Shown here: piece by piece, positions 1 to 64,000 of the stretch | Position numbering within the stretch: position 1 is the first letter of the stretch | Layout of the letters: every line of letters begins with the position of its first letter | NCBI RefSeq assembly: GCF_027359925.1 | Contig: NZ_CP114767.1 | Location: 744,001 to 808,000, forward strand | Direction: 5' to 3' | DNA from: Hymenobacter canadensis | GTDB taxonomy: Bacteria > Bacteroidota > Bacteroidia > Cytophagales > Hymenobacteraceae | Length of the DNA: 64,000 nt | Notes under the pieces: model-generated | Told to the model about the DNA's origin: nothing | Databases searched by the model: none | Seen by the model: only the letters and a program-made list of their open reading frames with translations | Program-made: the position numbers and the translations under genes

Positions 1-1
1 G

Positions 2-526
2 GAGGTCATGCAGGTGTCGCAGGTGGAGGAGATGCACGACTACGTGGACGTGTTCCAGGTGGGCGCGCGCAACACCCAGAACTTCAATCTGCTGGATGCC
101 CTGGGTGGCGTGGATAAGCCCGTGATGATCAAGCGCGGCATTTCCGGCACCATCGAGGAGTTGCTGTCGTCGGCCGAGTACGTGTTTTCGGGCGGCAACG
201 AGAAGTTGATTCTCTGCGAGCGGGGCATCCGCACCTTTGAAACCGCCTCGCGTAACACCTTGGACCTGAACGCGGTGCCCATACTGAAAGAGAAAACCCA
301 CCTACCCGTCATCGTGGACCCCTCACACGGCATCGGCATCCGCGAGTACGTGCCCACCATGGCCCTGGCCGGCGTGATGGCCGGTGCCGACGGCATCATC
401 TACGAAGCCCACGAAAAGCCCGAAGAAGCCGCCTCCGACGGCGCCCAGACCCTGAATTTCCAGGAGTCGGAGCGCCTGATCCGCAACCTGCGCAAAGTGT
501 ACGCCCTGCGCCAGGAGTTGGAGTAA
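2..526 (+). CDS. 3-deoxy-7-phosphoheptulonate (DAHP) synthase, 3' part
   Basis: The 5' end lies outside the window; the frame is open from base 2, so the first Met seen (base 8) is internal and belongs to the family motif EVM. DAHP synthase condenses phosphoenolpyruvate and erythrose 4-phosphate, the first step of the shikimate pathway. Family motifs in order are [47 protein letters not shown] and [10 protein letters not shown], typical of the AroA/AroF type I-beta class. The protein ends about 25 residues after the barrel, so there is no C-terminal chorismate mutase as in some Bacteroidota fusions. An N-terminal regulatory or mutase domain cannot be excluded. The product feeds Phe and Tyr synthesis, which is relevant to the phhA genes downstream. 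Confidence 0.93.
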
Positions 527-552
527 GTCCATCAGGCAGGCAAAAAAAGAAC

Positions 553-645
553 GTCATGCTGAGCTTGTCGAAGCATCTCGCGTGCTGACGTTGGGGTAGT
601 AATCCGGTGTCAGCACGCGAGATGCTTCGGCAAGCTCAGCATGAC
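553..645. repeat. Palindromic repeat, family A copy 1
   Basis: Arms 553-589 and 609-645 are near-perfect inverted repeats around a 19 nt loop. The outer end starts GTCATGCTGAGC and the inner part carries GCATCTCGCGTGCTGAC. It would form a very long RNA hairpin after the DAHP synthase gene. The same design recurs at least seven more times in the window. Confidence 0.9.
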
Positions 646-678
646 TTTTTAATTGGCGTCGGATACGATGCGGCATGA

Positions 679-783
679 TGTGGAGACGCAATATTTTGCG
701 TCTCGTCGTTGAAAAGTCGGAGTCGTGTCGTTCAGCCAAACAACATTAGCAACGCCGAGACGCAAAATATTGCGTCTCTACAT
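679..783. repeat. Palindromic repeat, family B copy 1
   Basis: Imperfect inverted repeat whose arms contain GAGACGCAATATTTTGCGTC and its complement, with CGTTGAA/CAACG inside. It sits directly after the family A element, and together they fill most of the 336 bp gap 527-862. Confidence 0.8.
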
Positions 784-788
784 TGTTC

Positions 789-825
789 AAACCGCCCCGT
801 CTCAATAGAAGGCGGGGCGGTTTTT
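789..825 (+). terminator. Rho-independent terminator
   Basis: Stem CCGCCCC (792-798) pairs with GGGGCGG (814-820) and is followed by a T run. It is the last element before the AraC-type gene and would stop transcripts coming from the DAHP synthase side. Confidence 0.7.
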
Positions 826-850
826 ATATAGCGGAAGCCCGATCTACTGC

Positions 851-857
851 TACCTTG
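851..857 (+). promoter_or_regulatory. Promoter -7 box (TACCTTG) of the AraC-type regulator
   Basis: TACCTTG is one base short of the Bacteroidota box TAnnTTTG. It ends 5 nt before the ATG at 863, so the transcript probably starts at or next to the start codon. Confidence 0.5.
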
Positions 858-862
858 CCGGT

Positions 863-2227
863 ATGTTATTCGGCTTCAACCTCTACAGCGGCTTGCTGCT
901 GCCGTTTTTCCTGCAAGGCGTAATCGTGGCGGCGGTGCTGTGGGCGCGACGGCGGCGCGAGGATACGGCGGCCGACGGCTGGCTGGCCCTGCTGCTGCTG
1001 CTGTTTGCCGTGCGGCTGGCCCAGTGGATGCTGGGCTTTGCCGGCTGGTACGATTCGCACGACGCCCGCACGACGTTCATGTTCTACTGGCCGTTCAGCA
1101 ACTGGCTGGCGGTGGGGCCCGCGCTGTACTTCTACTTCCGCAGCCTCACCAACCAGGAGTTCCGGCTGCAGCGGCGGCACTGGTGGCACTTCGCGCCCGC
1201 GCTGGCCTTTGGGGCGTGGCTGCTGGTAGTATTCGGCTACGATATTGGCTGGTGGCACGGGCTGCAGGGCCAGCCGCTGCCGGGCCATTTCGGCACCAAA
1301 GGCCCTTTAGCCAGCTGGGCCGACTACCAGCCCATCGGGCTGCTGGCCGATACGCTGGGCTACCTCTCGGTGCTGACCTACGCGGTGCACACCCTGCGGG
1401 CTTACCGCGAATACGCCCGCTACCTCAACGACAACTTCTCCGACACCGAGCAGCTCCGGTTTCGGTGGCTGCGCAACGTGCTGGTGGCCGTGGTGGTGGG
1501 CACCGGCGTCACGCTGGTGTTCGGGGTGGTCAACCTCTTCATCACGCCCCTCAACTACGTGCAGAGCTGGTACGATTACCTGTTCACCGGCCTGTTGATC
1601 TACTACCTCAGTATCTCGGGCCTGCTGACGGGCTACCGCCTGGCCGCCCTGCGCTTCCGGTTGCCGACAGATACAGCCACTCCATCAGCGGCCACGCTGC
1701 CGATGGTGGAAGCCGCCGCCGTAGTTTCCGCCGCCGCCGCACCAGCAGCAGACACAACAATCATTTACGAGGCGGTATCCGGTCTGCCTGAAACAACTGT
1801 TTCGCCCGCTGCTGCGGCTGCCAGTGTGCCATTGGCATCCGATGCTGCAGTCGAAGCGCCAATCGAAGCGGCTGCCGAGCCCGATGTGGAGCTGGCCCGC
1901 TGGACGGCCCGGCTGCTGGCCCACATGCAGGCGGCCCGGCCCTACCTGGAGCCCGAGCTGACGCTGGGCGAGCTGGCCACCCAGCTGCGCACCAACACGT
2001 CTTGGCTCTCGAAGGTCATCAACTCCGGCTGCGGCCAGAACTTCAATGACTTCATCAACGAGTACCGGGTGCGCGAGGCCGAGCGCCGCCTCCGAGACCC
2101 ACAGTTCCGGCACTATACCCTGCTGGCCGTAGCCCTGGAGGCCGGCTTCAACTCCAAGTCCACGTTCAACCGCGTCTTTAAAAAGCTCCGCGGCCAGACC
2201 CCCAGCGAAGCAGCCCGGCAGCTGTAG
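863..2227 (+). CDS. AraC-family transcriptional regulator with N-terminal membrane domain
   Basis: 454 residues. The first ~260 residues hold about seven hydrophobic segments (for example LLLPFFLQGVIVAAVLW and LLALLLLLFAVRLAQWML), then an Ala/Val/Pro-rich linker (about 270-340), then a C-terminal AraC-type double helix-turn-helix (about 350-454) with LTLGELATQL, SWLSKVIN, FNDFINEYRV and GFNSKSTFNRVFKK. This is the 7TM-like plus HTH layout common in Bacteroidota, in which a membrane-bound sensor regulates nearby or distant promoters directly. The start at 863 fits the promoter box 5 nt upstream. Target genes are unknown. Confidence 0.88.
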   Translation: MLFGFNLYSGLLLPFFLQGVIVAAVLWARRRREDTAADGWLALLLLLFAVRLAQWMLGFAGWYDSHDARTTFMFYWPFSNWLAVGPALYFYFRSLTNQEFRLQRRHWWHFAPALAFGAWLLVVFGYDIGWWHGLQGQPLPGHFGTKGPLASWADYQPIGLLADTLGYLSVLTYAVHTLRAYREYARYLNDNFSDTEQLRFRWLRNVLVAVVVGTGVTLVFGVVNLFITPLNYVQSWYDYLFTGLLIYYLSISGLLTGYRLAALRFRLPTDTATPSAATLPMVEAAAVVSAAAAPAADTTIIYEAVSGLPETTVSPAAAAASVPLASDAAVEAPIEAAAEPDVELARWTARLLAHMQAARPYLEPELTLGELATQLRTNTSWLSKVINSGCGQNFNDFINEYRVREAERRLRDPQFRHYTLLAVALEAGFNSKSTFNRVFKKLRGQTPSEAARQL

Positions 2228-2382
2228 AGACGCATTCTTGCGTCTCGCCGTTGAACGACTGGCCCTGCGTCAACAGTCCGATGTAGAGACTCGACACTTC
2301 GCGTCTCGGCGTTGAACGACCCGGAACCGCGCCAATCAAACAACTTCAGCAACGGCGAGATGCGAAGTGTCGCGTCTCTACG
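2225..2382. repeat. Nested palindromic repeat, family B copy 2
   Basis: A first left arm (2225-2263, GTAGAGACGC...GCGTCTCGCCGTTGAACGAC) is followed by a second, similar left arm (about 2283-2322) and one right arm (about 2344-2382, CAACGGCGAGATGCG...CGCGTCTCTAC). It therefore looks like a full element plus a half copy. It begins inside the stop-codon region of the AraC-type gene. Confidence 0.75.
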
Positions 2383-2397
2383 CCTGCCCAGTGTCAA

Positions 2398-2440
2398 ACT
2401 ATAAATTGGGGCGTCCCAGGCTGTAAACTGGGGCGTTTGG
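2398..2440. repeat. Short direct repeat
   Basis: Two copies of a unit like TATAAAYTGGGGCGT lie in tandem, separated by about 10 bases, between the family B palindrome and the next gene. No function is evident. Confidence 0.4.
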
Positions 2441-2494
2441 GGGCGGCGGGGGCAGTTCCTTTGGGACATCGTTTCACTTCAACCCCCCATTGCC

Positions 2495-2881
2495 ATGCGT
2501 ACTTTCCTGCCTTCCCGTACGGCCGCCGTTGCCACTTTCGCCGCCCTATTACTGCTCGTTACGGCCTGCTGGGCGGGCATCACTTCCAATCTGCTCATTG
2601 AGCCGGGCAAGCAGTTTGTGCTGGGCGGCGGGCAGCTGGGCGGCTTCAAAGTAGAGGCCCACAACGTGGGCACCGTGCCCGTCGAGTTCAAGGAGCGGCC
2701 TCGGGGCGGCGGCATTTGCGGCAAAACCACCCTGGCTCCCGGCGAGCGGGGTACGTTGCGGTTCATGGCCGGTTCCACAGCCGTGCTGCTCAACCCCTCC
2801 GCCCAGCAGGCCAAAGTAGACCTCAAAATCACCGGCGACACCCGTCTCAGCATGACCTACGAGCCCAACGGCAAGCTGTAG
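2495..2881 (+). CDS. Small putative lipoprotein, unknown function
   Basis: 128 residues. The N-terminus has a basic region (MRTFLPSRTAA), a hydrophobic core (FAALLLLV) and a lipobox-like VTAC at about residues 22-25, so export and lipid attachment are likely. The mature part is rich in Gly and beta-type segments (KQFVLGGGQLGGFKVEAHNVGTV) and resembles small beta-sandwich envelope proteins, but no family is recognised. It is flanked by repeats on the left and by the phhA1 control region on the right, and no operon partner is seen. Confidence 0.65.
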   Translation: MRTFLPSRTAAVATFAALLLLVTACWAGITSNLLIEPGKQFVLGGGQLGGFKVEAHNVGTVPVEFKERPRGGGICGKTTLAPGERGTLRFMAGSTAVLLNPSAQQAKVDLKITGDTRLSMTYEPNGKL

Positions 2882-3041
2882 GCCAATGCACTGCTTGGTA
2901 GCTTATGCCTTTCGATTCGATAGGGCGTTGCTGCTGAATGGCACTCTTATCCTGAAAATGACCCGAAGAAAATAGGTGGTTTGGCTGTAGAGTAAATGTA
3001 TTACATAGGAAGAGGGTGTAAATAATGAGGCTGCTGAAAAC

Positions 3042-3070
3042 TTGTTTATTCCAGAAGTCTTCTATATTTG
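3042..3070 (+). promoter_or_regulatory. Promoter of phhA copy 1
   Basis: Box TATATTTG (3063-3070) matches TAnnTTTG exactly, with TTG 18 nt upstream (3042-3044) as the -33 element. The surrounding sequence is AT-rich. The box ends 4 nt before an ATG (3075), so the leader ORF is probably translated from a leaderless message. Confidence 0.7.
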
Positions 3071-3074
3071 CATC

Positions 3075-3161
3075 ATGCTGAACCTAAACGCGAAACGCTT
3101 TATGACCATTAATCGTCCTGTCCAGGACGAGGTCGGGCGCTTTTGCGGAAATGAAAGGTAG
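3075..3161 (+). CDS. Leader ORF upstream of phhA copy 1
   Basis: 28 codons (begins MLNLNAKRF, ends CGNER) placed exactly like the Tyr-rich leader of the other phhA cassette: right behind the promoter box and before a terminator hairpin. It has no Tyr codon and only two Phe codons, so no control amino acid is apparent. It spans a small hairpin (3113-3120 with 3123-3130) and the antiterminator strand 3132-3138. Translation is inferred from position only; it may be a decayed leader. Confidence 0.4.
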   Translation: MLNLNAKRFMTINRPVQDEVGRFCGNER

Positions 3162-3233
3162 AACACAGCATGCTTCTCCTTCTCTGAAATCCACTTAAGA
3201 GCCCGACTCCTCCCCAGGAGCCGGGCTTTTTTT
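3113..3233 (+). promoter_or_regulatory. Attenuator-like alternative hairpins of phhA copy 1
   Basis: Three competing elements can be drawn: hairpin TCGTCCTG/CAGGACGA (3113-3130); antiterminator GTCGGGC (3132-3138) with GCCCGAC (3201-3207), seven perfect pairs; and terminator AGCCCGACTCCT (3200-3211) with AGGAGCCGGGCT (3216-3227), one mismatch, followed by seven T. The antiterminator and terminator share 3201-3207, so they exclude each other. The terminator ends about 16 nt before the phhA1 start codon. Confidence 0.6.
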
Positions 3234-3249
3234 CTGTCCTGTACGCGCT

Positions 3250-3984
3250 ATGATACAGCAACACTACGACCGGTACACCACGCAGGATCAGCTGGTTTGG
3301 AAGGTATTGTTTGACCGCCAGACGGCCCTGCTGCACAAGCGCGCCTGCTCGGCGTTTGGCCGGGGGCTGGAGGCCGTGGGCTTCCACCGCAACGCCATTC
3401 CCAACTTCCAGGAAGTAAGCCAGCGCCTGCAGAAGGCCACTGGCTGGCAGCTGGAACCGGTGCAGGGCATGCTCAATGATGCCGAGTTCTTTGGGTTGCT
3501 GGCCCAGCGCAAGTTCCCGGCTACCGTCTGGATCCGGAGCATGGCCCAGTTCGACTTCATCGAGGAGCCCGACCTGTTCCACGGCGTGTTCGGCCACGTG
3601 CCGCTGCTCATGGACCAGGCCTTTGCTGATTTCCTGCACTTCCTCGGCCAGGTAGCCGCCCAGCACCTCGATGATGCCGTGGCCCTGGCCCGCCTGGAGC
3701 GGCTCTACGGCTTCACGGTGCAGTTCGGGCTGGTGGAGGAGCACGGCCAGACGCGTATGTACGGGGCCGGCCTGCTCTCCTCGTCGGGCGAAATTCACCA
3801 CTGCATCGGCGACATCACGCGCCGCTTTCCTTTCGACCTAGCTACCGTGCTGCACACGCCCTACAGCGAAGCCCACCTCCAAGATCAGTATTTCGTGCTC
3901 AACAGCTGGGCGCAGCTCACCGAAAGTGTAGCCGAGCTGGCCGCGTTGTTGTCGTCGGGCTGGGAGTTGCAGCCGGTGGAGTAA
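3250..3984 (+). CDS. Phenylalanine 4-hydroxylase-like protein, active-site-degenerate paralog
   Basis: 244 residues, aromatic amino acid hydroxylase catalytic domain of the bacterial short type. The two iron-binding His are present (H111 and H116 in FHGVFGHVP). The third iron ligand, normally Glu in YWFTVEFGL, is Gln here (YGFTVQFGL, Q158, codon CAG at 3721). The Trp that stacks on the substrate ring is Gly154, and the acidic residue after the first His is Gly112. Substrate-site WIR and GAGLLSS motifs remain. The intact frame argues against a dead pseudogene; a pseudoenzyme, a regulatory partner or a changed reaction is more likely. The promoter and leader lie immediately upstream, and a second, intact phhA is at 8059-8817. 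Confidence 0.9.
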   Translation: MIQQHYDRYTTQDQLVWKVLFDRQTALLHKRACSAFGRGLEAVGFHRNAIPNFQEVSQRLQKATGWQLEPVQGMLNDAEFFGLLAQRKFPATVWIRSMAQFDFIEEPDLFHGVFGHVPLLMDQAFADFLHFLGQVAAQHLDDAVALARLERLYGFTVQFGLVEEHGQTRMYGAGLLSSSGEIHHCIGDITRRFPFDLATVLHTPYSEAHLQDQYFVLNSWAQLTESVAELAALLSSGWELQPVE

Positions 3985-4046
3985 GCAGCCGGAAAGGCGT
4001 AAGGCAGGACGCTGTATTGTGGCACTTCCAGCGCTGTACGTGAAGG

Positions 4047-4103
4047 CCTAGTACTTAAAAAGCCTCCTGGATTAATCATCCAGGAGGCTTTTTAAGTACT
4101 AGG
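4047..4103. terminator. Bidirectional terminator
   Basis: A 24 bp perfect stem (4047-4070 with 4080-4103) has A and T runs on both sides of AGCCTCCTGG. It separates the phhA1 gene (plus) from the PID-CTERM gene (minus), which converge here. Confidence 0.9.
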
Positions 4104-4121
4104 CTTGCTGAATATGGTTTA

Positions 4122-4364
4122 TCAGCCAGCATCATCGCGCTGCTTGCTGGCTGCGGATGAGCGGCGCAGGCGGCGTAAGGCCAGCGCACCACCGGCCAGC
4201 AGTAGCAACGATGCGCCACCATCAATCGGGACGGCAGTTGGATTGTTGGGGTCGGGTGTGGGGCCGCCCGTGCCGGGGCCCTGCGCATGGGCAGGCGAAG
4301 TGTGCAGCAGAATAGCCACTAGTCCGATAGTTGGCAGCAGAAAACGGTGAGTAGAGAGCTTCAT
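4122..4364 (-). CDS. Small PID-CTERM protein-sorting-domain protein
   Basis: 80 residues: signal peptide MKLSTHRFLLPTIGLVAILL ending in AHA-Q, a short Gly/Pro/Asn spacer (GPGTGGPTPDPNNPTA), then VPIDGG, a hydrophobic stretch (ASLLLLAGGALAL) and a basic end (RRLRR). This is the layout of the Bacteroidota PID-CTERM sorting signal, here with almost no passenger. The ATG at 4362-4364 is used because the signal peptide begins there. The gene lies 71 nt after the T9SS protein gene on the same strand, probably in one transcript. The protein that recognises PID-CTERM is not in this window. Confidence 0.82.
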   Translation of the reverse strand: MKLSTHRFLLPTIGLVAILLHTSPAHAQGPGTGGPTPDPNNPTAVPIDGGASLLLLAGGALALRRLRRSSAASKQRDDAG

Positions 4365-4435
4365 AGGAGAAAGTCGAGAAACAGGAAGGATGTATTGGAA
4401 GGCGGCGGACACTGGTAATGCCCGCCGCTTTCGAA

Positions 4436-7400
4436 CTACTCTATTACCAAACGTTTGGTGGCTGGGCCAACGAGAGTGGACAATCGTAACGTGTAAACGC
4501 CCTGCGCCAGCCCGCTCACCGACAGCATCTGTGGCGTCCCCGCCGTGCCTGGTGCCCACGAATAGCTGCGAACCGCCTGCCCCAGCGCATTGTACAGCAC
4601 TGCCGTGCCCGGCACGGTGCGTAAAGTAGCAGGCAGAACCAGGGTGGCTGTGGTATGCGCCGGGTTGGGATACAGCTGAATCTGCTGGCCGGCCAGCGTG
4701 GCCGCGCTGGCCAGTATGCGGTTAGTGGTCAGGAGCAGCGAAAACCGCGGGCCGGTGGCGTCTGCGGCTTGGCGGAAGGCGTATACCGGCTGCTGGGCCA
4801 GATCGAGGCTGGTGCCGGTTTCTGCGTCGCGCAGGTAGGCGTAGAGCCCGGCCGGCAGGTTTAGCAGCTGTGCGGCTTCCAGTTGGTAGGAGCCCGATAC
4901 CGGTACGCGCACCTGCAACGGAATCAACACGTCGGCGCGGCTGAGGGCGGGCAGCCCGCTGATGCTCAACTGCTCGGAGCCCACGGGCAACGATAGGCTG
5001 GCCACGTTGCCGGTGGTCAGTTTGTAGGCGTCGAAGGCGGCATCAAAGGCAGATGTAGCGCCCTGCTCAAAATAGACGGTGGCAGCATCGCGCTGAGTAC
5101 CGTTGACCAGATCGAGCTGAAGCAGCGGGCGGGTTTCCAGAGCCGAAGGGCGGTTGAAGTCCGGGTTTTGGTAGGTGGTGAGGCGGGCTGCGTTGCTGAG
5201 CGACAGGCTGCCCGGCGTGCCGGCCGTGGTGGTTCGCACAAAGAAGCCCTGACCCGACGCAATGAAGCGGGCGTCGCCCACACCATTCACGAAGCTGCTG
5301 TAGCTGCCCGCATACGTCCCCGACGACTTGAACACGTACACCGCGTTATCAAGGCCCGAGAGGCCGGTCGTGGCCAGGGTCCAGTCGATGGGGGCGGGAT
5401 AGGGGTTGCCCAGCAGGTGCCAGCCCGAGGTAGGCTGCGTGCCGCGGGTTAGGCCGGTGCGCGCCACGGTCCCGCTCGTGAGCGTACCCACAAAATCGAC
5501 GGTGGCGGTGGCCGGTAGATTCACGGTGTAACCCACACCCGGCGTCATAGCCGCCGATAGGGTCGCCGGCGAAAACCAGCCCTGGTCGAAGCTGGCGGCT
5601 GTGGCATTCACCCGGCTTTCATCGTAGCCAAAAACCGTGGGGAAAGGCGTAACGGCGGCCGGCACCGGGGCCGTATTGTAGGCCGGATTCACAACCGGTG
5701 TAAAGTTGGCCGCGCCCAGGTCAGCTACTGTGGTATTGCTGACGGGCGCACTGTAGTGGCGGTAGCCGGCCCCGGCATTCTGGCTGGGGCTGATGTAGCG
5801 CTGCATCGTGGCGGCCCCGGTTACTACGGCGGAGCCGTTGTTTACTACCATGGCCGTGCCGGAAGCATCCGAAAGCAACGTTAGCGTCTGACTATTGGTA
5901 GCCAGGTTGCCATTCAGGGTCAGCAGGCGGCTCACGGCCAGCGGCCCGGTGAGCTGGGCGCCGGCCGGGCCAACGGTCAGGCCGGCCATGCTGATCAGGT
6001 TGCTGCCGCCCAGGCTTTGCTGGGCGGGGCCGCCCAGGACGAGGGCGCCCGCCCCGATGCAGCTGCCATTGTTCAGGAATGTGCCATTGAGCGTAAGAGT
6101 GCCGCCGCTTGCTACCGTGAGGCTGGCCCCGCTGGCAATGGTGAAGCTGTTGGCGCTGGCGGCGCTGCTCAGCACCGGCATCCGCACGGCTGCAGCCGGA
6201 ATCGTAACATCGGTGGTGGCCGTGGGTAACGTGCTGTTAGCCCAGTTGGCCGGGTCAGTATATACGGTGCTCACGCTGCCGTTCCACTGGCCGTTGGCCG
6301 TGGCGGGCGGATTTACGATGACGGTGATATTAAACTGCCGGCTTGCCACCGGCGTGCCGTTGTCGGTGGCCACAATGCTGATGGTGTTGGTGCCAACGTT
6401 GCACGGAGCCCCGGTTACACTCAGGCTCAGCACCGGGTTGATGCCCGCGCTAACGCTGGACGTGACGTTGCACAGCCCGTTGGTGTTCACGGCCAGTGTC
6501 ACGGCTTGGCCGGCTTCTGGACCCGAAAACTGCGGCGCAATGCTCACCGTCTGGCCCTGGTTGACGGTAATGGTATTGTTGAGCGGCAGATTGGTGGCGG
6601 AAGGCGGCAGGTTGCCGTTCGCGAAAACGCGGTAGGAGATGCATTGCTCATCCAGCCAGTTGACCCCGCTGGGGCTCACGTTGTCGGTGCGGATAGCGTT
6701 GTTAAGGTTGAAGCGGCCCGTCTGGATAAAGTCGCCATTGGTGCCGCGGTTAGCGCCCACCGTGGCCAGCGAGCCGCCGAAGCCATCTACCCCGTTGGAG
6801 GCGTCGCCGGTGGTCCACTGCATGTCGCCATAGGCAAACGTCACGTCATCCGTCGTGACACCCGCCGAGTTGGCCCGAATGACGATCTGGAAGGTGTTTT
6901 TCTTATCTGTTTTGCCGCTGAAGTAGCCTACGCGGTTCCAGGTGACCACCAATCGGTCGGGGTAGAGTTTGTACCAGATGCTGCCGCTACTGGCGGGGCG
7001 CGTGTCCACATCGGCCCAGAACCCCGCCACCATGGGCGTGACAATCGGGAAGCCATTGGCGGAAAACTGCGACACTGAAGCGCCAAACGACAGGTTGCCG
7101 TTGGTGTTGATGTATACGCCAGTGTAGGGCGTACCGAACAGCGTGAACGTGAAGCCCAGCGGAATCAGGCTGGACGAACCGTCGTCGTTGCGTGGCAGGT
7201 TGGTATAGCCGCCGGCGGCCGGAGCCGACACAGAATCCAGCGGCTCGAAGCACGCCGGCAGCTGCGGCGCGGCACTGCTGCCGAGGACCGGGCGGGCGGA
7301 AGACCGGGCCTGGGTGCCGGGCCTGATCAGGCGTTGCTTGCGCAAATCGTACTGCGGATCGAGCAGGGAAGGGTCGATGGCTCGGGACGTGGCTGTTTGA

Positions 7401-7483
7401 GCAGCAGCCTGCTGCCCGAGCGTTCCAGCCAGGCACAGTGCCAGCATCCATCGATAAAACAACACCAGAGGAAACGTGCGCAT
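4436..7483 (-). CDS. T9SS-secreted surface protein with nidogen-like domain
   Basis: 1015 residues. Signal peptide to about residue 29 (LCLAGTLGQQAAAQ); a NIDO-like region (about 85-285) with LGFTFTLFG, VYINTNGNLSFG, GFWADVDTR and QIVIRANSAG; then Ser/Thr/Asn-rich beta repeats, including a segment of the kind placed before adhesin domains (PANWANSTLPTATTDVTIP). The last ~80 residues are a type A T9SS sorting domain (LYPNPAHTTATLVLP, ALGQAVRSY, GLAQGVYTLRL, TKRLVIE). It is expected to be exported by Sec, moved across the outer membrane by T9SS and anchored or released. The upstream region (7484-7680) is strongly AT-rich and probably holds its promoter. Confidence 0.92.
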   Translation of the reverse strand: MRTFPLVLFYRWMLALCLAGTLGQQAAAQTATSRAIDPSLLDPQYDLRKQRLIRPGTQARSSARPVLGSSAAPQLPACFEPLDSVSAPAAGGYTNLPRNDDGSSSLIPLGFTFTLFGTPYTGVYINTNGNLSFGASVSQFSANGFPIVTPMVAGFWADVDTRPASSGSIWYKLYPDRLVVTWNRVGYFSGKTDKKNTFQIVIRANSAGVTTDDVTFAYGDMQWTTGDASNGVDGFGGSLATVGANRGTNGDFIQTGRFNLNNAIRTDNVSPSGVNWLDEQCISYRVFANGNLPPSATNLPLNNTITVNQGQTVSIAPQFSGPEAGQAVTLAVNTNGLCNVTSSVSAGINPVLSLSVTGAPCNVGTNTISIVATDNGTPVASRQFNITVIVNPPATANGQWNGSVSTVYTDPANWANSTLPTATTDVTIPAAAVRMPVLSSAASANSFTIASGASLTVASGGTLTLNGTFLNNGSCIGAGALVLGGPAQQSLGGSNLISMAGLTVGPAGAQLTGPLAVSRLLTLNGNLATNSQTLTLLSDASGTAMVVNNGSAVVTGAATMQRYISPSQNAGAGYRHYSAPVSNTTVADLGAANFTPVVNPAYNTAPVPAAVTPFPTVFGYDESRVNATAASFDQGWFSPATLSAAMTPGVGYTVNLPATATVDFVGTLTSGTVARTGLTRGTQPTSGWHLLGNPYPAPIDWTLATTGLSGLDNAVYVFKSSGTYAGSYSSFVNGVGDARFIASGQGFFVRTTTAGTPGSLSLSNAARLTTYQNPDFNRPSALETRPLLQLDLVNGTQRDAATVYFEQGATSAFDAAFDAYKLTTGNVASLSLPVGSEQLSISGLPALSRADVLIPLQVRVPVSGSYQLEAAQLLNLPAGLYAYLRDAETGTSLDLAQQPVYAFRQAADATGPRFSLLLTTNRILASAATLAGQQIQLYPNPAHTTATLVLPATLRTVPGTAVLYNALGQAVRSYSWAPGTAGTPQMLSVSGLAQGVYTLRLSTLVGPATKRLVIE

Positions 7484-7838
7484 AGTGACTTATGAGTTAA
7501 AGGTGAACGATGAAAAAGGATCGGTTGACAGCAAGCAGCCGGGTCGTCGCCAGCAAACAAAAGCTGCCAACGTAGTATTTAATTTGCATTAAATATATAA
7601 TTTATTTAATTATAAAATACCACATGTGTGTGTGGTGATAATTAATTGTCAGGCAATGATATAGTGCTTATGGGCCTCTCAGCAAGGCAGGCTACTCCAT
7701 AGTGGTAACAGCGCTGAGAATATCCAGGCAAAGGGGGGCGAAAACCGCACGGCCAAAACATTCAAGGCGACAAGGCTGTATTGAGGGCGAATCCAGCGTT
7801 TATAACTGGCCGCGAGTGCCGCCGAATCGGGCAGCCAA
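7484..7838. other. AT-rich divergent intergenic region
   Basis: Lies between the T9SS gene (minus) and the phhA2 leader (plus). The stretch 7575-7645 is very AT-rich compared with the rest of the window and contains a small inverted repeat around ACCAC/GTGGT (about 7620-7637). No gene is supported; open frames here lack any family similarity. Confidence 0.5.
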
Positions 7839-7869
7839 GTTGTTTGCCATGTTTTCCCGCTTACCTTTG
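7839..7869 (+). promoter_or_regulatory. Promoter of phhA copy 2
   Basis: Box TACCTTTG (7862-7869) fits TAnnTTTG exactly, with GTTG (7839-7842) 19 nt upstream as the -33 element. The box ends 6 nt before the leader ATG at 7876, so transcription should begin at or beside that ATG. Confidence 0.75.
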
Positions 7870-7875
7870 CTGCAC

Positions 7876-7965
7876 ATGCTGCTCTTCACGTCCCGCTATT
7901 ATTACGCCGCCACCTATTACGCTCCCCTCCGGAGCGGAGCGGCCACGGCGTATGCGAGGAACTGA
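7876..7965 (+). CDS. Tyrosine-rich leader peptide of phhA copy 2
   Basis: 29 codons: MLLFTSR, then YYYAATYY, then APLRSGAATAYARN. Five of eight consecutive codons (7897-7920) are Tyr and a sixth is near the end (7951). An upstream in-frame ATG at 7849 precedes the promoter box and is unlikely to be on the transcript. Position, length and codon content are those of an attenuation leader: it follows the promoter immediately, overlaps an antiterminator strand and precedes a terminator in front of the enzyme that makes Tyr from Phe. The inference is that ribosomes stall at the Tyr codons when charged tRNA-Tyr is scarce. Confidence 0.72.
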   Translation: MLLFTSRYYYAATYYAPLRSGAATAYARN

Positions 7966-8038
7966 GTAGAGCACATCACCCTCCCCAACGTCTTTCAAGC
8001 CTGCCTCCGCTTCCTGCGGAGGCAGGCTTTTTCTTTTT
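7920..8038 (+). promoter_or_regulatory. Tyr-responsive attenuator: alternative hairpins and terminator
   Basis: Element 1:2 is CGCTCC (7920-7925) with GGAGCG (7931-7936), starting at the last Tyr codon of the run. Antiterminator: 7931-7939 (GGAGCGGAG) with 8005-8013 (CTCCGCTTC), nine pairs including one G-U. Terminator: 14 bp perfect stem 7997-8010 with 8016-8029, followed by an 11-base T-rich tract (8028-8038), ending 20 nt before the phhA2 ATG. The antiterminator shares 7931-7936 with 1:2 and 8005-8010 with the terminator. A ribosome stalled on the Tyr run would cover the 1:2 left arm and favour the antiterminator. Confidence 0.7.
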
Positions 8039-8058
8039 CCACCTTTTCCTTTTTCGTT

Positions 8059-8817
8059 ATGCAGTCTGTTTCTGCCGCTCCCGTTGCTTCCGATGCCCTT
8101 CCGCTGCTCACCCAGGTCTATGCCGACTACACCGCCGCCGATCAGCACGTGTGGCAGCTGCTCTTTGACCGCCAGATGGCCCTGCTGCCCGGCCGCGCCG
8201 CCGAGGCGTTTCTGGAGGGTGTGCGCCGAGTGGGCTTCACCCGCGACGCCATCCCCGATTTCCGGGAGGTGAACCCCCGCCTGCAGGAGCTGACCAGCTG
8301 GGAGCTGGTGGTAGTGCCCGGCATCGTGGACGACGCCGTGTTCTTCCAACTGCTGGCCGACCGCAAATTTCCCGCTACCACCTGGCTGCGCACCCTCGAA
8401 CAGCTCGATTACCTCGAAGAGCCCGACATGTTCCACGACGTGTTCGGCCACGTGCCGCTGCTGACGGATGCCGGCTTCACCGACTTCCTGCAGAAACTGG
8501 GCGCGGCCGCCGTGCACCACGGGCAGCGTTGGCCCGGCACGCTGGAGCAGTTCACGCGCCTGTACTGGTTCACGGCCGAGTTTGGCCTGATTCAGCAGCC
8601 CGACGGCCTGCGCATCTACGGGGCCGGGCTGCTGTCGTCGCACGGGGAGGTGAAGTTCAGCCTCAGCGAAGCGCCCACCCGCCTGCCCTTCACCCTCGAC
8701 GGCGTGCTGGATACGCCCTTCGAGAAAGACAAATTCCAGGACCTCTACTTCGTGCTCACCGACATGCAGCAGCTCCCCGAAAGCCTGGCTCAGCTTCAGG
8801 CGCGTCTGCTGGAGTAG
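8059..8817 (+). CDS. phhA: Phenylalanine 4-monooxygenase
   Basis: 252 residues, bacterial short-type aromatic amino acid hydroxylase that converts Phe to Tyr with O2, Fe(II) and a pterin. All hallmark residues are present: EEPDMFHDVFGHVPLL (H126 and H131 as iron ligands), YWFTAEFGL (W170, and E174 as the third ligand), FPATTWLRT for substrate carboxylate binding, and GAGLLSSHGE. It is about 60% similar by eye to the degenerate copy at 3250-3984, and both have the same promoter-leader-terminator arrangement, so they are a duplicated cassette. No pterin carbinolamine dehydratase gene is nearby. Expression is probably limited by tyrosine attenuation. Confidence 0.96.
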   Translation: MQSVSAAPVASDALPLLTQVYADYTAADQHVWQLLFDRQMALLPGRAAEAFLEGVRRVGFTRDAIPDFREVNPRLQELTSWELVVVPGIVDDAVFFQLLADRKFPATTWLRTLEQLDYLEEPDMFHDVFGHVPLLTDAGFTDFLQKLGAAAVHHGQRWPGTLEQFTRLYWFTAEFGLIQQPDGLRIYGAGLLSSHGEVKFSLSEAPTRLPFTLDGVLDTPFEKDKFQDLYFVLTDMQQLPESLAQLQARLLE

Positions 8818-8850
8818 GTTTTGGGTGAGGAGGTGATGGACAATGTTAAA

Positions 8851-8992
8851 CGTCATGCAGAGGGGCAGACGAAGCATCTCGCGTGCGGACGTTGCTCCAT
8901 AACCCAGGGTTTAAACCCTGAGCTACGGAGCGGTTGAGGTTGCCAAATACTGCAGCCTCAGCACGCGAGATTCCTCGCAGGCTCGGAATGAC
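8851..8992. repeat. Palindromic repeat, family A copy 2 with insert
   Basis: Outer arms CGTCATGC...GAAGCATCTCGCGTGC and CAGCACGCGAGATTCCTCG...GGAATGAC are imperfect. The longer loop contains a perfect 16 bp palindrome, CAGGGTTTAAACCCTG, at 8905-8920. It lies between the convergent phhA2 and Mpo1-like genes. Confidence 0.7.
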
Positions 8993-9015
8993 GGGCTACT
9001 TTGTCCAACACCTCA

Positions 9016-9501
9016 TCAATACCGCCAGCCCAGCCGGCGGTAGATGAAATGCAGCAGCCACAACGGGCCGATGAGCAGAAACTGCAGGTCCTTGAGGAAG
9101 CTGGGCTTCTTGCCTTCCACCTTGTGGCCCCAGAACTGCCCAACCCAGGCCAGCACGAACACGATTAGGCACACAGCCCACAGCGGCAGAGCTGCCCCGG
9201 AATCCACCACGCGCAACCCCAGCGCCATAACCACCCACACTAGCACCATGCCCACCGCCAGCCGCCCCGAGAGGCGCACATAGTACGCCACGGCCAGCAC
9301 CATCACCACGGTAGCCCAGTTCAGCCACGGGCTGATATTCTGCACTGCCGCCGGTACCGGCACCGACCACAGCAGGCCCAGAATGGCGAACATTATCAGC
9401 GGGACGCACACCCAGTGCACCAGCTTGTTGGTGGGGTTCTGGTGGCTTTCGGCGTACTCGTTCAGCAGCCGCTGAACCGGAGAAACGAGGGCGGTAGACA
9501 T
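9016..9501 (-). CDS. Mpo1-like (DUF962) membrane protein
   Basis: 161 residues with four hydrophobic segments. Family features are the N-terminal YAESHQNPTNKLVHWVCVP with conserved His residues, and the C-terminal GHKVEGKKPSFLKDLQFLLIGPLWLLH. The yeast homolog Mpo1 is a 2-hydroxy-fatty-acid dioxygenase of alpha-oxidation; the conserved His residues at both ends suggest a similar Fe(II) site, but the bacterial substrate is unknown. A TACCTTTT box lies about 23 nt upstream on the minus strand (9524-9531). Confidence 0.88.
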   Translation of the reverse strand: MSTALVSPVQRLLNEYAESHQNPTNKLVHWVCVPLIMFAILGLLWSVPVPAAVQNISPWLNWATVVMVLAVAYYVRLSGRLAVGMVLVWVVMALGLRVVDSGAALPLWAVCLIVFVLAWVGQFWGHKVEGKKPSFLKDLQFLLIGPLWLLHFIYRRLGWRY

Positions 9502-9567
9502 GGTGCAGTGAGTTGGCGGGGGCTAAAAGGTAGCAGATTCCCGGCGGCCTGGAAAGCCCTGCCCAGC

Positions 9568-9724
9568 TGTAGAGACGCGACACTTCGCGTCTCGGCGCGT
9601 GCTGACGTTGTTCAGGCCATGCGGTGCCGGTTGTCTGGATAATACACGTCGGCGCGTGCTGGCGTTATGCCGGTGGCGTGGTTCCAGTTGTTCTGGCGAA
9701 AGACGCGAAGTGTCGCGTCTCTAC
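9568..9724. repeat. Palindromic repeat, family B copy 3
   Basis: Left arm GTAGAGACGCGACACTTCGC and right arm GCGAAGTGTCGCGTCTCTAC flank an ~100 bp loop. The loop contains GCGTGCTGACGTTG, the core of family A elements, so this copy appears chimeric. Confidence 0.75.
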
Positions 9725-9742
9725 AGCCGTTCAAGCTGAAAC

Positions 9743-9775
9743 AAAAAAAGGCTGCCCAAGCGGGCAGCCTTTTTT
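9743..9775 (-). terminator. Terminator after dienelactone hydrolase gene
   Basis: Stem AAGGCTGCCC/GGGCAGCCTT with A and T runs on both sides. It works for the minus-strand gene ending at 9848. Confidence 0.85.
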
Positions 9776-9847
9776 ACGCATTGCTGGAAAACCACCGGCT
9801 GTCGGAACGCATCCGTGCAATCCGATGAATCCGGCTAAATCCGTGAT

Positions 9848-10711
9848 TTATTTCAGCTTCAGGCTCTTCTTGAGGTAGGCAACTGAGGCGGCGTGGGCGT
9901 CGGTGGCCATGTCCTTGCTGTACTTGGGGTTGGAGGGGTTGGCGAAGGCGTGGTCGGCGTCGTAGGTTTTCACCATGAGGCCTTTTTTGGCGGTGGCCAT
10001 GTCCTTGCTGAACTGGTCCACTACCTCCTGGTTGATCCACTTATCCTGCTTGGCGAAGACGAACAGCACGTCGGTATTCAGCGTCTTGAGCTTGGCTACG
10101 TCCTTCTCGGGCATACCGTAGTAGGCCACGCAGGCTTTGGCTTTGGAGCCGGCCAACAGGGCCGTCTGGATGCTCCAGCCGCCGCCGAAGCACCAGCCAA
10201 TGCTGCTAATTTGGGCTTTGGGGCCGGCGTAAGTAAGGGCGCCGTTGATGATGGCTTGGGCACGCTCGGTTTTCACGCCCTGCATCAGCTTGCCAGCCAT
10301 GTCGGCGTCGGTGGCTACCTGGCCGTCGTAGAGGTCGAGGGCAATGACGTTGACGCCGGGCAGTTCCTCGGCGAAGCGGCCGGCTTCCTGCTTGATATAA
10401 TCATTCAGGCCCCACCACTCGTGAATCACGAAGAGGTACTTGTCCGACTTGGTCTTGCTCTTGATTTCAAAGGCTTTGCCCATCTGGCCATCGGCCGTCT
10501 TGAACTCAATCATGCTGCCTTCGCCAGCGTAGGTGAAGGGTAGCGGGGCATCGTGGCCGCCGGAGAAGTCCTCGTTGGAGGCCAGCATAGCGAATACCTC
10601 AGTAGCGGCTTGGCCGGCGGCGGACTTGGTGCAGCAGCTCATCGTCGATTGGGCTGAGGCCACCGATACTACGCTTAGCAGCGCGGCGCAAAGGGTCCAG
10701 AGTTTTTTCAT
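9848..10711 (-). CDS. Exported dienelactone hydrolase family protein
   Basis: 287 residues with a signal peptide (MKKLWTLCAALLSVVSVASAQ). The alpha/beta-hydrolase core has the dienelactone hydrolase residues: Glu in LFVIHEWWGLN, Cys nucleophile in IGWCFGGGW, Asp in FAKQDKWIN, and His in DADHAFANPSN. The periplasmic location and an N-terminal Cys-rich start (STMSCC) suggest broad ester or lactone hydrolysis rather than chlorocatechol degradation, for which no pathway genes are present. It is monocistronic, with a terminator on each side. Confidence 0.93.
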   Translation of the reverse strand: MKKLWTLCAALLSVVSVASAQSTMSCCTKSAAGQAATEVFAMLASNEDFSGGHDAPLPFTYAGEGSMIEFKTADGQMGKAFEIKSKTKSDKYLFVIHEWWGLNDYIKQEAGRFAEELPGVNVIALDLYDGQVATDADMAGKLMQGVKTERAQAIINGALTYAGPKAQISSIGWCFGGGWSIQTALLAGSKAKACVAYYGMPEKDVAKLKTLNTDVLFVFAKQDKWINQEVVDQFSKDMATAKKGLMVKTYDADHAFANPSNPKYSKDMATDAHAASVAYLKKSLKLK

Positions 10712-10741
10712 GGAAACAGGAGGTGAAGATGGAGAGAGAAA

Positions 10742-10793
10742 AAAAGCATCCCGGGGCTATTCGTGTAAGTACACGAGTTGCTCCGGGATGCTT
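10742..10793 (-). terminator. Terminator after AarF-like kinase gene
   Basis: Inverted repeat AAGCATCCCGG/CCGGGATGCTT with a T run on the minus strand. It follows the AarF/UbiB gene that ends at 10831. Confidence 0.75.
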
Positions 10794-10830
10794 AAACTAG
10801 AGTTTGCCGGTTTAGTTTGGAAACCCTCGA

Positions 10831-12147
10831 TTATTCGGCAGGATTGGTGCGGATGGAGGCGCGCAGCTCCGTGAGCAGGGCGTAGAGGCCCACGTAGGTG
10901 CGGTTGAGGTAGATGAAGTGCTCGGAGCCGCGGGGCTCGCGCTGCTGGCGTAACTCCGGCTCCTGCATCAGGTCGTCGCCGAGGGCATAGAGACTCTGCA
11001 TGTAGGCTGGGTCGCCGAAATCGAAGGTGGGCTGGCGGAAGGGGCGGCCCACCAGCTCCAGGGAGGCGCGCATGGTGCGCACGTAGAATTCGCGGCGGGC
11101 GGCCGGGTCATCGGGGCGGAGCACGCCGCCTTCTTCTAGCAGCGCCGCCAACTGGGCGGGGTCGGCGAGGGTTTCGGGTGTGAGCAGGGCCGTAAACAGG
11201 CGGTGCACGTCGGCCGGAATTTCCTTTACGCAGCCAAAATCCAGCACGCCTACGGTGCCGCCGTCGGTGGTGGTGAGCAGGAAGTTGCCGGGGTGCGGAT
11301 CGGCATGCACCTGGCGCAGCTCATTCAGCTGGAACATGTAAAAGTCCCAGAGGGCCTGGCCGAGCTGGTTGCGCACTTCCTGGCTGGGGTTGGTTTCAAG
11401 GAACTCCTTCATGTGCTGGCCGGGCAGCCAGTCCATGGTCAGGATGCGGGCGGCCGACAGCTCGGGGTAATACTGGGCAAATTGCAGGTGCGCCAGACCG
11501 GCCGAGGCGGCGGCAATCTGCTGGCCACGGCGCAGCTCCAGGGCGTAGTCTGTTTCTTCGAGCAGGCGGGTTTCCACTTCCTGCATGTAGGGGCGCACGG
11601 TGGCTTCATCAAGGCCCAGCACGCGCAGGGCAATGGGTTTCACCAGCCGGATATCGGAGCGGATGCTGTCGGCCACGCCAGGGTACTGCACCTTCACGGC
11701 CAGCTCCCGGCCGTCTTTGCGGGCAAAATGCACCTGCCCGATGCTGGCCGCCTGTCGGGCTTCGATATCAAACTCGTCGAACACCTCAAATGGCGACCGG
11801 CCAAACGCCTCCCGAAACGTTTTCACCACCAGCGGACCAGAAAGCGGCGGAGTTTGGTACTGAGCTTGGGCAAACTGGTCGGCGTAGGCGGTGGGCAGCA
11901 GGTTCTTTTCCATGGCCAGCATCTGGGCCACTTTCAGCACCGAGCCTTTCATTTCGCTGAGCGTGCCGTACAGCTCGGCCGCGTTGGCCGCGTGCAGGTC
12001 GGCGGTGGGGCTATCGGCTCCCACGGCCCGCTTGGCGTAGTGCTTCACGTAGTTGGCCCCCACGTTGAGGCCGGTTTTGGCGAAACGCGCCGCCCGGGCC
12101 ACTTTGGTGGTGGGCAGGGAGGTAAGCGACTTGGGGGTATCGTCCAT
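10831..12147 (-). CDS. AarF/UbiB (ABC1) atypical kinase
   Basis: 438 residues from ATG 12145-12147. An in-frame start further upstream would run into the palindrome 12172-12292 and is not used. The family hallmarks are present: KxGQ-like segment in TLSEMKGSVLKVAQMLA, Ala-rich loop QAASIGQVHFA, ion-pair Lys in LAVKVQYPG, EETDYALELR, catalytic HADPHPGNFLL and DFG in VGVLDFGCVKE. Members bind ATP and act in quinone biosynthesis or lipid homeostasis. The neighbouring TetR-like gene upstream is on the same strand, separated only by a palindrome. Confidence 0.93.
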   Translation of the reverse strand: MDDTPKSLTSLPTTKVARAARFAKTGLNVGANYVKHYAKRAVGADSPTADLHAANAAELYGTLSEMKGSVLKVAQMLAMEKNLLPTAYADQFAQAQYQTPPLSGPLVVKTFREAFGRSPFEVFDEFDIEARQAASIGQVHFARKDGRELAVKVQYPGVADSIRSDIRLVKPIALRVLGLDEATVRPYMQEVETRLLEETDYALELRRGQQIAAASAGLAHLQFAQYYPELSAARILTMDWLPGQHMKEFLETNPSQEVRNQLGQALWDFYMFQLNELRQVHADPHPGNFLLTTTDGGTVGVLDFGCVKEIPADVHRLFTALLTPETLADPAQLAALLEEGGVLRPDDPAARREFYVRTMRASLELVGRPFRQPTFDFGDPAYMQSLYALGDDLMQEPELRQQREPRGSEHFIYLNRTYVGLYALLTELRASIRTNPAE

Positions 12148-12171
12148 GAGGAAAATGTCAAAGGATAAAAC

Positions 12172-12292
12172 CGTCATTCCGAGCAAAGGCGGAGCCGCAG
12201 CCGAGGAATCTCGCGTGCTGACGTTGTAATGCCGTTGATTACTACGCTAGCGAGATTCCTCGGCTACGGCTCCGCCTTCGCTCGGAATGACG
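12172..12292. repeat. Palindromic repeat, family A copy 3
   Basis: Arms CGTCATTCCGAGC...GGCGGAGCCG...GAGGAATCTCGC and their complement flank a ~30 nt loop that includes GCGTGCTGACGTTG. It lies between two co-directional minus-strand genes. Confidence 0.88.
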
Positions 12293-12299
12293 TTCTGAC

Positions 12300-12968
12300 T
12301 TACCGGCGCACCAGGAAACGCACGAAATCGGTGGCGGAATCTAGGGTGTTGCGACCCACCAGGTCGAAGCTCAGCGTGACGCCTTTCTCGATGGCGGCGT
12401 CGGTGCGCTCGAAGTTTACGCTGTCGTCTTTGGCGAAAAAGCCGAGCACGAATAGCTGCTGCTGCCAGAAGAAGCGGGGGTAGCCGTGCTGCACCAGGTG
12501 GCGGCTGGCCACTTCCTCGGTGCGACGACCCTCGCGCAGCAAATCTTCCACGAAGGCCTCAAAATCCTGCCGGAAATCGTCCAGCACGCGGGGCGTGAGG
12601 CCGGGCATTTTGGAGAGCGAGCGGCGCAGGCTTTGCAGGGCGTAGCTGCGGTTGTGCTTGAGAATCTCGATCAGTGTGTAGTAAAAGCCCAGCAGCTTTT
12701 CGCGGGCGCCGTACTGCTCCCATACCGGCTCGCGGGCGGCCGTGGCGCGGGCCTCGCGGCCAAAGTCGGCCCAGATTTCCCGGTCGATGGCATCGAAATT
12801 AGGGTAGCTGGCGTAGAATTCCTGCTCGGGCAGCCCTAGTTTTTGGGTCAGCTTGAACACCGAAATCGGCGGCTTGCCTTTGCGCAGCACGTAGTCGAGG
12901 TAGGCTTGCTTGATCCGTTCTTTGGGCGAGAAAGCCGCTTCAGGAGCGGGCGTGGGTTGCTGTTTCAT
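12300..12968 (-). CDS. TetR-like transcriptional regulator
   Basis: 222 residues. The N-terminal HTH region is PKERIKQAYLDYVLRKG, then PPISVFKLTQKLGLPEQEFYASYPNFDAIDREIW, with an all-helical C-terminal ligand domain of the kind paired with AarF kinases in Bacteroidota. The HTH is weaker than in classic TetR proteins, so the assignment is at family level. It probably regulates the AarF gene just downstream or its own promoter, by analogy with the neighbourhood. Confidence 0.78.
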   Translation of the reverse strand: MKQQPTPAPEAAFSPKERIKQAYLDYVLRKGKPPISVFKLTQKLGLPEQEFYASYPNFDAIDREIWADFGREARATAAREPVWEQYGAREKLLGFYYTLIEILKHNRSYALQSLRRSLSKMPGLTPRVLDDFRQDFEAFVEDLLREGRRTEEVASRHLVQHGYPRFFWQQQLFVLGFFAKDDSVNFERTDAAIEKGVTLSFDLVGRNTLDSATDFVRFLVRR

Positions 12969-13025
12969 AGTAGCGGTATAACCGCGTCAGCGGCTGAAAG
13001 TTGTGAGAAACCCGACTGGATTTGG

Positions 13026-14333
13026 CTAGGCGTGTAGGTCGCGGGAGGCGCGGTAGGCGGCCAGGGCCCGGTCGCGGGTGGCGGGGTGCTCCACCATGGG
13101 TTTGGGGTAGCGCGGCGTGCCGAACTCGGGCACCCACTGCTTCACGTAGGCGTGCTGCTTATCGAACTTGGCCAGCTGCGAATCGGGACTAAAGATGCGG
13201 AACCAAGGCTGCGAATCGGCGCCGGTGCCGGCCACCCACTGCCAGTTGCCCACGTTGGAGGCCATTTCGTAGTCGAGCAGCTTCTCGGCAAAGTAGGCCT
13301 CGCCCCATTTCCAGTCGATGAGCAGGTTTTTGATGAGGAAGCTGGCCGTAGCCATCCGCACACGGTTGTGCATGAAGCCGGTGGCGTTGAGCTGGCGCAT
13401 GCCCGCGTCAATGAGCGGGTAGCCGGTGCGGCCCTCGCACCAGGCCCGGAACTCGTCCTCGTTGTTGCGCCACTTGATGTCGCGCAGCTTAGGGTCGTAG
13501 CTTTCGTGGGCGGTGTGGGGGAAGTGCCAGAGCAGCTGCATGAAGAAGTCGCGCCAGATTAGCTCACTCAGCCAGATTTCGGCCTTGGCCTCCAACGCCC
13601 GCTGCACCAGGTGGCGGATGCTCACGGTGCCGAAGCGCAGATGCAGGCCCATCCGGCTGGTGGAGTCGCGAGCGGGCAGGTCGCGGGTGTCGGCGTATTG
13701 CTCTAGGGTGCGGGAAGCCAGCCGTCGGCCCGGAATGTGCTCGGGACTGCGCTCAAAGCCCATATCGGCCAGGGTGGGGCGGGCGCCGGCCGGCACGCGG
13801 GCCAGCTTATCGAGGTGGTCGGCGGAAGGGTGGGGGCGGTAGTCGGCCTCGGTGAGACGGGCCAGCCAGGAGCGCTTGTAGGGGCCGTAAATCTTGTAGG
13901 GCTGGCCGGTTTTGGTCTGCACCTCGTCCTTCTCGAAGATGACCTGATCCTTGTATGTATGCAGCGGAATCTGGTGCTTGGCCAGCAGTTCGGTTACGGC
14001 CTGGTCGCGGGTGGCGGCGTAGGGCTCGTAGTCGTGGTTGGTGTGCACGGCGGCCACGTCCAGCTCCTTGAGCAGCGCGGCAAATACCTTTTCCGGCTTG
14101 CCGTAGCGCACCAGCATGGTGCCACCGGCCGCCTCTGCCTCTTTCGTCAGGCGCTGCACCTCATCGTAAATGAACATGACGCGGGCATCCTGGCGGTTGT
14201 CCAGCTTATCGAGGATTTCGGGGTCAAAGATGAACAGCGGCACCACCGGCTGCTCGCCCTGCAACGCGGCGGCCAGCCCGGCATTATCCTGGAAGCGTAA
14301 GTCGCGCCGGTGCCAGAACAGGGATACTTTCAT
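13026..14333 (-). CDS. phrB: Deoxyribodipyrimidine photolyase
   Basis: 435 residues, full length for class I CPD photolyase. It starts MKVSLFWHRRDLRFQDNAGL (antenna-binding Rossmann domain). The FAD-binding helical domain includes TGYPLIDAGMRQL, GFMHNRVRM, ASFLIKNLLIDWKWGE, DYEMASNVGNWQW and GTGADSQPWFRIF. It repairs UV-induced cyclobutane dimers using blue light, and is commonly maintained in pigmented, irradiation-exposed Hymenobacter. The SDR gene upstream is on the same strand, separated by a palindrome. Confidence 0.95.
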   Translation of the reverse strand: MKVSLFWHRRDLRFQDNAGLAAALQGEQPVVPLFIFDPEILDKLDNRQDARVMFIYDEVQRLTKEAEAAGGTMLVRYGKPEKVFAALLKELDVAAVHTNHDYEPYAATRDQAVTELLAKHQIPLHTYKDQVIFEKDEVQTKTGQPYKIYGPYKRSWLARLTEADYRPHPSADHLDKLARVPAGARPTLADMGFERSPEHIPGRRLASRTLEQYADTRDLPARDSTSRMGLHLRFGTVSIRHLVQRALEAKAEIWLSELIWRDFFMQLLWHFPHTAHESYDPKLRDIKWRNNEDEFRAWCEGRTGYPLIDAGMRQLNATGFMHNRVRMATASFLIKNLLIDWKWGEAYFAEKLLDYEMASNVGNWQWVAGTGADSQPWFRIFSPDSQLAKFDKQHAYVKQWVPEFGTPRYPKPMVEHPATRDRALAAYRASRDLHA

Positions 14334-14361
14334 AATAGAGAAGTGGGAGAGAATGATACTA

Positions 14362-14453
14362 CCCTGTCATCCTGAGCGGAGCGAAGGACCTTATCACGTC
14401 GGAGAAAACAGTTCTAACGTGATAAGATCCTTCGCTCCGCTCAGGATGACAGG
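14362..14453. repeat. Palindromic repeat, family A copy 4
   Basis: Arms CCTGTCATCCTGAGCGGAGC...CCTTATCACGT and their complement are almost perfect. The arm text differs from copy 1 (CCTGAGCGGAGCGAAGGA in place of GCTGAGCTTGTCGAAGCA), but the two arms match each other. Confidence 0.9.
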
Positions 14454-14460
14454 CGATTCG

Positions 14461-15174
14461 CTACTTCAGTCGGCCCATACCGCCATCCACGGGCATTACT
14501 TGGCCGGTGATGAAGGAGCCGTGGTCGGAGAGGAGGAAAGACGCCATGTAGGCCAGATCCTCGGGCTCGCCGATGCGCTGGAGTGGGTGGCGCTTGGCGC
14601 CGGCTTCCAGCTTTTCAGGCGTGCTAAGCAAAGCGGCGGCCAACGGCGTGTTGGTGAGCGACGGGGCCACGGCATTCACCCGGACGCCGCTGGCGGCGTA
14701 CTCGGCGGCCAAAGCGCGGGTTAGGCCTTCCACGGCCGCTTTGGCGGTGGCAATGCTGGCGTGAAACGCCATGCCCGTATCGGCAGCCACGGTGCTGAAC
14801 AGCACTACCGATGCGCCGTTGGCCTTTTTGAGCCGCTTCATGCTGGCCTGCAGCACCTGCACCGCGCCCATCACGTTCAGCTCGAAATCAGCCCGGAAAT
14901 CGTCGGCAGGAATCCGTTCGAATGGGCGCAGCTTGATGCTGCCAGGGCAGTACACCACGCCGTGCAGCACCTCCGGCAGGCCATCCAGGGCCGTGCCAAA
15001 AGGCTGGGTCACGTCGAGGGGCAGAAAGGTAGTGCCCAACTCAGCCAGCTCGGCCGACTCGTGGCGGGAGGCCGTGAACAGGTGGGCCTTGAGCTTGTGC
15101 AGAAGTCGGGCCGTAGCCAGGCCAATGCCCGAGGAGGCACCTACGATGAGGATGTTTTTGTCGGCAAATTCCAT
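14461..15174 (-). CDS. SDR-fold oxidoreductase lacking the catalytic Tyr
   Basis: 237 residues, short-chain dehydrogenase fold. The cofactor motif is GASSGIG near residue 12, helix-4 Asn is in ELNVMGAVQ, and Ser is in VLFSTVAAD. At the YxxxK position it reads ASIATAK: Lys is present but Tyr is Ile. The NAG motif is also changed (CPG). Similar SDRs with this substitution exist in Bacteroidota, to my knowledge. Its location just upstream of the photolyase on the same strand suggests a linked stress role, but substrate and activity are unknown. Confidence 0.87.
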   Translation of the reverse strand: MEFADKNILIVGASSGIGLATARLLHKLKAHLFTASRHESAELAELGTTFLPLDVTQPFGTALDGLPEVLHGVVYCPGSIKLRPFERIPADDFRADFELNVMGAVQVLQASMKRLKKANGASVVLFSTVAADTGMAFHASIATAKAAVEGLTRALAAEYAASGVRVNAVAPSLTNTPLAAALLSTPEKLEAGAKRHPLQRIGEPEDLAYMASFLLSDHGSFITGQVMPVDGGMGRLK

Positions 15175-15407
15175 GAGTGCGAAGTCAGAAGTAGGGAGGT
15201 GGGTTCAGAACTGAACCGTCCCGGGAAAGTTTGCCGCCTGGTAGGATAAAGTAGCAGGATTTATGGTGTCATAATTTTGCGGCTGTAATCTGGCTGAAGC
15301 AGGATCTGAAAATAAAAAAAGAAATAATTGGATGATATTTTATAACTGTTTTTATAATAAGTATTACATTTAAATGTCGATTTCACAGATATTCTTACGC
15401 TACCCCG

Positions 15408-16700
15408 ATGAAGACTCTTTTAATGTCTGTTCTACTCGTGTTTCGGTCTCTGTGGGCGTGTGCCGTGCCCAACGACCCTCAGGCGCCGGTAGGCATTGTA
15501 GGAACCGTGCGCTCGGCCGACAATCAGCTGCTGGCCAAGGCCTCCGTGGTAGTGGTGTACGTGCCTACCGGCAAGCGGCACACCACTACCACCGATGCCG
15601 CCGGCAATTTTGCCGTGACTGAGCTAGCCGTGGGCGGCCCGTACACCGTGCAGGTCAGCCAGCCCAACTACCAGCCGGAAATCGTGAATGACGTGTTTCT
15701 GCTGACGGGCAAAACTGCCAACGGAACCTTCGTGCTGCATCCCACTGCTGATAAAGCGGTAGCCAACACGCGCAAAAAATCCGGCAAGGAAAAGCTGGCT
15801 ACCGGAGCCGATGCCGGCCCGGCACTGCTGGCCTCGGCCGGTGGGCAGGCCGTGGCAGCCGTGCCTACGCGCTACCATCTCACCTACATTCAGCAGTGCC
15901 GCATCATTCCGTCAGGCACCGGGCCGGCCATGGCTTCTGCCCAGCCAATGGCCGCCGGCCAGCCAGCCGGCACCCGGCCCGTAACTGCAGCGACCGTAAC
16001 CGCCGCGCCCGTCCCGGCCCGAATGGCCTCTGCAGTTCCGACTCCGGCACCCACTGCTGCAATGGCACCTGCGACTCCTGCACCTGCTAATAGCAAGGCT
16101 GCAATGATCAGTGCTCCGGCGGCGCGGCCGGCGTTTCGGCCCGGCAGCCGTTCGCCCAAAACGATTGAAGCGCCGGCCATTGGCGGGCACTACGATGCCG
16201 CGTCGGGCAATTATATCTATGACACCGGTACTCCGACGACGCTGCAGCTAACCAACGGCCGCAAGCTGAGTGGCGTGGGTGTCAACTCGATTGAAACTAA
16301 GCTACATCAATTCATTGCTGACCCGAAGCAGCAGATAGACACTGTAGACCGTACCAAAGGCTGGATGAGCTTCGACCGGGTGTACTTTGAAACCGGCAAG
16401 GCTACCCTCACCAAGGAGTCGATGCAGCAGCTCAAAAACATTGCGCTCCTGTTGCAGAGCTACCCCCAGACCCGCATCAAGCTGGGCGGCTACACCGACA
16501 GCGTGGGCGCTTACCAGATGAACCGGCAGCTTAGCGAGGCGCGCGCCCGCACTGCCTGGGCCGCGCTGGTAGAGCTGGGCGTGAGCCCCGCGCGCCTGGA
16601 AGCCCGCGGCTACGGCTCCAACTATCCTATCGCCTCCAACACCACCCCCGCCGGCCGCGCCATGAACCGCCGCCTGAGTGTGCGGGTAATCAATAAATAG
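15408..16700 (+). CDS. OmpA-family protein with regulatory-like and Pro/Ala-rich domains
   Basis: 430 residues. Signal peptide to about residue 20; a carboxypeptidase regulatory-like beta domain (about 25-105: GIVGTVRSADNQLLAKASVVV, TDAAGNFAVTELAVGG); a long Ala/Pro/Val-rich linker (about 170-245); then a peptidoglycan-binding OmpA domain (about 320-430) with FETGKATLTKESMQQL, GGYTDSVGAYQMNRQLSEARA and GYGSNYPI. It probably links the outer membrane or periplasm to the cell wall. The AT-rich upstream region (about 15300-15375) is likely its promoter. Confidence 0.9.
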   Translation: MKTLLMSVLLVFRSLWACAVPNDPQAPVGIVGTVRSADNQLLAKASVVVVYVPTGKRHTTTTDAAGNFAVTELAVGGPYTVQVSQPNYQPEIVNDVFLLTGKTANGTFVLHPTADKAVANTRKKSGKEKLATGADAGPALLASAGGQAVAAVPTRYHLTYIQQCRIIPSGTGPAMASAQPMAAGQPAGTRPVTAATVTAAPVPARMASAVPTPAPTAAMAPATPAPANSKAAMISAPAARPAFRPGSRSPKTIEAPAIGGHYDAASGNYIYDTGTPTTLQLTNGRKLSGVGVNSIETKLHQFIADPKQQIDTVDRTKGWMSFDRVYFETGKATLTKESMQQLKNIALLLQSYPQTRIKLGGYTDSVGAYQMNRQLSEARARTAWAALVELGVSPARLEARGYGSNYPIASNTTPAGRAMNRRLSVRVINK

Positions 16701-16754
16701 CCGCTTTCGAAGCCGCACCACAGTATAATTGGCTTGATAGCCAGAGGATAAGCG

Positions 16755-16806
16755 AAGAGCGGGAAAGTGTTAGCGAATTTTCGCTGGCGCTTTCCCGCTC
16801 TTTCTG
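16755..16806 (+). terminator. Terminator after OmpA-family gene
   Basis: Inverted repeat AGAGCGGGAAAG.../CTTTCCCGCTCT with an inner TTAGCG/CGCTGG part, followed by TTTCT. A TAGCTTG box follows within 10 nt and may start the pyruvate carboxylase transcript. Confidence 0.7.
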
Positions 16807-16854
16807 TAGCTTGCCATCCACATTTGGTTCCCTCCCTAAATTCCGTTTTCCAAG

Positions 16855-19800
16855 ATGAACATCCGCAAACTGCTGGTCGCCAACCGGGGCGAAATTGCGA
16901 TTCGCGTGCTGCGCGCCGCCACCGAGCTGGGCATTCAGACCGTGGCCATCTACACCTACGAAGACCGCTACTCGCTGCACCGCTACAAGGCCGACGAAGC
17001 CTACCAGGTGGGCCGCGACGACGAGCCGCTCAAGCCTTATCTGGATATTGAAGGCATCATCCGGACGGCCAAAGAAAACGGGGCCAACGCCATCCATCCC
17101 GGCTATGGCTTCCTGAGCGAAAACGCTACCCTGGCCCGGCGCTGCGGCGAGGAAGGCCTCATCTTCGTAGGGCCCCGGCCCGAGGTGATGGAAGCCCTCG
17201 GCGACAAGGTAGCGGCCAAAAAAGTGGCCGTAGCCTGCCAGGTTCCCATTATTGAGAGCAGCGAGGCCGACCTGATAGATGCCGAAACGGCCATCTCGGA
17301 AGCCCACCGTATTGGCTACCCCGTGATGCTGAAGGCGGCCAGCGGCGGCGGCGGCCGCGGCATGCGTATCATCCGCGACGACGAGCAGATGGAGCGCGGC
17401 TTCTTCGAGGCCCGCAACGAAGCCCTCAAGGCCTTCGGCGACGACACCGTGTTTTTGGAGAAGTTCGTGGAGCAGCCCAAGCACATCGAGGTGCAGCTGG
17501 TGGCCGACAACTACGGCGGCCTCACGCACCTGTATGAGCGCGACTGCTCGGTGCAGCGCCGCTACCAGAAAGTAGTGGAAGTGGCGCCCTCGCTGAACCT
17601 GCCCGACCACATGCGCCACCTCTTATATGAGTATGCGTTGCGCCTAGGCCGGGCCGTGAACTACAACAACGTGGGCACCGTGGAATTCTTGGTGAACCCC
17701 GAGCACGACCGGATTTACTTCATCGAGGTGAACCCCCGCATTCAGGTGGAGCACACCGTGACGGAGATGATTACGGGCATCGACCTGATTAAAACCCAGC
17801 TCCACATTGCCGACGGCCGCCGCCTCACCGACCCCGAAATCGGACTGGGGCCCGACGTGAAGCCGCTGAAAATCGGGGTGGCTATTCAGTGCCGCATCAC
17901 TACCGAAGACCCCACCAAAGACTTCAAGCCCGATTACGGCACCATCACGGCCTACCGCTCGGCGGGCGGCTTCGGCATTCGGCTGGATCAGGGCTCGGTG
18001 TACACCGGCGTGAAAGTGTCGCCGTTCTTTGATTCCTTGCTGGTGAAGGTGTCGACGCATGCGCCCAGCTTGGCTGATGCGGCCCAGAAAATGGCCCGCA
18101 CCCTCGACGAGTTTCGGGTGAGGGGCGTGAGCACCAACATCCAGTTTCTGCAGAACATCATTGCCCACCCGGTCTTCATGGCCGGCGAGGCCAACGTGGA
18201 CTTCATCAAGGACCACCCCGAGCTGTTCAAGTTCAAGACCCGGCAGGACCGCGCCACCAAGGTGCTCAGCTTCCTCGGCGACGTGATTGTGAACGGCAAC
18301 CCCGACGTGCGCAACCTGCTGGACCCGCGCCGCGAGCTGCGCAAGCCCCGCCTGCCCGAAGCCGACCTGACCGCCACCCCGCCGCCCGGCACCAAGCAGA
18401 AGCTCACGGAGCTGGGCCCCGATGAGTTTGCTAAGTGGCTGCGTCACGACAAGCAGATCCACTACACCGACACCACCCTGCGCGACGCCCACCAGAGCCT
18501 ACTGGCCACCCGCATGCGCACTTTCGATATGCTGAAGGTGGCCGAGCGCTACGCCCGCCAGCACCCGCAGACGTTTTCGCTGGAGTGCTGGGGCGGGGCC
18601 ACGTTTGATGTGGCGCTGCGCTTCCTGCACGAAGACCCCTGGGAGCGGCTGGCCAAGCTGCGCGCCGCCGTGCCCAATATCCTGCTGCAGATGCTGATCC
18701 GTGGGGCTAACGGCGTGGGCTATAAGGCCTACCCCGACAACCTGACGGAGCGTTTCGTGCAGCAGGCCGCCGAAACTGGCATCGACGTGTTCCGCATCTT
18801 CGATTCGCTGAATTGGATGCCGGGCATGGAGGCCTGCATCAACTTCGTGCGCAACAAAACCGACCGCCTCGCCGAAGCCAGCATCTGCTACACCGGCGAC
18901 ATTCTGGACCCCAAGCGCAACCAGAAGTACAACCTCGACTACTACCTGCGCCTGGCCCGCCAGATTGAGGACGCCGGCGCCCATATTCTGTGCATCAAGG
19001 ACATGGCCGGGCTGCTGAAGCCCTACGCCGCCACCGAGCTGATTACGGCCCTGCGCGACACCATCAGCCTGCCCATCCACCTGCACACCCACGACACCAG
19101 CAGCCTGCAGCCTGCCACCTACCTGAAAGCCGTGGAAGCCGGCGTGGATGTGATTGACGTGGCGCTGGGCAGCCTCTCGGGCCTCACCTCGCAGCCCAAC
19201 TTCAACTCGGTGGTGGAGATGATGCGCGGGCAGGAGCGGCACCGCGAGTACAATCAGCAATCCCTCAACGAGTTCAGCAACTACTGGGAAACCGTGCGGG
19301 AGCATTATTATCCGTTTGAGTCGGGCTTGAAGGCCGGCACCTCGGAGGTGTTCCAGCACGAAATTCCGGGCGGGCAGTATTCCAACCTGCGCCCGCAGGC
19401 GGCCTCCCTGGGCTTGCTCGACAAGTTTGAAACCGTGAAAACCACGTTTGCCGACGTCAACCAGCTGTTCGGCGACATCGTGAAGGTGACGCCCAGTTCG
19501 AAGGTGGTCGGCGACATGGCCCTGTTCCTGGTCAGCAACAACCTCACCACCCGCGACGTGCTGGAAAAAGGCGCCACGCTCAATTTCCCCGAGTCGGTGC
19601 GGGAGCTGTTCCGCGGCGACATCGGGCAGCCCGAAGGCGGCTGGCCCCGCGACGTACAGCAGGTGATTCTGAAAGACGAAACCCCGTTCACGGACCGCCC
19701 CAATGAGCACCTGGCCCCCATTGACTTCGAGGCCGAATGGCAGAAGTTCGAGGAGAAGTTCGGGCAGCGCGGCAAGTTCACCGACGTGCTGTCGTGGCTG

Positions 19801-20304
19801 CTCTACCCCAAGGTATTCGAGCAATACTGGGGGCATCAGCAGGAATTCGGCGACGTGTCGGTGGTGCCCACGCCTGTGTTCTACTACGGCCTGCAGCCCG
19901 GCGACGAAACGCTCATCGAAATTGCCCGCGGCAAGAGCATCATCGTGAGCCTGCAGAGCATCGGGCCGGTGAATGAGGAAGGCAACCGCACCATCTTCTT
20001 CAACCTCAACGGCCAGACCCGCAACCTGGAAATCCGGGACACTTCGGTGGAAGTCAAGAAGATCCAGAACCCGAAAGCCGACAAAGCCAACCCGCGGCAG
20101 GTGGGCGCCCCGCTCCAGGGCCTGCTTTCGCGGGTGCTGGTGGAAAGCGGCCAAGAGGTGAAGCGTAACGCGCCACTGTTCATCATCGAAGCCATGAAGA
20201 TGGAAACCACCATCACTGCCCCCGATGACACTGTCGTACAAGCCGTGAGCCTCACTGAAGGCAGCCTGGTGAATGCCGATGACTTGGTGCTGACACTGGG
20301 GTAG
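16855..20304 (+). CDS. pyc: Pyruvate carboxylase
   Basis: 1149 residues, full-length single-chain enzyme that carboxylates pyruvate to oxaloacetate. Order: biotin carboxylase (1-450: NRGEIAIRVLRA, HPGYGFLSEN, SGGGGRGMR, FIEVNPRIQVEHTVTE), carboxyltransferase (about 530-830: YTDTTLRDAHQSLLATRMRT, LECWGGATFDV, IKDMAGLLKP, HLHTHDTSS), allosteric/PC tetramerisation region, and the C-terminal biotinyl domain with IEAMKMETTI (Lys near residue 1115). It refills the TCA cycle and supports gluconeogenesis. It stands alone, with a terminator after it. Confidence 0.98.
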   Translation: MNIRKLLVANRGEIAIRVLRAATELGIQTVAIYTYEDRYSLHRYKADEAYQVGRDDEPLKPYLDIEGIIRTAKENGANAIHPGYGFLSENATLARRCGEEGLIFVGPRPEVMEALGDKVAAKKVAVACQVPIIESSEADLIDAETAISEAHRIGYPVMLKAASGGGGRGMRIIRDDEQMERGFFEARNEALKAFGDDTVFLEKFVEQPKHIEVQLVADNYGGLTHLYERDCSVQRRYQKVVEVAPSLNLPDHMRHLLYEYALRLGRAVNYNNVGTVEFLVNPEHDRIYFIEVNPRIQVEHTVTEMITGIDLIKTQLHIADGRRLTDPEIGLGPDVKPLKIGVAIQCRITTEDPTKDFKPDYGTITAYRSAGGFGIRLDQGSVYTGVKVSPFFDSLLVKVSTHAPSLADAAQKMARTLDEFRVRGVSTNIQFLQNIIAHPVFMAGEANVDFIKDHPELFKFKTRQDRATKVLSFLGDVIVNGNPDVRNLLDPRRELRKPRLPEADLTATPPPGTKQKLTELGPDEFAKWLRHDKQIHYTDTTLRDAHQSLLATRMRTFDMLKVAERYARQHPQTFSLECWGGATFDVALRFLHEDPWERLAKLRAAVPNILLQMLIRGANGVGYKAYPDNLTERFVQQAAETGIDVFRIFDSLNWMPGMEACINFVRNKTDRLAEASICYTGDILDPKRNQKYNLDYYLRLARQIEDAGAHILCIKDMAGLLKPYAATELITALRDTISLPIHLHTHDTSSLQPATYLKAVEAGVDVIDVALGSLSGLTSQPNFNSVVEMMRGQERHREYNQQSLNEFSNYWETVREHYYPFESGLKAGTSEVFQHEIPGGQYSNLRPQAASLGLLDKFETVKTTFADVNQLFGDIVKVTPSSKVVGDMALFLVSNNLTTRDVLEKGATLNFPESVRELFRGDIGQPEGGWPRDVQQVILKDETPFTDRPNEHLAPIDFEAEWQKFEEKFGQRGKFTDVLSWLLYPKVFEQYWGHQQEFGDVSVVPTPVFYYGLQPGDETLIEIARGKSIIVSLQSIGPVNEEGNRTIFFNLNGQTRNLEIRDTSVEVKKIQNPKADKANPRQVGAPLQGLLSRVLVESGQEVKRNAPLFIIEAMKMETTITAPDDTVVQAVSLTEGSLVNADDLVLTLG

Positions 20305-20320
20305 GAAGTAATCTGGTAAA

Positions 20321-20372
20321 TGAAGAATGGCCATTGAATCGTCAGTTGTGACGATTCAATGGCCATTCTTCA
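20321..20372. terminator. Bidirectional terminator between pyc and META gene
   Basis: A 24 bp perfect stem (20321-20344 with 20349-20372) and a 4 nt loop, containing GAATGGCCATTGAATCGTCA. It lies exactly between two converging genes. Confidence 0.85.
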
Positions 20373-20377
20373 TTTTA

Positions 20378-20872
20378 TCACCGCAGATACACCGCGTGCA
20401 GTACCGCCGCTGGCGTAGCGCTGCCATCAGCAAACAACCGCAGGGTGTCGCCGCTGATGCGGTAGGTGCGGGTGTTTTCGAGGGCGCGCATAAAGCCGGT
20501 TTCGGTGGTGTTGCCGTCGGGGCTGGCGCAGGCCATGCGAGTGGACAGCAGGGCCCCGAACCGCAGCTGCCCTGCCGCCGCCGACTCAAACGTGCCGCGG
20601 AAACGGTTGCAGCTGCCGTTGCCCTCGGCATTGGACTCATCCTGGCGCAGTACTACGTAGGGCTCGGCGTTGGTGGGTGGCGGCACTGGCTGGCTGTTTA
20701 GCTGGCGCAGTACCCAACGGGTATTGCGCAGTGCCGCATCCGGCGTGCGGGCACCCGTCTGACCGGCTTGGCTGGTGGCCTCTGCATCAGGGGCATTGGT
20801 AGTGACAGGAGCAGCAGTTTGGCAGCCGGTGGCCAGCAGCACGGTAGCTATGAGGACCAGAGGAGTACGCAT
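20378..20872 (-). CDS. META-domain lipoprotein
   Basis: 164 residues from the ATG giving MRTPLVLIATVLLATGC; an upstream in-frame start (20881) adds only three residues. The lipobox LATGC predicts lipid attachment. The mature part has the META/HslJ-type motifs NTRWVLRQLN, GNGSCNRFRGTF, LLSTRMACASP and a C-terminal beta region. HslJ-type domains are envelope proteins linked to stress or drug tolerance; the exact role is unknown. Confidence 0.9.
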   Translation of the reverse strand: MRTPLVLIATVLLATGCQTAAPVTTNAPDAEATSQAGQTGARTPDAALRNTRWVLRQLNSQPVPPPTNAEPYVVLRQDESNAEGNGSCNRFRGTFESAAAGQLRFGALLSTRMACASPDGNTTETGFMRALENTRTYRISGDTLRLFADGSATPAAVLHAVYLR

Positions 20873-20956
20873 GGGCAGCAAGAGAATAGCGGAAGAGAGA
20901 AGAACAAAAAATTACTGTGCACCAATTCAGTTGTACACAAACCATAACAAAAGGGT

Positions 20957-20963
20957 TATTTTG
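20957..20963 (+). promoter_or_regulatory. Promoter box (TATTTTG) of M28 peptidase gene
   Basis: A TATTTTG box ends 4 nt before the ATG at 20968, which would make the transcript leaderless. Confidence 0.45.
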
Positions 20964-20967
20964 CAGT

Positions 20968-22344
20968 ATGCGAAAATTCCCCCTCTTCGTTCTGTTTCCG
21001 CTTCTGCTTGCAACATCCTCCTCGCTTTATGCTCAGAAAAAACCGGTAGCCCTTCCCGCCTCAGCCGGGGTATCGGCTGCCACGGTTGAACGGGTAGTGA
21101 AAGCCCTGGCCGCCGACGACATGCAGGGCCGGGCCACCGGCAAGCCCGGCGGGCAGAAAGCGGCCCAGTTTCTGGCCACTGAATTCCAGCGCATCGGCTT
21201 GGGAATGCTCCCCGGGCTGACGAGCTACGAGCAGGTATTTCCGGCCTATGAGTCGAAAGTGGCGGCCTTGTTTGTGACCCTCAATAATGCGCCGGTGCCC
21301 AAGGAAAAGGCGCTGCTTATTTCCTCGCAGTCTCACCTCAACTGGACTGATACCGACGAGCCCGCCACCAAAGTAGTGGTAGTGGGCCCCGACGACAAAG
21401 TGCAGCCCTACATGCGCGACATCATGCGGCCACGCGAAAACCTGGTGGTGGTACTGCACCCGGTGCACGACGAGGAGTTTCGCCGCATAGCCGGCTACGT
21501 CAGCCGGAGCGCGCCCCGCCTCGATAAAGCGGGCAATCCGTATTCCAGCCTGGTGATCATGCAGGCGCTGCCGGCGGCGGCCAAAGTCACGTTCAAGCTG
21601 GCAGCCAATACTACCACGCGCACGGTAGAAATCCGCAACATTGTGGGCGTGCTGCCCGGTAAGGATTCGGCGCGCAGCAAGGAGCAGGTGGTGTTTTCGG
21701 CGCACTACGACCACATCGGGCTGCTACCGGCCGTGGCCGGCGACTCCATTGCCAACGGGGCCGACGATGATGCCAGCGGCACGGCCGCCGTGGTGGCGCT
21801 GGCCGAGCATTTCAAGAAGAAGAACAGCAATGCCCGCACGCTGGTGTTCGTGGCCTTCACGGCCGAAGAAATCGGCGGCTTTGGCTCCACGTATTTCTCG
21901 CGGCAGCTGGATCCGGATAAGGTGGTGGCCATGTTCAACATTGAGATGATTGGCAAGCCAGCCAAGTTCGGCCCCAATACGGCCTTCATCACGGGCTTCG
22001 ACAAATCGGACTTCGGGGCGATGCTGCAGACCAATGTCAAGGGCACCCTGTTTCGCTTCGAGCCCGACCCGTATCCCGAGCAGAACCTGTTCTACCGTTC
22101 CGACAATGCCACGCTGGCCCGGCTGGGCGTGCCCGCGCACAGCATCAGCACAGACCAGATTCCGACCGATAAGCTCTACCATTCCGTGGACGACGAGGTG
22201 CAGAGCCTGGATCTGCCGAACATGACGGCCGTGATAACGGCCGTGGCCCGCGGGGCCGCGGGCATCATTGCGGGCCAGCAAACGCCCACGCGTATTGCGC
22301 CGGAAGCACCGAAGCCGGCCCCGTCCACCGGAGGCAGTAAATAA
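20968..22344 (+). CDS. M28-family zinc aminopeptidase, exported
   Basis: 458 residues from the ATG at 20968, chosen because it opens the signal peptide MRKFPLFVLFPLLLATSSSL; the upstream in-frame Met would precede the promoter box. The zinc-ligand motifs of M28 are present: His in FSAHYDHIG, Asp in NGADDDASGTAAV, Glu-Glu in FTAEEIGG, later Asp in KSDFG or SDNATLARLG, and His in YHSVDDE. It probably removes N-terminal residues from peptides in the periplasm or outside the cell. The C-terminus is Pro/Ala-rich. Confidence 0.93.
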   Translation: MRKFPLFVLFPLLLATSSSLYAQKKPVALPASAGVSAATVERVVKALAADDMQGRATGKPGGQKAAQFLATEFQRIGLGMLPGLTSYEQVFPAYESKVAALFVTLNNAPVPKEKALLISSQSHLNWTDTDEPATKVVVVGPDDKVQPYMRDIMRPRENLVVVLHPVHDEEFRRIAGYVSRSAPRLDKAGNPYSSLVIMQALPAAAKVTFKLAANTTTRTVEIRNIVGVLPGKDSARSKEQVVFSAHYDHIGLLPAVAGDSIANGADDDASGTAAVVALAEHFKKKNSNARTLVFVAFTAEEIGGFGSTYFSRQLDPDKVVAMFNIEMIGKPAKFGPNTAFITGFDKSDFGAMLQTNVKGTLFRFEPDPYPEQNLFYRSDNATLARLGVPAHSISTDQIPTDKLYHSVDDEVQSLDLPNMTAVITAVARGAAGIIAGQQTPTRIAPEAPKPAPSTGGSK

Positions 22345-22379
22345 TAGTCGGGCCTGAATTGCTAAGACAGATAATAAAA

Positions 22380-22412
22380 AAAAACACCCTGCAGGCTGCC
22401 TGCAGGGTGTTT
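22380..22412. terminator. Bidirectional terminator
   Basis: Stem ACACCCTGCAGG/CCTGCAGGGTGT flanked by A and T runs, between the M28 peptidase gene (plus) and the next minus-strand gene. Confidence 0.85.
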
Positions 22413-22594
22413 GCGTTCAGAAGAAAAGGGGTAGCGGCTGGCGAATAATGTGCAAGGTGTGTAAGCAGGTATACTACTACCGCTGGCGTCAGCAGAAGTC
22501 GGTAGTAGATCTTCAAATCTACCAGCTGGCGATGCCCTGTACAATCACATGATGATGTGATATAGGAAAGGCTGATGAAGCACCAATCGACTGG

Positions 22595-23446
22595 CTAATG
22601 GGGCAGGCGTACGCTCAGACCACCGCCCACGTAGGGGCCGGCCGGGGCATAAGTGCTGGTGCCGGGGCCGCCGCCGGCCGTCACGTCGAGGCGCAGGTTG
22701 GGCGCGGGGCGCCAGTAGAGGCCGCCGGTGAGGCCGGGTTTCCAGCTGGCGGTTTTCTGCCAGGTGGTATACGTCTCGGCGAAAAACCCAAAATTCTCCC
22801 CCAGCGGGCCGTTGAGTGCCACCGTGCCCAGGTACTGGCCCCGGCTGGTGTCGGCCGCCCTGAAGCCGCGCTGCCTGAAGCCCAGGTTGGCTTCCAGCCC
22901 GAACCGCTCCCCCAATTGCTGCGACACCAGCAGGCGGGCCGCCGGCTCGTACACCTTGTCGGCAAAAGAAGCATCTCCGGTGCCGGGCAGCGTCAGCTCG
23001 GCAAGCACCGACACCTGCGAGCGGGTATCCTGGTTGGAGGAAGCCAGCATTTTGGCGCCTACCGTGAGGGGCGCGAAGCCACCCGGCCGGCTAACTACCG
23101 CACTGCCACCCTCGGTGGCCGGCAACGGCGTGGGCCCTTGCGGCAGGTAGTGCTGCTGCACCCGCAGCTCCATCAGCCCGAAGAAACCCACGCGCAACAA
23201 GCCCTGCGAAAACGAGCGAGGTGCCCCTATGGCCGGTTTCAACTGCCCCTGCGTGCCCAAATCCACCTGCACCTGCCCGGGGCGGAGCATGCTGGTCGTT
23301 ACGGTTTGGCCGGGGCGGTCGGGGCGAATGTTGCGGATGAAGGGCGTTTCGGTATTGCCGACGCCAGGGTCGATAGTTTGGGCCAGGGTGCAGGCGGGGG
23401 CCGCGAGCAAAAGCCCGCCAGCGGTCAGCAGAGTGGTCGTGCGCAT
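22595..23446 (-). CDS. Outer-membrane transporter-like protein (MetA-pathway phenol degradation type)
   Basis: 283 residues from MRTTTLLTAGGLLLAAP, a signal peptide; an earlier in-frame ATG (23491) is less likely. The mature start NIRPDRPGQT and repeated amphipathic beta strands ending in VGGGLSVRL fit the phenol_MetA_deg-like beta-barrel family that occurs widely in Bacteroidota. The substrate is unknown, and no degradation genes are adjacent. Confidence 0.78.
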   Translation of the reverse strand: MRTTTLLTAGGLLLAAPACTLAQTIDPGVGNTETPFIRNIRPDRPGQTVTTSMLRPGQVQVDLGTQGQLKPAIGAPRSFSQGLLRVGFFGLMELRVQQHYLPQGPTPLPATEGGSAVVSRPGGFAPLTVGAKMLASSNQDTRSQVSVLAELTLPGTGDASFADKVYEPAARLLVSQQLGERFGLEANLGFRQRGFRAADTSRGQYLGTVALNGPLGENFGFFAETYTTWQKTASWKPGLTGGLYWRPAPNLRLDVTAGGGPGTSTYAPAGPYVGGGLSVRLPH

Positions 23447-23620
23447 GCCTCCCGACACCCTCAGACCCCGGAAAGTTCGCCGGGAAAGCACTAACCGATT
23501 GGCTGGCCGCCGTTTTCGGTGCAGAGTCCAAGCCGGCCGCGGCAGGTTGCCATTTGGAGCGAAGCGGCGCTATATAGGGAAGCTGCTGCCGGTGGCGTTT
23601 CGTAGGATCTGGCCGGAGCC

Positions 23621-24526
23621 TCAGGCCTGCCGTTCCAGCGCGGCCCGGTCCCAGCCGGCCAGGGTGGCCCCGGCGGTGTAGGTGCTGTCCAGGAATTCCC
23701 GGAGGGCGGCGGCGGGGTCGGAGGCAGTGCGTACAGCCTCGTAGGGCAGCAGGAATTCGCTTAGCTCCGGGCTGTAGTAGGCGGCGGCTGGCTGCACCTG
23801 GGCCTCGGCAAAACCGGCCGGGGCCGGGGCGGTATAGGCGTAGAATGCGGCTTCCTGGCCGTTGCCGCCGGGCCAGAAGCCGTGGCTGATGACCTCGTGG
23901 GAGTACGCCTCGCGGGTGATGCCGTCGGCGTCGGCGCGGGGCGGGGCCAGGCGGCCGGAAAAGCGCGTCACGGCCAGATCAAACGAACCCCAGAAGAAAT
24001 GCACCGGGCTGCACTTGCCGATGAACTCGGCCCGAAACTGCTCCAGCACCGGCGTAATGAGGGTGAGGGCGTGCCAGAAGCGCTGGGCCGCCTCGGGGTC
24101 GTAGCTGGCGTGCTGCTCGTCCTCAGCAAACGGAACCGGGTTTTCGATTTCCACCGGCACCGGCCAGATGTGCACCGTAATGCCCAACTCGGCCAGCATC
24201 CGCAGCACTTCGTGGTAGAACACGGCCACGGAGCGAGGCTGCAGGGCCAGTTGCCGCTCGGCTCCGTCGCTGCACCGGATGATGAGCTGGTGGTCGAGGA
24301 AGTCGAAGTCAATCTGAAAGCTGCGGCCTTCGTAGGGCATGGCCGAGGTGGTGAGGCCTCGGGCCGTGACGTAGAGCGGCACGTTCCAGAAATGGTTGAC
24401 GAGTGGGGTGCTGGCCATCCGGATTTTGCCCACCACCTGCGTGTACATGTGCAACGTGGCGAGCGTATCGGACCAGGCGGCTAGGGGAAGGGTGGGCCAG
24501 GAAGTGGCGGAGGCAGGAGTAGGCAT
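23621..24526 (-). CDS. DUF5996 family protein
   Basis: 301 residues from MPTPASATSW; a longer frame to 24700 would overlap the divergent esterase gene and is rejected. Diagnostic segments: WNVPLYVTARGLTTSAMPY, FDFLDHQLIIR, VPFAEDEQHASYDPEAAQ, SPVHFFWGSFDLAVTRFSGR and HEVISHGFWPGG. The conserved His/Asp/Ser residues suggest an enzyme-like fold, but the function is not known. It is divergent from the esterase gene, with 61 bp between the start codons. Confidence 0.85.
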   Translation of the reverse strand: MPTPASATSWPTLPLAAWSDTLATLHMYTQVVGKIRMASTPLVNHFWNVPLYVTARGLTTSAMPYEGRSFQIDFDFLDHQLIIRCSDGAERQLALQPRSVAVFYHEVLRMLAELGITVHIWPVPVEIENPVPFAEDEQHASYDPEAAQRFWHALTLITPVLEQFRAEFIGKCSPVHFFWGSFDLAVTRFSGRLAPPRADADGITREAYSHEVISHGFWPGGNGQEAAFYAYTAPAPAGFAEAQVQPAAAYYSPELSEFLLPYEAVRTASDPAAALREFLDSTYTAGATLAGWDRAALERQA

Positions 24527-24587
24527 GGGCGGCGGGGTTAGGAAGGAATCCGTACTTTCCGGCAAAAGACAAACCGTTCCTGAAAGT

Positions 24588-25463
24588 ATGAAAACTCTTC
24601 GCCTCCTGGCGTGCCTGCTGCTGATAAGCGCCCTGAGCGCCCGCGCCGCCACTGTCGATACCGTGGCCATTGCCAGCGCCGCCATGCAGCGCACATACAA
24701 GGCGGCCGTAGCGGTGCCGGCCAGCTACGCCAAAAACAAGAAGGCCCGCTACCCGGTGCTCTATCTGCTGCACGGCGCCTACGGCCACTTCGCCGACTGG
24801 AGCAGCAAGACGCCCGACAAAACCCTCATCCACCGCCTCGCCGACCAGTACAACCTCATCATCGTCATGCCCGAGGGCGAAACGTTCAGCTTCTACCTTG
24901 ACTCGCCGGTGAACAAGGCCAGCCAGTTTGAAACGTACATTACGCAGGATGTTATCAGCAAAATCGACCAGACCTACCGCACCGTGGCGCGCAAAGAAGG
25001 CCGGGTTATTTCGGGCCTGTCGATGGGCGGGCACGGGGCGCTGTACCTCTCGGGCCGGCACCCGGAGCTGTTCGCGGCGGCTGGCAGCATGAGCGGGGCG
25101 TTGGATCTGAGCATCACCAACCGCAAGCTGAACCCCCAGGAAGCCCAGCAGCGGCAGAGCCTGTTCAACCCCATTCTCGGCCCCGAAACGCCCGCGCCCA
25201 GCCCGTACAGCGCCAACTCAGTAGTGAACATGGCCGATAAGCTCTACACCAACGGTTTACCCCTCATCATCGACTGCGGCGTGGACGACTTCCTCATCGA
25301 AATCAACCGCGAAGTCCACCGTCGCCTGGTCTACAACCACACGCCCCACGACTACACCGAGCGACCCGGCGCCCATACCTGGGAATACTGGCAGAACGCG
25401 CTGCCCTACCACGTACAGTTCTTCCAGCAGGTGCTGGAAAAGGGCGGGGTAGCCGTGAAGTAG
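24588..25463 (+). CDS. Exported esterase (esterase D / antigen 85-like)
   Basis: 291 residues. The start at 24588 begins the signal peptide MKTLRLLACLLLISALSARA; the longer open frame to 24396 lies inside the neighbour. Alpha/beta-hydrolase with LLHGAYGHFADW, nucleophile Ser in VISGLSMGGHGALYL (GxSxG), Asp in DCGVDDFLIE, and His in RPGAHTWEYWQ. It probably cleaves carboxylic or feruloyl-type esters outside the cytoplasm. It is monocistronic. Confidence 0.93.
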   Translation: MKTLRLLACLLLISALSARAATVDTVAIASAAMQRTYKAAVAVPASYAKNKKARYPVLYLLHGAYGHFADWSSKTPDKTLIHRLADQYNLIIVMPEGETFSFYLDSPVNKASQFETYITQDVISKIDQTYRTVARKEGRVISGLSMGGHGALYLSGRHPELFAAAGSMSGALDLSITNRKLNPQEAQQRQSLFNPILGPETPAPSPYSANSVVNMADKLYTNGLPLIIDCGVDDFLIEINREVHRRLVYNHTPHDYTERPGAHTWEYWQNALPYHVQFFQQVLEKGGVAVK

Positions 25464-25478
25464 GGGTGCCGGTCCAAT

Positions 25479-25521
25479 GTTCGCCGCCTGTTATCTGCCA
25501 CAAAAAAATAAGGCGGCGAAC
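25479..25521. terminator. Terminator between esterase and TPR genes
   Basis: Arms GTTCGCCGCCT and AGGCGGCGAAC around a loop with an A run. It serves converging genes. Confidence 0.6.
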
Positions 25522-25537
25522 AACGAATCAGAAATAA

Positions 25538-25879
25538 TTAGTCCTCATCCTCATAATCCAGGCCCAGCAGTTGGTTGAGGGCTTGCTGAATTTCACTGGC
25601 GGCGTGCATTTGGCCGGCTTTGCGGGCCACGGTCAGGCCTTTGCGGTAAACTTTTTCGGCGTCTTCCGGCTTTTCCAGCTGTTGCAGCATCTTGCCAGCG
25701 TGGTAGTACGTACCCACGTATTCCGGATGCTCGTCGAGCAGTTTCTGGTAGTACGTCATGGCCCGTTCCGGCTCCGTAACGCGGTATTCGGTGGCCAGTG
25801 CGTAGATGGTAAACGCGTCGGTAGGATCATCCTGGTAGAAGGCCAGGAGTTGTTGCAGGCGGCTCGGCGCAGTTTCCAT
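25538..25879 (-). CDS. TPR-repeat protein
   Basis: 113 residues from METAPSRL. It has about two and a half tetratricopeptide units (FTIYALATEYRVTEPERAMTYYQKLL, VGTYYHAGKMLQQLEKPEDAEKVYRKGL, QMHAASEIQQALNQL), with no signal peptide and an acidic tail (DYEDED). It is likely a cytoplasmic protein-protein adaptor. It is divergent from etfB, 74 bp apart. Confidence 0.85.
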   Translation of the reverse strand: METAPSRLQQLLAFYQDDPTDAFTIYALATEYRVTEPERAMTYYQKLLDEHPEYVGTYYHAGKMLQQLEKPEDAEKVYRKGLTVARKAGQMHAASEIQQALNQLLGLDYEDED

Positions 25880-25953
25880 AGGGCGGGAGTTTTGAGTATC
25901 TTCGCCCCAAATTTGGCACTTTCTCCTAGTATCTTCCATATAAGCAGCCGTAG

Positions 25954-26694
25954 ATGAAGTTTCTCGTTTGCATCAGCAACGTACCCGACACGACCACTAA
26001 AATCGCGTTTACTCCTGATAACAAGGAGTTTAACAAAGCTGGCGTGCAGTTCGTAATAAATCCCTGGGATGAGTATGCACTCACCCGCGCCATTGAATTG
26101 AAGGAGGCCCAGGGCGGCGGCACCGTTACGGTGCTCAACGTGGGCGAGGCCGACACCGAGCCCAACATCCGCAAGGCCCTGGCCATCGGCGCCGACGACG
26201 CCATCCGCGTAAACGCCCATCCGAAGGATGCCTTCTTCGTGGCCCAGCAAATCGCCAGCATCGCCAAAGACGGCGGCTACGACGTGATTCTGATGGGTAA
26301 GGAAAGCATCGACTACAACGGCTTCCAGGTGCACGGCATGGTGGGCGAGCTGCTCGGCATCCCGACAGTGGCCCCGGCCATGAAGCTGGACCTGAGCGGC
26401 AACACCGCCACGCTGGAGCGCGAAATCGAAGGCGGCAAGGAAATCGTGGAGGTTAACACGCCCTTCGTGGCCTCGTGCCAGCAGCCGATGTGCGAGCCCC
26501 GCATCCCGAACATGCGCGGCATCATGACGGCCCGCACCAAGCCCCTGAAAGTGGTGGAAGCCACCGCCGACGCGGCCCGCACCGAGGTAGCTGCCTTCGC
26601 GCTGCCCCCACAGAAGCAGGGCGTGAAGCTCATTCCGGCCGAAAGCGCCGGCGACCTGATTCGCCTGCTCCGCAACGAAGCCAAGGTCATCTAG
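25954..26694 (+). CDS. etfB: Electron transfer flavoprotein subunit beta
   Basis: 246 residues, FixA/EtfB family. Motifs: MKFLVCISNVPDT, FVINPWDEYALTRAIELKE, ALAIGADDAIRV, DVILMGKESIDYNG, and a C-terminal PNMRGIMTARTKPL region for contact with dehydrogenases. Together with EtfA it forms a flavoprotein that carries electrons from acyl-CoA dehydrogenases to the quinone pool. etfA follows 116 bp downstream on the same strand. Confidence 0.97.
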   Translation: MKFLVCISNVPDTTTKIAFTPDNKEFNKAGVQFVINPWDEYALTRAIELKEAQGGGTVTVLNVGEADTEPNIRKALAIGADDAIRVNAHPKDAFFVAQQIASIAKDGGYDVILMGKESIDYNGFQVHGMVGELLGIPTVAPAMKLDLSGNTATLEREIEGGKEIVEVNTPFVASCQQPMCEPRIPNMRGIMTARTKPLKVVEATADAARTEVAAFALPPQKQGVKLIPAESAGDLIRLLRNEAKVI

Positions 26695-26810
26695 TTGGGA
26701 GAGCTTAGAGATTAGAGCCCAGAACTTAGCTACATTTCCAAGCCGCAAAGTTGCCTGCCTCTAGTTCAAACTAAGCTCTAAGTTCTCACTATCTAAGTTC
26801 TCAAAAAAAA

Positions 26811-27788
26811 ATGTCTGTACTAGTAGTTGTTGAATGTGACGGCGGCGAGGTAAAGAAATCCTCGCTGGAAGTGGCCTCCTACGGCAGCCAGGTAGCCCAG
26901 ATGCTGGGTACCACCGCTACGGCCGTGGCCGTGGGCGAGGCCACCGAAGCCAACCTGGCCCAACTGGGTGAGCAGGGCATCACCAAGGTGCTGCACGACG
27001 CCGAGCCCCGCCTCAAGGATTTCGTGAACGGTGCCTACACCAAGCTGATTGCCGCTGCCGCCCAGAAGGAGGACGCCAAAATCATCGTGCTGGCCAACTC
27101 CAACATCGGTGCTTCGGTAGGCTCGCGCCTCTCGATCCGCTTGCAGGCCAGCATCGCCACCAACGTGGTAGAGCTGCCCAAAATCGACGGTGGCTCGTTC
27201 ACGGTGAAGCGCGGTGCCTTCTCGGGCAAAGCCTTTGCTGATGTGAAGCTGGACGGCGACCGGAAAATCATTGCCGTTAAAAAGAACTCCATCGAAGCGC
27301 TGCACGAAGCCGGTAAAACCGCTCAGGTAGAGGCCTTCTCGGCCCAGCTGTCGGATGCTGACTTTGCCGATGCTCCCAAACAAGTGGTGATGCAGGACCA
27401 AGCCGGCGGCATTCTGCTGCCCGAGGCTGACCTCGTGGTATCGGGTGGCCGTGGCATGAAAGGCCCCGAAAACTGGAACCTCATCGAGGAGCTGGCGAAG
27501 GCCTTAGGCGCGGCTACGGCCTGTTCCAAGCCCGTATCGGACGTCGATTGGCGCCCTCACCACGAGCACGTGGGCCAGACCGGCATCACCGTGTCGCCGA
27601 ACCTGTACATTGCCTGTGGTATTTCGGGTGCCATCCAGCACTTGGCCGGCGTGAACTCGAGCAAGGTTATCGTGGTCATCAACAAAGACCCCGAGGCTCC
27701 TTTCTTCAAGGCCGCCGACTACGGCATCGTAGGCGACGTGTTCGACGTGCTGCCCAAGCTCACGCAAGCGGTAAAAGAGCTGAACTAA
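26811..27788 (+). CDS. etfA: Electron transfer flavoprotein subunit alpha
   Basis: 325 residues. FAD-binding C-terminal half shows VVSGGRGMKGPENWNLIEELAKAL, VSDVDWRPHHEHVGQTGITVSPNLYIACGISGAIQH and INKDPEAPFFKAADYGIVGD. Partner of EtfB. The 116 bp spacer contains imperfect inverted repeats built on CTTAGAGCT-like words. Confidence 0.97.
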   Translation: MSVLVVVECDGGEVKKSSLEVASYGSQVAQMLGTTATAVAVGEATEANLAQLGEQGITKVLHDAEPRLKDFVNGAYTKLIAAAAQKEDAKIIVLANSNIGASVGSRLSIRLQASIATNVVELPKIDGGSFTVKRGAFSGKAFADVKLDGDRKIIAVKKNSIEALHEAGKTAQVEAFSAQLSDADFADAPKQVVMQDQAGGILLPEADLVVSGGRGMKGPENWNLIEELAKALGAATACSKPVSDVDWRPHHEHVGQTGITVSPNLYIACGISGAIQHLAGVNSSKVIVVINKDPEAPFFKAADYGIVGDVFDVLPKLTQAVKELN

Positions 27789-27890
27789 TGTGCTTATGAT
27801 GTGCGAAATGCGGAAAATGTGCTGCGGCCATTCCCGTATTTCGCACATTTTCACATTCTTCACACTAGCAAATTCACCAAGACCTTCCTT

Positions 27891-28517
27891 GTGAAAAAAA
27901 TACCGCTCGAAATCCTGGGCCTCTCGTCCAGCCAGTCGCAGTCGGGTTCCTTTGCCCTCATCCTGGGCGAGAAGACCGGCAACCGACGCCTGCCGATTAT
28001 CATTGGCATGTTTGAGGCGCAGAGCATTGCCATTCAGATAGAGAAAATTAATCCGAACCGGCCCCTCACGCACGACCTGTTCAAGTCGTTTGCCGAGCAG
28101 GTGCACGTGGCCGTGCTGGAAGTGCTGATTTCCGACCTCAAGGAAGGCGTTTTCTACTCCAAGATTGTGTGCTCCGATGGGGCTACCACCTTCGAGCTGG
28201 ATTCGCGCCCGTCTGATGCTATTGCCATCGGTCTGCGTTTCGGAGTGCCCATCTTCACGGTGGAAAGCGTGCTCAGCGAAGCCGGCATCATCCTGTCTGA
28301 CCTCGACGAAAATGCCGAAGATTCGGACGACGACGAGGATGAGGACGACGAGGACGACACCAACGAGGGCCCGGCCAAGCCGGCTCCCGCGCCCCGCGAG
28401 CCCAGCGGCCAGGTGTCGTTGGACGAGCTGACCAAGATGCTGGCCCAGGCCCTGGAGCGCGAAGACTACGAGAAAGCCGCCAAAATCCGCGACGAACTCA
28501 ACAAGCGCGACAGCTAA
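27891..28517 (+). CDS. Bifunctional nuclease (DUF151/BFN) with UVR motif
   Basis: 208 residues from a GTG at 27891 (VKKIPLEILGLSSSQSQSG), the homologous start in Bacteroidota proteins; the longer frame from 27801 lacks support. BFN domain (1-130): RRLPIIIGMFEAQSIAI, DGATTFELDSRPSDAIAIGLRF. A very acidic linker (EDSDDDEDEDDEDD) is followed by a UvrB/UvrC-type motif (LAQALEREDYEKAAKIRDEL). BFN proteins degrade DNA and RNA in vitro in other systems; the in vivo substrate is unknown. Confidence 0.93.
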   Translation: MKKIPLEILGLSSSQSQSGSFALILGEKTGNRRLPIIIGMFEAQSIAIQIEKINPNRPLTHDLFKSFAEQVHVAVLEVLISDLKEGVFYSKIVCSDGATTFELDSRPSDAIAIGLRFGVPIFTVESVLSEAGIILSDLDENAEDSDDDEDEDDEDDTNEGPAKPAPAPREPSGQVSLDELTKMLAQALEREDYEKAAKIRDELNKRDS

Positions 28518-28540
28518 GCCGCGGCTTGTCTGAAATAAAT

Positions 28541-28572
28541 AAAAGGCCTTCCTGCCCGGGAAGGCCTTTTTT
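28541..28572 (+). terminator. Terminator after BFN gene
   Basis: Stem AAAAGGCCTTCC/GGAAGGCCTTTT with a long T run. Confidence 0.9.
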
Positions 28573-28646
28573 GTGCCTGAAATTTGGCCTGCAAAGGTAC
28601 GGCTGCAACCAGCTGCCTTACTTTGCGCCCCCAACCCGTCTTTACT

Positions 28647-29192
28647 ATGCCTGATTCTGCTTCTTCCGACCTCCGCTACCCCATCGGCCGGCCCGTGCTG
28701 CCTGATGCGGCGCTGGACCACGGCCGCCGCACGGCCTACATTGCCCACCTAGCCACCCTGCCCGACCAAGTGCGAGCCGCCGTGGCCGGCCTCACGCCGG
28801 CCCAGCTCGACACGCCCTACCGCCCCGAGGGCTGGACCGTACGCCAGCTCATCCATCACCTGCCCGACTCGCACCTGAACGCCTACACCCGCTGCCGACT
28901 GGCCCTCACCGAGGACAATCCCACCATCAAGCCCTACGACGAAGCCGCCTGGGCCGAGCTGGCCGATGTGGAGGCTACGCCCCCGGCCGTGTCGTTGGCG
29001 TTGCTGGAGGCGCTGCATATCCGCTGGGTGCGGCTGCTGCGCAACCTTACTGAGGCCCAGTGGCAGCGCACCTTCCACCACCCCGATTCCGGCCGCAACT
29101 TCACGCTGGACCAGGCGTTGGCGCTGTATTCCTGGCACAGCCGGCACCATCTGGCCCATATCACGGAGCTGCGCCGCCGCGAGAATTGGTAG
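28647..29192 (+). CDS. DinB/YfiT-like putative metal-dependent hydrolase or thiol transferase
   Basis: 181 residues from ATG 28647; a TACTTTG box lies about 22 nt upstream. DinB-superfamily four-helix bundle with the three metal His: GWTVRQLIHHLPDSHLNAY and the C-terminal SWHSRHHLAHITELR. The closest named relatives are YfiT/BstA proteins, some of which are bacillithiol S-transferases. Confidence 0.9.
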   Translation: MPDSASSDLRYPIGRPVLPDAALDHGRRTAYIAHLATLPDQVRAAVAGLTPAQLDTPYRPEGWTVRQLIHHLPDSHLNAYTRCRLALTEDNPTIKPYDEAAWAELADVEATPPAVSLALLEALHIRWVRLLRNLTEAQWQRTFHHPDSGRNFTLDQALALYSWHSRHHLAHITELRRRENW

Positions 29193-29238
29193 TAATTCAG
29201 CGGCGAGCTGATTTCTGAAAATCAGCGTAGCTAGTTAG

Positions 29239-29286
29239 CAAAAAGCCCTCCGGCGTTAGGACTTGCCTAATGCCGGAGGGCTTTTC
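29239..29286. terminator. Bidirectional terminator
   Basis: Stem AAAAAGCCCTCCGGCGTTAGG with its complement, long A and T runs, between the YfiT-like gene (plus) and the mlaF-like gene (minus). Confidence 0.88.
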
Positions 29287-29333
29287 GTTGAAGGATGTAT
29301 TCGCTGACTGCTTTGCTGCCGTGACTTGCGCGG

Positions 29334-30143
29334 TTATACTTCCGAAAGTGGCTCGTTGGCCAGCGCTTCCAGGCCGCCTTCCGATTCCTCGTCCACGCGC
29401 TTCGCGGCACGTACGAGGCTGCTGCTGAAGATGAACTCGCGCAACTCGGGTACTTTGGCATTCAGGATTTCATCCTTGGTGCCATCCCAGAGCTTGAGGC
29501 CTTTGTGCATGAAGATGATATGGTCGCCGATTTCCACCACCGAGTTCATGTCGTGGGTGATGACGACCGTGGTGATGCCGTATTCGTGGGTGATTTCGTG
29601 AATCAGCTCATCGATTTTGATGCTGGTGGCGGGGTCGAGGCCGGAGTTGGGCTCGTCGCAAAAGAGGTAGGTGCAGTTGGGGGCAATGGCGCGGGCAATG
29701 CCGACGCGCTTTTTCATGCCACCGGAAATTTCGGAGGGCATTTTGGTGCCGGCATTTTCCAGGCCCACGCGTTTCAGGCAGAATTCCACCCGGTCGCGGC
29801 GTTCCTCTTTGGTCATTTCCGGCGTGAGCATCTTCAGCGGAAACTCGGTGTTTTCATACACCGTCATCGAGTCGAACAGCGCGGAGCCCTGGAACAGCAT
29901 CCCGATTTTACGTCGGATTTCCTGCCGAATGTCCACCTTATTGTTGGTAAAAACGGTGCCGTCGAAGGTGATGCTGCCCAGATCCGGCTTCATCAACCCT
30001 ACAATGCACTGCAGCAGCACGCTTTTGCCGGTACCCGAGCCGCCCAGCAGCAGGTTGCACTTGCCGGTTTCGAAGGTGCAGGTAATGCCTTTGAGTACCG
30101 GGTTGCCGTTGAACGCCTTCTGGATATTGTGAACCTCAATCAT
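29334..30143 (-). CDS. MlaF-type ABC transporter ATP-binding protein
   Basis: 269 residues. Walker A GGSGTGKS, Q-loop MLFQGSALFDSMTVYEN, signature EISGGMKKRVGIARAI, Walker B YLFCDEP and switch His in VVITHDMNS. The family MlaF/Mkl drives phospholipid or sterol transport with an MlaE permease and an MCE protein. It is the second gene after the permease (109 bp spacer), and no MCE (mlaD) gene is next to it. Confidence 0.95.
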   Translation of the reverse strand: MIEVHNIQKAFNGNPVLKGITCTFETGKCNLLLGGSGTGKSVLLQCIVGLMKPDLGSITFDGTVFTNNKVDIRQEIRRKIGMLFQGSALFDSMTVYENTEFPLKMLTPEMTKEERRDRVEFCLKRVGLENAGTKMPSEISGGMKKRVGIARAIAPNCTYLFCDEPNSGLDPATSIKIDELIHEITHEYGITTVVITHDMNSVVEIGDHIIFMHKGLKLWDGTKDEILNAKVPELREFIFSSSLVRAAKRVDEESEGGLEALANEPLSEV

Positions 30144-30252
30144 GGGTGAGATGCTGATTTGGGGATGTGCTGATGTGCTGGTTTTGAATGGGCTGTACCG
30201 GCTGCTGACGTGTGAGATGATCCAGCAGCCCGCTCAGCCATAAAGCAGCTCC

Positions 30253-30984
30253 TTACAACAGGATAGCGGCCAGTGCGTAGTCGGCCAGCAGAATGGCAAT
30301 GATGGAGTTGGTAACCGCGCCCGTGCTGGCGGCGCCTACCTCCAGGGCCCCGCCCTCGGTGTAGTAGCCTTTGAAGGACGAAATAGCGGACACCAGGAAG
30401 GCAAACACCACTGACTTGATCAGGGCGAAGAGAATGTTGTAGGGCACAAAATCGGTGCGGATACCTTCAATGTACTCCTGGGCCGACATGGCGCCGGAGA
30501 GCGTGCCGGCCAGATAGCCGCCCATAATGGAAAGCATCATGGCCAGAATCACGAGCAGCGGGAACATCAGCATGGAGGCCACGATGCGCGGCAGCACTAG
30601 GTAGGAGGCCGAGTTGATGCCCATTACCTCCAGCGCCGACACCTGCTCGGTGATGCGCATGGTGCCCAGGCCGCCGGCGATGCTGCTGCCCACCTTGCCG
30701 GCCAGCACGATGCTGGTGATGGTAGGGGCCAGCTCCAGAATGGTCATTTCGCGCACCATAAACCCGATGGTGCTCTTGGGAATGAGCGGGTTGATGAGGT
30801 TGTAGGCAATCTGCACGCACGTTACGGCCCCGATGAAGGCCGAAACGATGGACACGATGAACACCGAATCGGTGCCGATGAGGATGCACTCGTCGATGGT
30901 GCGTTGCCAGAGCACGGCAAACCGCTCCTTGCGGGAGAGCATACTCTGAATAAACAGCAGGAAAGAGCCGAAGGTCTTAACCAT
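30253..30984 (-). CDS. MlaE-type ABC transporter permease
   Basis: 243 residues from MVKTFGSFLLFI; a longer in-frame start (31041) is in the neighbouring promoter region. Five or so membrane segments and the MlaE motif STIGFMVREMTILELAPTITSIVLAGKVGSSIAGGLGTMRITEQVSALEVMGI. It pairs with the ATPase downstream in lipid transport across the envelope. Confidence 0.94.
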   Translation of the reverse strand: MVKTFGSFLLFIQSMLSRKERFAVLWQRTIDECILIGTDSVFIVSIVSAFIGAVTCVQIAYNLINPLIPKSTIGFMVREMTILELAPTITSIVLAGKVGSSIAGGLGTMRITEQVSALEVMGINSASYLVLPRIVASMLMFPLLVILAMMLSIMGGYLAGTLSGAMSAQEYIEGIRTDFVPYNILFALIKSVVFAFLVSAISSFKGYYTEGGALEVGAASTGAVTNSIIAILLADYALAAILL

Positions 30985-31087
30985 GAGGTAAGGAGAATGA
31001 GAGGAAAAGCAGGAACTTGCGCAGCAGCGTGCACGGGGCATTTCGGCCCCGCGTACTTACGTGAAAACCGAAATAACAACCAAAGGA

Positions 31088-31801
31088 ATGGAAAAATATG
31101 TGGTAGTAACCGGCGGTACCAAAGGAATCGGCCGGGCCGTGGTCATGCGGTTTCTGCAGGCCGGCTTGCCGGTAGTTACGTGCGCCCGCTCCGCTGCGGA
31201 TCTGCAGGCGCTGCAAACCGATGTGCGGCAGCAACTTCCGCAGGCCGTGCTGCACACGCTGCCAGCCGACCTGAGCGAGGCCGCCGAGTGTCACCGGTTC
31301 ACCGATTTCGTGCTGGGCCTGGGTGGGGCGGTGGAGGTGCTGGTGAACAACACCGGCGCGTTTCTGCCCGGCCGCCTGCAGGATGAGCCCGCCGACGGCT
31401 CGCAGCTGCGCCAGATGCTGGCCGTGAACCTGCTCAGCGCCTATGACGTGACCCTGCCGCTGCTGCCGGGCCTGATTGCGCGCCGTCAGGGTCATATTTT
31501 CAACATCTGCTCCACGGCCAGCATTGCGGCCTACGCCAACGGCGGCTCCTATGGCATTGCCAAGCACGCGCTATACGGTTTCACCCGTAACCTGCGCGAG
31601 GAGCTGAAAGACCAGCAGATTCGGGTGACGGCCGTGCTGCCCGGCGCCACCCTCACGGCCAGTTGGGAAGGCGTGGACCTGCCGGCGGAGCGTTTCATCC
31701 GGTCGGAAGACGTGGCAGAAGCCATTTTCGGAGCCTACAGCCTCTCGCCGCAGGCCGTAATTGAGGAATTGCTGATCCGCCCGCAGCTGGGCGACTTGTA
31801 A
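31088..31801 (+). CDS. SDR-family oxidoreductase
   Basis: 237 residues from ATG 31088 (MEKYVVVTGGTKGIG); an earlier GTG at 31061 is possible. NAD(P) motif TGGTKGIG, NNTG, Ser in CSTASIAAY and the YxxxK site as YGIAK. A classical SDR, substrate unknown. It is divergent from the mlaE-like gene, with 103 bp between the start codons. Confidence 0.92.
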   Translation: MEKYVVVTGGTKGIGRAVVMRFLQAGLPVVTCARSAADLQALQTDVRQQLPQAVLHTLPADLSEAAECHRFTDFVLGLGGAVEVLVNNTGAFLPGRLQDEPADGSQLRQMLAVNLLSAYDVTLPLLPGLIARRQGHIFNICSTASIAAYANGGSYGIAKHALYGFTRNLREELKDQQIRVTAVLPGATLTASWEGVDLPAERFIRSEDVAEAIFGAYSLSPQAVIEELLIRPQLGDL

Positions 31802-31886
31802 GTGGGGGCTTAGGGGCTTGGGGGTCTTGGATGACGTTTTGGAGTTATAGCTCCCGGAACATCATCCAAGCCCCTAAGCCCCTACC
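31802..31886. repeat. G-rich inverted repeat / possible terminator
   Basis: Left arm GGGGCTTAGGGGCTTGG and right arm CCAAGCCCCTAAGCCCC, with ATGA/TCAT inside. It lies between converging SDR and GIN genes. Confidence 0.7.
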
Positions 31887-31889
31887 TAC

Positions 31890-32666
31890 CTAATTCAGCT
31901 TTACCACCTTGCCTTTGCCCGTCACGCGGACGTCGGCGGTGGTGGGGTTGCCGGAGTAGTAGACCGTGCCGGGTCCGGCCAGCGTGCCCAGCACTTCCTC
32001 CGAGCCGTTGACGTAGACGTCGTTGCCAGCGTAGATGGTCAGGTTGAGGTAGCAGGCGCGGGCCCGCATATCGGTGGCATAGAAGCGGCCCAGCCCGCCG
32101 CCGGAGAGCAGTAGCTGGTCGGTGGTGCCGCGCAGGCGGAAGTCACCTATTTCGTACTGGTCGAGCCAGAGGTACTGGCTCTGCAGGTCGAGGTCGTAGT
32201 CGCCGGGGCCTTTCAGGTGATAGTAGGCCGTGTCGGCGCGGAAGCGGCCCTGGGTGCGCACGGTACCCTGGCCGGTGTGGTCCATGTTGATGAGGCGGGG
32301 CAGGTGCAGCACCACGTCGTGGGCCACATCGTAGCTGCGGGCCCAGTTGCAGCGGCTTTCGTTGCTGATGAACAGGCGCGTACCCTGCACTTCCAGCTTA
32401 AGGTCGGGCTGCAGGTGGGAGCCGGTGCGGACTTCGGCGTAGGTGGCCGTGTCCTGCACCAGCGTCACGTTCACGTTGTCGGCCACGGTGAGGTCGTGGA
32501 AGGCGGGCAACTCGCGGCGCTCGGTGGTTTCCGGGCCGGCGCTTTTCAGGCAGTCGTCGCTGCCGCACGACGCTAACAGCCCCATACTCAGCCCCAAGGC
32601 CAGCGCGGCACGTAAAACCCCGCAGGGGGCACTAACTTGCACTCCAAACGTACGCCCAACCATCAT
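31890..32666 (-). CDS. Head GIN (DUF2807) domain lipoprotein
   Basis: About 258 residues. A signal peptide with lipobox LLASCGSDD is followed by a beta-helix GIN domain typical of Bacteroidota surface lipoproteins (FHDLTVADNVNVTLVQDT, GPGDYDLDLQS, YAGNDVYVNGSEEVLG, VTGKGKVVKLN). The start is uncertain: ATG at 32666 or 32663, or a GTG about 20 bases further inside. The ORF runs open far upstream through the antisense of the next gene, which is a shadow. Its start is only 10 bp from the divergent SDR start. Confidence 0.82.
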   Translation of the reverse strand: MMVGRTFGVQVSAPCGVLRAALALGLSMGLLASCGSDDCLKSAGPETTERRELPAFHDLTVADNVNVTLVQDTATYAEVRTGSHLQPDLKLEVQGTRLFISNESRCNWARSYDVAHDVVLHLPRLINMDHTGQGTVRTQGRFRADTAYYHLKGPGDYDLDLQSQYLWLDQYEIGDFRLRGTTDQLLLSGGGLGRFYATDMRARACYLNLTIYAGNDVYVNGSEEVLGTLAGPGTVYYSGNPTTADVRVTGKGKVVKLN

Positions 32667-32675
32667 TCTACAGCT

Positions 32676-33368
32676 ATGGAACTCAACGGCAAGGTAGCCA
32701 TTATCACAGGCGTCAGCAAAGGAATCGGGCGTGCTACCGTCGAGGCGCTGCTGGCCAAAGGGGCCGAGGTGGCCGGCTGGGGCCGTACCGCCCCCGACGA
32801 TTTCAAACACCCGCGCTTCCACTTCATCAAGTGCGACATCCGTAAGGAAGCCGACGTGCAGAAGGCCTACGCCGCCACCACCAAGCTGCTCGGCGACAAG
32901 GTGCACATACTGGTCAACAACGCCGGTATCGGCAACTTCGGCCCGATTGACGGCTTCGAGGCCGCCGACTGGCACGCCATGTTCGACACCAACGTGCACG
33001 GCCTGTTTTACTGCACGAAAGCGGTACTGCCGCAGATGAAAAAGCAGAAGGAAGGCCACATCATTAACGTGGCGTCGTTGGCGGGCACGGCCGGCACGGC
33101 CAACCTGGCCGGCTACTGCGCCACCAAGTACGCCGTGCGCGGCTTCTCCGACGCCCTGTTCAAGGAAGTGCGGCCCCAGGGCGTGCGCGTAACGTGCATC
33201 ATGCCCGGCTCGGTGGAAACCAACTTTGGCGGGATGGAGCCGGGCGCCGAGCCCAACCCGCACAAGATGCAGCCCGAGGACATTGCCGCCACCATCGTGC
33301 ACACGCTGGAAGCTCCACAGGCCACTATGATTTCGGAAATTCAGATGCGGCCCACGATGCCGAAATAG
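32676..33368 (+). CDS. SDR-family oxidoreductase (3-ketoacyl-reductase-like)
   Basis: 230 residues. GVSKGIG cofactor motif, NNAG, Ser in NVASLAGTAG, and YCATK. The later part GFSDALFKEVRPQGVRVTCIMPGSVETNF is common in this SDR group. Its promoter probably lies in the first codons of the divergent GIN gene: a TAACTTG box is at 32632-32638. Confidence 0.92.
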   Translation: MELNGKVAIITGVSKGIGRATVEALLAKGAEVAGWGRTAPDDFKHPRFHFIKCDIRKEADVQKAYAATTKLLGDKVHILVNNAGIGNFGPIDGFEAADWHAMFDTNVHGLFYCTKAVLPQMKKQKEGHIINVASLAGTAGTANLAGYCATKYAVRGFSDALFKEVRPQGVRVTCIMPGSVETNFGGMEPGAEPNPHKMQPEDIAATIVHTLEAPQATMISEIQMRPTMPK

Positions 33369-33381
33369 TCTGCTGCATGAG

Positions 33382-33480
33382 ACGTTATCATGCTGAGCGG
33401 AGTCGAAGCGTCTCTACCGCTTTGCCTGCATGGCATTGCAACGAAGCGGTGGAGATGCTTCAACTCCGCTCAGCATGACG
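33382..33480. repeat. Palindromic repeat, family A copy 5
   Basis: Arms ACGTTATCATGCTGAGCGGA and GCTCAGCATGACG, with GTCGAAGCGTCTC...GAGATGCTTCAAC, imperfect. It is placed between the SDR gene and gldA. Confidence 0.75.
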
Positions 33481-33506
33481 TTCTGGTTTGACAGGCCACA
33501 CATTCT

Positions 33507-34415
33507 ATGGTAGAAATTCAACATCTGACCAAACTCTTCGGCACCCAGGCCGCCGTGAACGATATATCCTTCACGGTGGGCAAAGGCGAGATTCTGGGGT
33601 TCCTGGGGCCGAACGGTGCGGGCAAGTCCACGACCATGAAGATGGCCACCGGCTACCTGCCGCCCTCGGCCGGCACCATCATCATCGAAGGGTACGACGT
33701 GCAGACGGCACCGCTGGAAGTGCGCCGCCGCGTGGGCTACCTGCCCGAGCACAACCCGCTCTACCTCGACATGTACGTGCACGAGTACCTGGAATTCATC
33801 GGGTCGGTGCACGGCTTGGGCGGTAGCGCGCTGCGCCAGCGCGTGCGCCAGCTGGTGGACCGGGTAGGGCTGGGGCGCGAGCAAAACAAGCTGATCGGGG
33901 CGCTGTCGAAAGGCTACCGCCAGCGTGTGGGCCTCGCGCAGGCTCTCATCCACGACCCCGGCGTGCTTATTCTCGACGAGCCCACCACCGGCCTCGACCC
34001 CAACCAGATCAGCGAAATCCGCAATCTAATCCGGGAGTTGGGCCAGGACAAAACCGTCATTTTCAGCACCCACATCCTGCCCGAGGTAGCCGCGCTGTGC
34101 AGCCGGGCCATCATCATCAACCGCGGTCAGCTCGTGGCCGACTCGCCGGTGGCGGAGCTGGGCGGCAAGGCCCTGCGCGAAACCATAATCCGCGCCGAGT
34201 TTGAGCAGGCCATTGACCCCGCGCCGCTGTTGGCGCTGCCCGGCATCCGGAGCGTGGACGTAGAAACCGGCCACACCTACCGCATTCGGGCTGCCGCCGG
34301 CTCCGACCAGCGCGGCGCTATTTCGCGCCTTGCCGCTGCCCAGGGCTGGGTGCTGCTGGGCCTGCGTCAGGAAGAACAGAATCTGGAGCAGGTGTTCCAG
34401 GAACTGACCAAGTGA
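33507..34415 (+). CDS. gldA: Gliding motility ABC transporter ATP-binding subunit GldA
   Basis: 302 residues. Walker A GPNGAGKST, signature LSKGYRQRVGLAQAL, Walker B LLILDEPTTGLDP and switch His in STHILPEV. The C-terminal domain is of the GldA type. In Flavobacterium johnsoniae GldA acts with GldF and GldG as an ABC system required for gliding. gldF and gldG follow on the same strand. Confidence 0.96.
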   Translation: MVEIQHLTKLFGTQAAVNDISFTVGKGEILGFLGPNGAGKSTTMKMATGYLPPSAGTIIIEGYDVQTAPLEVRRRVGYLPEHNPLYLDMYVHEYLEFIGSVHGLGGSALRQRVRQLVDRVGLGREQNKLIGALSKGYRQRVGLAQALIHDPGVLILDEPTTGLDPNQISEIRNLIRELGQDKTVIFSTHILPEVAALCSRAIIINRGQLVADSPVAELGGKALRETIIRAEFEQAIDPAPLLALPGIRSVDVETGHTYRIRAAAGSDQRGAISRLAAAQGWVLLGLRQEEQNLEQVFQELTK

Positions 34416-34422
34416 CGCTTGA

Positions 34423-34519
34423 ACGTCATGCTGAGCTTGCCGATGCATCTCGCGTGCTGACTCAGGATTAGTAACTCAACGTCAGCACGCGAGATGCTTC
34501 GGCAAGCTCAGCATGACGT
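34423..34519. repeat. Palindromic repeat, family A copy 6
   Basis: Arms ACGTCATGCTGAGCTTGCCG...CGCGTGCTGAC and the complement, almost identical to copy 1 (552-645). It lies between gldA and gldF. Confidence 0.92.
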
Positions 34520-34554
34520 TCTTACAACCAATCATCACATCATTACCCGCCTAG

Positions 34555-35280
34555 ATGCTCGCCATCCTTCGCAAAGAATTCAACAGCTTCCTCAATTCGC
34601 CTGTCGCCTACGTGGTGATAGGGGTGTTTCTGGTGGCTACGGGCCTGTTCGTGTGGGTCTTTCCGGATAGCTCGGTGCTGGACTCCGGCTTTGCGGACTT
34701 GCAGACGCTGTTCAACATCGCGCCCTGGGTTTTCCTGTTCCTGATTCCGGCCCTCACCATGCGCACTTTCGCCGAGGAAAAGAAGGCCGGTACCATGGAG
34801 CTGCTGCTCACCCGCCCGCTCACCGACGGCCAGATAATAGGAGGGAAGTACCTGGCCTGCCTGCTGCTGGCCTTGCTGGCGCTGCTGCCCACGCTGCTCT
34901 ACTACTACTCGGTGTATCAGCTGGGCTCGCCCGCCGGCAACATTGACTCGGCTGCTACCGTGGGCTCCTACCTGGGGCTTGTGCTGCTGGCGGCGGTTTT
35001 TGCGGCCATCGGGGTGTTTGCCTCGGCCATCACCCGCGACCAGATCATTGCCTTTCTGGTGGCCGTAGTGGGCTGCTTTCTGGTGTACTCGGGCTTCGAT
35101 TCGGTGGCTTCGGTATTCGACGGGGCGCCGGCTTATTACATCGGCCAGCTCGGCATTGCCGCTCACTACCGCGACATCAGCAAAGGCCTGCTCGACTCCC
35201 GCGACCTAGTGTACTTTCTGAGTTTGGTAGCCGCCTTGCTGCTCGGCACGCGCCTGGTACTGCAAAGCCGCAACTGGTAG
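34555..35280 (+). CDS. gldF: Gliding motility ABC transporter permease GldF
   Basis: 241 residues, ABC-2-type permease with six hydrophobic segments. It starts MLAILRKEFNSFLNSPVAYVVI; also FAEEKKAGTMELLLTRPL and DQIIAFLVAVVGCFLVYSGF. It partners GldA and GldG. Confidence 0.95.
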   Translation: MLAILRKEFNSFLNSPVAYVVIGVFLVATGLFVWVFPDSSVLDSGFADLQTLFNIAPWVFLFLIPALTMRTFAEEKKAGTMELLLTRPLTDGQIIGGKYLACLLLALLALLPTLLYYYSVYQLGSPAGNIDSAATVGSYLGLVLLAAVFAAIGVFASAITRDQIIAFLVAVVGCFLVYSGFDSVASVFDGAPAYYIGQLGIAAHYRDISKGLLDSRDLVYFLSLVAALLLGTRLVLQSRNW

Positions 35281-35290
35281 CAGGCCGTTT

Positions 35291-35408
35291 GCCTCACCCC
35301 CTAACCCCCTCTCCTGCAGAGAGGGGGAACTAGCTCTAGAAAAACATGGTGCTAACAAGCTAAAAACTAGTCCCCCCTCTCTGCAGGAGAGGGGGCTAGG
35401 GGGTGAGG
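35291..35408. repeat. Palindromic repeat, family C (CCTAACCCCC type)
   Basis: Left arm CCTCACCCCCTAACCCCC then TCTCCTGCAGAGAGGGGG; the right arm is its complement around an ~40 nt loop with GAACTAGCTC. It sits between gldF and gldG and fills most of the spacer. Confidence 0.88.
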
Positions 35409-35421
35409 CCCCCGACAGAAC

Positions 35422-37134
35422 ATGCCCGAAACACAATCCACCGCGCCCACCCAAACCCGCAAACGCCGCGACCTGACCCGCTTTCTGCTGGTCATCGGCC
35501 TGCTGCTGCTGTTCAATTTCCTGGGCCAGCAGTTCTTTTTCCGGCTCGATCTGACGGAGGAGAAGCGCTATACCATGGCGGAGGCCACCAAGGAGCTGCT
35601 GCAGAAGCTGCCGCAGCCCGTCACGGTCACGGTGTATCTCGACGGCGACTTTCCGCCGTCCTTCCGGCGCCTGCAGCAGGCCGTGCGCGAAACCCTCAAC
35701 GAAATGCAGGTCTATGGCGGCCAGAACCTGCGCTACGTGTTCATCGACCCCTCGGCGGCCGGCACCGAGCAGGCCCGCAACGCCTACTACGCCACGCTGC
35801 TCAAGAAGGGCCTGCGCCCCACCAACCTCGGGGCCAACGAAAACGGCAAGCGGGTCGAGAAAATCATCTTCCCCTGGGCTACCGTATCGGCCGGGGGCAA
35901 AGAGCAGCAGGTACTGCTGCTGCGCGGCAACCAGGCCGCTCCCGCTGATGTGCGCCTCAACCAAAGCATTGAAGGGCTGGAGTACGAAATGGCCAGCGCC
36001 ATCCGTAAGCTGGTGCCGGGCCAGCGCAAGCGCATTGGGGTAGTGGAAGGCCACGGCGAGTTGAGCAACGCCGAAGCCGGCGACCTGATTGGCTCGTTAA
36101 GCCAGTTCTACGACGTGTTCCGCGTGAACCTCGCCCAGACCCGCCCCCAGGACCTGCGCACGCTCAGCGCTCTGGTGGTGGCCAAGCCCGCCGGCACTTT
36201 CTCTGAGCCCGAGAAGTTCAAGCTGGATCAGTTTATCACCCACGGCGGCAACGCGCTGTTTTTCGTGGATGCCATGCGCGTGAACCTGGATAGCGCCAGC
36301 CGTGGCGGCATGCTCTCGTTCCCCATCCAGACCAACCTCGACGACCTGCTGTTCAAATACGGCGTGCGCGTCAACCCCGACCTGCTGCTTGACCTAAACT
36401 CCGGCGTCATCCCGCTCGTGACCGGCATGATGGGCAACAAGCCCAAGGTGGAGCCCATGCCCTGGCAGTTCTACCCGCTCATCAACAACTTCAGCCAGCA
36501 CCCCATCACCCGCAACCTCGACGCGGTGTACACCAAGTTCGTGAGCAGCATCGACACGGTGAAGGCCGCCGGCATCCGTAAAACGCCGCTGCTGTTCACC
36601 TCGCGCTACACCCGCGTGCTGCCCTCGCCAGTGCCCGTCAACCTCAACGACGCCCGCATGGAGCCCGACCGCAAGCTCTATACCTCGCAGTTCAAGCCCG
36701 TCGGCTATCTGCTCGAAGGCCAGTTCCGTTCGCTCTACGCCAACCGCGCCGAGCCCGGCACGGCCCGCTTCCAGCCCGCCACCAGCCCCCAGGACCGCCC
36801 CGCCAAAGTGCTGGTGCTCTCCGACGGCGACTTCGTGCGCAACGACGTGGACCCCAAAACCGGCCGCCCCCTGCGCCTGGGCTTCGACCGCCTCGCCGCC
36901 ACCGAGTTTGCCAACCGCGAGCTGGTGCTCAACGCTGTCGACTACATGCTTGACGAAAGCAACCTGATATCGGTGCGCGGCAAGCAAATCACGCTCCGGC
37001 CCCTCGACAAGCTGCGCGTGGCCGAGGAGCGCCGCCAGTGGCAGCTGCTGAATCTGGTGGCCCCGCTGGTGCTGCTGGGTGTGTTTGGCGCCGTGCGGGC
37101 CTGGCGCCGGAAGCGGCGGTATGCGCGGTTTTAG
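35422..37134 (+). CDS. gldG: Gliding motility ABC transporter auxiliary subunit GldG
   Basis: 570 residues. One N-terminal membrane helix (FLLVIGLLLLFNFLGQQFFF), a large periplasmic ABC-transporter auxiliary domain (LPQPVTVTVYLDGDFPPSFRR, EGLEYEMASAIRKL, VVEGHGELSNAEAGDLI), and a C-terminal helix (LLNLVAPLVLLGVFGAVRAW) with a basic tail. Gene order gldA-gldF-gldG is as in other gliding Bacteroidota. Confidence 0.95.
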   Translation: MPETQSTAPTQTRKRRDLTRFLLVIGLLLLFNFLGQQFFFRLDLTEEKRYTMAEATKELLQKLPQPVTVTVYLDGDFPPSFRRLQQAVRETLNEMQVYGGQNLRYVFIDPSAAGTEQARNAYYATLLKKGLRPTNLGANENGKRVEKIIFPWATVSAGGKEQQVLLLRGNQAAPADVRLNQSIEGLEYEMASAIRKLVPGQRKRIGVVEGHGELSNAEAGDLIGSLSQFYDVFRVNLAQTRPQDLRTLSALVVAKPAGTFSEPEKFKLDQFITHGGNALFFVDAMRVNLDSASRGGMLSFPIQTNLDDLLFKYGVRVNPDLLLDLNSGVIPLVTGMMGNKPKVEPMPWQFYPLINNFSQHPITRNLDAVYTKFVSSIDTVKAAGIRKTPLLFTSRYTRVLPSPVPVNLNDARMEPDRKLYTSQFKPVGYLLEGQFRSLYANRAEPGTARFQPATSPQDRPAKVLVLSDGDFVRNDVDPKTGRPLRLGFDRLAATEFANRELVLNAVDYMLDESNLISVRGKQITLRPLDKLRVAEERRQWQLLNLVAPLVLLGVFGAVRAWRRKRRYARF

Positions 37135-37169
37135 GCAGCAATTCCCATAAGCACTACTGAATAAGCTGT

Positions 37170-37442
37170 ATGCTGGGTGAGCTGCTAAGTGATATTCTGG
37201 GCGAGTCACTGATGAATGCCATCAATGACGGATTTCTGGGTGCAATCGGCTTTTTATATCTCTATGGCCGCTACTGGAAGCCGCAGGTGGTAAAGCAGGT
37301 GCTAGCCCAGCAATACGCTGGCCGCTATGCTACTGCCGGCTCTGCGGTGGCGAATTCGCTGATGCAGATTTTAGGCGTGTTGCTGTTAGTGGCGTTCTGG
37401 ATTGGTATACTGATAGTTGTCTTGCGCCACGGCTGGAGCTAA
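37170..37442 (+). CDS. Small membrane protein, unknown
   Basis: 90 residues with two hydrophobic segments (GFLGAIGFLYLYG and LMQILGVLLLVAFWIGILIVVL). It starts 35 bp after gldG and ends before dnaN. Co-transcription with gldG is plausible. No family is recognised. Confidence 0.65.
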   Translation: MLGELLSDILGESLMNAINDGFLGAIGFLYLYGRYWKPQVVKQVLAQQYAGRYATAGSAVANSLMQILGVLLLVAFWIGILIVVLRHGWS

Positions 37443-37592
37443 AGGCTCCCCGCTCAGTTTATGCCTTCAAAATCTGGCGTGGGGTAGCCCATGCAGGTCT
37501 TGCTAGCTCAGACGCAGTTTCAACGGTTTTTGAGCCGCACTGTGCCATACAAAGCCACTTGCGTAATGCTAGAAAACCCCGCCCCGGTTTCC

Positions 37593-37600
37593 TATCTTTG
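37593..37600 (+). promoter_or_regulatory. Promoter box TATCTTTG of dnaN
   Basis: Exact TAnnTTTG box 36 nt before the dnaN start. Confidence 0.6.
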
Positions 37601-37636
37601 TCACCCTTCCAAAAACACTCCCGAACCCCATCCTTT

Positions 37637-38761
37637 ATGAAGTTCATCGTCTCGTCTTCCGCCCTGCTCAAGCAGCTTCAGAGCATCAACGGCGTGGTCA
37701 CGAACAACCCTGTGGTGCCGATTCTGGAGAACTTCCTCTTTGAAATCGAAGACGGTAAGCTGACGATTACGGCCTCCGACCTGGAAACGAGCATGATGAC
37801 CGAGCTGCCCGTGGAAGCCCGCGAAAGTGGTCGTATTGCCGCGCCCGCCCGCATCCTGCTCGATACCCTCAAAAACCTACCCGATCAGCCCGTGACCTTC
37901 ACGCTGGACGAGGAAACCTACAGCATCGAAATTGCCAGCTCCAACGGCCGCTACAAGCTGGCCGGCGAAAACGCCACCGACTTCCCCCGCGTGCCCGTGG
38001 TAAAAGGCTCCACGCCGGTGGAAATTCCGTCGTCGTCGCTAAGCCGCGCCATCAACAAGACCATCTTCGCGGTTAGCACCGACGAGCTGCGCCCGGCCAT
38101 GACCGGCATTCTGGTGCAGCTGGCTGATAACCAGGTAACCTTTGTGGCCACCGACGGCCACCGCCTGCTGCGCTACCGCCGCTCCGACGTGGGCGCCGGC
38201 CAGACCGCCAACCTCATCATTCCGCGCAAAGCCTTCAACCTGTTGAAAGGCGCGCTGCCCTCCGAGGCCACGCCGGTTCGCGTGGAGTTCAACAACTCCA
38301 ACGCCTTCTTCAGCTTCAACCAGATGCGCCTCGTGTGCCGCCTGATTGATGAGCGCTACCCCGACTACGAAAACGTAATTCCGGTTAGCAACCCCAACAA
38401 GCTCATCATCAGCCGCCAGGAGCTGCTGAACTCGGTGAAGCGCATCAGCATCTACTCCAACAAAACCACCCACCAGGTGCGCCTGCGTTTGGCCGGCTCT
38501 GAGCTGACGGTTTCGGCCGAGGACCTCGACTTCTCGAACGAAGCCAACGAGAAGCTGGCCTGCCAGTACGACGGCGAGGACATGGAAATCGGCTTCAACG
38601 CCAAGTTCCTGCAGGAAATGCTCAGCAACATCGACTCTGAGGAAATCACGCTGGAGCTGAGCACGCCCAACCGCGCCGGCCTGCTCATGCCCACCCTCGC
38701 CGACGACAACGAAAGCATCCTGATGCTGGTGATGCCGGTGATGCTGAACAACTACGTTTAA
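37637..38761 (+). CDS. dnaN: DNA polymerase III sliding clamp (beta subunit)
   Basis: 374 residues, from ATG 37637 (MKFIVSSSALLKQLQSINGVV); the longer frame from 37559 is out of the promoter. Three clamp domains; recognisable parts are NFLFEIEDGKLTITASDLE, FVATDGHRLLRYRR, NQMRLVCRLIDERYPDYENV and a C-terminal MLVMPVMLN. It tethers the replicative polymerase. No dnaA lies within the window, so this is not taken as evidence for the origin. Confidence 0.97.
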   Translation: MKFIVSSSALLKQLQSINGVVTNNPVVPILENFLFEIEDGKLTITASDLETSMMTELPVEARESGRIAAPARILLDTLKNLPDQPVTFTLDEETYSIEIASSNGRYKLAGENATDFPRVPVVKGSTPVEIPSSSLSRAINKTIFAVSTDELRPAMTGILVQLADNQVTFVATDGHRLLRYRRSDVGAGQTANLIIPRKAFNLLKGALPSEATPVRVEFNNSNAFFSFNQMRLVCRLIDERYPDYENVIPVSNPNKLIISRQELLNSVKRISIYSNKTTHQVRLRLAGSELTVSAEDLDFSNEANEKLACQYDGEDMEIGFNAKFLQEMLSNIDSEEITLELSTPNRAGLLMPTLADDNESILMLVMPVMLNNYV

Positions 38762-38780
38762 CTCTTTTGCAATACTTTAG

Positions 38781-38880
38781 CACGTCATGCAGAGCGGAGC
38801 GAAGCATCTCGCCAGTATAGTAATTCAATAAATGAGTTTACTACACTGGCGATATGCTTCGCTCCGCTCTGCATGACGTG
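38781..38880. repeat. Palindromic repeat, family A copy 7
   Basis: 100 bp nearly perfect inverted repeat: CACGTCATGCAGAGCGGAGC...TCGCCAGT and its complement, with an ~30 nt loop. It lies between dnaN and gldC. Confidence 0.92.
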
Positions 38881-38899
38881 CTTTTCACCTTTTGAACCC

Positions 38900-39238
38900 A
38901 TGAAGAAATCCGAAATCCGCTTCAGCATTGCCCTCGACGACCAGAAAGTGCCGGAGGCCATCAGCTGGTCGGCCACTGACGCGGGCCCCGATATTCAGTT
39001 TGCCAAAGCCATCAACATTGCCATCTGGGACCGGGACCAGGACGGCACGATGAAAATCGACCTTTGGACCAAGGACATGCCCATCGACGCCATGAAATAC
39101 TTTGTGGTCGACAACATCGGGGCCATGGCCGAAACCATCATGACGGCCACCAACGACGTGGTGATGGCCACCAAGATGCGCGACCTGTGCCGCGCCCTCA
39201 CCGACCACATCGACCTGGAAACCAAGAAACAGAGTTAG
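38900..39238 (+). CDS. gldC: Gliding motility protein GldC
   Basis: 112 residues from ATG 38900. Matches the family in MKKSEIRFSIALDDQKVPE, ISWSATDAG, KAINIAIWDRDQDGTMKIDLWTKDMP and DMATKMRDLCR. A small cytoplasmic protein that supports gliding in F. johnsoniae; there it follows gldB, here it follows dnaN. Confidence 0.93.
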   Translation: MKKSEIRFSIALDDQKVPEAISWSATDAGPDIQFAKAINIAIWDRDQDGTMKIDLWTKDMPIDAMKYFVVDNIGAMAETIMTATNDVVMATKMRDLCRALTDHIDLETKKQS

Positions 39239-39253
39239 GTCTTTGCGGCCCAC

Positions 39254-39292
39254 AGAAAAGCCCCGCTCAGCAGCTGCTGAGCGGGGCTTTTT
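39254..39292 (+). terminator. Terminator after gldC
   Basis: AAAAGCCCCGCTCAGCAG and its complement form a near-perfect palindrome ending in a T run. Confidence 0.9.
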
Positions 39293-39307
39293 GTATGGAA
39301 GCGTTTA

Positions 39308-39820
39308 CTAGCGGGTTGTGCTGGCCGGCTTACGGGCCGGCGCGATTACTGCGCCGCTGGAGGCCGGGGAAGGGTTCTGCACCGAATTCACGAAGTCGGA
39401 GTTGACGTTGCCGGAGCGGGAGGCGTAATCCTTATCGTAGCGGTAGTAAGCCGAGCGGGAACCAAAGTAGTTGCTGTACTGGTCGTTGGACAGGACGGCC
39501 TGCAGCTCCCGGTCCCGCTCTTTGCACACGGCCCCGCACTGCTCGTCGATGAGCTTGGGGTTGCCGGCGTTGCGCTGCTCAATGGCGGCCATCTTGGCAA
39601 TCTTGTCTTCGTTGATGGCGCGCAGACGGGTGGCCTGGTAGCCGTTGAGGCGCAGCTCGCGGGCCATCTGGTCGGAGAGGCGGGCGGCGCGCACCTGCAC
39701 CGGCGTCAGGCGCGGCGACGACTGGGTTTTATCTTTAGGAGCCAGGGCCGGCTTTTGCTGGGCCTGCGAGCCGAGCGTGGCGGCCAGCAGCAGGGCAGCA
39801 GTAGCAAGTTGGTTTCTCAT
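39308..39820 (-). CDS. Exported small protein, unknown
   Basis: 170 residues from MRNQLATAALLLAATLGSQA, a signal peptide. The mature protein is mostly helical (LTPVQVRAARLSDQMARELRLNGYQATRLRAINEDKIAKMAAI), reminiscent of Spy/CpxP-like folds but not confidently one of them. It has two Cys (EQCGAVC). Confidence 0.6.
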   Translation of the reverse strand: MRNQLATAALLLAATLGSQAQQKPALAPKDKTQSSPRLTPVQVRAARLSDQMARELRLNGYQATRLRAINEDKIAKMAAIEQRNAGNPKLIDEQCGAVCKERDRELQAVLSNDQYSNYFGSRSAYYRYDKDYASRSGNVNSDFVNSVQNPSPASSGAVIAPARKPASTTR

Positions 39821-39939
39821 GGTAGACATCGTTGATCGTTCGAAAATCGGGAAAACCAGCGTAGCCAGAAGGAGAACAGGCAGCTAGTTGCTTTTTACCT
39901 AACGAAAAACTGTGCCAGGGAGTTTATGCCGAACGCAAA

Positions 39940-39983
39940 AAGGCGTTTTGCCCAGGCTATATTCAGCCCCGGCAAAACGCCTT
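39940..39983 (-). terminator. Terminator after dcd
   Basis: Stem AAGGCGTTTTGCC/GGCAAAACGCCTT with a T run on the minus strand. Confidence 0.8.
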
Positions 39984-40003
39984 GCAGGCAGGGCTTTACT
40001 GCC

Positions 40004-40540
40004 CTAGAACTTGTTCTTCCACATCATCGACTCCACGGGCTTCACCGTGCGCTCGTTGTATTTGGCGTTGGGCTTGCGGTTGTAGAACGTTTCCACATCG
40101 CCCTGCACGCTGAAGTAGATCAGCTGGCCCACTGGCATCAGGTAATAAACGCGCACCGGCATCGATACACTGATTTCCAGGGTCCAGGTGTTGCAGAAGC
40201 CGATGTCGCCTTTGCCGGCGGTGGCATGAATATCGATGCCGAGGCGGCCGACGCTGCTCTTACCTTCCAGAAACGGGACGTGGGCGTGGCTTTCGGTATA
40301 TTCCTCCGTGACGCCCAGATAGAGCACGCCGGGCTGCAGCACGAAGCCTTCCTCCGGGATTTCAAATACGTCGATTTCGTTGTGCTTGCGGGCATCCAGG
40401 ACTTTGTCGCGGTAGGTGGCCAGGTAGCGGCCCAGGTGCACGTCGTAGGAATTGGTGCCGAGGCAGCTCCGGTCGTAGGGTTCGATGACGATGTTGCCGC
40501 TTTCGATTTCAGCGAGAATCTGCTGGTCGGTGAGGATCAT
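40004..40540 (-). CDS. dcd: dCTP deaminase
   Basis: 178 residues. Motifs: LTDQQILAEIESG, CLGTNSYDVHLG, FLEGKSSVGRLGIDIHATAGKGDIGFCNTWTLEIS with the catalytic Glu, and VGQLIYF. It deaminates dCTP to dUTP for thymidylate supply. A family A palindrome lies right upstream. Confidence 0.96.
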   Translation of the reverse strand: MILTDQQILAEIESGNIVIEPYDRSCLGTNSYDVHLGRYLATYRDKVLDARKHNEIDVFEIPEEGFVLQPGVLYLGVTEEYTESHAHVPFLEGKSSVGRLGIDIHATAGKGDIGFCNTWTLEISVSMPVRVYYLMPVGQLIYFSVQGDVETFYNRKPNAKYNERTVKPVESMMWKNKF

Positions 40541-40554
40541 GGAGTATGAATAAA

Positions 40555-40640
40555 CGTCATTCCGAATGGAGTGAGGAATCTTGCCAGCGTGGTATTCAAT
40601 AGTACCCTGGGGAGATTTCTCATTCCGTTCGAAATGACAG
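40555..40640. repeat. Palindromic repeat, family A copy 8 (diverged)
   Basis: AACGTCATTCCG...GAATCTT and the complement (AAGATTTC-like...GAAATGAC) are imperfect, upstream of dcd. Confidence 0.5.
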
Positions 40641-40652
40641 GTGTTTCAAAAA

Positions 40653-41507
40653 TTAAGCGCTTTCCTCGTCGTCGTAACGGTCTTTGGGCAAAGCGTTGGA
40701 GCGGGAGCGGGGCTTGGCCGGCTGCTGGTCCAGCTCTTCGGCCAGGCCGTCGAGGCGGGCGCGCAGGTCGGGCAGCACGCTGGTCACGAGCAGCAGCAGC
40801 AGCAGCGTGGAAGTGGCCGCCAGCAGCAGGGTGAGGTAGTCGAGCCAGTCGTGGCGCACGGGCACGTCGAGGGCGCGGGGGCCGGTGCTGACCGAAGTGG
40901 TAGTGGTGGTAAGCGGCGCTTCGGGCTGCGGCGACGGATCCTCCGTGGCGGCTGAAGTAGTGGCGGGGGCATCCACGTCGGCAGGCGGCACAGCCGCGCC
41001 GTCGGCCGACAGCTCCTCGGGCACGGGGTCCTCGGAGGCGTTGAAGCGGGCGGCGCCCTGCGAAATCACGCGCTGCAGCGCCCGGATCAGCGCAACCCGC
41101 TCGTCGCGGGGCAGTACCCGGATGAAAAACTCGAAGTTCTTGTCGACCAGGATGCTGCCCAGCTGCTTTTCGAACTCGGCCAGATCGGTGCGGCCTTTGC
41201 CAAAGCGGCCCTTGTAGCGCTCCGACACGCCGTTGTAGTTCTGAAACAGCGTTTGCAGGTCGGTGCGGCCGTTGAAATCAGTGAAGTCGCGGCGGGCCTT
41301 GGCCGTGCGCATGGCCGCCGGAAACTTGCGCCGCGTGAACGACTTGTCGTACACGGTTTCCATGGTGCGGAAGTTGAGCTCGTCTACGGTGCGGTCGAAA
41401 AGCTGCTTGTTGGCGGCGGCCGGGGTGCCGTTCTGGGCACGCAGGGAGGCAGGCACGGCTAGCCACAGCAACAGGAAAAGCGGCAGCAACGGGCGAAATC
41501 GGGACAT
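40653..41507 (-). CDS. Membrane-anchored protein with Thr/Pro/Ala linker, unknown
   Basis: 284 residues. A signal peptide (FLLLWLAVPASLRAQ) is followed by an all-helical domain (VDELNFRTMETVYDKSFTRRKF, ALIRALQRVISQ), a Thr/Ser/Pro/Ala linker (about 170-215), a C-terminal membrane helix (LTLLLAATSTLLLLLLVTSVL) and a charged tail (SRSNALPKDRYDDEESA). An exact TACCTTTG box lies upstream on the minus strand. Confidence 0.6.
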   Translation of the reverse strand: MSRFRPLLPLFLLLWLAVPASLRAQNGTPAAANKQLFDRTVDELNFRTMETVYDKSFTRRKFPAAMRTAKARRDFTDFNGRTDLQTLFQNYNGVSERYKGRFGKGRTDLAEFEKQLGSILVDKNFEFFIRVLPRDERVALIRALQRVISQGAARFNASEDPVPEELSADGAAVPPADVDAPATTSAATEDPSPQPEAPLTTTTTSVSTGPRALDVPVRHDWLDYLTLLLAATSTLLLLLLVTSVLPDLRARLDGLAEELDQQPAKPRSRSNALPKDRYDDEESA

Positions 41508-41527
41508 GGCAACGCGAATGGTTGCCG

Positions 41528-41535
41528 CAAAGGTA
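41528..41535 (-). promoter_or_regulatory. Promoter box TACCTTTG
   Basis: Exact TAnnTTTG box on the minus strand, 21 nt before the start at 41507. Confidence 0.6.
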
Positions 41536-41585
41536 ACACGTTGCCCATAGGCTTGCGCGGGTTTTTATCGGCTGCTCCCGGAAGG

Positions 41586-41620
41586 CAAAAAGCCTCCCGA
41601 CGCGTGGTCAGGAGGCTTTC
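41586..41620 (-). terminator. Terminator after hemL
   Basis: Stem AAAGCCTCCTGAC/GTCGGGAGGCTTT with a T run on the minus strand. Confidence 0.8.
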
Positions 41621-41677
41621 GGGGCAAAGAAAAATGCCGGGCCGGAAGCGGGGCCGCCATATCAGCGGCCGCTGATG

Positions 41678-43000
41678 CTACAGGCTGTGCGCTTCGCGCA
41701 TGGCTTCGCGGCAGGCCGTGAGGTAGTGGTCCACCAGCTCGTCGGTAATGGCGGTGCTCACGAACAGGGCCTCGTATTGGGCCGGGGCCAGGTAGATGCC
41801 GCGGTGCAGCATGCCCTGGAAGTAGCGGCCGAAAGCCTCGGTGTCGGAGGTTTTGGCGTCTTCGAGGTTGACAACGGGCTTATCAGTGAAGAACACGCTG
41901 AACATCGAGCCCACCTGGTTCACGGTGTAGTTGAGGCCCAGCTCGGCGCATATCTGGCGGGTGCCGTCGGCGAGGCGGGTGGTGATGCGGTTCAGCTCGT
42001 CATAAAGCTCGGGGTGCTGCTGCAGATAGGTGAGCTGGGCAATGCCGGCGGCGGTGGCAATGGGGTTGCCGGAAAGCGTGCCGGCCTGGTAGACCTTGCC
42101 GGCCGGCGCTACCTGATCCATAATGTCCTGGCGGCCACCGTAGGCGCCCACGGGCATGCCGCCGCCGATAATTTTGCCCAGCGTCGTCATGTCGGGCGTG
42201 ATGCCGTAGAGCTCCTGCGCGCCGCCGCGGGCCAGGCGGAAGCCGGTCATTACCTCATCAAAAATGAGCACGATGCCGTGCTGCGTGCACAACTCGCGCA
42301 GCCCCTGCAGGTAGCCTTCGGCAGGCACCACGAGGCCCATATTGCCCACCACGGGCTCCAGAATCAAAGCCGCTATCTGTCCGTCGTTGGCGGCAATGGC
42401 CTGCTCCACGGCGGCAAGGTCGTTGTAGGGTACCGTGAGGGTGTCCTGGGCGACGCCGGGCGTCACGCCGGGCGAGTCGGGGGTGCCCAGGGTGAGGGCG
42501 CCCGAGCCGGCTGCAATCAGGAACGAGTCGCCGTGGCCGTGGTAGCAGCCTTCGAACTTGAGAATCTTGGTGCGGCCCGTGTAGCCGCGGGCCACCCGAA
42601 TGGCCGACATCGTGGCCTCAGTGCCGGAGTTTACCAGCCGTACTTTCTCGATGCTGGGCACCATCTGCTTGATGAGCTCGGCCATTTCCACCTCGCGGCG
42701 GGTAGGGGCCCCAAACGAAAGTGAGTTGCCGATGGCCCCTTGCACAGCGTCCAGCACAATCTGCGGCGCGTGGCCCAGAATCATCGGCCCCCAGGAGTTG
42801 ATGAAGTCCAGGTAGCGGTTGCCGTCGACATCGGTAAGCCAAGCGCCCTGCGCCGACTGCATGAAGACGGGATGCCCGCCCACGGCCCGGAAGGCCCGCA
42901 CCGGCGAGTTGACGCCGCCGGGAATGTGGTTTTTGGCGCGCGTAAACAGCGCATCGGAAGTGGAAAGGTTGAGAGCGGGGGTGAGGGTCTGCTGTGACAT
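41678..43000 (-). CDS. hemL: Glutamate-1-semialdehyde 2,1-aminomutase
   Basis: 440 residues from MSQQTLTPALNLSTSDALF; an earlier in-frame ATG at 43051 lies in the palindromic spacer and is not used. PLP-dependent class III aminotransferase fold: NSGTEATMSAIRVARG, FEGCYHGHGDSFLIAAGSG, LIFDEVMTGFR, PLP Lys in TTLGKIIGGGMPVGAYGG, and AGTLSGNPIATAA. It makes 5-aminolevulinate, the first haem/tetrapyrrole precursor of the C5 pathway; the partner hemA is not in the window. Confidence 0.97.
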   Translation of the reverse strand: MSQQTLTPALNLSTSDALFTRAKNHIPGGVNSPVRAFRAVGGHPVFMQSAQGAWLTDVDGNRYLDFINSWGPMILGHAPQIVLDAVQGAIGNSLSFGAPTRREVEMAELIKQMVPSIEKVRLVNSGTEATMSAIRVARGYTGRTKILKFEGCYHGHGDSFLIAAGSGALTLGTPDSPGVTPGVAQDTLTVPYNDLAAVEQAIAANDGQIAALILEPVVGNMGLVVPAEGYLQGLRELCTQHGIVLIFDEVMTGFRLARGGAQELYGITPDMTTLGKIIGGGMPVGAYGGRQDIMDQVAPAGKVYQAGTLSGNPIATAAGIAQLTYLQQHPELYDELNRITTRLADGTRQICAELGLNYTVNQVGSMFSVFFTDKPVVNLEDAKTSDTEAFGRYFQGMLHRGIYLAPAQYEALFVSTAITDELVDHYLTACREAMREAHSL

Positions 43001-43010
43001 GAGGAGTATG

Positions 43011-43118
43011 TAGCACCAAGCTCCAGCTTGGTGAGTCGTTGCTGTGGTCAAACGATACCTTAATGTAATGCGCCAGCCGGCTCGTTCGACGATGCACCGA
43101 GCTGGAGCTTGGTGTTAC
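43011..43118. repeat. Palindromic repeat (CTCCAGCTTGGTG type)
   Basis: ACCAAGCTCCAGCTTGGTG at the left and CACCGAGCTGGAGCTTGGTG at the right; each end is itself a short palindrome. It lies between hemL and the upstream gene, both minus. Confidence 0.65.
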
Positions 43119-43121
43119 AAC

Positions 43122-45068
43122 CTACCGGATACCCACGGGGTTTAGCACTTCCACTTCCAGGCGCTCCAGCTTGGTGATGGGTACGTACTGGTTGTCGTGG
43201 GTGCCGCCGGGGTAGCCGATGCCCTGGAACACCGCGCCCGAAACCGGGCCGCTGGCCGCCAGGTTCTGCTGGAAGGCCGGGCCATACTGGTGCAGCTGCG
43301 AGCCGAAGTAGTAGAGCAGCTCGAAGCCAGTGAAGGCAAACACCGACGGCGGCAGCTTCTGGCGCTGCAGGTACAACTGCCGGAAGCGGCGCACGCCGGG
43401 GTTGGTGCGGTCCAGAAACTTGGAATGCACGAAGTACACGTCGCGGGCGTCCAGCTGGTAGAGGCCCACGCGGCTGTTGTCGAGCCAGGAGGCGTAGGTG
43501 ATAAGCGGCACGCGGGCTTCTTGCGCTTTCATTATCCCAAACGTGTACGGGCCCGCCTTTTTGGCGTCGGAAGCCACCACCAGGTGCCCTACGGATTTCA
43601 GATCCAGCCCGGCAAATCCGGTGCTGAGCGACTCGTCCACGTCGGAGTTGATGCGGCGCAGCTGCAGCACGCGGCCCCCCAGCGCCTCGTAAGCCTGCTT
43701 GTAGGCCAGGCCGAAGGCGGTTTCGTCCTTGGTGTCTTCGTGGAGCACCACGGCCGTGCGCGGGCCCCCGAGGCGGGTGAAGGCAAACTGAGCCGCCTGC
43801 CGGGCTTGGGTGGCGGTGCTGGGCTCGTAGAGGTAGTGCCACGGGTTGTCCAGCACCAAATCGGCATCCTGCGACAAGGGGTTGACGCACAGAATCTGGC
43901 GCTGCTGGGCGTAGCGGGCCAGAATCCGGGCGCCCGACTTGTACACCGGCCCGATGAGCATGTCCATGCCGGCCAGTTCGGGCAGGGCCAGCACCTGCTT
44001 GAGCTGCAGCGTATCGGCGCCGGTATCGTAGGCAAACAGCTGCACCGGCCGGCCTTCACGCTGCAGCGAGTCCTGGGCCAGGCGCAGGCCGGCGTAGAGG
44101 TCCGTCACGAACTGGTTTTTGCGGCGGGTTTCCCAGCTCGGGTCGTTGAACTCGAAGGGCAGCAGCACGCCAATGTTGTAGGTGCTTTTGCGCTGGGCCT
44201 GGGGGCGGGGCGTATAGCGGGTGCGGTCCAGGGCAAACTGCGTAATGAGCTGGTCGAGCTGCGGCTTGTCGGCATCGGTGTACCAGCCGCCGTTGGCTAG
44301 CTTGCCTGCGTAGGCGCGGCCCAGCGCGGCTTCCTGCGGATAGGTTTGCAGCAGTTTCTGGAAGGCTGGCTTGTCTTTGATGCGCGGCAGGTACACAGCC
44401 TTCATGTTCTCGCGCTCTGTGGTAAGGCGGTCAGGCGGCAGCTGGGCCAGCACGCGCAGGGCATTGTCGAAGTCGCCCTGCTCAAACGACACCTGGCCCT
44501 GCAAAAAGAAGGCTTCCGGTAGATTAGGCCACTGCGGATACTCACTGCGCAGCAGATTCAGCATTTGCTCAGCTTCGGGCCACTTAGTCGCTTTGGCGGC
44601 AGCCACGGCGTAGAGATAAGCCGCTTCCGGAGCCCGGCCGAACTTGTTGCCGGGGGCCGTGAGGGGCTCCAGCTCCTGCAGGGCCAGGTCGTAGCGGGCC
44701 TGGCCGATGAGGGTTTTGCCGTTTTTGTAGCGCGTGTTGAAGTCCGTGGAGCCCAGGTTGGCGGGCAGGGGCGGGCCCTGCGGCCGGGGTGGGGCCGGCG
44801 TAACGGGTTTGGCAGCCGGGGCCATTACTTTAGCTGCGGGCGTGGCGGCTTTGGCGGGCGTAGTGGTGGCAGCAGCCGGCTTGGTGGCCGGAGTGGGCGT
44901 TTTGCCGGCAGCAGTAACACCTGCCTTGGCTGGCGCTTTGGCAGGCGGCGTAGCAGGCCGGGCAGACGGGGTGGTGGCAGGACGAGCCGGCTGCTGGGCC
45001 AGCGCCGGGCCCACCAGGGCCAGGCCGGTGCTCAGGCAAGCCAACCGAAGAGCAAAAAGATACCGCAT
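43122..45068 (-). CDS. Periplasmic protein with TPR-like and periplasmic-binding (PBP1) domains
   Basis: 648 residues from MRYLFALRLACLS, a signal peptide. N-terminal Ala/Pro/Lys-rich linker (about 26-110), a helical TPR-like region (about 130-290: YKNGKTLIGQARYDLALQEL), and a type-1 periplasmic-binding fold (about 295-640: YNIGVLLPFEFNDPS, MDMLIGPVYKSGARILARYA, GGPRTAVVLHEDTKDETAFGLAY, PLITYASWLDNSR). This combination resembles PBP-activator LpoA-like or LysM/PBP1 proteins of Bacteroidota. A promoter box is at 45132-45139. In many relatives it is close to hemL and guaA. Confidence 0.85.
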   Translation of the reverse strand: MRYLFALRLACLSTGLALVGPALAQQPARPATTPSARPATPPAKAPAKAGVTAAGKTPTPATKPAAATTTPAKAATPAAKVMAPAAKPVTPAPPRPQGPPLPANLGSTDFNTRYKNGKTLIGQARYDLALQELEPLTAPGNKFGRAPEAAYLYAVAAAKATKWPEAEQMLNLLRSEYPQWPNLPEAFFLQGQVSFEQGDFDNALRVLAQLPPDRLTTERENMKAVYLPRIKDKPAFQKLLQTYPQEAALGRAYAGKLANGGWYTDADKPQLDQLITQFALDRTRYTPRPQAQRKSTYNIGVLLPFEFNDPSWETRRKNQFVTDLYAGLRLAQDSLQREGRPVQLFAYDTGADTLQLKQVLALPELAGMDMLIGPVYKSGARILARYAQQRQILCVNPLSQDADLVLDNPWHYLYEPSTATQARQAAQFAFTRLGGPRTAVVLHEDTKDETAFGLAYKQAYEALGGRVLQLRRINSDVDESLSTGFAGLDLKSVGHLVVASDAKKAGPYTFGIMKAQEARVPLITYASWLDNSRVGLYQLDARDVYFVHSKFLDRTNPGVRRFRQLYLQRQKLPPSVFAFTGFELLYYFGSQLHQYGPAFQQNLAASGPVSGAVFQGIGYPGGTHDNQYVPITKLERLEVEVLNPVGIR

Positions 45069-45131
45069 GGCAGAGAAGCCAGAAGTGAGAGGCGGGAGAG
45101 AGGAACAACAGGCAGGCCGAAACCCACGCCG

Positions 45132-45139
45132 CAAAGGTA
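45132..45139 (-). promoter_or_regulatory. Promoter box TACCTTTG of PBP1-fold gene
   Basis: Exact TAnnTTTG on the minus strand, about 64 nt upstream of the start at 45068. Confidence 0.6.
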
Positions 45140-45327
45140 CGCAGGAACGCCGGGGAAGATGTGGCGTGGCCGCCACGGCCCGTTGGCCGGGGCTGGCCGG
45201 GAGGCCCGGGGCCGCCTCACTCGAAACTCCGGTCGGCTGCCAGTTGTTGCTACCGGACCACTTCTTCTTTAATGCAAAGTTAAGCTCCATTTAATGCCCG
45301 TTTAAGGCGCTTCCCTTTTACCTGCTG

Positions 45328-45335
45328 TACCTTTG
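45328..45335 (+). promoter_or_regulatory. Promoter box TACCTTTG of ABC/HlyD/TolC operon
   Basis: Exact TAnnTTTG; the gene starts about 104 nt further on. Confidence 0.6.
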
Positions 45336-45438
45336 CGCCGCGCATGCATCAGCTGTCAGCCTCCGTCAAAGACGCTTACTTGCCGGGCTGTGCACGTCCT
45401 GCTCTCCACTCACACACTTATCTTCCCGACCTCCTGCC

Positions 45439-47169
45439 ATGGCAGATTCCTCCGCTTCTGCTCTCAGTCCCGGCCAGCGCCTGTGGCGCCTGCTGGTTTC
45501 CGAGCAGCGCGACATCACCTACTTATATGTGTACGCGGCCTTGGCCGGGTTCATCAATCTTTCACTGCCGCTGGGCGTGCAGTCCGTCATCGGCTTTGTA
45601 AGCAGCGGCGACGTCAGCACCTCGCTGGTGGTACTCATCAGCTTCATTGTGCTGGGTACGCTGCTGGTCGGCGGCCTGCAGGTAATGCAGGTGTATCTGG
45701 TTGAATTCATTCAGCAGCGCCTGTTTGCCCGCATCAGCATGGACTTTGCCGTGCGCCTGCCGCGGGTGCGCACCGAGAGCCTCGACGGCGAGTATCTGCC
45801 CGAGCTGATGAACCGCCTGCTTGATGCGCCCACGCTGCAAAAGGGCCTGGCCACCATTCTGATAGAGTTTTCGGCCGCCGCCCTGCAGATTCTGTTCGGC
45901 GTGATTCTGCTCTCGTTCTACCATCCCATCTTCATTGCCTTCGGGGTGCTGCTGGTGCTGCTGCTGGTGCTGATGCTGCGCGCTACCGGCCCCAAGGGCT
46001 TGAGCACCAGCCTGCAGGAATCGAAGTACAAGTACAAGGTGGTGGCCTGGCTGGAAGACGTGGCCCGCACCGTGCAAACCTTCCGGCACCCACCCCGGCA
46101 GGAGCTGGCCCTGGAGCGCACCGACAAGCTGGTGGAAGGCTACCTGCACGCCCGGCAGAGCCACTTCAAAGTTCTGCTCACGCAATACTGGGGTTTTGTG
46201 GTGTTCAAAACCCTGATTACGGCCGGCCTGCTCATCATCGGCTGCTGGCTGCTGATTGACCGCCAGATCAACATCGGGCAGTTTGTGGCCGCCGAAATCG
46301 TTATCATCCTTACCATTTCGGCCGTGGAAAAGGTGCTGCTGAAGCTGGATGTGGTGTACGACGCGCTGACCTCGCTCGATAAGATCGGGCACGTGCTGGA
46401 TCTGCCGGTGGTGAACGAGCGCGCGGGCACCAACCTGCCGCTGCCGGCCGTGCGCAACGGCCTGCAGGCTGAGCTGCACCACCTCGGCTACCAGTATCCG
46501 TACGGCCAGAAAGCCACGCTCCACGACATCACCCTCACCATTGAGCCCGGCAAGCACCTGGCGCTGGCCGGCTCCGATGGCTCCGGCAAAACCACGCTCC
46601 TGCGCATCATGGCCGGTTTGCTGACCGAATACACCGGCGTTATTGCCTACGACAGCCTGGCGCTGCAGGACCTCTCGCCGGAGTCGCTGGGGCAGCACGT
46701 CGGCGACAACATCTCGCATCAGCACCTGTTTGAGGGCAGCGTACTCGACAACCTTACGCTGGGGCAGACCGGCATCGGGCCCGAAGATGTGGCCTGGGTG
46801 CTGGATCTGGTAGGCCTGCGTGACAACGTGTACGCCCGGCCAATGGGCCTGAATACAGTGCTGGGCGCGGGCACTGCCCTGGCCGACAGCACTCGCCAGA
46901 AGCTGCTGCTGGCCCGCGCTCTGGTGCGCCGCCCGCGCCTGCTGCTGCTCGACGGCTTCCTGCCCGGCGTGGAGCCGGCCGAGCGCCTGCGGATTCTGCA
47001 CCTTGTGCTGGCGCCTAAGCACAACTGGACCATCGTGCTGGCTTCCAACGACCTGCGCGTCACGGCACTTCTTCCGCGCCTGGCAGTGTTGCACGAGGGG
47101 CGCCTAGTAGCCAACGGGACGTTTGAAAGCGTTTCGCAGCAGCCCGAAATACAGGCGCTGCTGGCCTGA
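45439..47169 (+). CDS. ABC transporter permease/ATPase of type I secretion type, degenerate ATPase motifs
   Basis: 576 residues: no N-terminal peptidase domain, six membrane segments (about 30-300), then an ATPase domain (about 345-560). Walker A is GSDGSGKTT, acceptable. The signature is LADSTRQ instead of LSGGQ; Walker B is LLLLDGF, with Gly where the catalytic Glu should be; the switch His is Asn (VLASNDLR). It probably binds ATP but hydrolyses it poorly unless another subunit helps. The HlyD and TolC genes follow and overlap or nearly overlap, so it is part of a three-gene secretion operon. Confidence 0.93.
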   Translation: MADSSASALSPGQRLWRLLVSEQRDITYLYVYAALAGFINLSLPLGVQSVIGFVSSGDVSTSLVVLISFIVLGTLLVGGLQVMQVYLVEFIQQRLFARISMDFAVRLPRVRTESLDGEYLPELMNRLLDAPTLQKGLATILIEFSAAALQILFGVILLSFYHPIFIAFGVLLVLLLVLMLRATGPKGLSTSLQESKYKYKVVAWLEDVARTVQTFRHPPRQELALERTDKLVEGYLHARQSHFKVLLTQYWGFVVFKTLITAGLLIIGCWLLIDRQINIGQFVAAEIVIILTISAVEKVLLKLDVVYDALTSLDKIGHVLDLPVVNERAGTNLPLPAVRNGLQAELHHLGYQYPYGQKATLHDITLTIEPGKHLALAGSDGSGKTTLLRIMAGLLTEYTGVIAYDSLALQDLSPESLGQHVGDNISHQHLFEGSVLDNLTLGQTGIGPEDVAWVLDLVGLRDNVYARPMGLNTVLGAGTALADSTRQKLLLARALVRRPRLLLLDGFLPGVEPAERLRILHLVLAPKHNWTIVLASNDLRVTALLPRLAVLHEGRLVANGTFESVSQQPEIQALLA

Positions 47170-47279
47170 GTGACAATGGTGTAATGGCTGCGTTGTTACC
47201 TAGCTGACCGTCCCGACATCGTCTGTGCACGGTCATCTCTTCAGCCAGCTGGCAATTCAACAATTAAGCAATTCAATAG

Positions 47280-48680
47280 ATGGCTTTTGCCGAAAATCCG
47301 CTTGCCGAAACCAACCCCCTGACCGGGCGCTTCCGCTCGTTTGCGCACGTGCAGACGCCCTCGGCGGGCCGCACGCTGGCCCGCTGGGCCGCCGGCCTGG
47401 GGTTGCTGGTGCTGCTGGCCGGCTTCCTGCCCTGGACCCAGAATATTCGTTCCACTGGCTCGCTTACCACCCTGCGCCCCCAGGACCGGCCCCAGACTGT
47501 ACCCAGCACCATTGCCGGCCGCATTGAGCGCTGGCGGGTGCGCGAAGGCCAGCGCGTGCGCAAAGGCGACACGCTGGTAGACATTGCCGAAGTCAAGGAA
47601 AAATACTTCGATCCGCAGCTGGTGCAGCGCACCGGCGAGCAGCTCAACGCGAAAATTGGCTCGCTCGGGGAAAACCGCCAGAAAGACCTGGCTCTGCAAA
47701 GCCAGCAGGTGGCCCTGCGCCAGTCGTTGCGCGTGAGCCTCGACAAGGCCCGCAATAAGGTAGAGCAGAGCCGCCTGAAGGTGAACTCCGACCAAGCCGA
47801 CCTGCGCGCTGCCCAGAACGATTTCACGATTGCCGAGCGCCAGCAGGAGCGTCAGGAAGCGCTGTATAAGCAGGGGCTGAAGTCGCTGACCGAGCTGGAA
47901 CAGCGCCGCCTGAAGTTCCAGGAAAGCACCGCCAAGCTGCAATCAGCCCAAAATAAGCTGGACGCCAGCCTCCAGGAGCTCACCAATTCGCAGCTGGAGC
48001 TGGCCTCGCTGAACGCTGAATACCAGGACAAACTGGCCAAGTCGGAATCCGACCGGCGCTCCGTGACGGCCTACCAGTTCGACACCGAAGGCCAGATTGC
48101 CAAGATGCGCAACGAGCTGGCCAACCTGAGCATCCGCTCCGGCTACTACCAGATTACGGCCCCCCAGGACGGCTACGTGGTGCGGGCGCTCAAGGAAGGC
48201 CTGGGCGAAATCGTGAAGGAAGGCGAGCCAATTTTGACGGTGATGCCGATTGCTCCCATGCTGGCGGCCGAGCTCTACGTGAAGCCCATGGATATTCCGC
48301 TGCTGAGCGTGGGCCGCAAGGTGCGGCTGCAGTTTGATGGCTGGCCGGCGCTGGTGTTCAGCGGCTGGCCGGGCACCAGCTTCGGCACGTTCGGCGGCGT
48401 AGTGGCCGTCATCGACAACATCGACTCGCAGGGCCAGTACCGCGTGCTCGTGACGCCCGACCCGGAGCAGGAAGCGTGGCCGCCGCCGCTGCGCGTGGGC
48501 TCCGGCGTGTATGGCTGGGCTTTGCTCGACGACGTGCCGATCTGGTATGAGCTGTGGCGGCAGGTGAACGGCTTCCCGCCTAATTTCGTGGGCAAGCCCG
48601 CCAAAGCCAAGGCCACGTACGGCAAACCCGACAAGGGAGGCAAAGCCGAGGCGTCCGCTGAAGAAGAGGAAGCCAAATGA
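47280..48680 (+). CDS. HlyD-family periplasmic adaptor
   Basis: 466 residues. Short cytoplasmic start, one membrane helix (LGLLVLLAGFLPWTQ, about 43-60), a lipoyl half-motif (IAGRIERWRVREGQRVRKGDTLVDI), a long coiled coil (about 130-280: VEQSRLKVNSDQADLRAAQNDF, LTELEQRRLKFQESTAKLQSAQ), the second lipoyl half (APQDGYVVRALKEGLGEIVKEGEPIL), and a beta-barrel. The C-terminus is Lys/Ala/Glu-rich. It bridges the ABC protein and TolC. Confidence 0.95.
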   Translation: MAFAENPLAETNPLTGRFRSFAHVQTPSAGRTLARWAAGLGLLVLLAGFLPWTQNIRSTGSLTTLRPQDRPQTVPSTIAGRIERWRVREGQRVRKGDTLVDIAEVKEKYFDPQLVQRTGEQLNAKIGSLGENRQKDLALQSQQVALRQSLRVSLDKARNKVEQSRLKVNSDQADLRAAQNDFTIAERQQERQEALYKQGLKSLTELEQRRLKFQESTAKLQSAQNKLDASLQELTNSQLELASLNAEYQDKLAKSESDRRSVTAYQFDTEGQIAKMRNELANLSIRSGYYQITAPQDGYVVRALKEGLGEIVKEGEPILTVMPIAPMLAAELYVKPMDIPLLSVGRKVRLQFDGWPALVFSGWPGTSFGTFGGVVAVIDNIDSQGQYRVLVTPDPEQEAWPPPLRVGSGVYGWALLDDVPIWYELWRQVNGFPPNFVGKPAKAKATYGKPDKGGKAEASAEEEEAK

Positions 48681-50227
48681 GCCAGCACCTGCATATGAAT
48701 CTTGCCCAATGGCGCCGGCAGGGGCGGTGGGCCCGCTGGGCAGCCCTGCCCGCGCTGCTGCTGGCCTTGCTGAGTGCGCCCGCGGCCGTGGGCCAGGTCC
48801 GGCCCACCCAGCCGGAGGTGATTAGCGCGCCCGCCCTGGTGGCCCGCCCGCTGCTGCTGCCCGATTCTGGCCGCGTCTTTGGCCTGAACGACCTGCTGAC
48901 TTACGTAGCGCTGCGCCACCCGGTGGCCCGGCAGGCCGGCCTGCTGCCTGAGCGCGCCCTGCAAGAAGTGCGCTACGCCCGCGGCCTTTTCGACCCTACC
49001 GCCACCAGCAAATATTACGGCAAAACCTTCAAGGGCCTGGAGTATTTTCACGACTGGGAAACCCAGCTACGGGTGCCGGTATGGTACGGGCTCGACGTGA
49101 AAGCCGGCTTCGACCGGGGCGTAGGCCCGTACATCAGCGGTGAAAACTACACTTCCCCGGCCGGCCTAAGCTACGTGGGCCTCTCGGTGCCGCTGGCGCA
49201 GGGCCTGCTGATTGATGAGCGGCGGGCCGCCGTGCGCCAGGCGCAGGCGCTGCAGGGTCTGGCGGAGGCTGAGCGCCGCTCGGCCCTCAACAAGCTGCTG
49301 CTGCAGGCCGCCAAGGACTATTGGGACTGGACCCTGAACTTCCGCCGCCGCGAGCTGCTGCGCCAGAACGCCGAGCTGGCCGACGTGCGCTTCCGGGCGG
49401 TGCGCGAGCGGGTACGTCTCGGCGACCTGGCCGCCATCGACTCGGTGGAGGCCCTCACGGAGCTGCAGAACCGCTTGGCGCTGCTCTCGCAGGCGCAGGT
49501 GCAATGGCAAAATGCCACCCTGCAGCTCAGCAACTACCTATGGGACGAGCAGCAGCAGCCCCGTGAGCTGCCCGCCGGGGTGCGCCCCCAGGTGCTGCCC
49601 GGCCCCACCGACTGGCGCCAGCTGCCGCCCGACTCGTTGGCGGCTCTCACGGCGCTGGCCCAGCAAATCCATCCGGAGCTGCTGAAAAGCCGCGCCAAGC
49701 TGGCCCAGCTGGGCATCGAGCGGCGCCTGCTTAGCAACAAGCTGCTGCCCAAGCTCAACGTCGATTACAACCTGCTGCAGGCCGGCCAGCCGTTCAACCC
49801 CGAAAAGACCGCCAGCCTGAGCAGCACCTACCTGACCAACAACTACAAGCTGGGCGTGAGCTTCGCCTATCCGCTGCTGTTGCGCCAAGAGCGGGCCAAG
49901 CTGCAGCTCAACCGGCTCAAGCTGCGCGAAACCGAGCTGGATCTGCAGCAGGACAGCCGCGAAATCCAGACCGGAGTGCGGGCGGTAGCCAACGAATGGG
50001 AAGCCCTGCGCGAGCAGCTGCGCCTGCAGGAACAGGTGGTGCAAAACGCCGGCCGCCTGCGCGACGGCGAGCAGATCCGCTTCGAAAACGGCGAAAGCTC
50101 GGTGTTCCTCATCAACGCCCGCGAAGCCAGCCTGGTGAGTGCCCGCGTGAAGCTGGCCGAGCTGCAAGCCAAATATGCCCAGACCCAGGCCACGCTGCGC
50201 TGGGCCGCCGGCGGAGTGGAGGAGTAA
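48677..50227 (+). CDS. TolC-family outer-membrane channel
   Basis: 516 residues with a signal peptide (ALPALLLALLSAPAAVGQ). It starts inside the stop of the HlyD gene (ATGA overlap), which shows translational coupling. TolC-like helical repeats are present (LLPERALQEVRYARGLFDP, LNKLLLQAAKDYWDWTLNFRRRELLRQNAEL, ELTEL...). Confidence 0.95.
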   Translation: MSQHLHMNLAQWRRQGRWARWAALPALLLALLSAPAAVGQVRPTQPEVISAPALVARPLLLPDSGRVFGLNDLLTYVALRHPVARQAGLLPERALQEVRYARGLFDPTATSKYYGKTFKGLEYFHDWETQLRVPVWYGLDVKAGFDRGVGPYISGENYTSPAGLSYVGLSVPLAQGLLIDERRAAVRQAQALQGLAEAERRSALNKLLLQAAKDYWDWTLNFRRRELLRQNAELADVRFRAVRERVRLGDLAAIDSVEALTELQNRLALLSQAQVQWQNATLQLSNYLWDEQQQPRELPAGVRPQVLPGPTDWRQLPPDSLAALTALAQQIHPELLKSRAKLAQLGIERRLLSNKLLPKLNVDYNLLQAGQPFNPEKTASLSSTYLTNNYKLGVSFAYPLLLRQERAKLQLNRLKLRETELDLQQDSREIQTGVRAVANEWEALREQLRLQEQVVQNAGRLRDGEQIRFENGESSVFLINAREASLVSARVKLAELQAKYAQTQATLRWAAGGVEE

Positions 50228-50234
50228 GCTCTGA

Positions 50235-50345
50235 GGCTATGGCGCGGGCTTCAGTCCGCAGCCCGTTTTTAGCGCGTAACATCTGTACCGTGTACCGTGC
50301 ACAGTGTGTTCAGGCTACGGACTAAAGTCCGTGCCACAGCCACGG
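50235..50345. repeat. Palindromic repeat (GACTTCAGTCCG type)
   Basis: Left arm GCTATGGCGCGGGCTTCAGT and right arm ACGGACTAAAGTCCGTGCCA are related inverted repeats, with a smaller TACCGTGTACCGTGCAC repeat in the loop. It lies right after tolC. Confidence 0.65.
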
Positions 50346-50407
50346 CCACTTGCCGGAACAGAGCGGCGGCTGTGCGTGTTAAGGCCCTAGCACCAACTTT
50401 CACCGTC

Positions 50408-50545
50408 ATGGGTCTGCTTCCGGAAATCAAGCGCCGCCCGCGCCTGCACAACGACACCTCCCGCGAATCCGCTAAATGGGGCTGGTATATCATGGTCATC
50501 TTCGTGGTGGCGTGGTTCGTCTATTCGTTATGGTTCGATAAGTAA
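50408..50545 (+). CDS. Small single-pass membrane protein, unknown
   Basis: 45 residues from ATG 50408: a charged N-terminus (MGLLPEIKRRPRLHNDTSRES) and one membrane helix (WGWYIMVIFVVAWFVYSLW). It lies 180 bp after tolC with a palindrome between. It could be an accessory of the secretion operon or independent. Confidence 0.5.
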   Translation: MGLLPEIKRRPRLHNDTSRESAKWGWYIMVIFVVAWFVYSLWFDK

Positions 50546-50605
50546 GCCAGGCAATACCGGGCGCGGCTGGTCGTTTCCAAGCCCGGAATTTCCGTACTTG
50601 TAGCT

Positions 50606-51298
50606 ATGCCGATGCCCATAACTATTGCTATGCCGCAGCTGCGGCAGCGCCTGAGCCTGCTGCTGGTGCTGGGCGCGTCGCTCACGCTGAGCGTGGTGCT
50701 CATTACGTTTCGCGTCTTCCTGACGCACCAGATAACCTTCGTGTTCCTGCTTTGGAACCTGTTTCTGGCCCTGATTCCGTTTGGGCTGAGCACCATGCTG
50801 GGGCTGTCGGCGGGGCGGCTGCAGGCGCGGGTACTACTGCCGGTGGGCGCCGTGTGGCTGCTGTTTTTCCCCAACGCGCCCTACATCCTCACCGACCTGT
50901 TTCACTTGGAGCCCCGCGCCGGCGTGCCGTACTGGTTCGACCTGGCCCTGCTGCTGAGCGCCGCCTGGAACGGCCTGATGCTGGCCTACGCCTCGCTCAC
51001 CGACATGCAGGCGCTGGTAGCGCGCCGGCTGGGCTGGGGCGCCGGCTGGGCGTTTGCTACCGTGGCGCTGCTGCTGAGCAGCTTCGGGGTGTACCTGGGC
51101 CGTTACCTGCGGTTCAATTCCTGGGACATCATCACCAACCCGCTCACCCTCTTCTACGACATCGTGCACCGGATTCTGCACCCGCTGGCCTATTCCGGTA
51201 CCTGGGGCGTTACGCTGCTCTACGGCGTGTTTCTGCTGCTCGGCTACGCCACCGTGCGGCTGCTGGGCCCGGTCGAGGAGCTAACTAAGCAGGAGTAA
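50606..51298 (+). CDS. DUF1361 membrane protein
   Basis: 230 residues, about seven membrane segments. DUF1361 hallmarks are LWNLFLALIPF, LFFPNAPYILTDLFHL, WFDLALLLSAAWNGLMLAYASL and GVYLGRYLRFNSWDI. Function unknown. An internal ATG at 50630 is possible as the start. Confidence 0.9.
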   Translation: MPMPITIAMPQLRQRLSLLLVLGASLTLSVVLITFRVFLTHQITFVFLLWNLFLALIPFGLSTMLGLSAGRLQARVLLPVGAVWLLFFPNAPYILTDLFHLEPRAGVPYWFDLALLLSAAWNGLMLAYASLTDMQALVARRLGWGAGWAFATVALLLSSFGVYLGRYLRFNSWDIITNPLTLFYDIVHRILHPLAYSGTWGVTLLYGVFLLLGYATVRLLGPVEELTKQE

Positions 51299-51857
51299 AG
51301 CAGGCCATTGGCAATGACTTTTGTTGGCGTAGTTCCTCCAGCACCGCTATGGCCTCCGCTGCTTCCATTTGCAGGCCAAAACGCACCGTGCGCATGCCGT
51401 AGCTGAACTGTAAGGCCCCGCCGGTCAGGCGGGGCGGCTGGAAATTCAGGCCCGTTCGTACTTCGTTGTAGTCATCGTCAGCGGTGGCGCTCAGATGCTG
51501 GATATTGGCAACTGCGTAATGCTTTTCCCGGCCGAAACGTCCGATACACTGCCGGATACTAAGTTGGGCCCCGGCTATCGTTACCAACTCTTCGCCCCAG
51601 AAAGTCCAGGCCAGCATACACGCCATCCAGCTCCATCCAGCTGCCCAGCCAATCAGCCAGATCCATTCAAATGCTGCTGGCTGTTGGTCCTGGAGTAGTG
51701 TGCCGGTGCTTTTGCTCAGCATGGCTAGTCCGCCCAAAGACCAGAAGGTGAACCAGAATAGCCCAAATCCTTTAAAGCGAGGCAACTGTACGGCCCTGAT
51801 GCGCAGCAGCGTGCCGTACTGCTGTGCCACTATTGTGCAGCGGCTAGTTTGAAACAC
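51285..51857 (-). CDS. Two-TM membrane protein, tandem paralog 2
   Basis: 190 residues: two hydrophobic segments (about 32-50, LFWFTFWSLGGLAMLS, and 64-85, WIWLIGWAAGWSWMACMLAWTFW), then a soluble C-terminal beta-rich domain (GEELVTIAGAQLSIRQCIGRFGREKHYAVANIQHL, FSYGMRTVRFGLQMEAAEAIAVLEEL) that resembles a bacterial PH-like domain. It overlaps the upstream gene by 14 bp and has the same length. No family is recognised with confidence. Its stop overlaps the end of the DUF1361 gene. Confidence 0.65.
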   Translation of the reverse strand: MFQTSRCTIVAQQYGTLLRIRAVQLPRFKGFGLFWFTFWSLGGLAMLSKSTGTLLQDQQPAAFEWIWLIGWAAGWSWMACMLAWTFWGEELVTIAGAQLSIRQCIGRFGREKHYAVANIQHLSATADDDYNEVRTGLNFQPPRLTGGALQFSYGMRTVRFGLQMEAAEAIAVLEELRQQKSLPMACFTPA

Positions 51858-52416
51858 AGGGCCGGTATAGAAAATCGTTTATCTCGCCCAGCAAGTAGTT
51901 GGCTTCGGCTTGATCCAGGGCCCGCCCAAATGAGTACAACTTTCCGTTGGCAGTCAGTTGAATGGCGCCCGGTCCGAAACCGTACTGTATAGCTATCTGC
52001 TGTACGTTTTGCGGGCGGCCAGTAAGAATCGAAACTTCCGGCAATGGCTCTACCCATAACCTGCTTATCTCCGAAACCGACAGTTTCGTGGTTGATAATG
52101 GCCAGCCCAGCAGTCGGTTCTGCATGGTTATGGTTTGGTCATCCGCCAACAGACTCTCGCTACCCAGCAGGCTCCAGGTGAAAACTAGCACCAACAAGAC
52201 CAGCATGGCGGCTGCTATTATCCAGAAAATGCCTAACAGACCCGAACGATTATCCGTCAGGCGGTGCCACGGATTATCGGTAGAGTGGATAATTAAGCCG
52301 AAGCATAGCGGTAGCAGTAGCAGCCATAAGCGTCGGTTGGCCAGCGTAACACAATAATTGGTGGCTGATTTGGTAACAACCGCGCGGCCTGCCGCCGGCT
52401 TTTCAATAGAAGGCAT
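51844..52416 (-). CDS. Two-TM membrane protein, tandem paralog 1
   Basis: 190 residues from MPSIEKPAAG. It has the same plan as its downstream neighbour: two hydrophobic segments (LWLLLLPLCFGLIIHS, FWIIAAAMLVLLVLVFTWSLLG), then DDQTITMQNRLLGWPLSTTKLSVSEISRLWVEP and QIAIQYGFGPGAIQLTANGKLYSFGRALDQAEANYLLGEINDFL. The two are likely old duplicates. Base composition is less GC-rich than the surrounding genes, especially around 52150-52450. Confidence 0.65.
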   Translation of the reverse strand: MPSIEKPAAGRAVVTKSATNYCVTLANRRLWLLLLPLCFGLIIHSTDNPWHRLTDNRSGLLGIFWIIAAAMLVLLVLVFTWSLLGSESLLADDQTITMQNRLLGWPLSTTKLSVSEISRLWVEPLPEVSILTGRPQNVQQIAIQYGFGPGAIQLTANGKLYSFGRALDQAEANYLLGEINDFLYRPCVSN

Positions 52417-52514
52417 ACTAAAAAGGATAGGCGAATAGAAATTGAAGCAGCGAAGTAAGATGATTTGCGCAGATGTTGCGTAAGCGCTGCACAAAAAAGC
52501 TCAGCTCAGCCCGC

Positions 52515-52521
52515 TACCTTG
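52515..52521 (+). promoter_or_regulatory. Promoter box TACCTTG of dgt
   Basis: One base short of TAnnTTTG; it ends 6 nt before the ATG at 52528. Confidence 0.45.
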
Positions 52522-52527
52522 CCATCC

Positions 52528-53949
52528 ATGCTGCACCTCACGCCCGATCCCGCCGATACCGCCACCATGACCTGGGAGCAGCTGCTTAGCCGCCGCCGCT
52601 ACCCCGAGCAGCCCCAGCTCCACGTCGTGACCGACGCGCCGCCCGTGCGCGGCGCCTTCGTGGCCGACTACGACCGGGTGGTATTTAGCTCGGCGTTTCG
52701 GCGGCTGCAGCGCAAAACCCAGGTGATGCCGCTGCCCGAAACCGACTTCGTGCACACCCGCCTCACCCACAGCCTCGAAACTGCCTGCGTGGGCCGCTCC
52801 CTGGGCCGCCTCGGGGGCCGGCTGCTGCTCGAAGAAACCGAAGGCCTCGCCGAAAGCCTGCCTCATCTCGATTCCGACTTCGGCGACATTGTGGCCGCGG
52901 CCTGCCTGGCCCACGACATCGGCAACCCGCCCTTCGGCCATTCCGGCGAGGACGCCATTTCGGCCTACTTCCGCAGTCCTGCCGCCGAGCCGTTCGTGCG
53001 CATGCTCAACCCCGCCCAGCGTGCCGATTTGCAGCAGTTTGAAGGCAACGCCGCCGGCTTTCGAGTCCTGACGCACACGTACGCGGCGCACAGCAGCGGC
53101 TCGGCCGGCCTGGGCCTCACGTATGCCACGCTGGGCGCTTTCACGAAGTATCCGCGGCCCTCGGTGGTGGAGGATGCCAGCCGCACGCACGGCGCCAGCG
53201 AAAAGAAATACGGCTACTTTCAGACCGAAACGTCACGCTTCCAGGATGTGGCCCGCGAGCTGGGGCTGCTGCCCAAATCGGCGGCTTCCGACCCGGCCGG
53301 CTTCTACCACCGTCATCCGCTAGCTTTCCTCGTGGAAGCCGCCGACGACCTGTGCTACCGCATCATCGACTTCGAGGATGGCCTGAAGCTGGGCCTGATT
53401 CCCTGCGAAACCGGTCTGGCGCTGCTGCGCGCCATGCTCGGCGACGCGCCCGACCGCCGTGGCTCGGTGGAGTGGCGCGACTGGCGCGAGGAGCTGGGCT
53501 ACCTGCGCGCCCGCCTCATCAACCGGCTTGTGCAGCAAACGGCCCGCCTCTTCGCCGACCGCGCCCCCGACCTGCTCCGCGGCCACGCCGACGAGCCGCT
53601 GGTGCAGCAGCTGGATTGCTGGGAGCAGCTGCAGGAAATCCACCGCCTCACCGTCGAGCACCTCTACCAGAGCCGGCCGGTGCTGGAGATTGAGGCCGCC
53701 GGCTTCGAGGTGCTGGCCGGCCTCCTCGATGCCTTTCTGCACGCCACCTTCGACCCCCAGGCCAGCCCTCGCTCCCGAAAATTATTGCAGCTGCTGCCCG
53801 AGCAGTTCCGGGCGTCGGGCCCGCAGGAAGGTGCCTCGGCCTACGAGCAGATTGTGCTGCTCACCGACCATATCGGGGGACTCACCGATCAAAATGCCCT
53901 CAGCCTGTTTCGCACCATTCGCGGTATCGATTTGCCGAAGGGATTTTAA
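52528..53949 (+). CDS. dgt: Deoxyguanosinetriphosphate triphosphohydrolase (dGTPase)
   Basis: 473 residues from ATG 52528 (MLHLTPDPADTATMTWEQL); an internal start at MTWEQL is possible. HD-domain motifs: DRVVFSSAFRRLQRKTQV, His in FVHTRLTHSLE, HD in AACLAHDIGNPPFGHSGE, and YCFNRI-like LVEAADDLCYRIIDFEDG. It splits dGTP into deoxyguanosine and triphosphate and so controls dNTP pools. Confidence 0.95.
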   Translation: MLHLTPDPADTATMTWEQLLSRRRYPEQPQLHVVTDAPPVRGAFVADYDRVVFSSAFRRLQRKTQVMPLPETDFVHTRLTHSLETACVGRSLGRLGGRLLLEETEGLAESLPHLDSDFGDIVAAACLAHDIGNPPFGHSGEDAISAYFRSPAAEPFVRMLNPAQRADLQQFEGNAAGFRVLTHTYAAHSSGSAGLGLTYATLGAFTKYPRPSVVEDASRTHGASEKKYGYFQTETSRFQDVARELGLLPKSAASDPAGFYHRHPLAFLVEAADDLCYRIIDFEDGLKLGLIPCETGLALLRAMLGDAPDRRGSVEWRDWREELGYLRARLINRLVQQTARLFADRAPDLLRGHADEPLVQQLDCWEQLQEIHRLTVEHLYQSRPVLEIEAAGFEVLAGLLDAFLHATFDPQASPRSRKLLQLLPEQFRASGPQEGASAYEQIVLLTDHIGGLTDQNALSLFRTIRGIDLPKGF

Positions 53950-54026
53950 CGGGAGAACGGCCGGCAGCGGCATCGTCGGCCAAGCCAGGATAAGCGGCAA
54001 GCCGACTATTTACAGGTAGAATATAG

Positions 54027-54034
54027 TAGCTTTG
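54027..54034 (+). promoter_or_regulatory. Promoter box TAGCTTTG of histidine kinase gene
   Basis: Exact TAnnTTTG, 38 nt before the TTG start at 54073. Confidence 0.6.
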
Positions 54035-54072
54035 CAAGGTCCCGCGCCTCTATATCTATCCACCTGTTTGCT

Positions 54073-56172
54073 TTGAAGTTCTGGCTCTTTCTGTTTCTGC
54101 TGCTGTCTTCCAGTCTGGCATTGGGAGCTGAGTCGCCGATGCTCAGGCAGGCGTTGAACCAGCTGCGGGCGCACCCGGAACTGGACACCGCCCGCGTGAA
54201 CCGGCTGAACGAGCTGGCCTTCGTGCTGCGCTTCACTGCCCCGCGCGACTCGCGGGTGCGCTTCGAGGAGGCGCTGGAGCTGGCGCAGCTGCTGGGGTAC
54301 CGATCCGGCGAGGCCAAGGCGCAGCTGGGGCTGGGCTTCTACTACCGCAAGCGCAACGAATATGGCCTGGCCCAGGCGTACACGGAGCAGGCCCGCCAGA
54401 TTTTTGCCCGTCTGCACGACCGGCGCAATCAGCTGGCTTGCACCTACAACTTGGCGTATATCTACTCCGGCCAGGGCAACTACCTGCAGGCACTGACCTA
54501 TGCCCAGCAGGCCCTTACGCTGGCCGAAACCCTGCGCGACCCGCACTGGCTGGTGCTGATGAACGCGCAGATGGGCATCATCACCACGGAAGTGGGCGAA
54601 TATGCCCAGTCTCGCCAACACCTGGAAAAATGCCTGCAGATAGCGCGGCAGCACCACAATCAGCCCGGCGTGTCGCAGGGGTTGCGGGGCCTCGGCGACC
54701 TGTACCGGATGCAGCAGCAGTGGGCCACCGCCCGCCGTTACTACGAGCAGGATGCCGCCCTCACGCGCCAGCTGGGCGACGAGCCCGGCTTTCTGGTGGA
54801 GGAGCTCAACGTGGCTGACATGGCCGAGCACCAGGGACGCTTCCCCGAGGCCTTTGCCTACACCTACCGCGTGCTGCGCACCATCCGAAAGCTGGATGTG
54901 GTTGGCTACCTGCCCTGGGCCCAGCTGGTGCTGGCCCGCACCCATCTGCACACCAGCCGCCCGGATAGCGCGCTCTACTACGGCCAGGCCAGCCTCAACG
55001 CCAGCCTGAAAAGTGGCGTGAAGGAGAGCATTCGAGACGCCAGCCAGGTGCTGACCCAGGCCAGCGTGCAGCAGGGCCGCTTTGCCGATGCCTACCGCTA
55101 CCAGCGCCTCTACAGCGTGTACCAGGACAGCCTCAGCAGCCGCGACCTGATCCGGCGGCTGGCGGCCCAGCAGTACGCCGCCCAGCTCGCTCGCCAGCAG
55201 GCCCGCATCAGCCAGCTGACCCGCAACGCGCAGCTCATCCGGCAGCAGAACCGGCAGCAGCAGTGGCTGCTGGGGGTGTCGCTGACGGGATTTGTGCTGG
55301 TAGCTGGGCTGAGCGTGGTGCTCTGGCGGAGCAACCAGCTGAAAAAACGCGCCTATGCCCGCCTGGAGCAGCAGCAGCAGGAGTTGCTGGCCACCCAGCA
55401 GCAGCTGGTGGCCGCCGAAAAGTGGGCGTTTGTGGGCGAGCTGTCGGCGGGCATTGCGCATGAGCTGCAGAACCCGCTCAGCTTCATGAAAAAGTTCGCG
55501 GAAGTGAGCGTCGAACTCCTCGACCACGACAGCACCCGCGCCCCGGAGGCCGCCGCCGTGCCGGGCCTGCAGCAGGAGATTCTAAGCGGCCTCAAGCAGA
55601 ACCTGCAGGAAATCAGTCAGCACGGGCAGCGGGCTTCGTCCATCATCACCGACATGCTGGCGCACGCCCGCACCGGCACCAGCCAGCAGGAGCCCACCGC
55701 CCTGAATGCCATGGTAGACAATGCCCTGCAGCTGGCCTACGCGGGCCTGCAGGTGCAGAACCCGGACTTTCGGGCTACGCTGCACACCCAGCTGGATGCG
55801 GCAGTAGGGGAGGTGCCGTTGGTGCCCACGGAGATTGAGCGGGTGCTGCTAAACCTGTTTACCAATGCGTTCCACGCGCTGGCCGAGCGGGCCCGCCAGC
55901 AGCCCGCCGACTACGAGCCCACCTTGCACGTGAGTACCAGCCGGGAAGCCGGGCAGGTCTGCATCCGGGTGCGCGACAACGGCACCGGCATGGAGCCGCA
56001 TGTGCAGCAGCAGGTTTTCCAGCCGTTCTTCACCACCAAGCCGCTGGGACAAGGTACCGGCCTGGGTTTGTCGCTGGCCCACGACATCGTCACGAAAGCC
56101 CACAACGGCACGCTCACGGTAGCTACGCAGCCTGGCAAGTACACCGAGTTTATGGTGTGCCTGCCCGCTTAG
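54073..56172 (+). CDS. TPR-containing sensor histidine kinase
   Basis: 699 residues from a TTG codon, which opens the signal peptide MKFWLFLFLLLSSSLALGAE. Extracytoplasmic TPR repeats (about 30-385) are followed by a membrane helix (about 395-418, WLLGVSLTGFVLVAGLSVVLWR), a coiled coil, the H-box ELSAGIAHELQNPLSFMKKF (His near 462), N-box NLFTNAFHAL (about 593), and G boxes RDNGTGM and GTGLGLSLAHDIV. No response regulator gene is adjacent, so the partner lies elsewhere. TPRs probably sense a periplasmic peptide or protein. Confidence 0.93.
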   Translation: MKFWLFLFLLLSSSLALGAESPMLRQALNQLRAHPELDTARVNRLNELAFVLRFTAPRDSRVRFEEALELAQLLGYRSGEAKAQLGLGFYYRKRNEYGLAQAYTEQARQIFARLHDRRNQLACTYNLAYIYSGQGNYLQALTYAQQALTLAETLRDPHWLVLMNAQMGIITTEVGEYAQSRQHLEKCLQIARQHHNQPGVSQGLRGLGDLYRMQQQWATARRYYEQDAALTRQLGDEPGFLVEELNVADMAEHQGRFPEAFAYTYRVLRTIRKLDVVGYLPWAQLVLARTHLHTSRPDSALYYGQASLNASLKSGVKESIRDASQVLTQASVQQGRFADAYRYQRLYSVYQDSLSSRDLIRRLAAQQYAAQLARQQARISQLTRNAQLIRQQNRQQQWLLGVSLTGFVLVAGLSVVLWRSNQLKKRAYARLEQQQQELLATQQQLVAAEKWAFVGELSAGIAHELQNPLSFMKKFAEVSVELLDHDSTRAPEAAAVPGLQQEILSGLKQNLQEISQHGQRASSIITDMLAHARTGTSQQEPTALNAMVDNALQLAYAGLQVQNPDFRATLHTQLDAAVGEVPLVPTEIERVLLNLFTNAFHALAERARQQPADYEPTLHVSTSREAGQVCIRVRDNGTGMEPHVQQQVFQPFFTTKPLGQGTGLGLSLAHDIVTKAHNGTLTVATQPGKYTEFMVCLPA

Positions 56173-56176
56173 GCCG

Positions 56177-59100
56177 CTAGCGCAGCAGCCGCAAGGTGGT
56201 ATCCAGCTGCTGGGTGCGGAGCAGCGTTTGGTACTGCCGCTGCACCCGTTGCTGGTTCTGGCGCTGCTGCTGCTGCCGAAACGGTTTCACCTGGTAGCGG
56301 CGGGCCCCGGCCGGCCGGCTCAGCCCCACATAAACGAGGCCGCGGCTGGGCCGCTGGGTGGCTTCGCCGCTCTGGATGCGGGCAATGCGCTTCTCGTTGT
56401 TGCCGAACAGGGTTTGCAGCGGGCTCAGGCCTACATACAGGTCTGCCTGGCCATTGAGGTAGTATTCGCCGCTGATGTGCATGTCGGTGAGGTTGCTGTT
56501 CAGGTGCAGGTCCGGAATCAGCAGCCGCCCGCCCGCCAGCACAAAACGGGGGCTCACGGGCTCGAAATACAGGTGGCTGGTGCGTTCCTCGCGCATAAAA
56601 CGCAGGGCCTGCATCAGGGCGTCCACGTTTAGCAGCTCCAGGTTTTGCAGGTCAGTTTTGAGGAAGGCGTAGGTTTGGTTGATGTCGGGCAGGAAGGTGT
56701 CGTCGAGGTCGGTGCGCAGGTCGGTTTCACCGTTCATCGTGCCCCGCACATTATCAGCCCCCAGCACATCGAACCCTACCGCGCCGGCTAGCCCAAACAG
56801 CTGGCTCAACTGAATCTGGCGCAGCCGGAGCTGGGCCCGTAGCGGGTGATGGCCCGCCTCGGCATCGGTTTGCAGCACGCCTCGCAACGAAATATCGCCC
56901 CCAAACGCCTGCAGCGAGCATTGCTCCAGCCGCACTTGGTTGGCCTCCAGGCTGCTGCGGAGGCGGAAACGGCCGCCCCGCAGCGCGCCATATTTCACCT
57001 GGTCGGCCGTCACGTTTACGCGGCCCGTTACGGTGCCGTCCAGAAAAGGCGAGGGCCGCGCGCCGGCCGAACGGCGCAGGCGGGAGTGTGCTTCCTCGGG
57101 TGGGGCGGGCATGGTGCTGAGTGCGGCCAGCAGTTGTAGTAGGTGCTGGATATCGAGGGTGGCGTAGTGTAGGTCGAGGTCGGCGCGGGCGCGGGCCAGC
57201 TGCGTGCCATTCAGCAGCGCGGTGGCACTTATGCGGCCCTGGCCGCCCGTGGACGAGCGGAACGTGAAGGCCGGAATCAGGAAGCGGCGGCCGTTTTTAT
57301 CAATGCGCAGGCGTAGCTGCTGCAGCGCCGCGGAGCCCGGCAGTATCAGTTGATCTACCTTCACGGTGGCTTGGCCATTGGCGGCCAGCAGCACCTCGCG
57401 CAGCGTCGGGTCTTTGGGCGCGGTGGTGGCCCGGCGGGCGGGGCGCATCACGCGGGCCAGCAACTGCTGGTAGCTGAGGGAAGGGAAGTGCACGGCCAGC
57501 CGGGCCGCCACGGGCTGCAGATTGAGCGTATCGGTGGGCCAGCTGATGGTGCCGCGCACCTGGCCGCCCCACACCTGCGCGCGCAGATCGCGCAGCTGCA
57601 CGTAGCGGCCATTGTGGCGCACGGTGGCCGCCAGGTTTTCCAGCGTATCGGCGGCCAGCACCAGTCGTCCGCACCGCAACTGAATGTTGAGGCGCAGGCC
57701 GGGGGGCAGCAGGTTCAGGGCCTGCGCCGCCAGCCTTTGGTTGGAAGTACGGTTGTGGTCGGTGGGCGGGGCGGGGCGCTTGCGGCGCTGGCTGCTGCCG
57801 GGGGCGGCCAGTAGCCGGCGCATCTCGCTCAGGTGCAGCTCATCCACCTCAAAAGTGCCGGCCACCGTCGTAATCGGGTGCTGTCCGCTGAAGTAGGCCA
57901 GCAGGTAGGTGGTGGTGGCGTTGGCCCGCAGCTGCATGCCGTTGATGCGGCCGGTGAGGTTTTCCAGCGTCCAGAGGCTGTCGTGCAGCCGGATATTCAC
58001 GTTGAGGCCCACCATATCGGCGTGGCGGCGCGGAATGGCAAAGGAGGCATTTTCGAGCCGCACGGTGCCCCGGGCGGCAATAGGCGGCAGCAGCGTATCG
58101 GCCTGGGCCGCCCGGCGCCCGGCGCGGTCCGGAATGGTGGGCAGCACGCCGTTGAGCTCCAGGTTGATGGCCGCCTCGCCCTGGCGGGCCTGCCAGAAAT
58201 CCGGTACCACCACGGCGGCCAGCGTCTGCAGGTCGGTGCGGCCGCGTACGTGGCCGTTGAAGCGGGGCCGGGTGAAATCGGTGACTTTCAGCACGGCATC
58301 CAGCTCGCCGGCCTGGGAATAAAGCCGGCACTGCTCAAACGACAGGCTGGTGGTGCGCGGGGCGTGGGCCGCGCCGTTGTCGAAGGTGCCGCGGGCGTCC
58401 CAGCGCCGGATGCGCCGCGCCGAGTCGGCCCACTGCACCTGGGCGTTGCGCATGGCAAAATGCAGAATAGTGCGGGGCCGCGTGGTGGGCCCGCTCACGC
58501 CCCGGATGCTGTAGCGAATAAAGGCGTGGCTGGGGCTGCGGGCATCATCCAGGAAACGCTCCAGGCCGGTAGGCAGCGCCACCCGCAGCACTTCCAGCAG
58601 CGGCTGCCGGCCCGCAAAGCGCAGGTCGAGGCGGGTGCCGCGGGTTTCGTTGGGGGCCGCCCCGCGGTGGGTGCCGCGCACCAGAATGGTGTCGTTGTTG
58701 AGCGTGACGCGGGTGCTGTGGAAGCGGCCCTGGCGCTGCCGGAAATTGTAGCTGTAGCGCACCTGCGCCACCACAGGCTTGTTGGCAAACAGATTGCCGC
58801 GCCCGCTGCGCAGGTACACCAGCTTCCCATCAAACCGGCCCCTGACGTGCGCTACGCCCTCCCGGACCCGGGCCGCCAGCCGCCCCTGGCGCACGTACGC
58901 CGAAAAGCCGCTCTGGTGCAGCTCGTTGCGGTCCGTCACGCGCACGTTGTAGAGCAGCAGCGAGTCCAGGTTGAAATCGGGCGGGCCTTTGGGCGTACCG
59001 TTGCGCGGGCCTTTGCCGCGCAGGCCCCAGTCGCGGCCCTGCGTATCGGTCAGCTGCCAGAACTCGCCGTCGCGCAGCGTCAGGCGGCTCACCCGGAATT

Positions 59101-59422
59101 CGCCGCGCCAGATGCGCGACAAATCCAGGCGGGCATCCAACCGGCCCACGCGCAATACCGGCACCGATTGGCGGTAGGAAGTATCCGTGAACTGCACGCC
59201 CTGCAGCGAGGCCGAAAGGTGCGGGAAGTCGCGCAGCGCCGAGATACGCACCTGAAAGGGCGCCAGCACCAGGTCGGAGTTGCGCGTGAGCCGCTCCCGG
59301 ATCAGCTGCTCCAGGCGGCGCTGCGCCCATTCTGAGGTTATCAGCCAGGCGCCGCCCAGTACCATCACTACCAATCCCAGCATGGCAACGGCCAGCAATT
59401 GGCGAAAGGACGGTCTTTTCAT
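56177..59422 (-). CDS. AsmA-family (TamB-like) envelope protein
   Basis: 1081 residues. N-terminal membrane helix (LLAVAMLGLVVMVLGGAWLI, about 9-28), an AsmA N-terminal region (LVLAPFQVRISALRDFPHLSASLQGVQF), long beta-rich middle repeats, and an AsmA-2-type C-terminus (GFDVLGADNVRGTMNGETDL, HISGEYYLNGQADLYVGLSPLQTLFG). AsmA-like proteins bridge the inner and outer membranes and are implicated in lipid transfer. It converges with the kinase gene, with 4 bp between stop codons. Confidence 0.9.
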   Translation of the reverse strand: MKRPSFRQLLAVAMLGLVVMVLGGAWLITSEWAQRRLEQLIRERLTRNSDLVLAPFQVRISALRDFPHLSASLQGVQFTDTSYRQSVPVLRVGRLDARLDLSRIWRGEFRVSRLTLRDGEFWQLTDTQGRDWGLRGKGPRNGTPKGPPDFNLDSLLLYNVRVTDRNELHQSGFSAYVRQGRLAARVREGVAHVRGRFDGKLVYLRSGRGNLFANKPVVAQVRYSYNFRQRQGRFHSTRVTLNNDTILVRGTHRGAAPNETRGTRLDLRFAGRQPLLEVLRVALPTGLERFLDDARSPSHAFIRYSIRGVSGPTTRPRTILHFAMRNAQVQWADSARRIRRWDARGTFDNGAAHAPRTTSLSFEQCRLYSQAGELDAVLKVTDFTRPRFNGHVRGRTDLQTLAAVVVPDFWQARQGEAAINLELNGVLPTIPDRAGRRAAQADTLLPPIAARGTVRLENASFAIPRRHADMVGLNVNIRLHDSLWTLENLTGRINGMQLRANATTTYLLAYFSGQHPITTVAGTFEVDELHLSEMRRLLAAPGSSQRRKRPAPPTDHNRTSNQRLAAQALNLLPPGLRLNIQLRCGRLVLAADTLENLAATVRHNGRYVQLRDLRAQVWGGQVRGTISWPTDTLNLQPVAARLAVHFPSLSYQQLLARVMRPARRATTAPKDPTLREVLLAANGQATVKVDQLILPGSAALQQLRLRIDKNGRRFLIPAFTFRSSTGGQGRISATALLNGTQLARARADLDLHYATLDIQHLLQLLAALSTMPAPPEEAHSRLRRSAGARPSPFLDGTVTGRVNVTADQVKYGALRGGRFRLRSSLEANQVRLEQCSLQAFGGDISLRGVLQTDAEAGHHPLRAQLRLRQIQLSQLFGLAGAVGFDVLGADNVRGTMNGETDLRTDLDDTFLPDINQTYAFLKTDLQNLELLNVDALMQALRFMREERTSHLYFEPVSPRFVLAGGRLLIPDLHLNSNLTDMHISGEYYLNGQADLYVGLSPLQTLFGNNEKRIARIQSGEATQRPSRGLVYVGLSRPAGARRYQVKPFRQQQQRQNQQRVQRQYQTLLRTQQLDTTLRLLR

Positions 59423-59573
59423 ATGGGCAGAATTGGCAGGGGCGCGGGAGCAGGTGGTTGGGGGCTAATACGCAGAATCAGCCATTGTGATACGGGAGCG
59501 GGCGGGTCAGTCAGATAAATCCGCGGCAAGTCGGAGAAGTCCGTTTCTTGCGGGCCCTATTCTATTGGTATCC

Positions 59574-61448
59574 ATGAAACTTCCTTCCCTGCAGCTTCTG
59601 GCTGCCGAAGCGGCCCGCGTAGTGCGGCGCTTTCCCCTCACGCTGCTGTGCAGCCTGCTGCTGGGCGCGGTCGGCATCTACTACCAGCGGCTCGGCTTCA
59701 CCGAGAAAAACCACGCCGATTGGCTGTTTCCGCTGCTGTCGGCGGCCGGGCTGGGCCTGACGCTCACGCTGAACGTGGCGCTGGCCGGGGAGCGGTACCG
59801 CTGGCCGGTGTGGCTAAAAGCTCTGGCAGCAGCTGGGGCGGTGGGGCTATTGGCGCTGTGGTACGTGCTGTGCCCCGCCGAACCCACCTTGGTCTGGGGC
59901 CTGCGGCTGGCTCTGCTGCTGCTGGGGCTGCATCTGCTGGTGGCGGTGGTGCCCTACCTGCCGGAGCTGCGCCGCCAGGCCGATACTGCCGGCTTCTGGC
60001 GCTACAACGAAACCCTGTTCCTGCGGCTGCTAACCGGTGGCCTGTACTCCGGCGTGCTGTACGTGGGCTGCGCGCTGGCGCTGGCGGCCATCGAAAACCT
60101 GTTCGACGTCAAGCTGGACCGCCACATCTACGAGCACCTGTTCACGGTGCTGGCCACGGGGTTCAATACCTGGTTTTTCCTGGCCGGCGTGCCCCACGAC
60201 TGGGCGGCGCTGGAGCAGGAAACCACGTACCCGAAGGGCCTGAAACTGTTTACGCAGTTTGTGCTGCTGCCGCTGGTGGTGCTCTACCTGGTGATTCTCT
60301 ACGCTTATCTGGCCCGGATTGTGGTGCGCTGGGAGCTGCCCGAAGGTTGGGTGTCCACCCTGATTCTGGCGTTTTCAGTAGCCGGCATCTTCGCCCTGCT
60401 CCTTATTCATCCCATCCGCAACGCCACCGAAAACACCTGGATTCGCACGTTCGCCCGCTGGTTCTACCGGGCGCTGTTTCCGCTGCTGGGGCTGCTGTTC
60501 GTGGCCATCGGTACCCGCGTGGGCGAGTACGGTGTCACCGAGGAGCGCTACTTCGTGCTGGTGCTGGCGGCGTGGCTGGCGGTTATGGCGGCTTACTTCC
60601 TGTGGCGGCAGGGGCAGGGCATCATCTGGGTGCCGGCCTCCCTGGCGGTGGTGGCGTTTCTGGCAGCGGGCGGGCCCTGGGGTGCATTTGCCGTAGCCGA
60701 GCGCAGCCAGCTCAACCAGCTGAGTCGGCTTGCCACCGAATACAAGCTGCTGAAGAATGGCAAGTTGGATGGGGCCGGGGAGCGGGTGCCCAAACTGCCG
60801 GTAGCCGTTGAGAAGCAGGTGGCCTCCATTTTCGAATTCTTCGCGAAGCGGGAAGCTATTGAGCAGTTGCAGCCGTTGTTCGCAACTGCCCTTATCCCCG
60901 CAGATTCGCTGCTGAACAAGGACGTGTGGCAGCAAAATGACTGGTTGAATGACCGGCTGTTCAGCGTAAGTGGTCTGAAGCGCTATAATATGTATAGCAG
61001 CAACGATGGTGAGGAAGAGGAAATCGTGTCCTTCTACGCCGAGTATCCTGACGTGAGGAGCCTTGGGAATGGAAAATACTGGGTAAACAATGTCAGCTCG
61101 AATATCGTGGAAACAGGCGGCACTATTCCGCTGACGCTACGGGAGGGCAACTTTCGCCTGTATGTTTCTGACTCCGGAGCCCGGATACTGCTGGAGCAGG
61201 AGCGCGCCGACGGCAGCTGGCAGCCGCAGCTGACGGCCTACCCTGGCCGCCTGGCCGATTCGCTGATGGCCAAAGCCGGTAGTGAGTCGGACATGTCCCG
61301 GGAAGTTCCTGATCAGGCCCTCACACTGCGCGTGTCAAACGGCCGCCACACTCTGGATCTGTACCTGCGAAGACTGTCCTGCGATACGGAAAACAAACGC
61401 AGCTACACCTTTGCCGGCAGTGCACTGGTAACCATCACCGCCCCCTGA
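59574..61448 (+). CDS. DUF4153 membrane protein
   Basis: 624 residues from ATG 59574 (MKLPSLQLLAAEAARVVRRF). About ten membrane segments in the first ~400 residues include the DUF4153 hallmark FLAGVPHDWAALEQETTYPKGLKLFTQFVLLPL; a soluble C-terminal half (KQVASIFEFFAKREAIEQL and later beta-rich part) follows. Function unknown. The N-terminal frame upstream of 59574 has no support. Confidence 0.88.
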   Translation: MKLPSLQLLAAEAARVVRRFPLTLLCSLLLGAVGIYYQRLGFTEKNHADWLFPLLSAAGLGLTLTLNVALAGERYRWPVWLKALAAAGAVGLLALWYVLCPAEPTLVWGLRLALLLLGLHLLVAVVPYLPELRRQADTAGFWRYNETLFLRLLTGGLYSGVLYVGCALALAAIENLFDVKLDRHIYEHLFTVLATGFNTWFFLAGVPHDWAALEQETTYPKGLKLFTQFVLLPLVVLYLVILYAYLARIVVRWELPEGWVSTLILAFSVAGIFALLLIHPIRNATENTWIRTFARWFYRALFPLLGLLFVAIGTRVGEYGVTEERYFVLVLAAWLAVMAAYFLWRQGQGIIWVPASLAVVAFLAAGGPWGAFAVAERSQLNQLSRLATEYKLLKNGKLDGAGERVPKLPVAVEKQVASIFEFFAKREAIEQLQPLFATALIPADSLLNKDVWQQNDWLNDRLFSVSGLKRYNMYSSNDGEEEEIVSFYAEYPDVRSLGNGKYWVNNVSSNIVETGGTIPLTLREGNFRLYVSDSGARILLEQERADGSWQPQLTAYPGRLADSLMAKAGSESDMSREVPDQALTLRVSNGRHTLDLYLRRLSCDTENKRSYTFAGSALVTITAP

Positions 61449-61470
61449 CTTCTGCCGCTGGTAAAGACGC

Positions 61471-61505
61471 AAAAAGGGCCGCCAGCGCAATGCCAGCGGC
61501 CCTTT
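61471..61505. terminator. Bidirectional terminator
   Basis: Stem AAAGGGCCGC/GCGGCCCTTT between DUF4153 (plus) and guaA (minus). Confidence 0.8.
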
Positions 61506-61526
61506 ACTCAGTTACTCAACTAGTCG

Positions 61527-63059
61527 CTATTCCCACTCAATCGTTGCTGGCGGCTTCGAGCTGATGTCGTACACCACGCGGTTGATGCCGCGCACCTGGT
61601 TGATGATTTTGTTGCTCACCTCGGCTAGGAACTCGTAGGGCAGGTGGGCCCAGTCAGCGGTCATGCCGTCCACGCTCGTGACGGCGCGCAGGGCTACTAC
61701 CCGCTCGTAGGTGCGCTCATCGCCCATTACGCCCACGCTCTGTACGGGCAGCAGCATTACGCCGGCCTGCCACACTTTCTCGTAGAGGCCGTGCTCTTTC
61801 AGGCCGTTGATGAAGATGGCGTCGGCGCGCTGCAGCAGATCCACTTTCTCGGGGGTAATGTCGCCGAGGATGCGGATGCCCAGGCCGGGGCCGGGGAAGG
61901 GGTGGCGGTGCAGAATGTGCGCGGGCAGCTCCAGCGTGTGGCCCACTTCGCGCACCTCGTCCTTGAACAAAGCCCGCAGCGGCTCCACAATCCGCAGGTT
62001 CATCTTCTCGGGCAAACCGCCCACGTTGTGGTGGCTCTTGATGGTCACGGATGAGCCGTGTACCGATACACTCTCAATAACATCCGGATAAATGGTGCCC
62101 TGGGCCAGCCAGCGGGCGCCCTCCACCTTCTGGGCCTCGCGGTCGAACACCTCAATAAAGGTGCGGCCGATGGCCTTGCGCTTCTGCTCAGGGTCCGTCA
62201 GGCCCGCCAGCGCGTCGTAAAATTCCTGCGAGGCATCTACGCCGCGCACGTTCAAACCCAAGCCCTGGTAGGAGTGGAGCACCTGCTCGTACTCGTCTTT
62301 GCGCAGCAGGCCGTTGTTCACGAAAATGCCATGCAAACGCGTGCCGATGGCCTTGTGCAGCAGCAGCGCCGCCACCGATGAATCCACGCCGCCCGAAAGG
62401 CCCAGAATCACTTGGTCCTGCTCGCCGATAGTGCGCTGCAGGGTTTCTACCATGCTGTCCACGAAGTGCTCCGGCGTCCAGCTCTGGTCGAGGCCGCAGA
62501 TGTTCACCACGAAGTTCTGGAGCAGCGTTTTGCCGTCCGTCGAGTGCGTGACTTCCGGGTGGAACTGGATGCCGTAGGTTTCCTGACCGGCTATTTTGAA
62601 AGCCGCCACGGCCACTTCCGGCGTGCTGGCTACAATGTCGAAGCCGGCTGGTAGCGTCTTAATCGTGTCGCCGTGCGACATCCACACCTGCGACTCGGTG
62701 GGCACACCGTGCAGTAGTGGGCTTTCGTGGTGGACGTGGCTGAGGCGGGCGCGGCCGTACTCGCGGATGGTGGCGGGCAGCACTTCGCCGCCCTGCTGGT
62801 GGGCCAGCAGCTGTGCGCCGTAGCACACGCCCAGCACCGGTACCTGGCCTAGGTAGGCGCTCAGGTCAGGGCTCGGCGAGTCGGCGTCGCGCACGGAACA
62901 TGGGGAACCCGAAAGCACAACGCCCCGGATATCCTCAGTGAGGGCCGGGGCGTGGTTATACGGATGGATTTCGCAGTAGACATTCAGCTCCCGGATGCGC
63001 CGGGCAATGAGTTGCGTGTACTGCGACCCAAAATCGAGAATCAGGATTTGTTGAGGCAT
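61527..63059 (-). CDS. guaA: GMP synthase (glutamine-hydrolysing)
   Basis: 510 residues. N-terminal glutaminase domain: Cys in [13 protein letters not shown], His-Glu in [15 protein letters not shown] pyrophosphatase P-loop is [22 protein letters not shown], and the dimer domain is at the C-terminus (ending KPPATIEWE). It converts XMP to GMP. A promoter box ends 4 nt before the ATG. Confidence 0.98.
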
Positions 63060-63063
63060 AGTG

Positions 63064-63071
63064 CAAAGCTA
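63064..63071 (-). promoter_or_regulatory. Promoter box TAGCTTTG of guaA
   Basis: Exact TAnnTTTG on the minus strand, with only CACT between it and the guaA ATG, so the guaA message is predicted to be leaderless. Confidence 0.65.
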
Positions 63072-63288
63072 CTAACGGATTTTGCGGAATAGGAAACTTC
63101 CGGCATATTAATCAGGTAAAAGCGTCTGTCAGCAATCTTGCTCGGGCCTGCAGGCGCCGTACCTTGCCGCATAGTGGCCAGGATGCCAATTGCGGCGTGA
63201 CGTTTGTTATACCGGTACGCATCTGCCCGGGCAGATGCGGCAGGGCCGGGTTTGCAGATTGGAAGTTTCATCATCTTTTACGTTTGCC

Positions 63289-63699
63289 ATGCTTTTCAAG
63301 AGCGTTTTTGTAGGGGTGTTGGCGGTTGCGGGCCTGGCATCATGGGTGCCGGCTGCTTCGTCGGTTGTTCAGGCACGGACAGAGCCTCAGCAGACGGCCC
63401 CGCACCAGCTGGTGGGCACCGTGGCCAACCGCAGCGGCGAGCCGCTGGCTGGTGCCACCGTCATGCTGGCCGCCAACCGCAACTCGTCGGTTATCACCAA
63501 TTCCGCCGGGCGCTTTCTGCTGCCCAGCCCACAGCCTACCCCTGAGCTGCGCGTCAGCTTCGCCGGCTACTACGACACCACCGTGGTGATGCCGCCGGCC
63601 GGCCAGCCGCTGGTGGTGGAGCTGCGGGCCGTGGCTCGTTACAAAAAGCAGCTTAAAAAGCAGCTGAAATCGGCTGATAAAGCCTGGCGCAAAAACTAG
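63289..63699 (+). CDS. Exported protein with carboxypeptidase regulatory-like domain
   Basis: 136 residues from MLFKSVFVGVLAVAGLASWV (signal peptide). The mature part is a single regulatory-like beta domain (about 45-115: LVGTVANRSGEPLAGATVMLAANRNS, NSAGRFLLP, RVSFAGYYDTTVV) with a Lys-rich C-terminus (YKKQLKKQLKSADKAWRKN). The domain is of the type found at the N-terminus of TonB-dependent receptors, but here it stands alone. Confidence 0.82.
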   Translation: MLFKSVFVGVLAVAGLASWVPAASSVVQARTEPQQTAPHQLVGTVANRSGEPLAGATVMLAANRNSSVITNSAGRFLLPSPQPTPELRVSFAGYYDTTVVMPPAGQPLVVELRAVARYKKQLKKQLKSADKAWRKN

Positions 63700-63815
63700 G
63701 GCAGCTCTTTGGGCAAGAACGACTTACTGCCTGCCGACAACCTCCCGCCCGGTTGCTGCCGCAGAATTTCCAGGAAAATAGTTGCCAGGGATGGCGCAAT
63801 AGCCGAATCTGTGCG

Positions 63816-63823
63816 TACCTTTG
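63816..63823 (+). promoter_or_regulatory. Promoter box TACCTTTG of SRP RNA
   Basis: Exact TAnnTTTG immediately upstream of the RNA gene. Confidence 0.65.
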
Positions 63824-63828
63824 ACCCG

Positions 63829-63922
63829 GCGAGTCAGAACGACCAGCTCCTGTTGAACTCCCCCAGGACCGGAAGGTAGCAAGGGTAGACGGTTGAGCGG
63901 TGCGATTTTGGCTCGCTTTTTT
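63829..63922 (+). ncRNA. ffs: Signal recognition particle RNA, small bacterial type
   Basis: The domain IV signature is present: CCCAGGACCGGAAGGTAGCA, with the GGAA tetraloop and the symmetric internal loop (AGGACC...GGTAGCA). The outer ends GCGAG (63829-63833) and CTCGC (63912-63916) can pair, and a T run follows. It binds Ffh for co-translational membrane targeting. Length of about 90 nt matches the small 4.5S type. Ends are approximate. Confidence 0.88.
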
Positions 63923-64000
63923 ATTACGGATTGCGCCGAATATTTTCGGATTTCACGGAAGCGTGGCCAGTTCGACAGCAAGCAAAAAGCGGCTCCTGAA

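Follow-up and report, generated by a model that had tools for sequence, protein, structure and literature searches.

The window analysed here is a 64,000-nt stretch of Hymenobacter canadensis DNA (contig NZ_CP114767.1). Direct reading of positions 7862-8038 revealed, upstream of the phenylalanine hydroxylase gene p2, a promoter, a leader ORF of 29 codons whose peptide has the Tyr run YYYAATYY, and a 14-bp terminator (Table 1). A sequence-only reading had already described a Bacteroidota promoter, this ORF, a hairpin at 7920-7936 and the terminator with its T tract, and all of them were confirmed. An ATG at 7849, in frame with the leader ORF but upstream of the promoter box, is probably not used as a start. 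The window leader, like some other p2 leaders, carries one Phe outside the Tyr run.

Table 1. Features of the p2 leader locus (window positions) and, in the last three rows, of the pheA locus L134 (positions within that locus).
Feature	Position	Strand	Basis or remark
-33 TTG promoter element (likely)	7840-7842	+	sequence; fits a start site at 7874
-7 box TACCTTTG	7862-7869	+	sequence; predicted transcription start ~7874
Leader ORF, 29 codons, MLLFTSRYYYAATYYAPLRSGAATAYARN	7876-7965	+	sequence; stop TGA 7963-7965
Tyr control codons (putative), 7897-7905 and 7915-7920	7897-7920	+	five Tyr in eight codons in 30/30 relatives
Hairpin 7920-7925 x 7931-7936, unstalled state	7920-7936	+	folding, alignment pair counts
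Strand 2, outer antiterminator helix, partner 7999-8010	7934-7943	+	30/30 stalled folds; mostly invariant
Strand 2 continued, GGCGT	7947-7951	+	stalled: partner ACGTC 7988-7992; unstalled: partner Tyr codons
Strand 3, ACGTC 7988-7992 plus terminator 5' arm	7988-8010	+	stalled-state folds
Intrinsic terminator 7997-8010 x 8016-8029, T tract 8030-8038	7997-8038	+	sequence, folding, pair counts
p2, phenylalanine 4-hydroxylase	8059-8817	+	ATG 8059; family models, PDB match, PF00351
L134, first leader	~4975-4916	-	
L134, second leader	~4827-4750	-	
L134, pheA ATG	4658	-	

The gene 3' of the leader had been named as phenylalanine hydroxylase, and the family models agree: p2 exceeds the curated cut-offs of two phenylalanine 4-monooxygenase models (TIGR01267, 268.2 bits against 264.75; NF008877, 265.2 against 247), and its best PDB match is a phenylalanine-4-hydroxylase (E = 1.9e-66). 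The genome also encodes a pterin-4a-carbinolamine dehydratase and a second hydroxylase copy, p1 (window 3250-3984). An ORF of 1015 residues on the minus strand (window 4436-7483) separates p1 from p2; in the relatives fetched the gap between the two copies is a few hundred bases. In a tree of 89 rows, with a midpoint root used for drawing only, the p1 and p2 rows lie together on one side of a branch with values 98/94.

A hydroxylase match was found in 119 of 120 genomes of the genus, and in 30 the best match was p2-like (74-100% identity). Thirty distinct p2 leaders were aligned, namely that of the window, those of 20 named species and 9 others; the alignment row of L005 begins at an inner ATG. 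By eye, TAnnTTTG (21 cases) or TAnnTTTA (5 cases) ends 5-6 nt ahead of the leader ATG in 26 of the 30, the p2 leaders that do not fit this spacing being L005, L009, L095 and L111. The -7 box of Flavobacterium psychrophilum is reported to occupy -12 to -5 (PMC9723704). When this position is applied to the spacing of the 26 leaders, a 5' UTR of only 1-2 nt is predicted, and the leader ORF is probably translated from a leaderless transcript. Leaderless messages account for 5.5% in F. psychrophilum (PMC9723704), and 5' UTRs shorter than 10 nt for ~3.7% in Bacteroides thetaiotaomicron (PMC7366714).

Conservation of the Tyr run and of the alternative pairing in close relatives had been set beforehand as a check, and both are kept in 30/30 Hymenobacter p2 leaders. 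The Tyr run was present in all 32 p2 leaders read, with exactly five Tyr within eight codons in each of the 30 aligned. Two layouts predominate, YYYAATYY and YYAYAYY, and YYAGYAYY occurs once. Exchange between TAT and TAC is clear at two of the five Tyr places and slight at the others; the second-last Tyr codon is TAT in 30/30.

The RNA from 7876 to 8045 folds with a computed energy of -70.6 kcal/mol (z = -6.9), and none of 200 shuffled sequences was equally low. The unstalled state was derived from the 30 leaders with RNAalifold and pair counting. It consists of the terminator, the 7920-7936 hairpin and a helix in which Tyr codons (7903-7908) pair with 7947-7952. The first reading had taken the hairpin as the 1:2 helix; the hairpin is present, but the Tyr codons themselves serve as strand 1. 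As a whole the structure is paired in 99.5% of alignment cells (terminator, 99.8%; Tyr-codon helix, 98.3%). In 14 cells, belonging to 5 pairs, both sides changed; most of these are in the terminator, where 3 pairs did so, and in the 7920-7936 hairpin one C-G pair is U-A in 3 of the 30. None of 500 shuffles reached the covariation of the whole unstalled structure by any of five measures; related sequences may beat shuffles even without structure, but slid versions of this structure pair in only 34-49% of cells.

The stalled state was modelled by masking the RNA up to strand 2. All 30 masked leaders adopted the same outer helix, between GCGGAGCGGC and the terminator 5' arm, together with an inner hairpin. 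The antiterminator proposed from the sequence (7931-7939 with 8005-8013) is able to form; the helix common to all 30 folds is longer and lies partly elsewhere, at 7934-7943 with 7999-8010. In the window it extends through 7947-7951 with 7988-7992 and 7956-7959 with 7980-7983. In most leaders the inner hairpin is made by GGCGT with ACGTC or GTGTC with GACAC, followed by an apical helix near the stop codon; use of the region by these helices would account for the conservation of the stretch between stop codon and terminator.

The statistics of this second state are more modest. Although 99.7% of cells pair in the outer antiterminator helix, its sequence is near invariant, and 57 of 500 shuffles were as high in covariation. 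When the terminator 5' arm was simply tested for duplex formation with the remainder of the leader, against mononucleotide shuffles, 10 of 60 sequences gave p<=0.05; the test was unconvincing alone and was discarded as proof of the antiterminator. Two further tests found the pairing significant singly in 2 of 10 and 3 of 28 sequences, and the inner-hairpin energy had a mean z of -1.3. A fixed-column count of the middle antiterminator helix was also set aside, since it fits only 72% of cells because about half of the relatives use GTGTC with GACAC, in another register. Statistically, the 2:3 pairing is the weakest part of the model, and the antiterminator rests on conserved folding more than on covariation. 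With the complete stalled RNA the unconstrained minimum contained the terminator in 30/30 (for the window, -44.1 kcal/mol, against -25.7 kcal/mol with the antiterminator only). The choice must therefore be kinetic, made during transcription.

To extend the comparison beyond p2, a Tyr leader was defined as an ATG ORF with at least four Tyr in nine codons. A subset of the hydroxylase matches was scored, giving 130 further upstream regions: 70 came from a survey of the order and 60 from named loci, nearly all of which their record names place in the Cytophagales. The rule identified a Tyr leader in 40 of the 130, compared with 16 of 650 mononucleotide shuffles and none of 130 reverse strands; 90 had no Tyr leader by this rule. 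When near-copies were merged, 39 of 119 distinct upstream regions carried one. The 40 include one Hymenobacter p2 (L157), and L037 and L040, with fewer Tyr, were missed. Applied to other residues, the rule picked out 28 (Leu), 22 (Ser) and 17 (Ile) of the 130, with 60, 52 and 34 of 390 shuffles, respectively, against 7 shuffles for Tyr; only Tyr is far above chance. The idea of a wider occurrence in the phylum was dropped: outside the Cytophagales, 1 of 50 upstream regions had a Tyr leader (the 50 include L270, which is truncated by the end of its contig and was probably misread).

With L037 and L040 added by eye, and L080, whose leader lies 470 nt upstream, excluded, 49 of the 89 tree rows bear a Tyr label, which needs 5 changes on the tree (shuffled mean, 29.5). 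The labelled families are Hymenobacteraceae, Cesiribacteraceae, Marivirgaceae, Fulvivirgaceae, Roseivirgaceae, Flammeovirgaceae and Shiellaceae; the Cyclobacteriaceae and Bernardetiaceae rows of this tree have no Tyr label. In many of 31 leaders folded, as judged by eye, the Tyr codons pair with a downstream segment that could pair instead with a stretch just before the terminator. For 28 non-p2 leaders the combined p was ~5e-10 for Tyr codons with strand 2, and ~1e-3 for strand 2 with strand 3, the sequences being treated as independent in both cases. Upstream of three other hydroxylases (L030, L038 and L045; two Bernardetiaceae and one Cytophagales) there is a shared AT-rich stretch and a short hairpin with a T tract, with no Tyr-run leader; this element is perhaps another regulator.

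TyrA (PF02153) was absent from 6 of 30 p2 genomes and from 1 of 84 genomes without p2 that were at least 90% complete (Fisher p = 0.0013, kinship ignored); the single absence among the 84 is G006, in which there is only a weak partial match, scored as missing. TyrA is kept in the H. canadensis genome and in 24 of the 30 p2 genomes, and therefore p2 is not the sole Tyr route there. The proposal that p2 is the sole de novo Tyr source after TyrA loss was rejected: PheA is also absent from the six TyrA-less p2 genomes, which would need outside Phe. PheA alone was missing from p2 genome G114 and from four others (G020, G042, G056 and G066). Echinicola belongs to the same order as Hymenobacter. For Dyella and Echinicola, the GapMind authors propose from mutant fitness that Tyr is made with the help of the hydroxylase, and a catabolic role in Cupriavidus is cited alongside (PMC7311316).

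Hydroxylases without a Tyr leader were preceded by 21 long ORFs, of which 13 were tested, 9 of these having been chosen because they looked like aromatic genes. Two were tyrA, seven encode DAHP synthase, and the other four comprise one flavin-reductase-like, one hydroxyphenylpyruvate-dioxygenase-like and two DNA polymerase delta ORFs. The tested ORFs end 4-330 nt ahead of the hydroxylase match. The hydroxylases behind tyrA or DAHP synthase are those of L027, L048, L054, L058, L064, L066, L073, L078 and L079.

The pheA operon of the same genome (L134) contains pheA and tyrA, assigned by Pfam, and an aminotransferase and a DAHP synthase gene named by eye. It is preceded by two tandem mixed Phe/Tyr leaders (MLQPTARFYFSYCFYYATA and MTILRYFFTYAYFFYWKKPAPCCLS), each followed by a terminator-like hairpin. 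Mixed Phe/Tyr leaders lie ahead of pheA in 21/21 Hymenobacter genomes (H. canadensis and 20 chosen among the 106 that have a PheA match), in tandem in 16 of the 21. Tyr-only codons at a Tyr-only enzyme and Phe/Tyr codons at a Phe and Tyr operon fit codon-tuned sensing. The upstream region of tyrS in the same genome was considered as a further candidate and dropped, no Tyr leader being seen there by eye. At 2340-2430 of L134, just 5' of tyrA, there is a repeat-like inverted repeat with several sub-threshold Rfam matches on both strands.

Other hydroxylase genes of the genus have leaders of a different content. Ahead of p1 (at 3250) lie a near-leaderless ORF (MLNLNAKRFMTINRPVQDEVGRFCGNER; window 3075-3161) and a terminator (3201-3226), with an inner hairpin and an antiterminator seen by eye only. 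In 19/19 relatives the p1 leader ORF starts 4-8 nt past the -7 box and has no more than one Tyr per nine codons. Further Hymenobacter hydroxylase types (L123-L133 and L135-L153) have conserved short ORFs, with MRHQ.VN, MNRHQLVI or MMNQSAKCFCLTN, which a script placed 5-8 nt past a -7-like box in 11/11, 14/15 and 4/4 loci of three types. Three of nine fetched genus hydroxylases of the 57-60% type (L116, L121 and L122) have neither a Tyr leader nor a terminator. A wider scenario, doubtful as a whole, is that in Cytophagales the supply of aromatic amino acids is sensed by leaderless leader peptides, with codons retuned from gene to gene. The ancestral hydroxylase would have had a Tyr-only leader, and p2 would have kept the Tyr run after duplication in Hymenobacter. 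P1 and the other types would have kept the near-leaderless ORF and terminator and swapped the run for MRHQ.VN, MNRHQLVI or KCFCLTN; these may respond to a different signal, possibly acting as arrest peptides with free Phe as the inducer.

Because of the anatomy of the locus, its conservation, the covariation of the unstalled structure and the codon contrast with the pheA operon, we propose that the p2 leader is a tyrosine-specific, ribosome-mediated transcription attenuator of a Tyr-supplying hydroxylase, with a probability of roughly 0.87. Within this model we infer the start site, ribosome stalling, a kinetic choice between the two folds and regulation by tyrosine. RNA polymerase would start about two bases before the leader AUG, and the ribosome would follow at once on the leaderless message. 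When Tyr-tRNA is plentiful, the ribosome would pass the Tyr codons and reach the stop codon, within the apical portion of the antiterminator; a ribosome there would keep the antiterminator open, the terminator would form, and transcription would end near 8030-8038. When Tyr-tRNA is short, the ribosome would halt on the Tyr codons and take away strand 1 (the Tyr codons and CTCC). The freed strand 2 (GCGGAGCGGC..GGCGT) could then pair with strand 3 (ACGTC..GCCTGCCTCCGC) before the 3' arm of the terminator is made, and the hydroxylase gene would be transcribed and Phe converted to Tyr. The control codons match the product of an enzyme classed as Tyr-making. The interpretation given in the sequence-only reading is thus supported, as far as sequence comparison can speak to it.

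Three other explanations were weighed. The leader and its hairpins could form a constitutive partial terminator that sets a basal level with no tyrosine sensing. The terminator is indeed strong and favoured in the computed equilibrium, but such an element leaves unexplained the Tyr-only codons, the Phe/Tyr codons at pheA, the Tyr-codon helix and the recurrence across the order, and we consider it improbable. Alternatively, the nascent leader peptide could act as an arrest peptide, stalling the ribosome on a ligand and not according to Tyr-tRNA supply, in the style of TnaC and free Trp. In favour of this, the Hymenobacter leaders keep their peptide sequence after the Tyr run (RSGAA or GSGAA in most); however, the conserved SGAA codons coincide with RNA strand 2, and between genera the peptides vary (YYYAATYY, YYAYAYY, HYYYYYH, YYYYYYY, YHYHYYY) while Tyr density stays, so that we give this model little credit. 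A riboswitch that binds a tRNA or a ligand (a T-box or another kind), with the ORF incidental, would suit a structured 5' region with a terminator, but it deserves hardly any credence, as conservation extends to the ORF and its near-leaderless start and an Rfam search of window 6500-9500 (E<=1) gave no T-box and no known amino-acid leader, its sole match, an HCV element below the gathering score, being taken as noise.

The tyrosine-specific attenuator proposed here would, like E. coli attenuators of the trpL and pheL type, work through alternative helices. With the trp, his and phe leader attenuators of Proteobacteria (E. coli trpL and pheL; PMC11802643) it also has in common a control-codon ORF, a terminator and a gene for the matching amino acid. 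It differs from trpL and pheL in its Tyr-only codons, the pterin-dependent hydroxylase that it precedes, the predicted leaderless ORF, and the use of the Tyr codons as strand 1. The Bacteroid-trp RNA (RF01692), presumably a Trp leader serving Trp genes, gave no Rfam match in window 6500-9500. It comes from the same phylum and is described as a candidate cis-regulatory RNA (PMC2864571). AroR, the leader of the aroF operon in Corynebacterium glutamicum, is similar in having aromatic codons (Phe-Tyr-Phe) and stalling, whereas it controls a DAHP synthase and reportedly reacts to a shortage of Phe but not to Tyr availability (PMC11802643). Leader-peptide attenuation at amino-acid operons of F. psychrophilum is of the same general kind and in the same phylum, although the words tyrosine and phenylalanine are both absent from the main text of that paper (PMC9723704). 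The first reading knew of no described Tyr-codon leader for a phenylalanine hydroxylase; likewise, among the matches listed from the open-licence literature, with subscription papers outside this scope, we found no Tyr-only leader and no phenylalanine hydroxylase attenuator. The mechanism is of a known kind, and Tyr-only sensing for a phenylalanine hydroxylase appears new within that literature. If the proposal is correct: i) this would be the first tyrosine-only leader attenuator findable there, present in seven families of one order; ii) a bacterial phenylalanine hydroxylase would be set up to supply tyrosine, as the animal enzyme is; and iii) the Tyr-only and Phe/Tyr leaders of one genome would form a natural set for studying how codon content sets the specificity of attenuators, probably on leaderless messages.
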